A stretch of 41,276 bases of DNA from the NCBI GenBank assembly GCA_003576695.1, contig QOZQ01000007.1, positions 1 through 41,276 of the forward strand, read 5' to 3'. The notes below the pieces were generated by a model, which saw only the letters and a program-made list of their open reading frames with translations, was not told the origin of the DNA and did no database searches. This document shows, in pieces, positions 1 through 41,276 of the stretch. The DNA comes from Taklimakanibacter lacteus (GTDB lineage: Bacteria; Pseudomonadota; Alphaproteobacteria; Rhizobiales; Aestuariivirgaceae). The position numbers and the translations under genes are program-made. The stretch's first letter is position 1. Each line of letters starts with the position of its first letter.

Positions 1-102
1 GCCTCTCTCGTCAGCACACTGCCACGATGCCCTTGTTGTGCAGCCCCTATCTCACCGCACCGCAAAACAAGACGAACGAGGCGTTTGTGACACAGTAAGA
101 AA

Positions 103-116
103 TTTCACCGGTGAAA
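103..116. promoter_or_regulatory. perfect 14-bp palindrome, possible operator
   Basis: TTTCACCGGTGAAA is a perfect palindrome in the gene-free left edge of the window, 44 bp beyond the 3' end of the XRE gene. Perfect palindromes of this size often bind dimeric repressors, but the gene it would serve would have to lie to the left, outside the window. Nothing else recognisable is seen in positions 1-159. Function is a guess. Confidence 0.25.
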
Positions 117-159
117 CACCGTCCGCGAAGGCCTTTCAACGGGAGGTCACAAGGCCGCT

Positions 160-921
160 TCATCGCGCGATCAGCAGCGCGAAAGGCTCGTCCAGTGCCC
201 GCGCCACGAAGGCGCGGTACTTGCCATAGGCCGGATGGCCCTTCTCGACGCGCCCGAAGGACGGCGTTCCCCCCAGCGCCGTCGCGGGCACATAGATGAT
301 CGGCGTCGAGACCGGCATCAGGCTCATGCCGCGGCCGGACTGCAAGGTCGTCAGGATCCCGAACATCTCGCCCGCGATGGTCGGGCGCGAGATGATGACG
401 AGGCGGTACTGCCCCATCTTGTTGGTGATGAGATAGATATAGCCCGACTGATGCGGGATCGACACGCTGCCGTCCTGGGTGAAGGCCGCATCGACGCGCT
501 CGCTCTCCCGGAAGACGAGATGCGACTTCTCCTCATGCCAGGCGATCGAGGTACGATAGGCATAGACCGAATCGGGGTTGGAGAAGGATGGCCTGATCGT
601 CACATAGTCGCCCTCGATCCATGACACTGCGGGCCTGGCATAGGAGCCAAGGTCTTCGGGCGCGATGCCGGCGTGGCGCGCGGCGGCCGCCAGCTTCGCC
701 GGGGACGAGCGCCTGAGGGTCACGCCCAGCGCCGCTTCGAGGCGCACGATGCTCGCCAGGGTAAAGGGACGCTGGCCGGACAGCGCCTTCTCCAGGGTCG
801 ACAGGCTGATCCTGGCCTGGTCGGCCAGATACTGGCGCGTGATGCGCCGCCGGGCGAGCGCCTCGCGGACGATATCCGCGACGGCGTCATTGTCCTCAGT
901 CGAGAGGGTCTGGTCGGTCAT
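160..921 (-). CDS. XRE-family transcriptional regulator with C-terminal sensor-like domain
   Basis: A 253-residue protein. Residues about 14-68 form a Cro/C1-type helix-turn-helix: a stretch containing ITRQYLADQARISLSTLEKAL followed by a helix, of the kind that binds operator DNA as a dimer. The remaining ~150 residues, rich in beta-strand pattern (motifs SWIEGDYVTIRPSF, SGYIYLITNKMGQYRLVIISRP), have no close relative I recognise and may bind a ligand. It stands alone and is divergent from the sortase-target gene; the shared 227-bp spacer contains repeats that could be its operator. The ATG at 919-921 has no obvious Shine-Dalgarno sequence. HTH assignment is firm; target genes are unknown. 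Confidence 0.85.
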   Translation of the reverse strand: MTDQTLSTEDNDAVADIVREALARRRITRQYLADQARISLSTLEKALSGQRPFTLASIVRLEAALGVTLRRSSPAKLAAAARHAGIAPEDLGSYARPAVSWIEGDYVTIRPSFSNPDSVYAYRTSIAWHEEKSHLVFRESERVDAAFTQDGSVSIPHQSGYIYLITNKMGQYRLVIISRPTIAGEMFGILTTLQSGRGMSLMPVSTPIIYVPATALGGTPSFGRVEKGHPAYGKYRAFVARALDEPFALLIAR

Positions 922-968
922 GGTGAGCGATCAACTGTCAAACAGCATGATTGTGGGGGATGAGCAAG

Positions 969-1014
969 ACCGTACAAAACCGTACATTTCAGCATCGCCT
1001 TGTCCAAAACAAGG
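969..1014. promoter_or_regulatory. tandem and inverted repeats in a divergent promoter region
   Basis: The spacer between the XRE gene and the sortase-target gene holds ACCGTACA twice (969-976 and 979-986), exactly one helical turn apart, followed by an inverted repeat CCTTGT-N5-ACAAGG (998-1014). Such arrangements suit binding by an XRE-type dimer, so autoregulation of the adjacent XRE gene is the simplest inference. No clear -35/-10 pair could be chosen. Confidence 0.35.
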
Positions 1015-1148
1015 CAAGCGCTGCCCTATAGCGGCAACCGGCGGCCAAACAATGGCGGATTGCCCGCTCGCGGCGCAAGGGCAACCGGCCCCACATGGTG
1101 GAGCCACGGCCTTCCGATAGCGGGTGGGCCGTTATGGAGCGGAACCCC

Positions 1149-3293
1149 ATGTACCGACTATTGCTCACTCTGCTGGGCGTCATCGCCATGTCGCTCGGCG
1201 CCGCCGCGGGCTTTGTCTCGCCCTCGCAAATGGGCACCGGCGCCCTGTTGCTCAACACCACCGAAGCCGGGAAGTTCGTCGAGGCGCCACGGATCGCCAC
1301 GGATTTCGACATCACCATCACCGGGCCGATCGCCCGCACCCGCCTCACCCAGCAATTCCGGAACCCCACCAATGGCTGGATCGAGGGCACCTACGTATTC
1401 CCGCTGCCGGAGAACGCCGCCGTCGACACGCTCAAGATGGTGATCGGCGACCGTGTCATCATCGGCGACATCAAGGAGCGCCGGGAGGCCAGGCAGATCT
1501 ATGAGGAGGCGAAGGCCAAAGGCCAGAAGACCGCTTTGCTCGACCAGGAGCGCGCCAATATCTTCACCAACCAGGTGGCCAATATCGGCCCCAATGAGAC
1601 GATCGTCATCCAGATCGAATATCAGGAAGCGATCCGGCAATCGGGCGGCATCTTCTCGCTGCGCGTGCCGACCGTCGTGGCACCGCGCTATGTGCCCGAT
1701 CCCAAGATCGTCGTGTCGGAGAATGCGCAGTTCTTCACCGTCAAGGACAGCGTGCCCGATCGCGACAGGATCACGCCGCCCGTGCTCGATCCGCGCAAGA
1801 GCGCGCCGGTCAATCCCCTGACGCTTGCGGTTCATCTCAATCCCGGCTTCGCGCTCGGCGATGTGATGAGCTCCTTCCATGATGTGACGGCCGAAGAGGC
1901 GCCGGGGGGCGGCAAGCTCATCGCCCTCGCCCGTTCCGAATTCGCCGATCGCGATTTCGAGCTCACCTGGAAGCCCAGGCCGGGGGCTGAGCCCGAGATC
2001 GGCCTGTTCAGCGAGACCGTGAACGGCAACGACTATGCGCTCGCCTATGTGATGCCGCCGGCACAGCCGGCCGCCCGGAAGCGCATTCCACGCGATGTCG
2101 TCTTCGTCATCGACAATTCGGGCTCGATGGGTGGTCCCTCGATGTCGCAGGCAAAAGCCAGCCTCATCTATGCGCTCGACCGGCTCGATCCGGCGGATCG
2201 CTTCAATGTCGTGCGCTTCGATGACACGATGGATATCCTGTTCCCCGACACGGTCACGGCGAGCCGGGACAATGTGCAGCTCGCCAAGGGCTTTGTCGGC
2301 CGTCTCGAGGCCTCGGGCGGCACCGAGATGATCCCGCCTTTGCGCGCAGCGCTGCGCGATGCCAGGCCCGACGACCAGACCACCTTGCGCCAGGTCGTGT
2401 TCATCACCGACGGCGCCATCGCCAACGAGCAGGAGATGTTCGACATCCTGTCCATGATGCGCGGGCGTTCGCGTGTCTTCATGGTCGGCATCGGCTCGGC
2501 GCCCAACACCTATCTGATGACGCGCGCCGCAGAGCTTGGCCGCGGCAGCTATGCCATGATCGGCGAAGGCGGGCAGGTCGAGGAGCGCATGCGCGAGCTC
2601 TTCGCCAAGCTCGAAAATCCGGCGGTCACCGACCTCAAGGCCAGCTTCGATGCGGCCAGGGCGGAAGTGACGCCGGGCATGCTGCCCGACGTCTATCAGG
2701 GCGAGCCGGTCATGATCCTGATGAAGATGCCGGAGCGCACGGGCAAGCTCACGCTGTCGGCCAGGATGGCCGAGCGCAACTGGAGCATGGACCTGCCGCT
2801 CGCCCAGGCCGAGAAAGGTGCTGGAATCGCGAAATTATGGGCGCGGCGCAAGATCGATGACGCCGAGGTGGCGCAGACCATGGGCGCGATCTCTACGCCT
2901 GAGGCCGACAAGCGGATCCTCGCTTTGGCCCTCGAGCATCACCTGGTCAGCCGGGTTTCGAGCCTCGTCGCGGTCGACAGGACGCCGTCACGTAAGCCCG
3001 GCGAACGGCTGACGCAGGCCGATATCCCGCTCAACCTGCCGGCCGGCTGGGATTATGAGAAGGTCTTCGGCAAGGACAGCCCCGGGCCGGCCGCGCTCGA
3101 GCGCGATGCGAAGCTCGACGTCACGCTGATCGCGATGTCGAAGCAGCCGGTGAGCGCAGAGCCCCATGCGGTGAAGACCGTCAGCCTGCCGCAGACGGCG
3201 ACGCCGTCCGGGCTCCTGATGTGGCTCGGCGCCCTGCTCGCCTTGCTGGCGATCGTCCTCGGCCTGCTCGCGCGCCGCACGAGGACCGCATGA
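1149..3293 (+). CDS. VIT and VWA domain protein, class GN sortase substrate
   Basis: A 714-residue exported protein of the family known as marine proteobacterial sortase target protein (TIGR03788). It starts with a hydrophobic signal segment (YRLLLTLLGVIAMSLG), then a VIT domain (about 35-165) and a von Willebrand A domain whose MIDAS motif DNSGS begins at Asp322. The C-terminus is a sorting signal: LPQTA at about 680-684, a hydrophobic stretch, then RRTRTA. The sortase encoded next should cut in the LPQTA motif and attach the protein in the envelope. The start at 1149 is preferred because GGAG lies 9 nt upstream and the signal peptide follows directly; in-frame ATGs at 1095 and 1134 are alternatives. 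Its stop overlaps the sortase start (ATGA). The ligand of the VWA domain is unknown. Confidence 0.9.
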   Translation: MYRLLLTLLGVIAMSLGAAAGFVSPSQMGTGALLLNTTEAGKFVEAPRIATDFDITITGPIARTRLTQQFRNPTNGWIEGTYVFPLPENAAVDTLKMVIGDRVIIGDIKERREARQIYEEAKAKGQKTALLDQERANIFTNQVANIGPNETIVIQIEYQEAIRQSGGIFSLRVPTVVAPRYVPDPKIVVSENAQFFTVKDSVPDRDRITPPVLDPRKSAPVNPLTLAVHLNPGFALGDVMSSFHDVTAEEAPGGGKLIALARSEFADRDFELTWKPRPGAEPEIGLFSETVNGNDYALAYVMPPAQPAARKRIPRDVVFVIDNSGSMGGPSMSQAKASLIYALDRLDPADRFNVVRFDDTMDILFPDTVTASRDNVQLAKGFVGRLEASGGTEMIPPLRAALRDARPDDQTTLRQVVFITDGAIANEQEMFDILSMMRGRSRVFMVGIGSAPNTYLMTRAAELGRGSYAMIGEGGQVEERMRELFAKLENPAVTDLKASFDAARAEVTPGMLPDVYQGEPVMILMKMPERTGKLTLSARMAERNWSMDLPLAQAEKGAGIAKLWARRKIDDAEVAQTMGAISTPEADKRILALALEHHLVSRVSSLVAVDRTPSRKPGERLTQADIPLNLPAGWDYEKVFGKDSPGPAALERDAKLDVTLIAMSKQPVSAEPHAVKTVSLPQTATPSGLLMWLGALLALLAIVLGLLARRTRTA

Positions 3294-4141
3294 CGAGCCG
3301 GACCGACAGCCTGCCCATCTTCTGCATGCGGCGCTCGCGCCGCGCCCGGCAGGCATTGCAGGACCTGCTGGCCCGCAACCGCATCGCCTCTCCCCCTGCC
3401 GGGGAGAGGCATCCTCCCCTCGTCCGCAAGGACGAGGCGGAGGCCGAGCCGTCGGGTGAGCGCGCCCGGTTGCGGCCGCGGCTGCCGACGCTCCTCTCCC
3501 TCCTCTGTGCTTCCGCCGCCCTTGCTCTTTTCGGCGAGGGTCTGTGGATCAAGGCAAAGGCCGAGCTTGCCCAGATCCTGCTCGATCGCGCCTTTGCGCA
3601 AAGCATCGCCACCGGCCGGCCCGTCAAGCCGTGGCGCTGGGCCGATACATGGCCGATCGCCCGCATCAGCGTGCCCCGCCTCCAGACCACATCGATCGTG
3701 CTCGCCGGCAGCAGCGGACAGGCGCTGGCCTTCGGTCCCGGCCATCTCGACCAGACGCCACGCCCGGGAGAGCGCGGCACTGCCGTCTTCGCCGCCCATC
3801 GCGACACGCATTTCAGCTTCCTCGGCGAACTGAAAGCCGGCGATGAGATCAAGGTCACCCGCAATGACGGCATCACCTTCACCTATGAAATGACCGGCGC
3901 CGATGTCGTGCGCTGGAACGAGACGAATATCGATGCCGGCGCCCATGGATATAATCTGGCGCTCGCCACATGCTGGCCGCTCGATGGGGCGTTCGGCGGG
4001 CCCTTGCGCTATGTCGTCCATGCGCGGCTCAAGCCGCAGGTCATGTTCGGCGACACGAAGCCTGGGGTGGCGCTGATCTCGGCGGCGACTTCGTCACCGA
4101 ACAATCGGCAATCGACAGCGAACAGGGTGATCAGCAGATAG
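3290..4141 (+). CDS. class GN (proteobacterial) sortase
   Basis: A 283-residue membrane-anchored transpeptidase of the TIGR03784 type, dedicated to the VIT/VWA protein encoded just upstream (4-bp ATGA overlap). One transmembrane helix (TLLSLLCASAALALFG) is followed by the sortase beta-barrel with catalytic His170 (AAHRDTHF), Cys228 (LATCWP) and Arg240 (GPLRYVV), all present. Two features are odd. First, residues about 33-58, before the membrane helix, are encoded by a double-hairpin palindromic repeat; the family normally has a much shorter cytoplasmic N-terminus. Second, the last ~25 residues have no sortase character and are read out of frame through what looks like the 3' end of a DUF707 gene. 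The catalytic core is intact, so activity is likely. A start inside or after the repeat cannot be excluded. Confidence 0.88.
   Translation: MTSRTDSLPIFCMRRSRRARQALQDLLARNRIASPPAGERHPPLVRKDEAEAEPSGERARLRPRLPTLLSLLCASAALALFGEGLWIKAKAELAQILLDRAFAQSIATGRPVKPWRWADTWPIARISVPRLQTTSIVLAGSSGQALAFGPGHLDQTPRPGERGTAVFAAHRDTHFSFLGELKAGDEIKVTRNDGITFTYEMTGADVVRWNETNIDAGAHGYNLALATCWPLDGAFGGPLRYVVHARLKPQVMFGDTKPGVALISAATSSPNNRQSTANRVISR
3387..3437. repeat. RPE/REP-like double palindrome inside the sortase gene
   Basis: Two perfect hairpins lie side by side in coding sequence: CCTCTCCCC (3387-3395) pairs with GGGGAGAGG (3401-3409), and CCTCGTCC (3418-3425) pairs with GGACGAGG (3430-3437) across a GCAA loop. 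The sequence style (tctccccctgccggggagag) is that of dispersed intergenic palindromes common in Rhizobiales. Here it is open in the sortase frame and adds residues such as SPPAGERHPPLVRKDEAE. The repeat probably continues a little on both sides, roughly 3383-3465. Confidence 0.6.
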
Positions 4142-4143
4142 GC
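4057..4143 (+). pseudogene. relic of a DUF707 gene 3' end
   Basis: In a frame different from the sortase, this stretch reads EAWGGADLGGDFV and then IDSEQGD, closely matching the C-terminus of the intact DUF707 protein 0.9 kb downstream (ETWGGIDLAGQFV, then IDSE). Both DNA and protein match over about 23 codons. No start or upstream DUF707 sequence is visible in this frame, so it is a fragment, probably the end of a second tandem copy that was deleted or overwritten. It forms the 3' end of the sortase reading frame. Confidence 0.5.
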
Positions 4144-4226
4144 TCCCTGATGATACGGAGGATATCCCCTCGACGTTTCACCGGCGCCGTGCGAAACCCT
4201 GACCCGGGAAAGATCGGGGAGCGGAC

Positions 4227-5006
4227 ATGGCGACGGCGAGGCGTGTGCTTGTCATTCTGCGGGCGGGCGACCAATCATTGCACCCGGAGTGGTTCACGAA
4301 TGCCCCTTCCGAAAGGCGCAACTGGGATCTCCACCTCAGTTATTTCGGCGACCTTCGCCGTCCATTTCGAAACCGCTACCCCGACATAACGCTCTCCTTC
4401 GAGAAGGGCACCAAGTCGGTCGGCACAGTGGCTTGTCTCGAAAAGCTGGGCAGTCGGCTGGACGAGTATGACTGGGTGTGGCTTCCGGATGACGACTTGT
4501 GGGCCGATCTGCCGACTCTCAACCGCTTCTTCGAGATCGTCGCGGAGTATGATCTCGATCTGGCGCAGCCGGCGCTCGGCGCCGGGTCCTATGCTGCCTA
4601 CCACATCACGGCGCAGCGCCCGCACATGTGTCTGCGCTTCACGACTTTCGTCGAAGTGATGGCACCGTGTTTTTCAAGGAAGGCGCTGCGCCTGTGCGCC
4701 CCCTATCTTGGCGCTACGCGGTCGTCCTGGGGCATCAACTGGATGTTTCCCAAACTGCTCGGCTATCCGCAGCGGGGCATCGCCATTGTCGATGAGACAC
4801 CCGTGGTCCATACGCGGCCGCACGGACACGGCCCCAACATAGCCCTGACGCATCAGGCGGGATTCGCTCCGCAGCAGGAAATGACCGACTTCATGAAGCT
4901 GCACCAGCTGGAGAAACGGCTCGAGACCTGGGGCGGGATCGATCTTGCCGGACAGTTTGTGTCAGACCCTGCTGAAATCGACAGTGAAGTGGTGATGGTC
5001 CGGTGA
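4227..5006 (+). CDS. DUF707 family protein
   Basis: A 259-residue protein matching the DUF707 family (PF05212) in its characteristic blocks: WDLHLSYFGD, the FEKGTKSVG segment, WVWLPDDDLW with an acidic DDD cluster, QPAL, VEVMAPCFS, and SSWGINWMFPKLLG. The DDD motif and alternating fold are reminiscent of GT-A glycosyltransferases, so a sugar-transfer role is possible but not established for the family. No signal peptide. The start at 4227 is supported by GGGAG about 6 nt upstream. It is flanked upstream by a relic of the same family and downstream by an unrelated glutamine amidotransferase with its own ribosome binding site. Confidence 0.8.
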   Translation: MATARRVLVILRAGDQSLHPEWFTNAPSERRNWDLHLSYFGDLRRPFRNRYPDITLSFEKGTKSVGTVACLEKLGSRLDEYDWVWLPDDDLWADLPTLNRFFEIVAEYDLDLAQPALGAGSYAAYHITAQRPHMCLRFTTFVEVMAPCFSRKALRLCAPYLGATRSSWGINWMFPKLLGYPQRGIAIVDETPVVHTRPHGHGPNIALTHQAGFAPQQEMTDFMKLHQLEKRLETWGGIDLAGQFVSDPAEIDSEVVMVR

Positions 5007-5069
5007 TTTGCATAGAGGGATGTTCGTTGTAGATTGCGGCAACCCGTCCGCTTCCGGAGGATCTGAACC

Positions 5070-5798
5070 ATGCGGCTTCTCGTCTTTCAGCATCTCGCCT
5101 GCGAACATCCGGCGGTCCTGCGCACTTTCCTCAGGGAAGACGGCATAGAGTGGGATGCGGTCGAGCTCGACGAGGGCGCGGTCATTCCGAAGCTCGAGTC
5201 CTATGACATGCTTTGGGCGATGGGTGGCCCCATGGATGTCTGGGATGTCGAAGAGCATCCCTGGCTCATAGCGGAGAAGCGCGCGATCCGACGCTGGGTG
5301 CGCGAGCTGAAGCGGCCGTTCCTCGGCGTCTGCCTCGGCCATCAGCTGCTCGCCGACGCGCTCAACGGCACATGCGGCCCGCAGCGGCCGCCCGAGGTCG
5401 GCATTCTCGATATCGAGCTCACCGAGGCCGGCAAGAGCGATCCGGTGTTCGCCGGCCTGCCGCACAGGATGAAGGCCCTGCAATGGCATGGGGTGAAGGT
5501 GGCGCAGGCTCCCGAAGACGCAGTGGTGCTGGCGCGCTCCGATGTGTGCGCCGTGCAGGCGATGCGCGTCGGCCGGCATGCCTATTCCATGCAGTATCAT
5601 GTCGAGCTCGAGCCCAATACGATCCCCGACTGGGGCAAGGTGCCGGCCTATGAGAAGGCGCTCGCCAAAGTGCGCGGACCCAATGCGCTGCGGGGACTGG
5701 CCAGGGAGGCCGAACCGCTGATGCCGGGCTTCATCGCCAATGCACGCCAGCTCTATCGCAACTTCATGGCGGTCGCCGTGCCGGTGGCGGCAAAATAG
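5070..5798 (+). CDS. type 1 glutamine amidotransferase
   Basis: A 242-residue class I GATase-domain protein resembling the GMP-synthase glutaminase domain. The nucleophile elbow GVCLGHQLLA carries Cys88, and His177 and Glu179 in YSMQYHVELEP complete the Cys-His-Glu triad that releases ammonia from glutamine. There is no synthetase domain and no partner gene nearby, so the acceptor is unknown; stand-alone members act in amine catabolism (gamma-glutamyl hydrolysis) or unassigned reactions. The start at 5070 is backed by GGAGG at 5057-5061. Cytosolic, with no membrane segment. Confidence 0.85.
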   Translation: MRLLVFQHLACEHPAVLRTFLREDGIEWDAVELDEGAVIPKLESYDMLWAMGGPMDVWDVEEHPWLIAEKRAIRRWVRELKRPFLGVCLGHQLLADALNGTCGPQRPPEVGILDIELTEAGKSDPVFAGLPHRMKALQWHGVKVAQAPEDAVVLARSDVCAVQAMRVGRHAYSMQYHVELEPNTIPDWGKVPAYEKALAKVRGPNALRGLAREAEPLMPGFIANARQLYRNFMAVAVPVAAK

Positions 5799-5805
5799 AT
5801 CCGGC

Positions 5806-5964
5806 CTAAGCCCAGCCCAGCAGTTCCAGAAGCCGGAGCAAGCCGTAAGCGAGGCCGCCGGCGGCCGGGAAAGTCAGCAGCCATGCCCAGACGATGCGCT
5901 CGATCACGGTCCATTTCAGCGCGCGGTCGGGGCGAGGATTCTCATGTTTCCCGTCATCATTGCA
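5806..5964 (-). pseudogene. C-terminal relic of a PiT-type phosphate transporter
   Basis: The minus strand holds 53 open codons without a start, reading NPRPDRALKWTVIERIVWAW, then a hydrophobic segment LLTFPAAGGLAYGLL and RLLELLGWA before TAG. This resembles the last loop and last transmembrane helix of inorganic phosphate (PiT family) transporters. An in-frame TGA lies just upstream, and the fragment begins where the VTC gene ends. A PiT gene next to a polyphosphate-type VTC gene would make sense, but only this tail remains. Family assignment is from pattern memory and moderately sure; decay is clear. Confidence 0.45.
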
Positions 5965-6781
5965 TCAACTCCATCGCCGGCCGTGCGGCCGCGATATGCC
6001 CAGGGGGCGATGCTGCAAGCTTGCGCAGGGCCGGAAGAAACCTGTTGCGTCGCATGCCTTTGTTCAGAAGGGCGGCGGCCGCGCAGTATTTCGAGCAATG
6101 CCTGGTAGGGTGCTGGTGCGCCGCGCGCAGCAGACGATCAGCCAGCCCATTGCCATGCGCCGATTTGGTTTCCAGGATGAGGTGATCATCATCGACCGCA
6201 TAGAAGGATCCCCGATCATAGAAACGCAACCGGCTATCGATCGTCATGCGCTCCCCTCCCGCTTTGGCGACAAGCGTCATGCGGACATAGCGCATGTCGA
6301 GGGCACGCAGCAGCTCATAGGGAAAGACCCGGCCATACTGCTCGTAATACACACGGTGGACATGGGTAAGCGCGGTCTCATCCAGCGTGCCGAACTTGGC
6401 CGGATCGTAGGGCAGCCGCTTCTTGACCGTCACACCGCGTTTGTCCTTGAGCTTCACCTCGACGAAACAGAGTCCCGCATCGCTGTATTTCCGGATACGC
6501 ACCTTCACGCGGCGACGACGGCCCTGATGGTGATCGAAATAACTCTGCCGGTCGCTGTTGTCGAAGTAACAGGTTTCGTAAGTGAAGGCGCGCCGCCCGT
6601 CGATTTCGAGGATGTCGAAATGCCGGATCAACACCGACGCGGCGGCGCTCAAAACGGCGGCATCAACCACATATTTGTTGTCGAGCCGCTCCAGCATCTC
6701 CGCTCTGGAGTTGAGAGCGGCCAGGCTGATCGGATCAAAATCCCTTTCGGGCCATTGATCAGCGCGTGCAATAGTAGACAT
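5957..6781 (-). CDS. VTC domain protein (triphosphate-tunnel, polyphosphate polymerase-like)
   Basis: A 274-residue protein of the VTC family (PF09359). Visible family blocks in order: RLDNKYVVD, YETCYFDN, VKVRIRKYSD, CFVEVKLKD followed by KKRLPYD, RVYYEQYGR, RMTIDSRLRFYD and HLILETKS. These supply the basic and acidic side chains lining the tunnel that, in yeast Vtc4, makes polyphosphate from ATP. Bacterial members next to DUF4956 are common but their product is less clear. The ATG at 6779-6781 lies inside the 3' end of the DUF4956 gene (23-bp overlap), so translation is probably coupled. A longer frame to 6901 exists but lies within DUF4956 coding sequence. Confidence 0.85.
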   Translation of the reverse strand: MSTIARADQWPERDFDPISLAALNSRAEMLERLDNKYVVDAAVLSAAASVLIRHFDILEIDGRRAFTYETCYFDNSDRQSYFDHHQGRRRRVKVRIRKYSDAGLCFVEVKLKDKRGVTVKKRLPYDPAKFGTLDETALTHVHRVYYEQYGRVFPYELLRALDMRYVRMTLVAKAGGERMTIDSRLRFYDRGSFYAVDDDHLILETKSAHGNGLADRLLRAAHQHPTRHCSKYCAAAALLNKGMRRNRFLPALRKLAASPPGHIAAARPAMELMQ

Positions 6782-7355
6782 TGAGCCTCGCCATTTCGGT
6801 GATGTAGTCGATCTGAAGAACCTGATAGGACAGAACCGCAACACCCAGCCGCTCCGACAATTCGGCGCGCATGGCCGCCGGGTCGGACAGCAGGGCCACA
6901 TGGATCTCGTCGAGGGTGACCTTGGCGCCGGAAACCGACTGCAGAACCCTTGGATGGTCGACGACGAAGGCGCCTGCGAGAACGAAGAGCACCGCCATCG
7001 CCGCGAAGGGTACCGTGGTTCCCTGCACCGACGAGATGACGGCGATCGCCACGCTGCCGAAGAAATAGGTCATCTCCGCCTTGCTGAGAGGCTCCGAGCG
7101 GAGCGTGAAGAGCGCCAGGATGGCAAACAGACCGAAGCCGGCGGCAACGCTGAAATTCACCGACGACAGGATGGTCAGGACCGCGAAGATGAAGATGTTG
7201 AACAGAGCCGCGGCGGTGGCAAGCTCCTTGTCGCGGTAGCGCCGATAGTACATGCCGAAGACGAGTGCGCTCATCCCGGCGAGATTCAGGCCTATCCTGG
7301 CGGCTTGCGACAACGCGGGATCCTGGAGGATCTGCTGAATGGTGGATATGTTCAT
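6759..7355 (-). CDS. DUF4956 family membrane protein
   Basis: A 198-residue protein with four to five predicted membrane helices in its first 135 residues (IGLNLAGMSALVFGMYY, LFNIFIFAVLTILSSVNF, AAGFGLFAILALFTL, VAIAVISSVQGTTV, AMAVLFVLAGAFVV) and a soluble tail of about 60 residues containing VLSYQVLQIDYITEMARLNVYY. This is the standard DUF4956 layout, and genes of this family usually neighbour VTC genes, as here. The start at 7355 is chosen because AGGAG sits about 5 nt upstream. It is probably the first gene of the pair, with its promoter in the 276-bp spacer 7356-7631, where I see no other feature. A role in polyphosphate or cell-envelope metabolism is inference. Confidence 0.85.
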   Translation of the reverse strand: MNISTIQQILQDPALSQAARIGLNLAGMSALVFGMYYRRYRDKELATAAALFNIFIFAVLTILSSVNFSVAAGFGLFAILALFTLRSEPLSKAEMTYFFGSVAIAVISSVQGTTVPFAAMAVLFVLAGAFVVDHPRVLQSVSGAKVTLDEIHVALLSDPAAMRAELSERLGVAVLSYQVLQIDYITEMARLNVYYCTR

Positions 7356-7631
7356 TCCAGCTCCTGTTCTTCCCGCGCGTTTCCCGCCACGCTGGAAGAA
7401 GAACGGAGGGTTTCCGGTTCTATTCCCGCCGAATTTCGAATTATGACGCCCGCATGACACTTTCTTGAAGATGCATGCCCCGGGCAAAACTGGAGGATTT
7501 TCCGCAGCCGCTCAGTACAGCGCCCTGCAGCCTCGCCTGAATGATCGAGCAAATGTCGGGAGCTTCCCGCGAAAATGTTCAACGGGAAGCATCAAAATGC
7601 ACGTCACGCCTCTGGAAAAGGAGAGGTGACT

Positions 7632-9029
7632 TTATCGCCCCAATGCGCCCAGGACACGCACCCAGCTTCTGATGCCACGGTGGAAGCTCGAGAGATTGTA
7701 TTTCTCGTTCGGACTGTGGAGCGCGTCGTCATTCAGGCCAAAGCCGATGAGCACGCTGTCCATGCCCAGCACATCCTTGAAATAGCGCACGATCGGAATT
7801 GAGCCGCCGGAGCCGATGAGTGCCGTGTTGCGGCCGAACTCATCCTTGAGCGCTGCGGCGCTCTTGCGGATGAGGGGGGAGGTTTCCGCGATCTCGCTTG
7901 CCGGGCTGCCGGGCCCCGAAGAGGAGAATTCGATGCGGCAGTCCTTCGGCACCTGCGCCTTGGCGAAAGCGCGGAAGGCCTTCTGGATCTTCTGCGGATT
8001 CTGCTTGCCGACGAGGCGGAAGGTGAGCTTGGCATGCGCCTGGGACGGAATCACCGTCTTGGTGCCGGCACCGGTATATCCGCCCCAGATGCCGTTCACC
8101 TCGGCAGTCGGCCGGGCCCAGACCTGCTCGAGCACACTCTTGCCCTTTTCGCCCGCCGGGACCGAAAGGCCGACTTCCTTCAGGAACTTCTTGTCGGAGA
8201 ATTTGAGCTTTCCCCATTGCGCCTTGACGTCCTTCGGCAGATCGCTGACACCGTCATAGAAGCCGGGGATGGTGACCTTGCCGTTCTTGTCGTGCAGCTT
8301 GGACAGAAGCTTCGACAGGATGCGGATGGGATTGGCGGCCGGGCCGCCATAGGCGCCGGAATGGAGATCGACACGGGGACCGGTGATGGTGATCTCGTCC
8401 TTCACCATGCCGCGCAGCCGCGTGGTGATCGCCGGTGTCTTCTCGTCCCACATATTGGTGTCGCACACGAAAGCGGCATCGCAGGAGAGCTCCGCCCTGT
8501 TCTCCTTCAGGAAGGGAACGAGGCTGGGCGAGCCCGATTCTTCCTCGCCCTCGATCAGGATCGTCGCCTTGACCGGCAGCGTGCCCGTCTCGGCGATCCA
8601 GGCCCGCATCGCCTCGATGAAGGTCAGGAACTGGCCCTTGTCATCGGCGGTGCCGCGGCCATAGAGGCGCACGACGCCGTCCTTGCCGGTGCGCTTCTCG
8701 GGCTCGAAGGGCGGGGTCGTCCATTTATCGAGGGGATCGGGCGGCTGCACATCGTAATGGCCGTAGAACAGGAAATGCGGGACCTTGCCCGCTTTATCCT
8801 TCGGCTCGAAATGCGCCACCACCATCGGATGACCGGGCGTGTCGCGCAAGCTCGCTGAAAAGCCGAGCGCCTCGAGGTCGGCGGCGACGCGCTCGGCCGC
8901 CCGGCGGCAATCTGCTTTATAGGCCGGATCCGTCGAAATCGAGGGAATCCGCACCAGGTCGAAAAGCCGGTCGAGGCTGCGCTCCAGCCCCTTGTCCGCC
9001 GTGCTGAGGATGTCGTCGATCCTTGTCAT
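7632..9029 (-). CDS. M20 family metallopeptidase (dipeptidase-like), copy 1
   Basis: A 465-residue zinc peptidase of the M20/M25/M40 clan. Metal and catalytic motifs are intact: GHYDVQPPDP (His91, Asp93), GRGTADDKGQ (Asp130) and EGEEESGS (Glu pair at about 162-163), followed by the dimerisation domain starting near VDLHSGAYGG and the final NEKYNLSSFHRGIRSW block. Family members of this size hydrolyse dipeptides or N-acyl amino acids. It overlaps the upstream paralogue by 4 bp (ATGA) and shares very similar sequence along the whole length, indicating a tandem duplication. No signal peptide, so probably cytosolic. Substrate unknown. Confidence 0.9.
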   Translation of the reverse strand: MTRIDDILSTADKGLERSLDRLFDLVRIPSISTDPAYKADCRRAAERVAADLEALGFSASLRDTPGHPMVVAHFEPKDKAGKVPHFLFYGHYDVQPPDPLDKWTTPPFEPEKRTGKDGVVRLYGRGTADDKGQFLTFIEAMRAWIAETGTLPVKATILIEGEEESGSPSLVPFLKENRAELSCDAAFVCDTNMWDEKTPAITTRLRGMVKDEITITGPRVDLHSGAYGGPAANPIRILSKLLSKLHDKNGKVTIPGFYDGVSDLPKDVKAQWGKLKFSDKKFLKEVGLSVPAGEKGKSVLEQVWARPTAEVNGIWGGYTGAGTKTVIPSQAHAKLTFRLVGKQNPQKIQKAFRAFAKAQVPKDCRIEFSSSGPGSPASEIAETSPLIRKSAAALKDEFGRNTALIGSGGSIPIVRYFKDVLGMDSVLIGFGLNDDALHSPNEKYNLSSFHRGIRSWVRVLGALGR

Positions 9030-10444
9030 GATTTGCCGCGCCCCTGTTGCTCCGCGATGCCGGCGATGATGCGGGTCCAGCTGCGGATGCCTTTGCGAAA
9101 ACTGGAAAGATTGTATTTCTCGTTCGGGCTGTGGACACTGTCATCCTCGAGCCCGAAGCCTACCAGCAGCGTATCGACGCCGAGAAGCGACTTGAAGGTT
9201 CCGACCACCGGGATCGAAGCGCCGTCCGCCATCAGCACCGGCTCCTTTTTCCACTCATCCTTGAGTGCCGCCTGCGCCAGGCGCACCCAGGGGCTCGATT
9301 CGGAGACCGTGACCGCCATCGAGTCCCCGCCTTCCGATTTGTAACGGACCTTGCAGTCGGCAGGCAGACGCGCCTTGACGAATTCCCGCAGGCCCTTGCG
9401 AATGCGCGCCGGGGCCTGGCGGCCGACCAGGCGGAAGCTGAGCTTCGCCATGGCTTGCGCCGGCAACACGGTCTTCGAGCCGGCGCCGGTATAGCCCGAA
9501 TAGACGCCATTGATCTCGGCCGTCGGCCGCGACCACATCTGCTCATGGACGGCATAGCCTTTCTCGCCCGCCGGGATCGAAAGCCCCACGCCCTTGAGGT
9601 ATTTCTTCTCCGGGAATTTGAGCGATTTCCACTGCCGCCTTGTGGCCAAAGGCACCGGATCGACCCCGTCATAGAAGCCGGGAATGGCGACCCGGCCATT
9701 GCGGTCATGGAGATCGCCCAGGATCTTCGTCAGCACACGGATGGGGTTGCGGGCCGGTCCGCCGTACAGGCCTGAATGCAGGTCCTTGGAGGGGCCGGAA
9801 ATGACGATCTCCTCGGAGATGCAGCCGCGCAGCCGTGTCGTGATGGCGGGGGTCTTCGCGTCCCACATGCCTGTATCACAAATGAACGCCACATCGGCCT
9901 TGAGCCTGGTCCGGTTCTTCGCGACATAGCGGTCGAGATGGGTCGAATCGCCCTCCTCGTCGCCCTCCAGCAGGACGGTGAGGCGGAACGGAAGGCTGCC
10001 TCTGGCCTTGAGCCAGGCACGGCTGGCCTCCAGGAAGGTCATGAGTTGGCCCTTGTCGTCACAGGCACCACGGGCAAAAATCCGAGTCTCACCATCTGCA
10101 CCCTTGCGCAGTCGGGGCTCGAAAGGCGGGCTTTCCCACAGCTCCAGCGGGTCGGCTGGCTGAACATCGTAATGGCCGTAGAACAGGATGCGAGGCGCAT
10201 GGGACGGCAAATCCTTGGGCGCATATTCAGCCACTATCACCGGCTGGCCGGTGGTCGCCTCGATTCGCGCCTCGAAGCCCATATCCGCGAGCAGGCCCTT
10301 GAGCCATGCCGCAGCGTCACGACAGGCTCCGTGATAGGCCGGATCGGTGGCAACGGTCGGAAATCTGAGCAGCTCGAACAGGCGCGCGAGGCTGTCGTCG
10401 AGGGCGGCATCGACGCCCTGCAAAACATCGTCAAGACTTTTCAT
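9026..10444 (-). CDS. M20 family metallopeptidase (dipeptidase-like), copy 2
   Basis: A 472-residue paralogue of the next gene, transcribed first. It keeps His91/Asp93 (GHYDVQPADP), the central Asp (ARGACDDKGQ) and the Glu pair (EGDEEGDS), but the segment after the Glu pair differs from copy 1 (EGEEESGS), which may reflect a different substrate pocket. The C-terminal block NEKYNLSSFRKGIRSW is nearly the same as in copy 1. Translational coupling through the 4-bp overlap suggests that both subunits are made together; homo- or heterodimers are possible because this clan dimerises. It is divergent from the SLC13-type transporter, with an 80-bp spacer. Confidence 0.9.
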   Translation of the reverse strand: MKSLDDVLQGVDAALDDSLARLFELLRFPTVATDPAYHGACRDAAAWLKGLLADMGFEARIEATTGQPVIVAEYAPKDLPSHAPRILFYGHYDVQPADPLELWESPPFEPRLRKGADGETRIFARGACDDKGQLMTFLEASRAWLKARGSLPFRLTVLLEGDEEGDSTHLDRYVAKNRTRLKADVAFICDTGMWDAKTPAITTRLRGCISEEIVISGPSKDLHSGLYGGPARNPIRVLTKILGDLHDRNGRVAIPGFYDGVDPVPLATRRQWKSLKFPEKKYLKGVGLSIPAGEKGYAVHEQMWSRPTAEINGVYSGYTGAGSKTVLPAQAMAKLSFRLVGRQAPARIRKGLREFVKARLPADCKVRYKSEGGDSMAVTVSESSPWVRLAQAALKDEWKKEPVLMADGASIPVVGTFKSLLGVDTLLVGFGLEDDSVHSPNEKYNLSSFRKGIRSWTRIIAGIAEQQGRGKS

Positions 10445-10524
10445 CTACAAAAACCTGAAGGAATTTCCCCGGTGAGTACCATGCAGTCTCTCATGCGCCA
10501 TAATCCTTCGGCAAGGGCCGCAGA

Positions 10525-12075
10525 ATGACGCAAGCGGCTGCCACTTTCTCGCTTCCGCGCGACAGCCTGCAGGCGCATGAAGCCAGCCAGCGGCTGACGC
10601 GCTTCCAGCGCCGCGGCTACCAGCGCTACCTCATTCTGCGCCAGAATGTCGACCTCAATTTCTTCTGGGCGCGGCGGTGGTTCTTCATCACCATGCTGGT
10701 GGGCTTCCTGCTGATCGTCGCGCCGACACCGGATGGCCTGACCGAGGAAGGGCAGATCGTGCTCGCCATGTCGGTCATGGCCACCATGCTGTTCGTGACC
10801 GAGGCGGTGCCGCTGCCCACCGTGCCGCTCCTCATCATCATCGGCCAGGTGGTCCTCCTCAAGGTCGACCCCACGAAAGTGGCGCAAAGCCTGATGACCG
10901 ACTCGGTCCTGTTCATCATGGGCTCGCTGATGCTGGCGGTCGCCATCGTGAAGCAGCGTCTCGACCGGCGCATCGCCTGGTCGATCGTGCAGATGACCGG
11001 CACCAACGTCTACTGGATCAGCTTCGGGATCACCGCGGTCTGCGGCACGCTCGCCGCCTTCATCGGCGAGCACACGGTTGCCGCCATGATGCTTCCGGTC
11101 GGCGTGACGCTCATCACGCTGACCTCGCAGGAACCGAAGAAAGTGCATAATCTGGCGGCCGTCATCCTGTTCTCGATCGCCTATGGCTGCTCGATCGCCG
11201 GCGTCGCCACCCCGTCGGGCGGCGCCCGCAACGCCATCATCATCTCCTACTGGAAAGACCTCCTCTACGATCCGCTCGATCCCGCGACGCGGCGCTATCT
11301 CATGGATTACCTGACCTGGGCGGTCTATGCCTTCCCGATGTTCCTGATCCGCCTGCCGATCGTGGCGGCGATCCTCGTCTTCACCTTCAAGCCGGAAACG
11401 ACCGACATGTCGCGCTCGGTCTCGCGGCTTCGCACCCAGGTGATCATGGACGGCCCGCTCAAGCCTTCGGGCTGGCTCACCATCCTGATCTTCTGCCTGA
11501 CCATCCTCGGCTGGATATTCCTGTCGCAGCATCTGGGCCTCGGCGTCATCGCACTGATCGGCGTCGCGGCCTTCCTGGTCTTCGGCCTGGTGCGCTGGGA
11601 GGATATCAATTCCGGCGTCAACTGGGGTGTCGTCCTGCTTTACGCGGCGGCGATCTCGCTCGGCGTCGAGATGACGGAAACGGGTGCGGCCGACTGGGTG
11701 GCGAAGAGCTTCCTGGCCTTGCTGCAGAATATCGGCGCCGGCAGCGGCCTCGGCTTCAATACCGCGATTTCGCTCCTCACCATCGGCGTGTCCAACACGA
11801 TGACGGCGGGTGCCGCGGTGGCGGTGCTCGGCCCCGTCCTGCTCAACACGGCCCATGTCGCCGGCCAGGACCCGATCATCGTCGGCTTCCTTACCGCGAT
11901 CTCCTCGGCCTTCGGCTATCTGACGCCGGCCGCGCAGCCCGCTTTCACCATCATCTATGCGTCGGGCTACCTCAAGGGCAGCGACTTCTTCAAGATCGGC
12001 TCGCGCATGATGATCGTCTCGGTCATCATCCTGCTCGGACTCGCAAGCCTCTATTGGCCCTTGATCGCGCGTTAG
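10525..12075 (+). CDS. SLC13/DASS-type anion:sodium symporter
   Basis: A 516-residue inner-membrane transporter with about 12 hydrophobic segments. Family hallmarks are TEAVPLPTVPLLIIIGQ in the first half and GVSNTMTAGAAVAVLGPVLL in the second, corresponding to the two substrate/sodium-binding hairpins of the divalent anion:Na+ symporters (dicarboxylates, sulfate). A hydrophilic N-terminus of about 50 residues precedes the first helix. The start at 10525 has AAGGG about 8 nt upstream. It is followed, after a palindromic repeat, by a universal stress protein gene on the same strand, a pairing often seen with transporters. Which anion is moved cannot be told from sequence. Confidence 0.85.
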   Translation: MTQAAATFSLPRDSLQAHEASQRLTRFQRRGYQRYLILRQNVDLNFFWARRWFFITMLVGFLLIVAPTPDGLTEEGQIVLAMSVMATMLFVTEAVPLPTVPLLIIIGQVVLLKVDPTKVAQSLMTDSVLFIMGSLMLAVAIVKQRLDRRIAWSIVQMTGTNVYWISFGITAVCGTLAAFIGEHTVAAMMLPVGVTLITLTSQEPKKVHNLAAVILFSIAYGCSIAGVATPSGGARNAIIISYWKDLLYDPLDPATRRYLMDYLTWAVYAFPMFLIRLPIVAAILVFTFKPETTDMSRSVSRLRTQVIMDGPLKPSGWLTILIFCLTILGWIFLSQHLGLGVIALIGVAAFLVFGLVRWEDINSGVNWGVVLLYAAAISLGVEMTETGAADWVAKSFLALLQNIGAGSGLGFNTAISLLTIGVSNTMTAGAAVAVLGPVLLNTAHVAGQDPIIVGFLTAISSAFGYLTPAAQPAFTIIYASGYLKGSDFFKIGSRMMIVSVIILLGLASLYWPLIAR

Positions 12076-12120
12076 AGCAAATCCCGCCAAGTTCGGCGAA
12101 GTGGATTCCACTTCGCCGGG
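12072..12120. repeat. TTAGAGCAAATCC intergenic palindromic repeat, copy A
   Basis: Begins with the stop codon of the transporter gene and contains a perfect hairpin with 11-bp arms (12094-12104 with 12108-12118) and a 3-nt loop. The leading TTAGAGCAAATCC-GCCAA-GTT is shared with 15131-15153. This style of repeat is widespread between genes in Rhizobiales. The hairpin could also slow or end transcription, though no T-tract follows. Confidence 0.55.
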
Positions 12121-12158
12121 ATGCGCGCTAAGATCGAGTCGCGGAAAGGAAACTGCGA

Positions 12159-13175
12159 GTGTTGAAGAAGCTGTTCACGCGCACCAGGCTCAGCGACCGG
12201 CAGGAGCGCGCGGTGCAGAAGACCCTGCAGAACCTGCGCCAGCAGCGGCGCAACCGGTTCCGCATCCTCGCCTGCATCGATGGAACGGAAGAAGCCTTCA
12301 TCACCGTCCAGTTCGCCGCCCGCCTCGCCCTCAACGACGAGTGCGACATCATCGTCCTCTATGTGCGCCCGATCGACCAGGCTTTGTGGTCGGGCGGCCT
12401 GCAATTGCGCATCGCCCGGCAGAACATGATGGATTCGGGCTTCGAGCTGCCAGGGGTGCGCGACCTCAAGCGGGCGCTTTCCATCCTCAAGGAGGAAGGC
12501 ATCGATGTCGAAAGCTGGCCCAAGGAAGCCAGCCAGCAGGATGCCTGGGGCGACCCCGCCGGCGACACGAAGGTGGAATATATAAGCCCCAAGGGACGCA
12601 GCGTCGTGCTCAAGCTCAAGACGGCGCCTGACGCCGCCAACGGCATCCTCGATCAATATGAGCTCGGCCCCTACAATCTGATGATCCTGGGCGAGCCATC
12701 GCGCTGGCGCGGCGAGTTCAAGGCCTGGTTCGGAACCGGCGTCGTCCAGGAAGTGGTGACCCATGCCCCCTGCTCGGTCCTGGTAGCGCGTCCGAGCCTC
12801 GACAAGGAAGGCTTCTTCATCTGCACTGACGGGTCCTCGCGCTCGATGCAGGCGGTGCGCCGCGCCGCCGTCCTCGCCCATATGATGGGCGCGTCGATCA
12901 CGCTGTTTTCGGTGGCCCCCGACGAAGCGGCGCGCCCGGCGGCGGAAGAGGCTGTCGCCAATGCCAGAGCCCTGCTCAAGGCCATGAAGATCACGGTCAC
13001 CGATACGCGCACCGCGGTGGGCGACACGGCGGAGGAGATCATCGAGACCGGGTCCAGCTACCGCATCATCGTGGTGACGGATGAAGGCCGCTCGCGCCTG
13101 CAACGCATCTTCAAGGGATCAACGGCAAGCGCCGTCGTTCATGATGCGCGCACCAGCGTCCTCGATGTCAGATAG
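12159..13175 (+). CDS. two-domain universal stress protein
   Basis: A 338-residue cytosolic protein with two UspA-like Rossmann folds. Domain 1 (about 34-210) begins FRILACIDGTEEAFITVQFA; domain 2 (about 220-338) begins GFFICTDGSSRSMQAVRRAA and ends near FKGSTASAVVHDA. Domain 1 carries an insertion of about 60 residues in the middle, which is unusual. The start is GTG at 12159 with AAAGGA about 8 nt upstream. It follows the transporter on the same strand with an 83-bp gap, so it may be co-transcribed and modulate that transporter, as proposed for other transporter-linked Usp proteins; that link is inference. Confidence 0.8.
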   Translation: MLKKLFTRTRLSDRQERAVQKTLQNLRQQRRNRFRILACIDGTEEAFITVQFAARLALNDECDIIVLYVRPIDQALWSGGLQLRIARQNMMDSGFELPGVRDLKRALSILKEEGIDVESWPKEASQQDAWGDPAGDTKVEYISPKGRSVVLKLKTAPDAANGILDQYELGPYNLMILGEPSRWRGEFKAWFGTGVVQEVVTHAPCSVLVARPSLDKEGFFICTDGSSRSMQAVRRAAVLAHMMGASITLFSVAPDEAARPAAEEAVANARALLKAMKITVTDTRTAVGDTAEEIIETGSSYRIIVVTDEGRSRLQRIFKGSTASAVVHDARTSVLDVR

Positions 13176-13198
13176 GCCTTGCGCCAGGCCGGAAGCCG

Positions 13199-13906
13199 TC
13201 AGGACTGGCCCGGCGACATGGCATCGAGATATTCCTCGAGATGCTCGAGATTCTCGAAACGCATCCAGCCATCGTCGGTCTCGGCCTCGACCGTGCCGTC
13301 GGACAGGACGCGCGCCGGCCGGCCTCTGATCAGACGCTCCTCGACGACAAAGAGCTGCGTGTCCTCGACTTCAGCCTCTTCCGCGGGCGGCTCCTCGACC
13401 GGCGGCGGGGGTGCCGGAGGCTCAGGTTCCGTCACGCCGAGAACGTCGTTGAGCTCGTCCTTGGCCTTGTCCATGGCCGCGATCGTTTCCTTGCTCTCGG
13501 CGACGGCCCGGCTGGTTTCCGCTTTCGATTCCTCGATGAGGGCATCGATCTTGCTGACCGATGACGCGGGCTCGACGACGGGGGTCGGAACCGGGAAAGG
13601 CGGCGGCGAGTCCGTCACTTCGCTGAACTCGGAAATCGTCGTCGCGGCCGCGACAGCGGGCGCTTGGCCCGCATCCTGGCCCGACAGCCAGGCGCGCAGG
13701 TCACGGGTGGCGGCAGCGGTCTTGTCCATTGCGCCGATGACGCCGCCAAGTCCGACAAGACCCAGGCCGCCGACAAGCAGGACCGCGGCGACCTCGGGCG
13801 TCAGCCCCAGGACCTGCATCTGGCCTGGTGAAACATAGATCAGTGCTCCAATCACCGCGCCGGCAGCGGCGACGATGATGCCCAGAATGATCATCAGTTT
13901 CGACAT
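13199..13906 (-). CDS. membrane-anchored proline/acid-rich protein of unknown function
   Basis: A 235-residue protein I do not recognise. Two hydrophobic helices near the N-terminus (MIILGIIVAAAGAVIGALIY and VAAVLLVGGLGLVGLGGVIG) are followed by a long, low-complexity region rich in Glu, Pro and Ala, including a helical stretch about 115-165 (IDALIEESKAETSRAVAES) and a PPAPPPP segment, and a small folded tail (RLIRGRPARVLSDGTVEAET followed by WMRFENLEHLEEYL). Start at 13906 is backed by GAGGTC about 5 nt upstream. The layout suggests an envelope-linked scaffold or a protein influencing cell shape, but no function can be assigned. It is convergent with the universal stress protein gene. Confidence 0.75.
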   Translation of the reverse strand: MSKLMIILGIIVAAAGAVIGALIYVSPGQMQVLGLTPEVAAVLLVGGLGLVGLGGVIGAMDKTAAATRDLRAWLSGQDAGQAPAVAAATTISEFSEVTDSPPPFPVPTPVVEPASSVSKIDALIEESKAETSRAVAESKETIAAMDKAKDELNDVLGVTEPEPPAPPPPVEEPPAEEAEVEDTQLFVVEERLIRGRPARVLSDGTVEAETDDGWMRFENLEHLEEYLDAMSPGQS

Positions 13907-14029
13907 GGTTGACCTCTTCCCCACTGCACGATTCGCCGATTAAAGCGAACATATGGTAAATCTTGCGTTACTGGCGGGTAAGATCAAGCTTTTATGGGCA
14001 TTTAGGGTGAACGCCAAGGCTTGGAAAAA

Positions 14030-15121
14030 TCAGTCCTCGATCACGATCCGGGGTGACTTCCGGACAGTTCCGGTCTCGACCTGGGCCCAAACCTCCTCGG
14101 CGATCTTGCGGAAAATGGCCGCATGCACGCCCTGCGGCAGGGTCGCCACGACCGGTTCGCCGGCATCGGAGCGGGCGCGCACCTCCATGTCGAGCGGCAC
14201 TTCACCCAGGAACGGCACGCCCAGACGGTGGGCCTCCTCGCGGGCGCCGCCGTGGCCGAATATCTCATGGCGCTCGCCGCATTTGCCGCAGATGAAATAG
14301 CTCATATTCTCGATGATGCCGAGCACCGGGACACTGACCTTGCGAAACATGTTGAGCCCTTTGCGGGCATCGAGCAGCGCCAGATCCTGCGGCGTCGAGA
14401 CGATCACCGCCCCTGACAGCGGCGTCTGCTGGGCCAGCGTCAATTGTGCATCGCCCGTGCCGGGCGGCATATCGACGATCATGATGTCGATCTCACCCCA
14501 GGTGACATCGCGCAGCATCTGCATCAAGGCCGACATCACCATGGGGCCGCGCCAGATCATCGGCGTGTCCTCGGGCACGAGGAAGCCCATCGACATGACC
14601 TTGAGACCGTAGGCCTCCATCGGCTGCATGAGCTTGCCCTGCATGTCGGCGGCCTTGGGCTTGCCCATGATGCCGAGCAGCTTGGGCAGCGAAGGCCCAT
14701 AGACATCGGCATCGAGCATGGCGACGCGCAGGCCGTTGGCCTTCAATGCCAAAGCGAGATTGACCGCCATGGTCGACTTGCCGACGCCGCCTTTGCCGGA
14801 TGCCACCGCCACGATATGGCGAAGCCCCGGGATGCCGGCGCGCAGATTGGCCGTCTTCGGCGGCGCCTGCTTGCGCTCGGCGGTGAGCGCCACCATGACT
14901 TTCTCGACACCGGGCAGGCTTGCGACAACGCGCTCGGCTTCGCGGCGCAAGGGTTCCATCGCGGCCGTGTTCGCGGCATCGGCGGTGATCGCGAACATCA
15001 CCCGGTTGTTGGCGATGACGATGTCGCTGATGAGCCCGGCCGAGACGACATCTTGCGTTGCGCCGGGCAGCCTGAGGTGGCCCAAAGCCTCCAGTATCTT
15101 CTCGCGCGTGATCTTTTCCAT
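14030..15121 (-). CDS. apbC: Mrp/ApbC Fe-S cluster carrier ATPase
   Basis: A 363-residue Mrp/NBP35-type P-loop protein. Residues 1-90 form a MIP18-like (DUF59) domain, followed by the deviant Walker A VASGKGGVGKST (107-118), the switch segment VDMPPGTGDAQLTL, and the CxxC pair in YFICGKCGERHEIFGHG that holds a bridging [4Fe-4S] cluster between subunits. It delivers Fe-S clusters to apoproteins. Length and domain order are typical of the bacterial family. Its start lies 10 bp from an intergenic repeat (copy B), and the uracil-DNA glycosylase gene ends just upstream on the same strand. Confidence 0.92.
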   Translation of the reverse strand: MEKITREKILEALGHLRLPGATQDVVSAGLISDIVIANNRVMFAITADAANTAAMEPLRREAERVVASLPGVEKVMVALTAERKQAPPKTANLRAGIPGLRHIVAVASGKGGVGKSTMAVNLALALKANGLRVAMLDADVYGPSLPKLLGIMGKPKAADMQGKLMQPMEAYGLKVMSMGFLVPEDTPMIWRGPMVMSALMQMLRDVTWGEIDIMIVDMPPGTGDAQLTLAQQTPLSGAVIVSTPQDLALLDARKGLNMFRKVSVPVLGIIENMSYFICGKCGERHEIFGHGGAREEAHRLGVPFLGEVPLDMEVRARSDAGEPVVATLPQGVHAAIFRKIAEEVWAQVETGTVRKSPRIVIED

Positions 15122-15130
15122 CGGCCTCGC

Positions 15131-15177
15131 TTAGAGCAAATCCTGCCAAAGTTGAAGACTTCGGCGACGCCAAAGTC
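15131..15177. repeat. TTAGAGCAAATCC intergenic palindromic repeat, copy B
   Basis: Shares TTAGAGCAAATCC, GCCAA and GTT with copy A at 12072, then diverges, and contains its own hairpin (GACTT-x-GGC at 15157 pairing with GCC-x-AAGTC ending at 15177). It fills the 54-bp gap between the glycosylase stop codon and the apbC start, so it may form part of the apbC leader. Confidence 0.5.
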
Positions 15178-15802
15178 AGGAAGACCCGTGCGCAGGGAAG
15201 AGAGCTGCAATTTCCTGGCGCAGGACCGGCAGAAGCTCATCGGTGAACCATGGGTGCTTCTTCAGCCAGGCATTGTTGCGCCATGACGGGTGCGGCAGCG
15301 GCAGCACGCGTGGCCGCAGGGCAAGAGCCAGGCGCCAGTTGCGTACCGCGGCCGTCACATCCGCACCGGCAAGATCGCCCATGTGCCAGAGCTGGGCTGG
15401 TCGGCCCAGGCAGACGATGAGCTCGATCGCGCTCAGATGCGACATGAGCTCGTCGCGCCAGGCGGGCGCGCATTCGCGCCTCGGCGGCAGATCGGCGCCC
15501 TTGGCATTTTGCCCGGGAAAGCAGAAGCCCATGGGAACGACGGCAACACGGCGTTCATCATAAAAGAGGGTCTCGTCCATCCCCAGCCATTGCCTGAGCC
15601 GCACGCCGGAGGGATCGGTGAAGGGCCGCCCCGAAGCATGCACCCTGGTGCCCGGCGCCTGGCCGGCGATCAGGAGCCTTGCCGTTGAACTTGCTTGGAA
15701 AACCGGCCTCGGTTCGTGCGGAAGGGGGCGGCCGCGCGGCGCTTCGATGCACAGGCGGCAGGCCCTTATGCGCCGGGTCAGACGCTCAAATTTCCGTGGC
15801 AT
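15176..15802 (-). CDS. Fe-S uracil-DNA glycosylase family protein
   Basis: A 208-residue protein of the UDG superfamily (family 4/5 type). The active-site block is GQAPGTRVHASGRPFTDPSG, and the second catalytic block is LPLPHPSWRNN. Four cysteines placed as CRLC near the N-terminus and C-x16-C in the region FCFPGQ to RRECAP should hold a [4Fe-4S] cluster, as in the thermostable family 4 enzymes. Expected role: removal of uracil or related bases from DNA. The start is either ATG 15802 or ATG 15811; neither has a good Shine-Dalgarno sequence. It precedes apbC, a Fe-S carrier, on the same strand, which is fitting for an Fe-S enzyme. Confidence 0.85.
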   Translation of the reverse strand: MPRKFERLTRRIRACRLCIEAPRGRPLPHEPRPVFQASSTARLLIAGQAPGTRVHASGRPFTDPSGVRLRQWLGMDETLFYDERRVAVVPMGFCFPGQNAKGADLPPRRECAPAWRDELMSHLSAIELIVCLGRPAQLWHMGDLAGADVTAAVRNWRLALALRPRVLPLPHPSWRNNAWLKKHPWFTDELLPVLRQEIAALFPAHGSS

Positions 15803-15910
15803 GGTAAACACATAAGATCATTTTTAGCGTTTTCTCGAACAGGGCTTTAAGCCGGCTCGTCTATCCTGCGCCACGGGACGACTTAATGGGCGAAAATTCC
15901 GCAGGCCACC

Positions 15911-17425
15911 ATGCTGATGACGGATGCAAAGACAGTTCCCGCCGATGGGATCGAACACGGCGTCGTTCTGGGGGATAGCGAAACCATACCGTGGGAGCGC
16001 GACCTGCTCACGCTGTTCGCGCAGAACCAGATCAAAGTCATCCTGGCGCTCCCCCTGTTCGCTGTCCTCTTTGCGTCGATCACCCTTCTGTGGACGCCCT
16101 GGCACCAGACACTGACTTGGTTCGCCTCGGCGCTCGGCTGCCAGCTCATCCAGTATTGCCTGTGCCGGTTCTATCTCAGGGCCAAGCCGACGAAGTCCAA
16201 GTTCCAGGAATGGCTGGGCATCATGACGGCGTCGGAGTTCCTGACCGCCGCCTGCTGGGCGGCCCCCCTGTTCCTGCTGTGGGACAACGCCACCGACCTG
16301 CAGCATGTCTTCATGGTGGCGTGCCTGATGGTCATGATCGCCGCGCGCATCATGATATCGGCCAACTTCATGCCGATCATCGTCGCCGGCACCGGCCTCA
16401 TGACCTTCGCCCTGGCGCTGCGCTGCCTTGGCGAGTCGGGATATCTTTACGCCGGACTGGGTGCCCTCGCCATCGGTTGCCAGATCTTCTTCGTCTTGCT
16501 GGCACGCAAGCTGCAAGAGACGGCGCGCGACATGCTGATCTTCAAGGCGCAGAAGGAGGAGCTCGTCTCCAGGCTCGTGGTCGAGCGCGACCGGGCGGAA
16601 GCCGCGAAGGCCGATGCCGAGCGCGAGAAGCAGCGCGCCGAGGAGGCCAGCAAGGCCAAGTCACAGTTCCTCGCCACCATGAGCCACGAGCTGCGCACCC
16701 CGCTCAACGCCATTCTCGGCTTCTCCGAGATCATCAGCCGCGAAATGTTCGGACGCCACGAGGTCTCCGCCTACAAGACCTATGCCGATGACATCCACAA
16801 TTCAGGCAGCTACCTGCTGAGCCTCGTCAACGACATCCTCGATCTGACGCGTATCGAGGCGGGACGCCGCGACGTCCGCGATGAACCGCTCGTCATCGGC
16901 GACACGCTTGAAGATGTGCGGAACTTCGTCGCCTTCAGGCTCAAGGAAAGAGCGCAGACGCTCGTCTTCGACATTCCGCCCATGCTGCCTAAAGTGATGG
17001 CGGACCGCCGCGCCGTCAGGCAGATCTGGATCAACCTCCTGTCGAATGCCGCGAAGTTCTCGCCGAACGGAAGCGAGATCACCGTCAGAGCCGCCTATCG
17101 CGAGACGGGCGAGATCGCGGTCAGCTTCATCGACAACGGACCCGGCATGCCGGAGGAGGAAATCGAGACGGCGATGCAGGCCTTCGCCAGAGGCTCGCTC
17201 GCGGTGAAGAAGGCCGTCGACGGCGCGGGCCTCGGCCTGCCCATCGTCAAGGGCCTGATCACCATGCATGACGGCCGCTTCGAATTGCGCAGCAAGCCGG
17301 GCCAAGGCACCGAGGCAACGGTCGTCTTCCCGCTTGCCCGCGTGCTCAGCGGACCGCGCGCCGAGATCGTCGCGGATGCCGCCGCCTCGGCCAGCCAGCG
17401 CAAGCTGATCGCCATTACGAGCTGA
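15911..17425 (+). CDS. membrane sensor histidine kinase (PleC/DivJ-like core)
   Basis: A 504-residue kinase. Six hydrophobic segments occupy about residues 40-200, then a charged coiled-coil linker (about 205-250, rich in EKQRAEEASKAK), the HisKA box ATMSHELRTPLN with phospho-acceptor His259, and an ATPase domain with N box (INLLSNAAKFS), G1 (DNGPGMPEEE) and G2 (GAGLGLPIVKG). The HisKA sequence resembles the alphaproteobacterial PleC/DivJ/PdhS group. No response regulator gene is adjacent, so it is an orphan kinase; its partner could be a single-domain regulator such as DivK, but that is inference. ATGs at 15911 and 15917 are both possible starts. Confidence 0.88.
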   Translation: MLMTDAKTVPADGIEHGVVLGDSETIPWERDLLTLFAQNQIKVILALPLFAVLFASITLLWTPWHQTLTWFASALGCQLIQYCLCRFYLRAKPTKSKFQEWLGIMTASEFLTAACWAAPLFLLWDNATDLQHVFMVACLMVMIAARIMISANFMPIIVAGTGLMTFALALRCLGESGYLYAGLGALAIGCQIFFVLLARKLQETARDMLIFKAQKEELVSRLVVERDRAEAAKADAEREKQRAEEASKAKSQFLATMSHELRTPLNAILGFSEIISREMFGRHEVSAYKTYADDIHNSGSYLLSLVNDILDLTRIEAGRRDVRDEPLVIGDTLEDVRNFVAFRLKERAQTLVFDIPPMLPKVMADRRAVRQIWINLLSNAAKFSPNGSEITVRAAYRETGEIAVSFIDNGPGMPEEEIETAMQAFARGSLAVKKAVDGAGLGLPIVKGLITMHDGRFELRSKPGQGTEATVVFPLARVLSGPRAEIVADAAASASQRKLIAITS

Positions 17426-17444
17426 TCGCTTTATCAGCTTTCCT
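17420..17444. terminator. bidirectional hairpin between convergent kinase and cobT genes
   Basis: AGCTGAT (17420-17426) pairs with ATCAGCT (17433-17439) across a 6-nt loop, followed by TTCCTT on the plus strand. The stops of both convergent genes lie within the hairpin, which would suit termination in both directions. The T-tract is weak. Confidence 0.45.
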
Positions 17445-18459
17445 TGTCGCTGACGCCGGCGCTTTCAAAGGTCGCCATGCCGTTGTGCAGATCGGCCGCC
17501 GCCTTGATCAACGCGGCGGCAAGTGCGGCGCCCGAGCCTTCCCCCAGACGCATGCCGAGATCGAGCAGCGGCTCCTGGCCCAGATGCTTCAGGAGCCGGC
17601 GATGGGCGGGCTCGGCCGAGCAATGGGCGGCGATGCAATGGTCGAGCGCCGCGGGTGCGGCGGCATGCAGGATGGCGGCGGCGGCGCTCGCCACATAGCC
17701 GTCAATCAGCACCGGAACCTTGGCATGGCGGGCGGCGAGGATGGCGCCCGCCATGGCGGCGAGCTCGCGCCCGCCCAGCCGGCGCAGGACTTCCAGCGGG
17801 TCCTTGAGATTGCCGGCATGGAGGGCGACCGCGCGCCCCACCGCATCGGCCTTGCGCTTGAGACCCTCCTGGTCGACACCCGTGCCGGGGCCCACCCAGT
17901 CGGCCGGGCTCCCGCCATAGAGGGCATGGCAAATGGCCGCCGCAATGGTCGTGTTGCCGATACCCATCTCGCCAATGCACAAAAGGTCGGCCCCGCCGGC
18001 AACGGCCTCCATGCCATAGGCCATGGTCGCAGCGCATTCGGCCTCCTCCATCGCGGCGGCTTCGGTGATGTCCCGGGTCGGCTTCTCGAGCGCCAGCTCG
18101 AAGACCTTGAGGCCCAGATCGAAGGTCTTGCAGATCTGGTTCACGGCAGCGCCGCCTGCCTGGAAATTGGCGACCATCTGCTTCGTGACGTCCTGCGGAT
18201 AGGCCGCGACACCTTGATTCACGACGCCATGATTGCCGGCAAAGACCGCAACCACCGGACGCTCCACCCTGGGGCTGTGGCGTCCCTGCCAGAGGGCCAG
18301 CCATTCGGCCAGGTGCTCCAGCCTGCCGAGCGCGCCCGGCGGCTTGGTCAGGCGCCGGTCGCGGGCACGCACCGCCGCGGCAGCCTCCTCGTCCGGTCCC
18401 GGCAAATCCCGGAGCAGGCGGCGGATATCGTCAAAGGGCAGGCCGGTCGTCGCGTTCAT
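17434..18459 (-). CDS. cobT: nicotinate-nucleotide--dimethylbenzimidazole phosphoribosyltransferase
   Basis: A 341-residue enzyme of late cobalamin synthesis that makes alpha-ribazole phosphate from nicotinate mononucleotide and dimethylbenzimidazole. Family signatures: LTKPPGALGRLEHLA near the start, VAVFAGNHGVVNQGVAAYPQ, GEMGIGNTTIAAAI, the P-loop-like GPGTGVDQEGL, and the C-terminal LGEGSGAALAAALIKAA where the catalytic Glu lies. Length is standard. It is divergent from cobS, the next enzyme of the nucleotide loop pathway, across only 65 bp. It is called cobU in the Pseudomonas/Rhizobium nomenclature. Confidence 0.95.
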   Translation of the reverse strand: MNATTGLPFDDIRRLLRDLPGPDEEAAAAVRARDRRLTKPPGALGRLEHLAEWLALWQGRHSPRVERPVVAVFAGNHGVVNQGVAAYPQDVTKQMVANFQAGGAAVNQICKTFDLGLKVFELALEKPTRDITEAAAMEEAECAATMAYGMEAVAGGADLLCIGEMGIGNTTIAAAICHALYGGSPADWVGPGTGVDQEGLKRKADAVGRAVALHAGNLKDPLEVLRRLGGRELAAMAGAILAARHAKVPVLIDGYVASAAAAILHAAAPAALDHCIAAHCSAEPAHRRLLKHLGQEPLLDLGMRLGEGSGAALAAALIKAAADLHNGMATFESAGVSDKES

Positions 18460-18479
18460 ATTTTTTCCTGAGTTGGCAC

Positions 18480-18497
18480 GGGGGGATGTTGCCCCCC
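18480..18497. other. G6/C6 hairpin in the cobT-cobS divergent spacer
   Basis: GGGGGG (18480-18485) and CCCCCC (18492-18497) flank a 6-nt loop in the 65-bp spacer between cobT and cobS. It could act as a protein-binding site or leader structure for either gene. The spacer is far too short for a cobalamin riboswitch and lacks a B12-box. Confidence 0.35.
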
Positions 18498-18524
18498 TGA
18501 TAGCCGCCGCATAATGATCGCGCC

Positions 18525-19322
18525 ATGGCTTCCCGTCGCTCCGGAACCGACATTGTGAAAGGCTGGACCGCCGACCTCGCGGCGTGCGTCGGCTTTCTGA
18601 CCCGCCTGCCGATGCCGGCCGAATTGCCCTTCGTGCCGCTTTCCGAGGCCATGCGGGCCTTTCCCCTGGCCGGCGCGCTCATCGGTGCCTTGGCGGGATT
18701 GGGGCTTGCGGCGCTGGCCGGGCTCGGCCTTCCCCCGCTCGCCGCCGCCGGCCTGATCCTCGCCGCGCTGGCTCTCCTGACCGGGGCCCTGCATGAGGAT
18801 GGCCTTGCCGATACCGCCGACGGGCTGGGTGGCGGGAAGGACCGCGAAGGCAAGCTCGCCATCATGCGCGACAGCCATATCGGGAGTTATGGGGTTCTGG
18901 CCCTGATCCTGGGCCTGCTCGTCAAGGCCGCCTGCCTGGCGGCGCTCACCCAGGGGTCCTGGCTCCAGCTCATGGCGCTGCTTGCCGCAACTGGCGGGTT
19001 TTCCCGTGCCCTCATCGTCTGGCTGATGGCCTCGACGCCGCCGGCGCGCAGCGATGGCGTGGCCCATGGGGCGGGCCAACCTTCGGATTTCACCGCCCGG
19101 AATGCGCTGCTGATCGGGGGAGGCCTGGCCCTGGCGCTGATCCTCTTCACTTATGGGCTTGTTCCGGCCCTGGTCGTGGCCGGCGCCGGGGCGGTGGCGG
19201 CGGGCGCCGTGCGCTTCCTGGCGATGCGTCAGATCGGCGGGCATACCGGCGATATCTGCGGCGCTGTCCAGTTCGCCAGCGAGACGGCGATGATCGCCGC
19301 GGCGGCGGCAACCCTTTTTTAA
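18525..19322 (+). CDS. cobS: adenosylcobinamide-GDP ribazoletransferase (cobalamin synthase)
   Basis: A 265-residue inner-membrane enzyme that joins adenosylcobinamide-GDP and alpha-ribazole(-phosphate) to give adenosylcobalamin(-phosphate). The hallmark HEDGLADTADGLGGGKDRE, an Asp-rich Mg2+ site, is present, with about six hydrophobic segments (for example FPLAGALIGALAGLGLAALA and ILGLLVKAACLAALT) and the final QIGGHTGDICGA block. It is named cobV in the Pseudomonas scheme. Transcription diverges from cobT, giving a minimal nucleotide-loop pair. Confidence 0.93.
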   Translation: MASRRSGTDIVKGWTADLAACVGFLTRLPMPAELPFVPLSEAMRAFPLAGALIGALAGLGLAALAGLGLPPLAAAGLILAALALLTGALHEDGLADTADGLGGGKDREGKLAIMRDSHIGSYGVLALILGLLVKAACLAALTQGSWLQLMALLAATGGFSRALIVWLMASTPPARSDGVAHGAGQPSDFTARNALLIGGGLALALILFTYGLVPALVVAGAGAVAAGAVRFLAMRQIGGHTGDICGAVQFASETAMIAAAAATLF

Positions 19323-19413
19323 CCACGACTGCGGAGCGGGCTTCCGCCTTTACCCCTCCTTGATGGCAGGCTGTGAAGACTGACAGTCCTTAGTCTCATC
19401 AGGCAGTCCGAGA

Positions 19414-19968
19414 ATGATGATCTGGATAACCTGCTTTGCCCTGATCGCCGCCGCGCTCATCGCGACGCGCTTGATCAACCGGCCGAGCATCGCCCTTCCG
19501 ACGCTCGCGGTCATCGCCTTGGCGGCGGGTTTGCAGGCCTATATCGAAGCCCAAACGGTGGAGGGCCTGCGGCCCAGCCTCGATGAACCCCAGCTGTTCA
19601 GCGCCACCGAGCTCAAGGCCGACAGCAGCGGGCACTATATCGCCAAGGCCGACATCAACGGCACGACGATCGTCGTCATGGTCGATACCGGCGCCACCGG
19701 CGTGGCCCTTTCCTATGAAGATGCCGAGAAGGTCGGCTTGCGGCCGCATGGCCTCGATTACGATGTGCCGGTGAGCACGGCCAATGGCATCGTGAAGGCA
19801 GCCCGTGTCCAGCTGCGCCGCGTCGAGGTGGACAATGTCCGGGTGCGTGACGTGGACGGCATGGTCCTGCCGCAAGGCGTCATGCGGGGATCGCTGCTCG
19901 GCATGAGCTTCCTCGGCCGGCTGTCGAGCTTCAGGATCGAGAACGGCGTCCTCTATCTCAAAGACTAA
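19414..19968 (+). CDS. TIGR02281-type membrane aspartic protease (retropepsin-like)
   Basis: A 184-residue protein with one or two N-terminal membrane helices ([19 protein letters not shown] and a second near 28-43) and a clan AA aspartic protease domain. The active site is [12 protein letters not shown] with Asp91, and a second hydrophobic-Gly block ([12 protein letters not shown]) near the end. One domain per chain means it must dimerise to form an active site, as retropepsins do. This family is common in alphaproteobacteria and often precedes a DUF1289 gene, as here. The ATG at 19414 is directly followed by another ATG. Substrate unknown. Confidence 0.88.
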
Positions 19969-20014
19969 GCCCCTTGTCCGGCATGGCGTTTTCCAGCACA
20001 ACGATGCCGTTTCC

Positions 20015-20290
20015 ATGCCTGCCACACCCCCAGACAAGCCTATTTTGGCTTCCATGAACGCGCTTGCCTCGCAAGAGATCGAAACCCCGTGCATCAAGGT
20101 CTGCGTGATCGACCCGGAGACCGGATTTTGCGTGGGCTGCGGTCGCACGCGTGGGGAAATCGGGGGCTGGCTCGCCATGAGCTCGGCCGATCGGCGGCAG
20201 ATCATGACCACCCTGCCCGAACGGGTCTCGACCCTCACATTGCGCAAGAGGCGCAAAGGCGGCCGACGGGGCCGGCTGGGGCTCGAATAG
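20015..20290 (+). CDS. DUF1289 family protein
   Basis: A small protein (91 residues from 20015, or 78 from ATG 20054) with the DUF1289 core [20 protein letters not shown]: four cysteines that look like a metal or Fe-S site, followed by [17 protein letters not shown] and a very basic tail ([13 protein letters not shown]). Function of the family is not established. The shorter start would match the family's usual short N-terminus; neither has a clear Shine-Dalgarno. It lies 46 bp downstream of the aspartic protease and may be co-transcribed. Confidence 0.85.
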
Positions 20291-20297
20291 TATCAAG

Positions 20298-20325
20298 TTG
20301 CACAAGTCTAAAATTTCCTTATCTT
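20298..20325 (+). promoter_or_regulatory. possible cold-shock gene promoter
   Basis: TTGCAC (20298-20303) and TATCTT (20320-20325), separated by 16 bp in a locally AT-rich stretch, could be the -35 and -10 of the cold-shock gene starting at 20370. Both boxes are imperfect, so this is only a candidate. The leader would be about 40 nt, shorter than the long structured leader of E. coli cspA. Confidence 0.25.
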
Positions 20326-20369
20326 AGCGCGGTCGCAGCCGGGTGGCTGTGAAGGAGTGGAGGACGAAT

Positions 20370-20579
20370 ATGCCGGTTGGCACGGTTAAATGGTTCAACA
20401 CCACCAAGGGCTTCGGCTTCATACAGCCGGAGAGTGGGGGCGCTGACGTGTTTGTACATATTTCGGCAGTGCAGCGCTCGGGTTTGACCGGGCTGAATGA
20501 AGGCCAGAAAATCTCCTTCGAGCTGCAACAGGATCCCAAGCGGGGCAAGAGCTCCGCCGTCAATCTCAAGCCGCTTTAA
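20370..20579 (+). CDS. cspA: cold-shock domain protein (CspA family)
   Basis: A 69-residue single cold-shock domain that binds single-stranded RNA/DNA and melts structure. RNP1 (KGFGFIQ) and RNP2 (DVFVHI) are intact, and the start [20 protein letters not shown] is canonical. The ATG at 20370 has GGAG and GAGG elements 8-18 nt upstream; a longer frame to 20343 is unlikely. Two hairpins downstream provide strong termination, so it is monocistronic. The name cspA is by family; several paralogues are usual in a genome. Confidence 0.93.
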
Positions 20580-20594
20580 GTACCGACTACTGAT

Positions 20595-20626
20595 CGGCAA
20601 AGTCCTCGCGCTTTGCCGGATCTTTT
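20595..20626 (+). terminator. intrinsic terminator 1 after the cold-shock gene
   Basis: CGGCAAAG (20595-20602) pairs perfectly with CTTTGCCG (20611-20618); an outer GAT/ATC extends the stem with one bulge, and TCTTTT follows. It lies 15 bp after the cold-shock stop codon. Confidence 0.65.
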
Positions 20627-20648
20627 GACGCCTCGGGGGCGTCCTTTC
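20627..20648 (+). terminator. intrinsic terminator 2 after the cold-shock gene
   Basis: GACGCC (20627-20632) pairs with GGCGTC (20638-20643), followed by CTTTCC. It sits immediately after terminator 1, giving a tandem arrangement common after highly expressed small genes. Its T-tract is weaker than that of the first. Confidence 0.5.
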
Positions 20649-20724
20649 CAAAGCGAGACCTAACTAACCCGAAAGCGTGGCTTCTGCGGCAATGATGGGT
20701 CGTGCCCATCATGGGAGGTGGATC

Positions 20725-21705
20725 ATGCGTTTCCTGGTGACGGGAGCGACCGGCAAGGTTGGCCAGACCTTCATTGCGCGGGTGCTTGCCCATCCCCTTT
20801 TCGCCCAGGCCCGGATCACCGCGCTCTGCCACAATCGCACGGTGGCCCCCCATGAGCGCGTCGACATCATCCGAGGATCGATTGCCGACAGCGCCGTCCT
20901 CGCGCGCGCCATGGACGGCGTCACGCATGTATTCCATCTGGCGACGGTGAAGGAAGATCCGGCCCAGGTGATCGATGTCTCGATCAAGGGGCTGTTCCTC
21001 CTCCTCGAAGCGGCGCGCACCAGCCGGACGCTGCGCCAGCTCGTGCTGGTGGGCGGCGATGCGGCGGTCGGGCACTGCTTTGTCGACTATCCCGAGCCCG
21101 TCACGGAAACCTCGCCGCGGCGCGCTTATCCCGGGGTCTATGCCTTTTCGAAGGTGCTCGAGGAGGAAATGGTCGAGCAATACCGCCATCAGTATGGCTT
21201 GAACGGCACGATCCTCAGGGCGCCCTGGATCATGGAGAAGGACGACTTCCGCTATGCGCTTGCCTTTGGGACGGACCAGTTCGGCGGCCCCTTGTGGGAC
21301 GAGCTGATGCCGCCCGAGGAGAATCTGCGCCATGCGGCGGAGAACCGGGCTCCCCTGTTGCTCGACATCAACAACCGGCCGCTCAAGCGCAATTTCGTCC
21401 ATGTCGAGGATCTCGTCTCCGCGATGACCATTGTGGTGGACAATGACGCGGCCCGCGGCCAGCTGTTCAATGTCGCGATGACGGATCCGGTCGATTATGG
21501 CGAGGCGGCAGCGATCCTGCGCGAGACCCGCGGGATGCAGCCGGTCGAGATCAGGTCTCGCTTCCACTCGAATGCGCTTTCCAATGCGAAAGCGCGCGCG
21601 GTGCTCGGCTGGCAGCCGCTATTCGACTTGCGGGCGCTGATCGAAGCGGCCTTCACCTATCGGCGCGCCGCCGATGATCCGCGCAAGATCTGGTATGTCG
21701 GATAG
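20725..21705 (+). CDS. NAD(P)-dependent epimerase/dehydratase (extended SDR)
   Basis: A 326-residue Rossmann-fold oxidoreductase. The dinucleotide motif TGATGKVG is at the N-terminus, and the active-site pair YAFSK (YxxxK) lies about two-fifths into the chain, followed by the extended-SDR C-terminal substrate domain (RNFVHVEDLVSAM, FNVAMTDPVDYGEAA, LGWQPLFDL). Such enzymes act on nucleotide sugars or related compounds; no sugar gene is nearby to fix the substrate. The start at 20725 is chosen because GGGAGGTG lies 5-12 nt upstream and it begins directly with the nucleotide-binding strand. Confidence 0.85.
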   Translation: MRFLVTGATGKVGQTFIARVLAHPLFAQARITALCHNRTVAPHERVDIIRGSIADSAVLARAMDGVTHVFHLATVKEDPAQVIDVSIKGLFLLLEAARTSRTLRQLVLVGGDAAVGHCFVDYPEPVTETSPRRAYPGVYAFSKVLEEEMVEQYRHQYGLNGTILRAPWIMEKDDFRYALAFGTDQFGGPLWDELMPPEENLRHAAENRAPLLLDINNRPLKRNFVHVEDLVSAMTIVVDNDAARGQLFNVAMTDPVDYGEAAAILRETRGMQPVEIRSRFHSNALSNAKARAVLGWQPLFDLRALIEAAFTYRRAADDPRKIWYVG

Positions 21706-21717
21706 CGGCCTTCTCCG

Positions 21718-22758
21718 CTATTCGCAATGCGAGACGGCGACCCAGCCGGAAAGCCTGGCTTCCGCGACAATGACCGCTTGCGTCTCATAGCATCCGGCCT
21801 TCGCCGCCAGCACCTGCTCGGGCGGCCGCAAGCCCTGCACCGGAATGAAGGCCGCCTCTCCCTCGCCGGGCCGGACCGAGCGGCCTTGCGTCGCCGCAAA
21901 GGAGGAGATCGTGCCCGCCAGCGCCGAGCAATCATAGCGGCCGCGCGATCCCATGAGGCGGATGACCTCACCGTCTTCGGACATGAAAATGTCAACGACC
22001 CGCAAATCGACGTCATCGTCTCGGCCCCGGTCGAGGCAGGCCCGGATGCGCGGCGCATAGTCGGGGATGCGTTCCGACCAGTGCGGCTGGCGGCCCAGCA
22101 AGGCTGCAAGACCTGAGAGCTCGCGCCAGGTGAGATCGATCTGGCAGGCGATGACGCCGCCCGCCTCGCCCTGCTCGATCATCGGGCTCTGGCTGAGAGC
22201 GGCGCACTCGGCGGTGCGCCAGGCGCGGAAGGCCTCCTCCGCGGTCGACGCCTGGGTGCCGCCATCAGGCGCGGTCGGCGTCTGAATATTGACGGCGGCG
22301 AGCGATGTTTGGAAAGCGCGCGCGGTGATCGCATAGACCGTGTCGGCGGCCGCGAAGAGGCCATCATAACAGGCATTGGAGGCGGCACCGCGCGCGGAGC
22401 AGGCCTCGACCGCGCTTTGTGGCAGATGCGGTCCGGCAAACAGGCGCTTCAGAAGATCGAATACGGCGATGCGCTGGGTCAGCCGCTTGCCATAGCAAGC
22501 CGCCGCATTGGCCGAGGCGGCGCAATCCTCGATCGCCGCCTCCCAGTCTTCATTGGCCTCGGCCAGCTCGCTGCGAAAGGCCGGATGCATCGCCGCCGCC
22601 TTGAGCAGCGCTTCGCGGGCGCCAAGATCTTCATTGAGCGCGCGCAAGGCGCTGTCGGTGCAGACGAGCGTGGCCGCGCCATCGCAGGAGACATTGGCGG
22701 CAGCCGGCGTCGCCAGAAAGCTGCCCGCCAGCAGCAGCATCGCAAACAGAATTTTCAT
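21718..22758 (-). CDS. secreted LprI/DUF1311-like protein
   Basis: A 346-residue protein with a clear Sec signal peptide (KILFAMLLLAGSFLATPAAA). Residues about 22-90 match the lysozyme-inhibitor LprI-like (DUF1311) pattern: CTDSALRALNEDL followed by spaced Leu, a Trp and C-x-C-like pairs ending YGKRL. A second, weaker Cys/Trp pattern (AFRAWRTAECAALSQSP to ACQIDLTWRELSG) suggests an internal repeat. The rest is unassigned. It lies 27 bp downstream of the beta-barrel gene and is probably co-transcribed, placing both products in the envelope. Lysozyme inhibition is known only for some family members. Confidence 0.75.
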   Translation of the reverse strand: MKILFAMLLLAGSFLATPAAANVSCDGAATLVCTDSALRALNEDLGAREALLKAAAMHPAFRSELAEANEDWEAAIEDCAASANAAACYGKRLTQRIAVFDLLKRLFAGPHLPQSAVEACSARGAASNACYDGLFAAADTVYAITARAFQTSLAAVNIQTPTAPDGGTQASTAEEAFRAWRTAECAALSQSPMIEQGEAGGVIACQIDLTWRELSGLAALLGRQPHWSERIPDYAPRIRACLDRGRDDDVDLRVVDIFMSEDGEVIRLMGSRGRYDCSALAGTISSFAATQGRSVRPGEGEAAFIPVQGLRPPEQVLAAKAGCYETQAVIVAEARLSGWVAVSHCE

Positions 22759-22785
22759 GTGAGATTGCCGGATGGCTGATGACGC

Positions 22786-23901
22786 TCAGAACTGAATAGC
22801 GAAATTGGCCTGGCCCGCATAGGAGTCGGTCTCATCGACGATAAGGCCCGCCGTCTCGCCCGTGAGGGTCAGTTGCATATTGGTCGCGAGATTGAGGGTC
22901 AATCCGGCCTGCAGGCGCAGATCGGCCTGCTCATCGATCGAGTCCGTGCCGAGCCCTTCCGTATCCGTCTCATTGAGGAAGGTGTAGTCGATGAAGGCAC
23001 CCGCCCAGGGCTCGACGGAGGTGGCGCCGCCGGTTGCGAAAGTATGGCCCAGCACCGTGCCGCCGGTGAGGATCCCGGTCTCGAATTTCTGTGCGGGATT
23101 GATGCCGTCGGAATACTCATCCTGCCATTCCTTCGACCAGGCGAGCGTGACCGAGGGCGACAGCCGCGTGGTGCCGAAATACCAGTAGCCGGTGAAGCCG
23201 GCCGAGAGCTGGACGCGGTCGGAATCGGTCTCGCCGCTGCTGGCGAGATCGAGATCGGTGTCGATCGCCGCATAGGTGGCAAGGCCACTGAAGACGATAT
23301 TGGGGGTGACCGTCACGCCGACATAAGCGCCACCGCCCCAACCTTCGGTGGTCTGGCGGATGGGCAATACGCCGCCGGTCTTGAGCCGCGAGGTCTCATA
23401 GGTGCCGAGAAGACCGAGCACCGCGCCAGTCGACAGCCGGTAATCGATGCCGATCATGCCGTTGATAAGCGGGCCTTTGCTGTCGTCCAGATCGTTGCTG
23501 CCTTCGATCCAGCTGTATTTGCCGTCGATCCAGGCGTTCCACAGGCGCTGCTTGGCGGGCTCTGCCGGCACATCGGCGGTAGGCTCGACCGTGATGCGGC
23601 CATCGCCGGCGAGGCGGGCAGCGACATCTTCGGGCCTTTCGAGCATAAGGCCGGCGGGCTCGGGCATATCGCCGCCATTGGCCAGCAGCTGACCGGCGAT
23701 GACCTTTTGCACGGCATCCGAAACGGCGATCAGCGCCCGCGCGTTGACGACGGGCTTCAGACAGGCATTCACTTCGGAATTGTCGACCTCATTGACGCCC
23801 GATATGCCGCTGCAATCCGCCGCAACGGCCCGGGTCCCGGCCGGAAGGCCCAGGACAGGAACCACGATTGCAGAAAAACCCAGTAAGGCACGCAGTTTCA
23901 T
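22786..23901 (-). CDS. outer-membrane beta-barrel (autotransporter-type barrel) protein
   Basis: A 371-residue exported protein with signal peptide (LGFSAIVVPVLGLPAGTRA), a ~100-residue N-terminal region and a C-terminal region of about 250 residues with alternating amphipathic strands (GAVLGLLGTYETSRL, WGGGAYVGVTVTPNIVFSGL, VQLSAGFTGYWYFG, LSPSVTLAWSKEW). It ends in FAIQF, the usual C-terminal aromatic signal for BAM insertion. The barrel resembles autotransporter translocators, but there is no sizeable passenger, so it may be a stand-alone porin-like or adhesin-like barrel. It is followed by the LprI-like gene. Confidence 0.8.
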   Translation of the reverse strand: MKLRALLGFSAIVVPVLGLPAGTRAVAADCSGISGVNEVDNSEVNACLKPVVNARALIAVSDAVQKVIAGQLLANGGDMPEPAGLMLERPEDVAARLAGDGRITVEPTADVPAEPAKQRLWNAWIDGKYSWIEGSNDLDDSKGPLINGMIGIDYRLSTGAVLGLLGTYETSRLKTGGVLPIRQTTEGWGGGAYVGVTVTPNIVFSGLATYAAIDTDLDLASSGETDSDRVQLSAGFTGYWYFGTTRLSPSVTLAWSKEWQDEYSDGINPAQKFETGILTGGTVLGHTFATGGATSVEPWAGAFIDYTFLNETDTEGLGTDSIDEQADLRLQAGLTLNLATNMQLTLTGETAGLIVDETDSYAGQANFAIQF

Positions 23902-23984
23902 TGCAGCTGGCCCGGCAAATCAGCCCGTCTTGTCTCCATTAACACTAAGTCAGGGTTGCAAGGCAAGCCGCGATGTTCGCGCGC

Positions 23985-24158
23985 CTATCGCTTCCCGCCG
24001 TCCTTCTCGGGCTCGATGATCGGCCGGTTCTTGCGCCGGTCGGGCGGCTCGATCTCGGGACCGGGCAGCGGGCGGCCGGGTTCCGGCGGGATGGGTTGAT
24101 CCGGCGGCGCCGGTGGTTCCGGCAGGTCGGGTTGTTCGGGCGTGGGGATCGTGGCCAT
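23985..24158 (-). CDS. 57-residue proline-rich protein
   Basis: A short open frame reading MATIPTPEQPDLPEPPAPPD and continuing with PIPPEPGRPLPGPEIEPPD, then a basic tail ending KDGGKR. About one third of its residues are proline. Similar short Pro/Glu repeats are frequent in alphaproteobacteria as tiny unannotated proteins. The regular PxxP spacing and absence of stops in this frame only support coding. There is no strong Shine-Dalgarno. The gene lies between the barrel protein and dusA on the same strand; function unknown. Confidence 0.55.
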   Translation of the reverse strand: MATIPTPEQPDLPEPPAPPDQPIPPEPGRPLPGPEIEPPDRRKNRPIIEPEKDGGKR

Positions 24159-24297
24159 AGATCATGAACGACAAGTGTGGCGCGATTGTTCCCCGGAAAC
24201 CGTACCGGTGCGATCAACCCGGCGATGACGGCGAGCATCACTTCGGTCTGAAAGCGCCGGTAGCCTAAGCGGAGATATCAAACGCCTGCTCGGCAGC

Positions 24298-25338
24298 TCA
24301 CTCCGCCGCTTCGAGGCGATGCACCTGCTCGGCCACCGCCGCCAGCGCCTGGTCCACGATCTCCACACCCGCACCCCGGCGATGCGCATTCTCGGACAAA
24401 ACGCGGCGCCAGAAGCGCCCGCCCGGCTCGCCATGGAACAAGCCCAGCATGTGGCGCGTGATGCGCGCCAGTCCGGGCGTTCTTGCCAGCTCGGCGGTGA
24501 TATAGGGCTTCATGCGCGCGACGATGTCGGCGCGCGTCAGCGCCGGCGGCGCCTCGCCGAAGAGGCGGTGATCCACATCGGCCAGAATCCACGGCGTGTG
24601 ATAGGCGGCGCGCCCCAGCATGACGCCATCGACATGCGGGAGATGGGCCTCCGCCTCATCCAATGAAGCGATGCCGCCATTGATGATGATGGTGAGCCCG
24701 GGCCGCGATTTCTTCAGGCGATAGACGCGTTCGTAATCGAGCGGCGGGATCTCGCGGTTCTCCTTGGGCGAGAGTCCTTCGAGCCAGGCCTTGCGGGCAT
24801 GGACGATGAAGGTCCCACATCCGGTCGCCGCCACGGTGGCGACGAAGCGGTCGAGATCCTCATCCTCGTCCTGGTCGTCGATGCCGATCCGGCATTTTAC
24901 GGTGACCGGGACGGACACGGCTTCCCGCATCGCCGCGACGCCCTCGGCGACGAGACCGGGCTCGACCATGAGGCAGGCGCCAAAGCGCCCTTCCTGCACG
25001 CGATCCGACGGGCAGCCGACATTGAGATTGATCTCGCAATAGCCGAAGTCTTCGCCCCATTTCGCCGCCTCGGCCAGGAGCTTCGGATCGCTGCCGCCGA
25101 CCTGCAGGGCGACCGGCTGCTCGTCGGGGTCGAAACCGATCAGGCGCTCGCGGTCGCCATGGCGGATCGCCTGGGCGGTCACCATCTCGGTATAGAGCAA
25201 GGCATGGCGCGTCATCTGGCGGTGGAAGAACCGGCAATGCCGGTCACTCCAGTCCATCATGGGGGCGACGGAAAATCTGTGAGGCGCAAAATACCTTGTA
25301 CCGTGAGTTTTATCAATATCTTGTGCCACTTTATTCAC
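24298..25338 (-). CDS. dusA: tRNA-dihydrouridine(20/20a) synthase
   Basis: A 346-residue flavoenzyme that reduces U20/U20a in tRNA D-loops. DusA signatures: RFSVAPMMDWSDRHCR, YTEMVTAQAIRHGDRERL, ALQVGGSDP, INLNVGCPSDRVQEGRFGAC (the GCP cysteine is the catalytic acid), VHARKAWLEGLSPKENREIP and NGGIASL. The first ~20 residues, from GTG 25338, are AT-rich in codon use (NKVAQDIDKTHGTRYF) and unlike the rest of the gene; they appear to be supplied by the adjoining genomic island, which joins here. The gene is otherwise intact, so function is probably preserved with a new 5' end and promoter. Confidence 0.93.
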   Translation of the reverse strand: MNKVAQDIDKTHGTRYFAPHRFSVAPMMDWSDRHCRFFHRQMTRHALLYTEMVTAQAIRHGDRERLIGFDPDEQPVALQVGGSDPKLLAEAAKWGEDFGYCEINLNVGCPSDRVQEGRFGACLMVEPGLVAEGVAAMREAVSVPVTVKCRIGIDDQDEDEDLDRFVATVAATGCGTFIVHARKAWLEGLSPKENREIPPLDYERVYRLKKSRPGLTIIINGGIASLDEAEAHLPHVDGVMLGRAAYHTPWILADVDHRLFGEAPPALTRADIVARMKPYITAELARTPGLARITRHMLGLFHGEPGGRFWRRVLSENAHRRGAGVEIVDQALAAVAEQVHRLEAAE

Positions 25339-25340
25339 GT
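25262..25340. other. probable island attachment junction in the dusA 5' end
   Basis: The GC-rich dusA codons for VAPMMDWSDRH give way abruptly to AT-rich sequence encoding the substitute N-terminus, and an integrase gene points away from this border 100 bp further on. The conserved PMMDW segment of dusA is a known target of dusA-specific tyrosine recombinases. The exact core cannot be fixed because the other end, with the duplicated dusA fragment, is not in the window. Confidence 0.6.
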
Positions 25341-25358
25341 CTCATTGCCGCTCGTTTT

Positions 25359-25427
25359 GGACCAAATCCGGCCGTTTTGACCCTAGATTTGGTCCCGTGG
25401 ACCAAATATAATTCCCGTGGACCAAAT
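25359..25427. repeat. four GGACCAAAT repeats before the integrase gene
   Basis: GGACCAAAT occurs directly at 25359, 25399 and 25419 and inverted (ATTTGGTCC) at 25387. Direct starts are 40 and 20 bp apart, i.e. whole helical turns, and two copies share the longer CCCGTGGACCAAAT context. They lie between the dusA border and the integrase start, as expected for arm-type integrase or excisionase sites or an operator controlling the integrase. Confidence 0.6.
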
Positions 25428-25440
25428 CAGAAAGTGGGAC

Positions 25441-26511
25441 ATGGGTACCATCTCGCCACGCAAGCGGAAAAACGGCAGCGTCGCCTATCGCGCGCGCGTG
25501 CGGGTGATGCGGGATGGCGTGACCTACCATGAGACAGAGACCTTTGACAGGCGGCCGGCGGCAACTGCTTGGATGAAGCAGCGTGAACGCGAGCTCGCGA
25601 AGCCAGGCGTGATCGACCGCGTGAAGACGGCCGACGCAACCTTGGCGAAAGCCATCGATCGCTACATCGAGGAATCCGTCAAGCAGATTGGCCGCACGAA
25701 GGCCCAAGTGCTGAAAGCGATCAAGAAGTTTCCCATCGCCGATATGCCCTGCTCGACGATCAAGTCGAAAGATATCATCGAGTTCATGCAATCACTGACG
25801 GCCCAACCACAAACTGTCGGCAACTACGCCAGTCATCTTGCTGCGATCTTCGCCATTGCACGACCGATGTGGGATTACAGCCTCGATGATCGAGAGATGA
25901 AGGACGCGATCAAGGTCGCACGCCGCTTGGGCATTATCTCGCGCTCCGTCCAACGTGATCGCCGACCAACGCTTGAGGAACTGGACAGGTTGTTGGCGCA
26001 CTTCATCGATAGGCGCAAGCGTGCTCCCCAAGCGATGCCGATGCACAAGGTTATTGTCTTCGCCCTCTTCTCAACTCGCCGCCAAGAGGAAATCACGTGC
26101 ATTGCCTGGGATGACTTCCAGAAAGAGCACAAGCGCGTGATGGTGCGAGACATGAAGCACCCTGGTGAGAAGATCGGCAATGATACCTGGGTGGACGTTC
26201 CGCCGGAGGCCATGCAGGTCATTGAAAGCATGCCCAAGAGGAAGCCGGAAATCTTTCCCTACTCCACCGATGCTATCACCGCCAACTTCACGCGCGCGTG
26301 CAAGCTGCTTGGCATCGAAGACTTGCATTTTCACGATCTGCGTCACGAGGGAATTTCACGCCTGTTCGAGATGGGCTGGAATATTCCTCACGTCGCTGGG
26401 GTCAGCGGACACCGATCATGGGTCAGCCTCAAGCGCTATACTCACATTCGAGAAACAGGGGACAAATACGCTAACTGGACCGGCCTTCAAATGGCTATCA
26501 GCGCGAATTGA
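25441..26511 (+). CDS. tyrosine recombinase / integrase of a dusA-targeted island
   Basis: A 356-residue phage-type integrase. The N-terminal ~60 residues (SPRKRKNGSVAYRARVRVMR) form the arm-binding domain, residues about 65-160 the SAM-like core-binding domain, and the C-terminal half the catalytic domain. All catalytic residues are visible: Arg in FSTRRQEEI (213/214), Lys239 (DMKHPG), His298 and Arg301 (HDLRHEG), His324 (SGHRSW) and Tyr333 (KRYTHIR). The start at 25441 is chosen over 25417 because the latter lies within the last repeat copy. Its place next to the dusA 5' end identifies the target site. It points away from dusA. Confidence 0.93.
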   Translation: MGTISPRKRKNGSVAYRARVRVMRDGVTYHETETFDRRPAATAWMKQRERELAKPGVIDRVKTADATLAKAIDRYIEESVKQIGRTKAQVLKAIKKFPIADMPCSTIKSKDIIEFMQSLTAQPQTVGNYASHLAAIFAIARPMWDYSLDDREMKDAIKVARRLGIISRSVQRDRRPTLEELDRLLAHFIDRRKRAPQAMPMHKVIVFALFSTRRQEEITCIAWDDFQKEHKRVMVRDMKHPGEKIGNDTWVDVPPEAMQVIESMPKRKPEIFPYSTDAITANFTRACKLLGIEDLHFHDLRHEGISRLFEMGWNIPHVAGVSGHRSWVSLKRYTHIRETGDKYANWTGLQMAISAN

Positions 26512-26663
26512 GATCGAGGTTCGCGCAAATCTGCTGGGAACCCCGCGCTTCGGCGGAACAAACTTGCTGTGTTCACAACTGGCGCCCGTTTTACCTACAA
26601 CATCGACGGGAACCTGCGACTCGACTGTCATGTCATCTCCTCCTGCAAGAATGGAGAATAGAC

Positions 26664-27020
26664 ATGACCAGAAACCCAGATCGCATTCATATGCTTATGG
26701 GCTCATACGAGATCGACAAGCCAGCGGAGCCGCCGAAGCATGCCGGCCCTCCTACAGTTCTATCTGGGCTACCGAGGACAATTCGCCGACACGAGCTGCA
26801 TATGATCGTTCCGCTTGCCGATACCACTATCTACGAGATGGAGATCAGAGGCGAATTCCCGCGCCGTTACTATCTCACACCTCGATGCGTAGTGTGGGAC
26901 CTCGGCGAAGTCGAGACTTGGCTTAGGCAGCGCCGCAAGGACAGCGAGGCTGGCCGCATCAGGAAGGCGCCATCCCCAGATGTTCGCTTGCGCAAGACGC
27001 GGCCGATGAAGAAGCGTTGA
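26664..27020 (+). CDS. AlpA-like excisionase/regulator
   Basis: A 118-residue protein. Residues about 48-100 show the AlpA/winged MerR-like pattern: a helix ending in VPLADTTIYEMEIRGEFPRRYYL and CVVWDLGEVETWLRQRR. AlpA proteins activate integrase or act as excisionases (recombination directionality factors) of phage-like elements, which fits its place 152 bp after the integrase. The N-terminal 45 residues and the basic C-terminal tail are extra. The start at 26664 has GGAG about 8 nt upstream. The gene end overlaps the next start (TTGA). Confidence 0.75.
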   Translation: MTRNPDRIHMLMGSYEIDKPAEPPKHAGPPTVLSGLPRTIRRHELHMIVPLADTTIYEMEIRGEFPRRYYLTPRCVVWDLGEVETWLRQRRKDSEAGRIRKAPSPDVRLRKTRPMKKR

Positions 27021-27250
27021 GTCTGCCTCGACAGAGCTATCGCCCCGCATGGCGCGATAGCTCCCGAGCAGCAGTGGCCGCCATTGAAAGCTTGGCCTTG
27101 CTGCCTGCCTACTGGCTTTTCTGGCGCCGGCAAGATTCCAAGGACTCAGCGCAAACCCGTGTCGCACTGACCTCGATCCTTGCGGTGATCATCTGGTGGA
27201 GCTTCCTAATTGGCCACGTCCTCAACAACATCATGGGCTTTGCATCGTGA
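27017..27250 (+). CDS. small membrane protein of unknown function
   Basis: A 77-residue protein starting at TTG 27017, overlapping the AlpA-like stop by 4 bp, so translation is probably coupled. A basic N-terminal half (SLPRQSYRPAWRDSSRAAVA) includes a weak hydrophobic patch, and a clear transmembrane helix SILAVIIWWSFLIGHVL lies at the end. I do not recognise the family. It overlaps the following gene by 4 bp (GTGA). Confidence 0.55.
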   Translation: MSLPRQSYRPAWRDSSRAAVAAIESLALLPAYWLFWRRQDSKDSAQTRVALTSILAVIIWWSFLIGHVLNNIMGFAS

Positions 27251-27612
27251 CGCCGTCGCCCCGCTTCCGCCTTTTCGCTTGCGTATACGGAGTCGCTTTC
27301 GCCGTCCTCTACGTGATCGCGGTGAAAGCCGATCTTGCACTCTTCACCGTCTATCCGGCGATCGGCGTGATCCTTCCTGGCACACACCACGCCAGGGATG
27401 TTGTCGATCCCGCGGTCGCATTCATCAATCCCGCTATGTACTGGTACGGGTGGACCGCCAGTGCAGCTCTGGGCGCGTTCCTCCTCGCTATCGTGGCCGC
27501 TGCGATACCCGCGCAGTGGACGACAAGAGTTTGGGCAGGATTGGTATGGGTCGTCCCGGTAGCTGCGATGATCGCTTGCATATATCTGACCTTGCCATGG
27601 TTTCGACTCTAG
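27247..27612 (+). CDS. four-helix membrane protein of unknown function
   Basis: A 121-residue protein from GTG 27247, coupled to the previous gene by a GTGA overlap. Four hydrophobic segments are visible: LFACVYGVAFAVLYVIAV, a shorter one near LFTVYPAIGVIL, WTASAALGAFLLAIVAAAI and VWAGLVWVVPVAAMIACIYL. No family recognised. Together with the AlpA-like gene and the preceding small membrane gene it forms a tight three-gene unit, which suggests a role in island biology rather than copper handling. Confidence 0.6.
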   Translation: MTPSPRFRLFACVYGVAFAVLYVIAVKADLALFTVYPAIGVILPGTHHARDVVDPAVAFINPAMYWYGWTASAALGAFLLAIVAAAIPAQWTTRVWAGLVWVVPVAAMIACIYLTLPWFRL

Positions 27613-27767
27613 GCAGGAGAGCATCCAAGCTGACCGCGGCGGCTCACGTTAGGCGACACTTCCGCGAAAGCGCGGCAGGCGCAACGCATTCGCGGTTACC
27701 ATCACAGTCGGGTTTCGGCCAGGATCGCCATCCAGAGCGTGGTTGCGCTAAACAGCGTGGCGATCAG

Positions 27768-27986
27768 AACGATCGCTTTTGTGAGGGTGTCGACGCCATC
27801 GCGAAACAGCATCTCGCCGAGGTTGATCGCAAGATCTCGGATCTGTCAGCGCTTCGCCGGGAGCTTGCCGACTTCATCGGACGGTGCGGTTGCGGCACTA
27901 TCGCAGATTGCCGGATCGTTGCGGCTTTAGGCCCACCGCACGCTACGCCGCCCGATCAGATGCAGCGTCAGCTCGGATCGACTTGA
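27768..27986 (+). pseudogene. merR: C-terminal relic of a MerR-family metal regulator
   Basis: This frame reads CEGVDAIAKQHLAEVDRKIS, then DLSALRRELADFIGRCGCG and TIADCRIVAALG: the dimerisation helix and C-terminal metal loop of MerR/CueR-type regulators. The DNA-binding half is absent; upstream sequence in this frame has no MerR character and no start is evident. It occupies the 444-bp stretch 27613-28056 between the small membrane genes and the copper operon, exactly where a metal-responsive regulator would be expected. The remainder of that stretch holds nothing I can assign. Confidence 0.6.
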
Positions 27987-28056
27987 GTGCATCGGATGGT
28001 CACACATCCGTGATCGACCTTGTCCCGTCGAGGCTTTGCCGTATCCTAGGAGTGCT

Positions 28057-28413
28057 ATGACGCATCGGCCCATTCGGCGGATACTGGCACTATTCCTTGC
28101 CGTCTTCGTGACGGTGGGTATGAGCCTGTCGGCTGTACAGGCCAGTGACATGGCGGCCAAGATGACCATGTCCTCCGACATGAGCGGTTCCTCAGACGAC
28201 GGTTGTCAGGGCTGTCCAGCCGGTGGGGGTGATGATGGCGCCATGGCCTCGTGCCCGCCCAACTGCATGGCTCCCGTCCTTGCCTTGCTGCCCCACGTAC
28301 CGAGCGTCGCGGGAGTTTTCCTCTCGCCTCTGCAGCCAGCGGCATATCCGGTGCTGAGCGGACGAACCGCTTGGCCTGACCCCTACCCTCCTAAACCCAG
28401 CGATCTCGGCTGA
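28057..28413 (+). CDS. secreted Met/Cys-rich protein, first gene of the copper cluster
   Basis: A 118-residue protein with an N-terminal signal segment (RRILALFLAVFVTVGMSLSA), then a Met/Asp/Cys-rich region (MAAKMTMSSDMSGSSDDG, CQGCP, SCPPNC) that looks like a soft-metal binding site, and a Pro-rich tail. No named family is certain; it resembles small periplasmic copper-handling proteins found ahead of multicopper oxidase genes. The start at 28057 has TAGGAG about 5 nt upstream. It follows a merR relic and precedes the oxidase by 150 bp; that gap contains a GCGTGC-TTGA-GCACGC hairpin (28466-28481). Confidence 0.6.
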   Translation: MTHRPIRRILALFLAVFVTVGMSLSAVQASDMAAKMTMSSDMSGSSDDGCQGCPAGGGDDGAMASCPPNCMAPVLALLPHVPSVAGVFLSPLQPAAYPVLSGRTAWPDPYPPKPSDLG

Positions 28414-28563
28414 CGCATTGTCGGCTGTCATAGACGGCTGATCCCTGCGTCATGAGTGCGCCCACGCGTGCTTGAGCACGCAATGGCGCGTCGCGAGCGG
28501 CGACGCCGGCATTTCAGCGCTGGCGACCTGCGCCGCGCACCGAGACCGCAGAAGGGTTCGAGA

Positions 28564-30024
28564 GTGAACAATAGATCAAGTCGTCTCGTCTCGCGTCGGA
28601 GATTTCTCCTGGCGAGCGCAAGCATTGCCGTCAGTTCGTTGCCGTTCGTCCGGCCGTCGCGCGCCGCCACGGGAAACGAACTTCGTATCGTCGCCGCGCC
28701 AGCAAAGGCCTTGCTCATCGACAGGGATCGCCCACGAACCGCGGTGTGGGCCTATGACGGGACGATCCCAGGCCCAACGCTTCGCCTCAAGCAGGGTGAG
28801 GCGGTTCGCATCGTCGTCGAGAACCGGCTCGACGAGGATACGACGGTCCATTGGCACGGCATCCGTCTGCCGAATGCCATGGATGGCGTGCCCGGTTTGA
28901 CCCAGGCGCCGATCAAACCAGGCGAAACCTTCACCTATGAATTCACGCCACCTGACGCCGGCACGTTCTGGTACCACCCGCATGCCAACAGCCTCGAACA
29001 GCTCGGGCGCGGGCTTGCCGGCGCACTGATCATCGAGGAGCGGGAGCCCATCGTCGTCGATCGCGAGATGCTGTGGGTAGTCACCGACTGGCGCCTCACA
29101 TCAGGTGGCCAGATCGCCTCCGGCTTCGGCAACCGCATGGAAGCCGCAATGTCGGGCCGGATCGGCAACACCGTCACGCTGAACGGCGTCGTCCCCGAAG
29201 ATCAACCGGTGCGTGCCGGCGAGCGCATCCGCCTTCGCCTCGTCAACGCCTCGCTCGCGCGCATCATGGCGCTTCGCTTCGAGGGCCATCGGCCGGTCGT
29301 GATCGCGACCGACGGCCAGCCCTGCGATCCGCATGAGCCTGTGGGCGGCCGCCTCCTGCTCGGTCCCGCCATGCGCACCGACGTCGTCCTCGACATGGTG
29401 GGTGAGCCGGGCCGGCGCTATCGGATCATCGACGACTTCTACGAGGGTCTCGCCTACTGGCTCACCCACCTCGCCTACACCGATGACCCGCCGCTGCGCA
29501 GCGACCCTCCCGATGCCCCGTTGCGCCTGCCAGCCAACCCGCTGCCCGAGCCCGATCTTTCCAGTGCCCAACGTCACGAGCTGAAGCTCGAGGGCGGCAT
29601 GATGAGCGGCATGGGAATGATGGGCGGCGGCATGATGCAGGGCATGGGCGGCATGATGGGGCACGGCCGTGCCGTCTGGACCATCAACGGTAACTCCATG
29701 ACCGGCGATGGGCACGCCGGCATGCCGCCGCTCGTCACGCTCGCGCAAGGGCAAAACCACGTCATCACGCTGCGGAACGACACGGCTTGGTGGCATCCAA
29801 TGCACCTGCACGGCTTCAGCTACCGAGTGCTTGCCCGCAATGGAGCGCCGGTCCCGCACAACCAATGGGCCGACACCGTGCTCATGGCGCCCAGAGACTC
29901 GGTCGACATCGCTTTCGTCGCCGACAATCCCGGCGACTGGATGCTGCATTGTCACGTCACGGATCATCAGACCGCCGGGCTGATGACGGTGCTGCGTGTC
30001 GGTGGCGGGAGAAGCAAGACATGA
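28564..30024 (+). CDS. Tat-exported multicopper oxidase
   Basis: A 486-residue oxidase of the CopA/CueO type, likely oxidising Cu(I) in the periplasm. The N-terminus has a twin-arginine signal (SRRRFLLASASIAVSS). Copper ligands are in HWHG (96-99), YHPHAN (137-142), HPMHLHG and the final HCHVTDHQTAGLM. A Met-rich loop (GGMMSGMGMMGGGMMQGMGG) lies before the last ligand blocks, as in CueO where it feeds Cu(I). The start chosen is GTG 28564 with AAGGG upstream; the frame stays open to GTG 28456. It overlaps the cytochrome c gene by 4 bp. Confidence 0.92.
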   Translation: MNNRSSRLVSRRRFLLASASIAVSSLPFVRPSRAATGNELRIVAAPAKALLIDRDRPRTAVWAYDGTIPGPTLRLKQGEAVRIVVENRLDEDTTVHWHGIRLPNAMDGVPGLTQAPIKPGETFTYEFTPPDAGTFWYHPHANSLEQLGRGLAGALIIEEREPIVVDREMLWVVTDWRLTSGGQIASGFGNRMEAAMSGRIGNTVTLNGVVPEDQPVRAGERIRLRLVNASLARIMALRFEGHRPVVIATDGQPCDPHEPVGGRLLLGPAMRTDVVLDMVGEPGRRYRIIDDFYEGLAYWLTHLAYTDDPPLRSDPPDAPLRLPANPLPEPDLSSAQRHELKLEGGMMSGMGMMGGGMMQGMGGMMGHGRAVWTINGNSMTGDGHAGMPPLVTLAQGQNHVITLRNDTAWWHPMHLHGFSYRVLARNGAPVPHNQWADTVLMAPRDSVDIAFVADNPGDWMLHCHVTDHQTAGLMTVLRVGGGRSKT

Positions 30025-30725
30025 AGCGCTTCATCGCATCCGTCTCCGTCGGCTTTGCTCTCCTTTCGGCGAACAGCGCACCCGCAGCCGACGGCAATGC
30101 CAAGCGTGGCGGCGAGTTCTATCGCGCCTGCGTCGCGTGCCATTCGCTGGAACCTGGCGTTCACCTGACAGGCCCCAGCCTCGCAGGACTCTGGGACCGG
30201 CCGGCTGGCAGGATCGATAGCTTCGTTCGCTATTCGCCCGGGCTGAAGTCGGCCGACTTCTCCTGGGATGCGGACACGGTGAACGCCTGGCTTGCCGATC
30301 CGAATGCAATGGTGCCGGGCACGTACATGGTATTCCGCGGAATTGAGCGTGATCGGGACCGCGCAGATCTCATCGCCTTCCTGAGAATTGCCATGGCCCA
30401 GGGTGGGGCGAAGACGGTGGTCGAGCAGAAGCTCGTGCCTCCTGATTATGTCCGTGGTCAGCAACCGGAACCGCTGTCGGGCGCTCTCGAACACGCGCAA
30501 GTCACCGCGATCCGCCATTGCGCCGACAGCTACTTCATCGCGACGGCCGACGGCAGAGAGACCCCCTACTGGGAAATGAATGTCCGCCTGAAGGTGGATA
30601 GCCGCGGTACCGGGCCTGCACCTCGCAAGCCGGTCATCACCGGCGCCGGCATGATGGGCGACCGTGTCTCCGTGATCTTCTCCAGCATCGACGAGCTCGA
30701 GCGGTTCGTCGCGGAAAAATGCTGA
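30021..30725 (+). CDS. periplasmic cytochrome c family protein
   Basis: A 234-residue exported c-type cytochrome: signal peptide (RFIASVSVGFALLSANSAPA), a single haem motif CVACH (37-41) and the class I fold continuing through GPSLAGLWDRPAGR to the Met-ligand region (NAMVPGTYM). A second domain of about 100 residues, unassigned, follows (HCADSYFIATADGRETPYWE). Start ATG 30021 overlaps the oxidase stop (ATGA), so it is probably an electron partner of the oxidase. Confidence 0.85.
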   Translation: MKRFIASVSVGFALLSANSAPAADGNAKRGGEFYRACVACHSLEPGVHLTGPSLAGLWDRPAGRIDSFVRYSPGLKSADFSWDADTVNAWLADPNAMVPGTYMVFRGIERDRDRADLIAFLRIAMAQGGAKTVVEQKLVPPDYVRGQQPEPLSGALEHAQVTAIRHCADSYFIATADGRETPYWEMNVRLKVDSRGTGPAPRKPVITGAGMMGDRVSVIFSSIDELERFVAEKC

Positions 30726-30756
30726 ACGCAACAACCTCGACCGAAAGGACCTTGTC

Positions 30757-31194
30757 ATGCTTCGACTTCTCGCAATCGCCTCCCTGCTTTTCCTGGGACT
30801 TGCCCGCGCACACGCCGAGGACGTGCGCAAAGCCACACTCTACAAGAACCCGCAGTGCAGTTGCTGCGAAGGCTACGCAAACTATCTGCGCGCCAACGGC
30901 TTCAAGGTGGAGGTGAAGCCGACCAACGACCTCACCGAGATCAGCCGCAAGGCCGGCGTGCCTGAGGATTTTCAGGGCTGCCACACGATGTTCATCGACG
31001 GCTATGTCGTCGACGGCCACGTGCCGGTGAACACTGTCAACAAGCTCCTTAGGGAGCGCCCTGCCATCGCCGGCATCACCCTGCCCGGCATGCCGATGGG
31101 CTCGCCCGGCATGACCGGCGCCAAGACCGTTCCCTTCACGATCTACGCCGTCACAAAGGATGGCAAGGCGCCCACTGTCTACGCCACGGAATGA
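30757..31194 (+). CDS. DUF411 periplasmic metal-related protein
   Basis: A 145-residue exported protein with the DUF411 signature TLYKNPQCSCCEGYANYL (Cys34, Cys36, Cys37), a third Cys/His block GCHTMFIDGYVVDGHVP, and a Met-rich LPGMPMGSPGM segment. The family is typically found in copper resistance clusters and is thought to bind copper. Signal peptide: LRLLAIASLLFLGLARAHA. AAAGGA lies upstream of the ATG. It lies 31 bp after the cytochrome gene. Confidence 0.88.
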   Translation: MLRLLAIASLLFLGLARAHAEDVRKATLYKNPQCSCCEGYANYLRANGFKVEVKPTNDLTEISRKAGVPEDFQGCHTMFIDGYVVDGHVPVNTVNKLLRERPAIAGITLPGMPMGSPGMTGAKTVPFTIYAVTKDGKAPTVYATE

Positions 31195-31227
31195 GGGTGC
31201 CGTGACACGTCTAGGAAACCTGACGAG

Positions 31228-31842
31228 ATGACACACGATACAACACCGGTGGACTTGACTAATAGCTCCACTCGCGAGGTGGAAGCATCGCGGCGTCGCC
31301 TGCTCTACGTCGTTCCGATCGCAGCCTTTACCGCTTTGGCTGTCGTGCTCGCCTGGGGGCTTACGCGCAACGCGCAGGAGATTCCCTCGGCGCTGATCGG
31401 CAGGTCCGTTCCGGAATTCACCCTGCCACCGGTCAAGGGCCGAATCCTCGGCCTCTCGAGCGGCGATCTCCGCGGTGAGGTGTCGCTCGTCAACGTCTTC
31501 GCCTCTTGGTGCGTGGCGTGCCGCGCGGAGCATCCTCTGTTCATGCGCATTGCCGCGAACAAGACCGTACCGCTGCACGGCATCAACTATAAGGATCGGC
31601 CTGACGACGCGGCCAAATGGCTCGACACGCTGCGCGATCCCTACACTCGCACAGGCGCCGACTTCAATGGCCGTGTCGCCATCGACTGGGGCATCTATGG
31701 CGTGCCCGAGACCTTCGTGGTCAGCGCAGACGGGCGCATCGCCTACAAGCACATCGGGCCGGTCAGCGAGGAGGCTCTTGCGAACACAATCCTGCCTCTG
31801 ATCGCTCGGCTCCGGGCGGAAGCGACGGAGGCGCAACGATGA
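31228..31842 (+). CDS. DsbE/CcmG-like thiol:disulfide oxidoreductase
   Basis: A 204-residue membrane-tethered thioredoxin-fold protein. One N-terminal helix (LLYVVPIAAFTALAVVLAWG) is followed by SALIGRSVPEFTLPPVKG, the typical DsbE entry, the active site FASWCVACRAEHP (Cys95, Cys98) and the cis-Pro region YGVPETFVVSADG. It reduces haem-binding cysteines in apocytochrome c or keeps copper-site thiols reduced, taking electrons from CcdA, whose gene is 2.2 kb downstream in the same cluster. The final stop overlaps the next start by 4 bp. Confidence 0.88.
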   Translation: MTHDTTPVDLTNSSTREVEASRRRLLYVVPIAAFTALAVVLAWGLTRNAQEIPSALIGRSVPEFTLPPVKGRILGLSSGDLRGEVSLVNVFASWCVACRAEHPLFMRIAANKTVPLHGINYKDRPDDAAKWLDTLRDPYTRTGADFNGRVAIDWGIYGVPETFVVSADGRIAYKHIGPVSEEALANTILPLIARLRAEATEAQR

Positions 31843-32492
31843 GGTCACTCGCTGTTGCCCTTTTCGCTGTCGTGCTTGCATTCGCCGGACCTGCGCTGGG
31901 AGCGGAGGCGCCGCAGAACTTCGTGGTGCATCAGGAGCCGAAGGCCCTCCCGGAGCTGCGGTTCAAGGATGGCGACGGCCGACCCAAGAGCCTTTCCGAT
32001 TTCAACGGCAAGGTCGTGCTGCTCAATGTGTGGGCGACCTGGTGCGGTCCGTGCCGGAAGGAGATGCCGACGCTCGACCGCCTACAGGCCGGGCTCGGCG
32101 GGCCCGGTTTCGAGGTCGTTGTCCTCTCGATCGATCGCGCGGGCATCGATGTCGTGCGCAAGTTCTTCGGCGAGATCGGGATCAAGAACCTTACCCTCTA
32201 CATCGACGAGGGCGGCAAGGCGCTGCGCGAACTCGGCATTTTCGGCCTGCCGGCGACACTGCTGATCGATCGCGAGGGCCGCGAGATCGGGCGTCTCGTC
32301 GGGCCAGCCGATTGGGATACGCCGGAGATGGTCGCGTTTATCCGCGGTCATCTCGGTCAGAACTCCTGTTCTGAGAAGACAGAGCAGCAAAACGTGCCAG
32401 CTGCCGACGTCCCGCCTGGGCGCGACCGAGGTTCAGCACCGGCTCCCGAAGGCGGCGCGGCAAAAATCGAAAGCAAGGAGAAAGCCCCATGA
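31839..32492 (+). CDS. TlpA-like periplasmic thioredoxin with disordered tail
   Basis: A 217-residue exported thioredoxin-fold protein: signal peptide (RSLAVALFAVVLAFAGPALG), active site VWATWCGPCRKEMP (Cys69, Cys72), then LGIFGLPATLLIDREGREI with the cis-Pro. The last ~45 residues are low-complexity (APAPEGGAAKIESKEKAP) with one extra Cys, not typical of the family. It is coupled to the upstream DsbE-like gene (ATGA) and the downstream membrane gene (ATGA). Role: thiol reduction, probably for SCO or cytochrome copper/haem sites. Confidence 0.85.
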   Translation: MRSLAVALFAVVLAFAGPALGAEAPQNFVVHQEPKALPELRFKDGDGRPKSLSDFNGKVVLLNVWATWCGPCRKEMPTLDRLQAGLGGPGFEVVVLSIDRAGIDVVRKFFGEIGIKNLTLYIDEGGKALRELGIFGLPATLLIDREGREIGRLVGPADWDTPEMVAFIRGHLGQNSCSEKTEQQNVPAADVPPGRDRGSAPAPEGGAAKIESKEKAP

Positions 32493-32917
32493 CAGATACG
32501 AGATCACCTGAAGCAACCGAGACCCCGCTCTCCCGCGACATTCTCTATGCGCTCCGCTACTACCTCGGCGGCCGCGGGCTTATCGCCCTGGCGACCATCG
32601 CTCTCGCCACCGGCCTCGCCTTCAACTGGAGCTGGCTGGTCGCAGCCGGTATTGCGCCGTTGCTCATCACCGCGCTGCCCTGCCTCGTGATGTGCGCGCT
32701 TGGCCTGTGCGTGAACCGAATGGCCGGTCGCTCCTGCGCAACCGAGGCGGCAGCTGAAAAGACGCTCAAGCCTTCGGCCGTCGAGGTCACGGCACCCGTG
32801 TCGCTGGCCGAACCGCCGGCGGAGACCGAATGCCAGGCGAGCGTTCTCGTGCAGTTGCCGGCTGCTTTGCGCGAACCCGAATCCGAAACCACCCAAAGGA
32901 GTATGCACGATGCGTAA
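32489..32917 (+). CDS. Cys-rich two-helix membrane protein
   Basis: A 142-residue protein of uncertain family. Two membrane helices (GLIALATIALATGLAFNWSW and a second, AAGIAPLLITALPCLVMCALGLC) carry three cysteines in or at the end of the second helix, followed by NRMAGRSC and a ~60-residue acidic, proline-containing tail. Similar proteins occur in copper clusters of alphaproteobacteria; the helix-embedded cysteines suggest metal handling, but this is inference. It is coupled on both sides by overlaps (4 bp and 8 bp). Confidence 0.65.
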   Translation: MTDTRSPEATETPLSRDILYALRYYLGGRGLIALATIALATGLAFNWSWLVAAGIAPLLITALPCLVMCALGLCVNRMAGRSCATEAAAEKTLKPSAVEVTAPVSLAEPPAETECQASVLVQLPAALREPESETTQRSMHDA

Positions 32918-33194
32918 GTCCACGAAGATCCTCGCCGCCACCGCCGCAATCATCGCGGGGCTCGCGGTAGCGCCCGCCCTTTTTGCCCAGGGCTCCGGAA
33001 ATACCGGTGAGCGCACACCCATGATAGAGAACGGGATCATGGGCCAGGGTGGCATGATGGGCATGATGGGTCGGATGAGCCGAATGATGGAGAGCTGCAA
33101 CACCATGATGCAGTCCATGATGAACGATCGTGGCTCCGGCGCCCCCAACGACCGCGGCATCGATACGCCGCGCAAGCCGGACAGCAATGGCTGA
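32910..33194 (+). CDS. small Met-rich periplasmic protein
   Basis: A 94-residue protein with a signal peptide (KILAATAAIIAGLAVAPALFA) and a Met-rich core (MIENGIMGQGGMMGMMGRM followed by MMESCNTMMQSMM) with one Cys. Such Met clusters bind Cu(I) with thioether ligands in the oxidising periplasm. AAAGGAG lies about 8 nt upstream of the ATG. It overlaps the previous gene by 8 bp. A copper chaperone or buffer role is inference. Confidence 0.7.
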   Translation: MRKSTKILAATAAIIAGLAVAPALFAQGSGNTGERTPMIENGIMGQGGMMGMMGRMSRMMESCNTMMQSMMNDRGSGAPNDRGIDTPRKPDSNG

Positions 33195-33249
33195 GGCAGT
33201 CCGGTGGGCGACTGAGCGCCGCCACCCGCACTAAAAAAGGAATACAGCC

Positions 33250-33933
33250 ATGCGTAGCTTCCGAGCCCTGCTCGCTACGGTCCTCGCCGCTTTGGCATTC
33301 GCAGCGCCGGCGTCGGCTCACCATCCGGGGACCAATCTCGACGAGGTGATGGGCGACAAGGAGAAGTATTTCCAGGCGATCGACAAGCCCGCTCCATCCT
33401 TCGAGCTCGCCGATGCCGAGGGTCGACGCGTTCGATTGTCGGACTTCGCCGACAAGATCGTCGTCCTTCACTTCATCTATGCGAGCTGTCCCGACGTTTG
33501 TCCGCTGCATGCGGAGAAGATCGCCGAAATCCAGACTCTCATTAAAGACACGCCAATGAAAGGCATGGTGCAGTTCGTCACCATCACAACCGATCCGGCG
33601 AACGATACCGCCGAGGTCATGAAGGGATACGGACCGGCGCACGGGCTCGATTCGTCGAACTGGATCTTTCTCACAAAGCAGGCCGGCCAACCCGAAGACG
33701 TAACCAGGAAGCTGGCAGGCGAGTACGGGCTCAAGTTCGTGAAGACCGAAGACGGCCTGCAGATGCACGGAATGGTGACGCACATCATCGATCGCGGTGG
33801 TCGCCTAGCCGCGAAGTTTCACGGCCTGCGCTTCGAGCCGGTGAACATGGTCCTGTACATCAACGGCCTGACCAATGCCCAAGCACCGAAGCGGGACAGG
33901 AGCCTGTGGGAACGGATGAAGGATTGGTTCTGA
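33250..33933 (+). CDS. SCO family (SCO1/SenC/PrrC) protein
   Basis: A 227-residue exported thioredoxin-fold copper chaperone. The copper/thiol site is FIYASCPDVCPLHAEK (Cys80, Cys84), and the conserved His lies in GMVTHIIDRGG (His178). Signal peptide: LLATVLAALAFAAPASA, then HHPG at the mature N-terminus. SCO proteins load the CuA site of cytochrome oxidase or act in copper tolerance; here the second fits the cluster. It begins 55 bp after the Met-rich gene with AAGGAA upstream. Confidence 0.9.
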   Translation: MRSFRALLATVLAALAFAAPASAHHPGTNLDEVMGDKEKYFQAIDKPAPSFELADAEGRRVRLSDFADKIVVLHFIYASCPDVCPLHAEKIAEIQTLIKDTPMKGMVQFVTITTDPANDTAEVMKGYGPAHGLDSSNWIFLTKQAGQPEDVTRKLAGEYGLKFVKTEDGLQMHGMVTHIIDRGGRLAAKFHGLRFEPVNMVLYINGLTNAQAPKRDRSLWERMKDWF

Positions 33934-34010
33934 CATGCCCGACCCACGGCCCGTGCGGAGGCGAAAGATCGGCAGCAGGAACGCGCTTCGAAGCCAGGAC
34001 GTCTTGAGCT

Positions 34011-34751
34011 ATGCCTGAAATCTCCAATATCGGCATCCTGACCGCGTTTGCCGCCGGCCTGATCTCGTTCCTATCGCCTTGCGTGCTGCCGCTCGTGCCT
34101 GGCTACGTCTCCTACGTCGCAGGCCGCAGCGCTATTGAGAATTCGACCGGCGGCGCCATCGCGCTCAGGATGCCGGCTTTGGGTCTCAGCCTCTGTTTCG
34201 TCCTCGGCTTCTCAACCGTCTTCATCGTTCTAGGCGCAAGTGCGACGGCATTGGGCCAGCTTCTGATTAGCTATCGCTACGAACTCAACATCGTCGGTGG
34301 CGCAATCGTCATTCTCTTTGGACTGTTTCTGGCCGGTGTCGTCCGCCCTTCCTGGATGATGCGCGACGCGCGCTTCCATTCCATGCTTCCAAGCGGTCGG
34401 CCGATCTCGGCGTACGTGCTCGGGCTTGCCTTCGCTTTCGGCTGGACACCGTGCATCGGTCCGATTCTCGGCGCGATCCTGACCGTGGGCGCGGCCTCGG
34501 CAACCGTTGCCAGCGGCGTCACCTTGCTCGCTATCTATTCGCTTGGGCTCGGCGTGCCGTTCCTGCTGGCGGCCCTGTTCACCAACGTGCTGACTGCCCG
34601 CCTCAAGGCGATTGGCCGCATCGGGCGTCTACTGCAGATGGCCGCCGGCGGGATCATGATCCTGATGGGGCTCGCCATGATTACGGGTCGGCTATCCGCC
34701 TTTGCGTATTGGCTGCTCGACGTCTTCCCGGTGCTGGCCACGATCGGCTGA
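34011..34751 (+). CDS. ccdA: CcdA-type cytochrome c biogenesis/thiol transporter
   Basis: A 246-residue inner-membrane protein with six helices that carries reducing equivalents from cytosolic thioredoxin to the periplasm. The two redox cysteines are in the pseudo-repeated motifs LSPCVLPLVPGYVSYVAG (Cys24) and FGWTPCIGPILGAIL (Cys148). Length is standard. It completes the thiol-relay set with the DsbE-like and TlpA-like proteins upstream. The 77-bp gap before it shows no terminator. Confidence 0.92.
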   Translation: MPEISNIGILTAFAAGLISFLSPCVLPLVPGYVSYVAGRSAIENSTGGAIALRMPALGLSLCFVLGFSTVFIVLGASATALGQLLISYRYELNIVGGAIVILFGLFLAGVVRPSWMMRDARFHSMLPSGRPISAYVLGLAFAFGWTPCIGPILGAILTVGAASATVASGVTLLAIYSLGLGVPFLLAALFTNVLTARLKAIGRIGRLLQMAAGGIMILMGLAMITGRLSAFAYWLLDVFPVLATIG

Positions 34752-34866
34752 ACCGGCCTAGTTGTAACAGGTCAACCTCCGTCAGAGTCTAGCAGTCAAA
34801 CCAGTTCAGGCGATTGATGCGGCAGTGCCCGGACAGGGCATCAGTGACCAACATGAGGAGACCACG

Positions 34867-34989
34867 ATGATGGATCGCATGATGGACGGCGTGGGCTGGA
34901 TGATGGGCGGCATGACGGTGATCTGGATTCTGGTTCTGGTCGCGCTCGTCCTCGGGGTTGCCGCGTTAATCAAGTACTTGAGGACTTAA
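34867..34989 (+). CDS. 40-residue Met-rich membrane microprotein
   Basis: A very short frame reading MMDRMMDGVGWMMGGMTVIW followed by a hydrophobic helix (ILVLVALVLGVAALIKYL) and RT. A strong GAGGAG lies 7 nt upstream of the ATG, which with the Met-rich N-terminus typical of this operon argues that it is real. The N-terminal Met cluster could bind copper. The 115-bp spacer before it holds only a small TGCCC/GGGCA hairpin. Confidence 0.65.
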   Translation: MMDRMMDGVGWMMGGMTVIWILVLVALVLGVAALIKYLRT

Positions 34990-35039
34990 GGGCGCGTCGG
35001 ACACGAGCCCCCGCTGCCAGGAATTGAAGGAAGCCAGGC

Positions 35040-35336
35040 ATGGGATTCTACGAGGACCGCATCCTGCCGCATCTCGTGCATCTTTCGATGCGCAACCGCT
35101 ATCTCGTTCCCTACCGGGAGCGCGTCATTTCGGCGGCAGAGGGCCGAGTGCTCGAGATCGGTATCGGCTCGGGCCTGAACCTTCCATTCTATCGATCAAA
35201 CGTCACCGAGATCCTCGGGCTCGATCCTTCGCCGCGGCTCATTACCATGGCCGAGCGCGCAGCAAGGGGCTCATCCAAATCTATCACGTTCGTCGAGGGT
35301 TCGGCCGAAGCAATCCCCCTGGAAAAGCTTTGCTGA
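35040..35336 (+). pseudogene. truncated class I SAM methyltransferase
   Basis: Codes for 98 residues of what is normally a ~200-residue methyltransferase. The N-terminus and SAM-binding motif are intact (RVLEIGIGSGLNLPFY, LGLDPSPRLITMAERAA, ITFVEGSAEAIPLE), but the frame ends after IPLEKLC, where family members continue with the next catalytic strands. The break coincides with the start of a parB relic on the other strand, so the 3' half was removed by a recombination joint near 35322. It follows the copper cluster, where such methyltransferase genes are common. Confidence 0.7.
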
Positions 35337-35527
35337 CGGAAGCATGGATCGCTTTGGGAAACTGAGCGGCAACGGTTCTCCCTACGCTTCGCGCACCGTC
35401 TCTAGGATCCGGCTCTTGGTGATACGGCCGAGATAGGGTGTCGGCCGTCGGTCGCCAACCGGCTTCGACCATGTCGAGTTTGACCGCGCGCGCCAGGCGT
35501 TTGCTGCGGACCAAAGTTTGTGCGCCC
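35325..35527 (-). pseudogene. parB: decayed C-terminal fragment of a plasmid-type ParB
   Basis: The minus strand reads RSKRLARAVKLDMVEAGWRP and TADT, then, after a one-base frame change near 35435, YLGRITKSRILETVREA and a TAG at 35382-35384. This is the LDMxAAGWxPTxxNYLGRVTKxRILxAVREAKG block near the C-terminus of the ParB-like proteins of plasmids and integrative elements. A frameshift, a nonsense codon and truncation at both ends show decay. It lies between the truncated methyltransferase and the 3' end of the ATPase gene and marks former plasmid or ICE sequence. Confidence 0.55.
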
Positions 35528-38272
35528 TCAAGTACGCTGGTGTAACGACTTATAGAATTGCCGCGGCGCGCCGGGACTCGGCTCGAACGTGAAGCACTCA
35601 CAATATTTATCAATCGACTGCATCACGCCCAGCAGGGATGGACCAGAGAAGCTAAGTGTTTGCCCTGTACCCCAATGACTGAGAAAATTTCCGACGATGG
35701 CCGCCATGTTGGCGTTCAGGCCAGCGACCTGCGCCGCGTCAAGCACGAGAGAGTTGGCAGCCTGGTGTAATTTCACCGCCGCTTCAATCGCCTGCAAGAA
35801 TTCGTGCGCCAACTGCTTGTTGTCATTGAACGCAACGTCGACCGGCACCGGTATGCGCAGCCGGCTGATCAGATCGCTGAGCCGGTATTCGAGATACTGG
35901 CGGACTCCTTCTTTGGCAAAATCCACCTGGCCCGCCTGCAGCATCGAGATCGTTTGATCGCGCACCTTGTTAACCGCACCAGCCTGCGGCAAAACGGCGA
36001 GCTGCGGAACGCCCTCCAGCCGCTGATGCCACCAGGTTCCTGTGTTGCTGTGTTTGTTGAACAGCTTCTCGAGCATGGTGTCGTGGCTGAGCAAAATGAC
36101 TTGCAGCCCGCCAACGTTGGCCGGCCGCGCGAATGTCGTTCTCAGCAGCTCCACGAGGAAATTCTGATGGCCCGCGTCGAAGCTTGACGTCACGTCGTCA
36201 AGCACGATGAACTTCGGCAGCCCGCCATAAAGAGACGCGGCCGCAAGATAGAGAGAAATCGCAAATGCGTTGCGGAAACTCTCCGAAAGCAACGCCTGCG
36301 GCGAAAGATTCGGCAGCCCATGGAAATCCGCGAGCGCGATCTGAAGATCTTCGCTGTTCGCACGTTTCGTCACGGTCGGGACAACGCCGAAGAACGAGAG
36401 CTTGTCGAAATATGACCTGAACACCGGATCGACAGCGGTCAACCGCGCCTTACTTAGAGCGCCTTCCGCGGCGCCGAAGCAATCGGAGGCGGAATCAAGG
36501 AAGCGCTTCACCCGCGTGACCAGGGCCTCCCGCACCTGTTCGGCGCCGGCGGCTTTTTCAGCCTCGGCAAGCTTGCACCAGTTGGTCTGCAGGCGACGCG
36601 CTGCCTCGACTTTGCGCGTAACCTCAACGGAGGATGGCGGCAGCTCCTTCTCAAGAGCGTCTTGTTCGGCAGCGAGATCTTGCTCTTTCTGATCGGCGCG
36701 CGAGCGTAACGTTTTCAGCCACTCCGCCAGCTTCCCCGCGTCCTGGGAGGCGAGTTCTCCTTTCTCAGCGCGCGGCCGTGACTTCGCAATTAGCCTGCTA
36801 TCGGGGCTTTCCTCCAACTTCGACTCCAGTCCGACAAGATCGGACCACCCGGCCTCGCCCCATTCTTTCGCGATCGCCGTGCCAGCTTGCTCCAGGGCAT
36901 CGAACTGCGAGAGCTTGGAGGCGATATGCGCTTTCAGGTCGTGCGAGCCCTTCTGATCGCAAAGCGGGCACAGGGCCGGATCGCTCCATTCCGGCAGACC
37001 AAGCGCCTTTTGCCCGGCCTGGAACAATGTCAACATGAGGTCGCCGGCGGTTTCCGCGAGCGCCTGATCGCGCGCCTTTGCGAGCGCCAAAAGCGCGGTC
37101 GCGCGCTCGGGTTTCGGAGCCTCGGCGTTGAGTTTCTTCAACTCCGCCCGCTCCCGAATGCATTCGCTCAGGCGATCCCGCTTGGGACCGCCTTCGGCCG
37201 CCTTCACCGCCTCTATGCAGGCATTGACGTCGATGTCGCGAAAAACCTTGTTCTCGCAGAGCGGCTTTAGTGGGCCGATCTGTTCCAGAGCATGGTGGCA
37301 CTTCGCCTGTGCGTCGGCACCACTTTGTGCCGCCAAAGGCTGCCCTACCAGCACCGCATAATCTGCCGCGATGGCGGCGCGCGCGTCCGTCGCTCCTTTC
37401 TCCTCCCGGCCGCGAAGCTGCGCATGCTCGGCTACCGCAAAATGGTTATTGAAGGCCCGCGTGTTCGCGATCGCCGCAAGCGACTGGCGCATGGCGCTGT
37501 ATTGGGCGAGACCGAGGAGGCCCGAGAAGGTGCGACCGCGATCCAGGGGCTTCGCTGAAATGAAACTTTGGAACGTATGACCGTCGAGAAGGACGAATTC
37601 GCGGTTCAGCAATCGCAAAATGCCCTCAGCGTCTGCCGACGGAGTCGATGATACGGTGCGATTGCCTTGCGCATCCCGCTTGACCGTTATGGCTATTTGC
37701 TGACCACCCGGCTCGGCGATCAGTTTGAGCGTGATCGTCGCTGTGCCCGACGTGTTGAATTTATTCAGATAGTAATCAGCGCCGCGCTCACTCGCCGGCA
37801 AGTCTTCAAGCCACGGAACCGCGCCGCAGATCGCGTACCGGACCGAATCGTAGACAGAACTCTTGCCGACGCCGTTCACCGCCGAGATGCTGTTGACCTT
37901 GTCGACATGAAACTTCAGTTCGAGCGGCTTGCCTTGATTGTTGATGCCGCGAAAGCCTTCGATCGAAAGGCCCTCAAGTAACCAACCAGTCGCAGAGATC
38001 GCGGCGGCGGCGGCCGCCGTCGCGCTTTGGCCGACAGCAGCCGATCCACTCGCGCTCGCGTTCGTCGCTGGGGATGGTTTCTCGGCGGCAGCAAACAAGT
38101 CGTTCAGAATATCCTGCTGGTTGTAGGTGCCCTGTGACAGCGCCTTGAATTGAAGCTGCAGTTCTGCAGCGAGCGCGACGTCCCCTTCCCCCATGTGAAT
38201 GAAGAAAGCCGCGACATTCGCTTCAAAGATACTGTTCTCGTCGAACGTGAAGTTCCCGCTTGTTGTCGTCAT
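35528..38272 (-). CDS. SMC/Rad50-like AAA ATPase, last gene of a putative defence operon
   Basis: A 914-residue ATPase. Residues 1-95 form an extra N-terminal part ending in an Ala/Ser-rich linker. The ATPase head starts at LSIEGFRGINN with Walker A NGVGKSS (133-139). A moderately long, charged helical region (about 260-620) contains a single CPLC pair (Cys435, Cys438) resembling a zinc hook. The C-terminal head has the signature-like LLSESFRNAF (661-670), Walker B FIVLDDVTSSFD (688-699) and LLSHD (His730), followed by ~180 unassigned residues. The start at 38272 has GAGGCGG close upstream; the frame is open to 38467 but that runs through the PIN gene. It lies 7 bp after the PIN gene. Likely DNA-sensing or nuclease-partner ATPase; role inferred. 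Confidence 0.85.
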   Translation of the reverse strand: MTTTSGNFTFDENSIFEANVAAFFIHMGEGDVALAAELQLQFKALSQGTYNQQDILNDLFAAAEKPSPATNASASGSAAVGQSATAAAAAAISATGWLLEGLSIEGFRGINNQGKPLELKFHVDKVNSISAVNGVGKSSVYDSVRYAICGAVPWLEDLPASERGADYYLNKFNTSGTATITLKLIAEPGGQQIAITVKRDAQGNRTVSSTPSADAEGILRLLNREFVLLDGHTFQSFISAKPLDRGRTFSGLLGLAQYSAMRQSLAAIANTRAFNNHFAVAEHAQLRGREEKGATDARAAIAADYAVLVGQPLAAQSGADAQAKCHHALEQIGPLKPLCENKVFRDIDVNACIEAVKAAEGGPKRDRLSECIRERAELKKLNAEAPKPERATALLALAKARDQALAETAGDLMLTLFQAGQKALGLPEWSDPALCPLCDQKGSHDLKAHIASKLSQFDALEQAGTAIAKEWGEAGWSDLVGLESKLEESPDSRLIAKSRPRAEKGELASQDAGKLAEWLKTLRSRADQKEQDLAAEQDALEKELPPSSVEVTRKVEAARRLQTNWCKLAEAEKAAGAEQVREALVTRVKRFLDSASDCFGAAEGALSKARLTAVDPVFRSYFDKLSFFGVVPTVTKRANSEDLQIALADFHGLPNLSPQALLSESFRNAFAISLYLAAASLYGGLPKFIVLDDVTSSFDAGHQNFLVELLRTTFARPANVGGLQVILLSHDTMLEKLFNKHSNTGTWWHQRLEGVPQLAVLPQAGAVNKVRDQTISMLQAGQVDFAKEGVRQYLEYRLSDLISRLRIPVPVDVAFNDNKQLAHEFLQAIEAAVKLHQAANSLVLDAAQVAGLNANMAAIVGNFLSHWGTGQTLSFSGPSLLGVMQSIDKYCECFTFEPSPGAPRQFYKSLHQRT

Positions 38273-38279
38273 CGCCGCC

Positions 38280-38912
38280 TCACTGCGCTTCCGACGCCTG
38301 CCGCGCGACCGTGCGCGAACGCCGCGGCAAGCTCGCGCAAAGCTGCGCTCTCTCGCTGCCGACCAGGTCAACGACCCATTTCTCATGCTGAGGCAATACA
38401 CGCATCCGAGCGTTCTGAAGCGCGGCAAACACCGCATCTGCAAGGGCGGCGGCCCCCAAAGCTGCAATCACCGCGTCGTGGCAGAGCACATCGACCGTGC
38501 TGGCGACCTTCGTTGCCGGAAACCGCTCTGAGCAAATTCGTCGTGCCTTGCGCTCGTCAATTACGGCAACGGCCTTTCGCTCCACCGCATATGCAAGAGT
38601 AGTCGCTTCGCCGTCATCGAGAGTGTCCGGCCCATGACCGATTACGAGATTCTCGAAGTTGGGCTGAGAAAGACCGGATATATTCTCAACTCGAACGACG
38701 CCGTCGGCCACCAGCTTTGCCATGAGTTCGCCGTCATTGCGCCCGCTCTGCGAGTCCTCCTGCAGCTCCTCCAAAACAACGTCCGTCACGATCACCTCAT
38801 TGGGCAAAGTGCGCAAGATTGCCCCCGCGCACCCCGTGGCGTTGAGGTTGATAGCGGTGCTGGCATCCAGCACGAGCTGCGTCTCGGAGTCAGCTAGGCA
38901 GGAGAGCCCCAT
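38280..38912 (-). CDS. PIN-like nuclease domain protein
   Basis: A 210-residue protein with PIN-like features: LVLDASTAINL with the first Asp (Asp16), VIVTDVVLEELQED with an acidic Glu, and LDDGEATTLAYAVERKAVAVIDERKARR, matching the GE-x-Ala / V-x-D-D/E-x-x-A motifs of DUF3368/DUF4411-like PIN proteins that cleave RNA. Start at 38912 has GAGG upstream and overlaps the end of the XRE-ImmA gene by 23 bp. PIN toxins beside XRE-ImmA antitoxin-like proteins are a known pairing, so it may be the effector of the operon. The C-terminal 70 residues are unassigned. Confidence 0.7.
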   Translation of the reverse strand: MGLSCLADSETQLVLDASTAINLNATGCAGAILRTLPNEVIVTDVVLEELQEDSQSGRNDGELMAKLVADGVVRVENISGLSQPNFENLVIGHGPDTLDDGEATTLAYAVERKAVAVIDERKARRICSERFPATKVASTVDVLCHDAVIAALGAAALADAVFAALQNARMRVLPQHEKWVVDLVGSERAQLCASLPRRSRTVARQASEAQ

Positions 38913-40071
38913 CGGCCTCGCCCCCTTCTGAAATCTCCAGATTGTCGAGCATCTTCCGCAACTCGACTCGATCAATATGCAGCATCCGCATCAATTGGCC
39001 TTCACTCAGCAATCCACGACGCCACGCCTCTCCTGCCAATAGCGCAAGCCGCAACGTCGTAGGCCGGCGCGAGTCCGCTTTCTGAGCATCTGGCACGCTC
39101 AAATCGCCGAGAACCTGCGCTGCCTGCTGGTCGGTAATCCCATCGTTCGCCTGAAACCACTCCCAGGTGCCCGGCTTGGTGAGCTTTAGTTCCTCAAGTC
39201 GACGCACCATTGCCTCGCGCGAGACGCCAAAGGAATGAGCGAGAATGATGACGTGGCGACGCGTAAGCTTGTCCGAGCCCAACGTGACTTCCTTGAATTT
39301 CTGCATGACGGCTCGCGCGGGCGTCAAGAATGCGATTCCAAAGGCGGTGGCGTAACGCTCCTCTCGCGAGTTCTCAAAATGATCGAGTTCAAGAACTTCC
39401 GGCTGACGGCGCGTCGACACGAGGTGACCAAGTTCGTGCGCCGCCGTCTGAGTTCTTCGTTCGCGAGGATGGTTCGCATTCAGCATGATGCACGCGCCAA
39501 GAGCATCATCATAGGCGAATAGCCCGGAAATCTTTCCGTCGAGCCGGCGAATGTAGACCCGAACGCCTAGCTCCATTTCCAACAGTGTAACGATATCGGT
39601 CACGGGACTGAGGCCCAGGCCCAGCCATTGCCGAAGCTCAAGTGCATCCTGCTCGGCCTGCGCGCGGACATCGCCTGGCACTATCGAACGCTCAGGAGGA
39701 TAATTGCGTTGCCGCTGAACGCCGAGCAATCCTTCCAGCTCGACTTCAGCTTTTGCGAGATTGGAAAGTTTCTGGACCGCGTCCTGGATAGGATCCTTAT
39801 CTTGAAAGAGCTTGCGGAATTTTGGAGTGAGGTCCGCCTTGACGGCTTCCTGCCGCAACATCTCGTTGATGGACGTCTTGTATAGTTTTGCAAGCGAACG
39901 CAGCTCTTCCAGCTTGATACGACGCTGTCCTTGTTCGATCGCAACCAACGTCGTCCGCGCAATATTCACCGCACTAGCCGCATCCGCTTGAGTCAAACCA
40001 GCCCGATCACGGGCTTCGCGCAGCCGCTCGCCGACTTCCAAAGGCGTCATGCTTTCAAGTGCGCCATTCAT
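38890..40071 (-). CDS. XRE HTH plus ImmA/IrrE metallopeptidase
   Basis: A 393-residue two-domain protein. The N-terminal HTH (about 11-68) reads VGERLREARDRAGLTQADAA and then RTTLVAIEQGQRRIKLEEL. The second domain (about 170-290) is an ImmA/IrrE (DUF955) zinc peptidase with HELGH (His212-His216) and downstream Glu-containing helix ENSREERYATAFGIAFL. Such fusions repress their own operon and are thought to cut a partner after a damage or phage signal. The start 40071 overlaps the QueC-like stop (ATGA). It may control the whole operon and the PIN protein; that is inference. Confidence 0.88.
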   Translation of the reverse strand: MNGALESMTPLEVGERLREARDRAGLTQADAASAVNIARTTLVAIEQGQRRIKLEELRSLAKLYKTSINEMLRQEAVKADLTPKFRKLFQDKDPIQDAVQKLSNLAKAEVELEGLLGVQRQRNYPPERSIVPGDVRAQAEQDALELRQWLGLGLSPVTDIVTLLEMELGVRVYIRRLDGKISGLFAYDDALGACIMLNANHPRERRTQTAAHELGHLVSTRRQPEVLELDHFENSREERYATAFGIAFLTPARAVMQKFKEVTLGSDKLTRRHVIILAHSFGVSREAMVRRLEELKLTKPGTWEWFQANDGITDQQAAQVLGDLSVPDAQKADSRRPTTLRLALLAGEAWRRGLLSEGQLMRMLHIDRVELRKMLDNLEISEGGEADGALLPS

Positions 40072-41276
40072 TGCGTCCACCCAACCCAGCCGGCTATGAA
40101 TGATTTTGGTCCGAGTGACGCCATGAATTCCGTCCATTCCCTTTCATGCTGTAAGAGTAAGCGATCGATCTTTGAGCGGATTTCCTTCTCCGGAAGTCCG
40201 ATGACTTCCGCGAGTTGGAACGCGTGAAAGTCTAACGATTGGTCAAAGTGCGGCGCGCGGCGCAGCGAGGCCAGATGGTCGAGATGCAACGCGCCTGCGA
40301 TCGCATAGTGACGCTGCGCCCGCGTAATCTTGGTGAACCCCTGAGCTGCGCCATCCGCAAAATCGGCAGCAGCGAGGTTCTCCCAGATATAGATGTCATT
40401 CGACTCATCTAGTCCTGCCGCATGAAGGCTCATACGCCGAAGCATACAGGCCGCGCAGATGCCGCACTGACGGCGGTGACCGCCCACGGAGACTTGTCGA
40501 TTATCCTGCCAACACGAGCGCGTTATACGCCATTCCGACGAGCGGCTATTTAAGGCAGCGTAAGCCGCGAGCGTTTCGCCCTTCGTGTACCACAGGCGCG
40601 GAAACTCGAATGCGATGTCGCGGCCAAGCAGCGCTTTGAGGAAGGCCGACATCTTCTTCGTGAAACGCGGATGGTTGCGGAAATCTTCATAGGCTTGCCC
40701 TACCGTCACAAGAGCTGGCCCGAGGGCACCCTGCCCGCTTTCCGGAACAAACACTTTGTTCGCCTTCGCGAGATAGGCCGCGAGCCCGCTCAAAACGGCG
40801 AATTTAAAACCACGCGAACGCGCGCTGCTTTCCACAAACCGCCGTTCAGATGGACGGACCTTATACGGTACGGCTGTAAACGGCTCTTTCCGACCGTGGC
40901 CGTCCTTCGGACGATCCGAAGTCTTTGGTCCAAGACGAACGCGGACAATTTTGTTGCCGTGTTCTTTCGCGAGAAGGGCGCCAACCGCGCGGGAGTCCAG
41001 ACCATCGCTGAAGGGCACCACACCGAGTGCCTCGGTCGGAAGGTTGAAAAGTCCCTGCTGGGGCGAAGGGGCATCCTTCTTACGATTGACGAACGTTACC
41101 TGCCACCGATCCCCGGTCAGCAGCTCCAAGGCATCATGTAGGCTGTCATGAACGGCCTTACTGCGCCAATGCGCAGGATTGTGGACGGGAAGATTGAGGG
41201 CGATATCCCGGCCCCAGCCAAGCGCCGGTCGCCGCTGCGTCTTGTCGCAAAACTCAACGGCCGCCGCCAATAGCAG
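40068..41276 (-). CDS. QueC-like PP-loop protein (QatC-like), 5' end outside window
   Basis: At least 402 codons, open to the right edge, so the N-terminus is missing. The PP-loop ATP pyrophosphatase motif is VVPFSDGLDSRAVGAL, a GQGALGP motif follows, and a four-Cys site (C253 then CGICAAC, counting from TTG 41270) matches the zinc site of QueC, which makes the nitrile of 7-cyano-7-deazaguanine. The extended N- and C-terminal parts (LNLPVHNPAHW; LHLDHLASLRRAPHF) are unlike housekeeping QueC and resemble the defence-associated QatC. No queuosine genes are near. It is the first visible gene of the operon and is coupled to the XRE-ImmA gene by a 4-bp overlap. Confidence 0.8.
   Translation of the reverse strand: MLLAAAVEFCDKTQRRPALGWGRDIALNLPVHNPAHWRSKAVHDSLHDALELLTGDRWQVTFVNRKKDAPSPQQGLFNLPTEALGVVPFSDGLDSRAVGALLAKEHGNKIVRVRLGPKTSDRPKDGHGRKEPFTAVPYKVRPSERRFVESSARSRGFKFAVLSGLAAYLAKANKVFVPESGQGALGPALVTVGQAYEDFRNHPRFTKKMSAFLKALLGRDIAFEFPRLWYTKGETLAAYAALNSRSSEWRITRSCWQDNRQVSVGGHRRQCGICAACMLRRMSLHAAGLDESNDIYIWENLAAADFADGAAQGFTKITRAQRHYAIAGALHLDHLASLRRAPHFDQSLDFHAFQLAEVIGLPEKEIRSKIDRLLLQHEREWTEFMASLGPKSFIAGWVGWTQ

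Follow-up and report, generated by a model that had tools for sequence, protein, structure and literature searches.

The contig studied here carries H-Q-X-P, a well-defined and widespread mobile four-gene unit whose existence as a unit we hardly doubt, and for which a defence (anti-virus) role is quite likely. Its gene content suggests that it probably joins a QatBC-like core (H and Q) to a toxin-antitoxin-like XRE-ImmA/PIN pair (X and P), and it is best called a variant of QueC-family (Qat/type IV CBASS) immunity combined with a RosmerTA-like toxin-antitoxin pair. As a system, H-Q-X-P is absent from the PADLOC, NCBIfam and Pfam model matches obtained, and a literature search covering mainly open-access papers returned no description of the cassette.

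The window (the whole stretch of DNA analysed, 41,276 bases) is the first part of contig C22 (353,333 bases) in a genome that is 99.72% complete. An earlier note had read four minus-strand genes at its right end, encoding QueC-like, XRE-ImmA, PIN and SMC-like ATPase proteins, as one candidate defence operon. The four reading frames are present with the overlaps (4 bp and 23 bp) and the 7 bp gap that it described, and a QueC-like candidate defence operon of the modifier-plus-nuclease type is supported, but the ATPase does not belong to the unit, and the cassette extends past the window to H, whose 3' end is overlapped in the contig sequence by the ATG of Q. The features are as follows, in window positions unless marked as contig positions:

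contig 42056-42068: palindrome TTGACATTGTCAG, outside the window on the same contig
contig 41441-42019: H, first gene of the cassette, MSDGPHKSL..., 192 aa, outside the window on the same contig
contig 41444, minus strand: start of Q, past the window's end on the same contig, the window edge merely cutting the gene
40068..41276, minus strand: Q, QatC-like PP-loop/zinc protein, 458 aa at full length
40992..41009, minus strand: PP-loop of Q, S-D-G-L-D-S, at the SGGxDS position
40677..40691, minus strand: Y-E-D-F-R of Q, counterpart of the QueC/Cap9 Y-x-D (T-x-T in QatC)
40446..40514, minus strand: zinc site of Q, C311...C327-x2-C330-x2-C333
38890..40071, minus strand: X, XRE helix-turn-helix and ImmA/IrrE-like (M78) metallopeptidase, RmrA-like by PADLOC
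39424..39438, minus strand: HELGH zinc-protease motif of X
38280..38912, minus strand: P, PIN-fold protein, 210 aa, with acidic D16, E49, D100 and D119
35528..38272, minus strand: SMC/AAA-like ATPase, 914 aa, adjacent cargo and not a component

Distribution and setting of the unit

The cassette was approached through three entries. Of 297 genomes in the order, 8 were positive with a PIN query, one of them being the genome of the window. Among plasmids, PIN was present in 26 records, several of them near-identical, and Q at a coverage of at least 80% in 25, all within the 26 (NZ_CP069355 being the sole PIN-positive record outside that set); the five plasmid records that were opened all display a small hypothetical gene, a QatC-like gene, an XRE-ImmA gene and a PIN gene in that order. 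In species genomes, 221 relatives were confirmed and the best 80 of these retained. Across the resulting 93 loci (8 order genomes, 5 of the 25 plasmid records and the best 80 of the 221 relatives), iterated HMMs recover H, Q and X in 93/93 and P in 89/93, in a single order and on a single strand. All three entries gave the same result, with H-Q-X-P as the unit, and the co-occurrence beyond this strain that the earlier note had proposed to look for proves strong. Two of the loci lacking P (L066 and L081) stop inside X and a third (L040) stops 30 bases past it, while L065 retains merely a 26-residue P match. Four pairs of loci are identical, one of them (L017 and L038) being the same contig, which leaves 89 distinct cassettes, 85 with P; of the 54 clusters formed at 70% identity of Q, 50 supplied representatives. 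The truncated P of L065 and the H of L092, split over two frames, give the appearance of broken copies. A same-strand open reading frame of at least 100 aa starting between -40 and +150 bp from the PIN stop was found in only 17 of 89 loci, so that P is usually the last gene of the cassette.

By record titles, the hosts comprise Alpha-, Beta- and Gammaproteobacteria, Acidobacteria, Caldilineaceae (Chloroflexi), Candidatus Entotheonella, Geomonas, Binatia and Planctomycetales, and many of the titled records are MAGs; at least 4 of the 80 species-genome loci sit on records titled chromosome. The nearest Q lies in another phylum for 11 of the 21 non-Alphaproteobacteria loci examined (phylum taken from titles, with labels assigned by hand), a pattern that would fit either horizontal transfer or mis-binning of MAGs. 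No relative was found in viral contigs searched with the Q or H alignment, nor in 50,697 phage records searched with Q.

The surroundings of the cassette are rich in defence families. Counted as families rather than proteins, 85 PADLOC families, including GajB, AbiEi/AbiEii, SoFic, PD-T4-6 and PD-T7-5, were matched at 1e-10 by 130 flanking proteins (130 of 151 mechanically called ORFs, from loci L031-L110), against 8 for 130 control proteins (130 of 147 candidate ORFs), the controls being 20 arbitrary stretches of the 8 PIN-positive genomes and not other mobile elements. In the window's contig (locus L015), a SoFic-like Fic protein, a type IIG/ISP restriction enzyme and a helicase-nuclease are encoded upstream of H. 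The Fic gene (L015:9129-10304, plus strand) is divergent, and relatives 67-83% identical to it occur near the cassette in L031, L032, L039, L058 and L060; by eye, some Fic-bearing loci feature repeated inverted repeats resembling TTCACCGC upstream of H. The type IIG/ISP restriction enzyme-methyltransferase (L015:10286-13612, plus strand) adjoins the Fic gene; a relative sharing 80.5% identity with it lies close to the L039 cassette. On the other side, left of the window's cassette, positions 28456-34751 hold a multicopper oxidase, a DsbD-like protein and, by eye, apparent thioredoxin/SCO-type genes, which suggests metal or redox cargo. The ATPase (35528-38272) matches PADLOC LmuB (3e-19) and mad3 (3e-12), and has relatives 62-63% identical in two other genomes (L111:5967-8723 and L112:5851-8622), the former lying next to a helicase-nuclease that is 60% identical to the L015 one described above.

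The QatC-like enzyme and its small partner

Among solved proteins, the nearest to Q is QatC (2.6e-33), followed by QueC (1.8e-4). Q matches the PADLOC QatC model at 8.6e-30, and its window-truncated form scores 109.7 against NCBIfam QatC (cut-off 280) and 32.8 bits against PF06508, short of a QueC-level profile score. With QatC it has in common an N-terminal extension region, from about residue 60, and several of the motifs given for cluster 2 in PMC13329287 (DxWxxxF, RxRxxxF, ExG, HP and P(x)4TK) can be recognised in it by eye. Active-site residues are conserved across loci in Q, as they are in X and P. The PP-loop reads S-[D 66, E 17, N 9, K 1]-G-x-D-S in the 93 loci, never SGG, with S146, G148, D150 and S151 each present in 93/93, and all four zinc cysteines are likewise found in 93/93. 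The base-recognition site is T-x-T in QatC but Y-x-D in QueC and Cap9 (PMC13279940); there Q shows Y in 88/93, D in 93/93 and R in 93/93, and its Y-x-D aligns to YPDCR of QueC 2pg3, the alignment being weak (21.8 bits). Q thus lacks both the SGG loop and the T-x-T of QatC.

The N-terminus of H is almost invariant, the initiator being followed by S, T or P and then by D-G-P in 91/91 parsed sequences, although D3-G4-P5 is forced by a start pattern that required DGP, and the statistics omit L012 (which starts RDGI) and L092 (where H lies in two frames). The control for this conservation is weak, as the Q, X and P alignments begin at the longest ORF and give first-column values of 0.10-0.50. As a sequence relative of QatB, H was rejected, hhalign of 91 H against 5 QatB returning a probability of 0.3%; a Foldseek search with the H model yielded no match at an E of 0.001 or better, with QatB not among the best 50 listed, and a PADLOC scan of five H relatives gave no convincing match. 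The sole comparison to rank a QatB-QatC entry first was a VIA second look on the H model, chain A of 9y01/9y02 being taken as QatB from the entry titles, the residue range (64-253) and PMC13279940, according to which QatB residues 1-63 are unresolved; searching the PDB by sequence with two QatB brought up 9zee and 9vll among the entries listed, and not 9y01/9y02. By position, and weakly by the predicted fold, H is probably the QatB counterpart, so that a counterpart of the QatB not seen by the earlier note among the visible genes is probably not missing but lies just outside the window. The C-terminal tail of H, of the type G-L-D-D-G-V-x-L (contig 41441-41500; L015:8442-8501), is partly conserved; it is perhaps disordered, given its low-confidence prediction, and may constitute a second binding motif.

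The likeness to Qat comprises a QatC-like enzyme and the gene of a putatively helical partner immediately upstream, with a 4-bp overlap, whose product carries a conserved N-terminal tail and a downstream Trp. The Qat partner, however, starts MGTS, whereas the cassette H starts M-S/T-D-G-P; the second residue of the Qat PP-loop is G, with T-x-T at the base site, whereas Q has a non-G residue and Y-x-D; and Qat is without the XRE-ImmA and PIN genes that the cassette adds. A blastp search (1e-3) of the ORFs of the 93 loci with 5 QatA and 5 QatD returned one short QatA-matching ORF, in L023 and away from the cassette, and QatB was likewise not found in these ORFs; in the control, Qat proteins found each other in 20/20 ordered pairs per family. 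The earlier conclusion that this is not plain Qat hence holds. Like Cap9 of type IV CBASS, Q is a QueC-family enzyme with Y-x-D at the site that recognises the base, and its partner likewise carries a conserved motif at the N-terminus; but scanning the four cassette proteins against families gave no CD-NTase and no Cap10, Q is a 458-aa protein with a QatC-like N-terminal extension, and the type IV CBASS partner starts with G where H starts with S/T. Conjugation of a nucleobase to a protein N-terminus has been shown for type IV CBASS and is inferred for Qat, for which in vitro reconstitution of the chemistry was unsuccessful (PMC13279940).

The XRE-ImmA/PIN pair and its control region

In X, the H, E and H of HELGH are each conserved in 92/93 loci and E260, a possible third ligand, in 91/93, and the protein matches PADLOC RmrA at 7e-27. 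P possesses a PIN fold with its acidic residues and matches models of the PADLOC candidate PDC-S70 (at best 6.3e-12), a likeness established with protein models and not with system rules. The idea that P might be the tagged protein, raised by the MGLSC with which it begins in the window, was abandoned, as this start is not conserved (with trimmed starts, zero columns are invariant between M1 and D16), and was moved to H. RosmerTA (RmrA/RmrT) and other ImmA-antitoxin systems also place a helix-turn-helix and ImmA-like protease beside a toxin-like nuclease; X has the corresponding domains and motif, and antitoxin activity is predicted for it. The cassette departs from RosmerTA in that X-P is constantly associated with the upstream H-Q pair. 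The XRE-ImmA and PIN genes of the earlier note are better taken as a toxin-antitoxin-like pair; an association of ImmA-type antitoxins with PIN-like domains is described in PMC10440598.

Upstream of H, mostly at about 49 bp, the palindrome TTGACATTGTCAG overlaps a -35-like hexamer. With at most one mismatch it is present in 71/91 loci (exact in 45), corresponding to 68/87 distinct cassettes and 42/53 representatives, against a background of 14 further sites of this type in 3.33 Mb, both strands counted. We infer that X binds this palindrome.

Proposed mechanism and alternatives

In the mechanism proposed here, Q would activate a carboxylate of the 7-deazaguanine type, like Cap9, and attach it to H at its N-terminal Ser/Thr after removal of Met, a tagging step that, by analogy with Cap9, is reasonably probable in its own right. 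X would repress the operon at TGACATTGTCA and neutralise P; upon phage infection, the H-Q complex would alter X, whose protease domain would then free both promoter and toxin, allowing P, as a PIN RNase, to halt the infected cell. For the chain as a whole, from defence cassette through tagging and X switch to P effector, we estimate a probability of about 0.45. More tentatively still, the cassette may represent a third branch of QueC-family immunity, in which a QatC-clade enzyme that has retained nucleobase recognition tags an orphan protein, H, at its N-terminal Ser/Thr and the tag acts as a safety catch on XRE-ImmA/PIN.

A survey of QueC, QueD, QueE and TGT in the hosts did not support a strict dependence on host deazaguanine synthesis. 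At a threshold of 1e-30, which passing genomes mostly exceed with more than 180 bits, canonical QueC is present in 137/297 genomes of the order and in 5/8 carriers. Among 48 cassette hosts (the 8 PIN-positive order genomes and 40 species-genome hosts not titled MAG), 40/48 have canonical QueC and 40/48 a QueD-family protein; the two QueE models both failed to detect G101 and G304, genomes that do have QueC. The window's host has TGT, but canonical QueC and QueD were not found in it, nor was a clear QueE, so that there the base is imported, another substrate is used, or the cassette is idle. In hosts without deazaguanine synthesis, to which the window's own appears to belong, the nucleobase could be imported or be brought by phages with 7-deazaguanine DNA; in the latter case, and speculatively, the cassette would be a detector of phage DNA modification.

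The alternative that survives best, though unlikely, is a Qat subtype in which H-Q alone is the effector and X-P regulates the operon or forms a second line. QatBC is sufficient against lambda vir in the experiments described in PMC13279940, H resembles QatB by its position and, weakly, by its fold, and the H-Q coupling is the tightest among the six gene pairs. X (93/93) and P (89/93), however, are present almost as regularly as H and Q, and the conservation of their protease and PIN residues together with this constancy suggests that both are needed. Less plausible again is a plasmid or ICE addiction module in which X-P is a toxin-antitoxin, H-Q a control layer and an anti-phage role is lacking: the 26 plasmid records with PIN and the toxin-antitoxin-like architecture of X-P speak for it, but the flanks are rich in PADLOC families relative to controls, the QueC relatives QatC and Cap9 serve phage defence in the accounts consulted, and at least four loci sit on chromosome-titled records. 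It is very improbable that the product of Q is a free 7-deazaguanine base destined for tRNA or DNA: although the Y-x-D motif of QueC is retained, so is the N-terminal extension region of QatC, an enzyme that failed to rescue queuosine in a queC mutant (PMC13329287), and scans of the cassette proteins against families reveal no base-exchange enzyme. Least credible is the four-gene system of QueC-like, XRE-ImmA, PIN and SMC-like ATPase proteins put forward in the earlier note, which the 7 bp PIN-ATPase gap, making co-transcription likely, would favour, but which is refuted as a conserved unit by the lack of an ATPase homolog in all 92 other cassette loci (flank at most about 10 kb each) and by homologs in 6 other genomes of the 297, none of them PIN-positive; the ATPase is not a cassette component.

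The favoured reading of H-Q-X-P as a defence cassette bears on the QueC family at large. With qatA near 34.3% of cluster 2 (PMC13329287), the cassette suggests that the neighbourhoods of PF06508 'QatC' proteins include more than Qat. It adds a widespread further case in which the canonical base-recognition residues are kept, and may for that reason make the conjugation reaction easier to observe. If the proposed mechanism is correct, the cassette would link nucleobase modification to a toxin-antitoxin-like effector.
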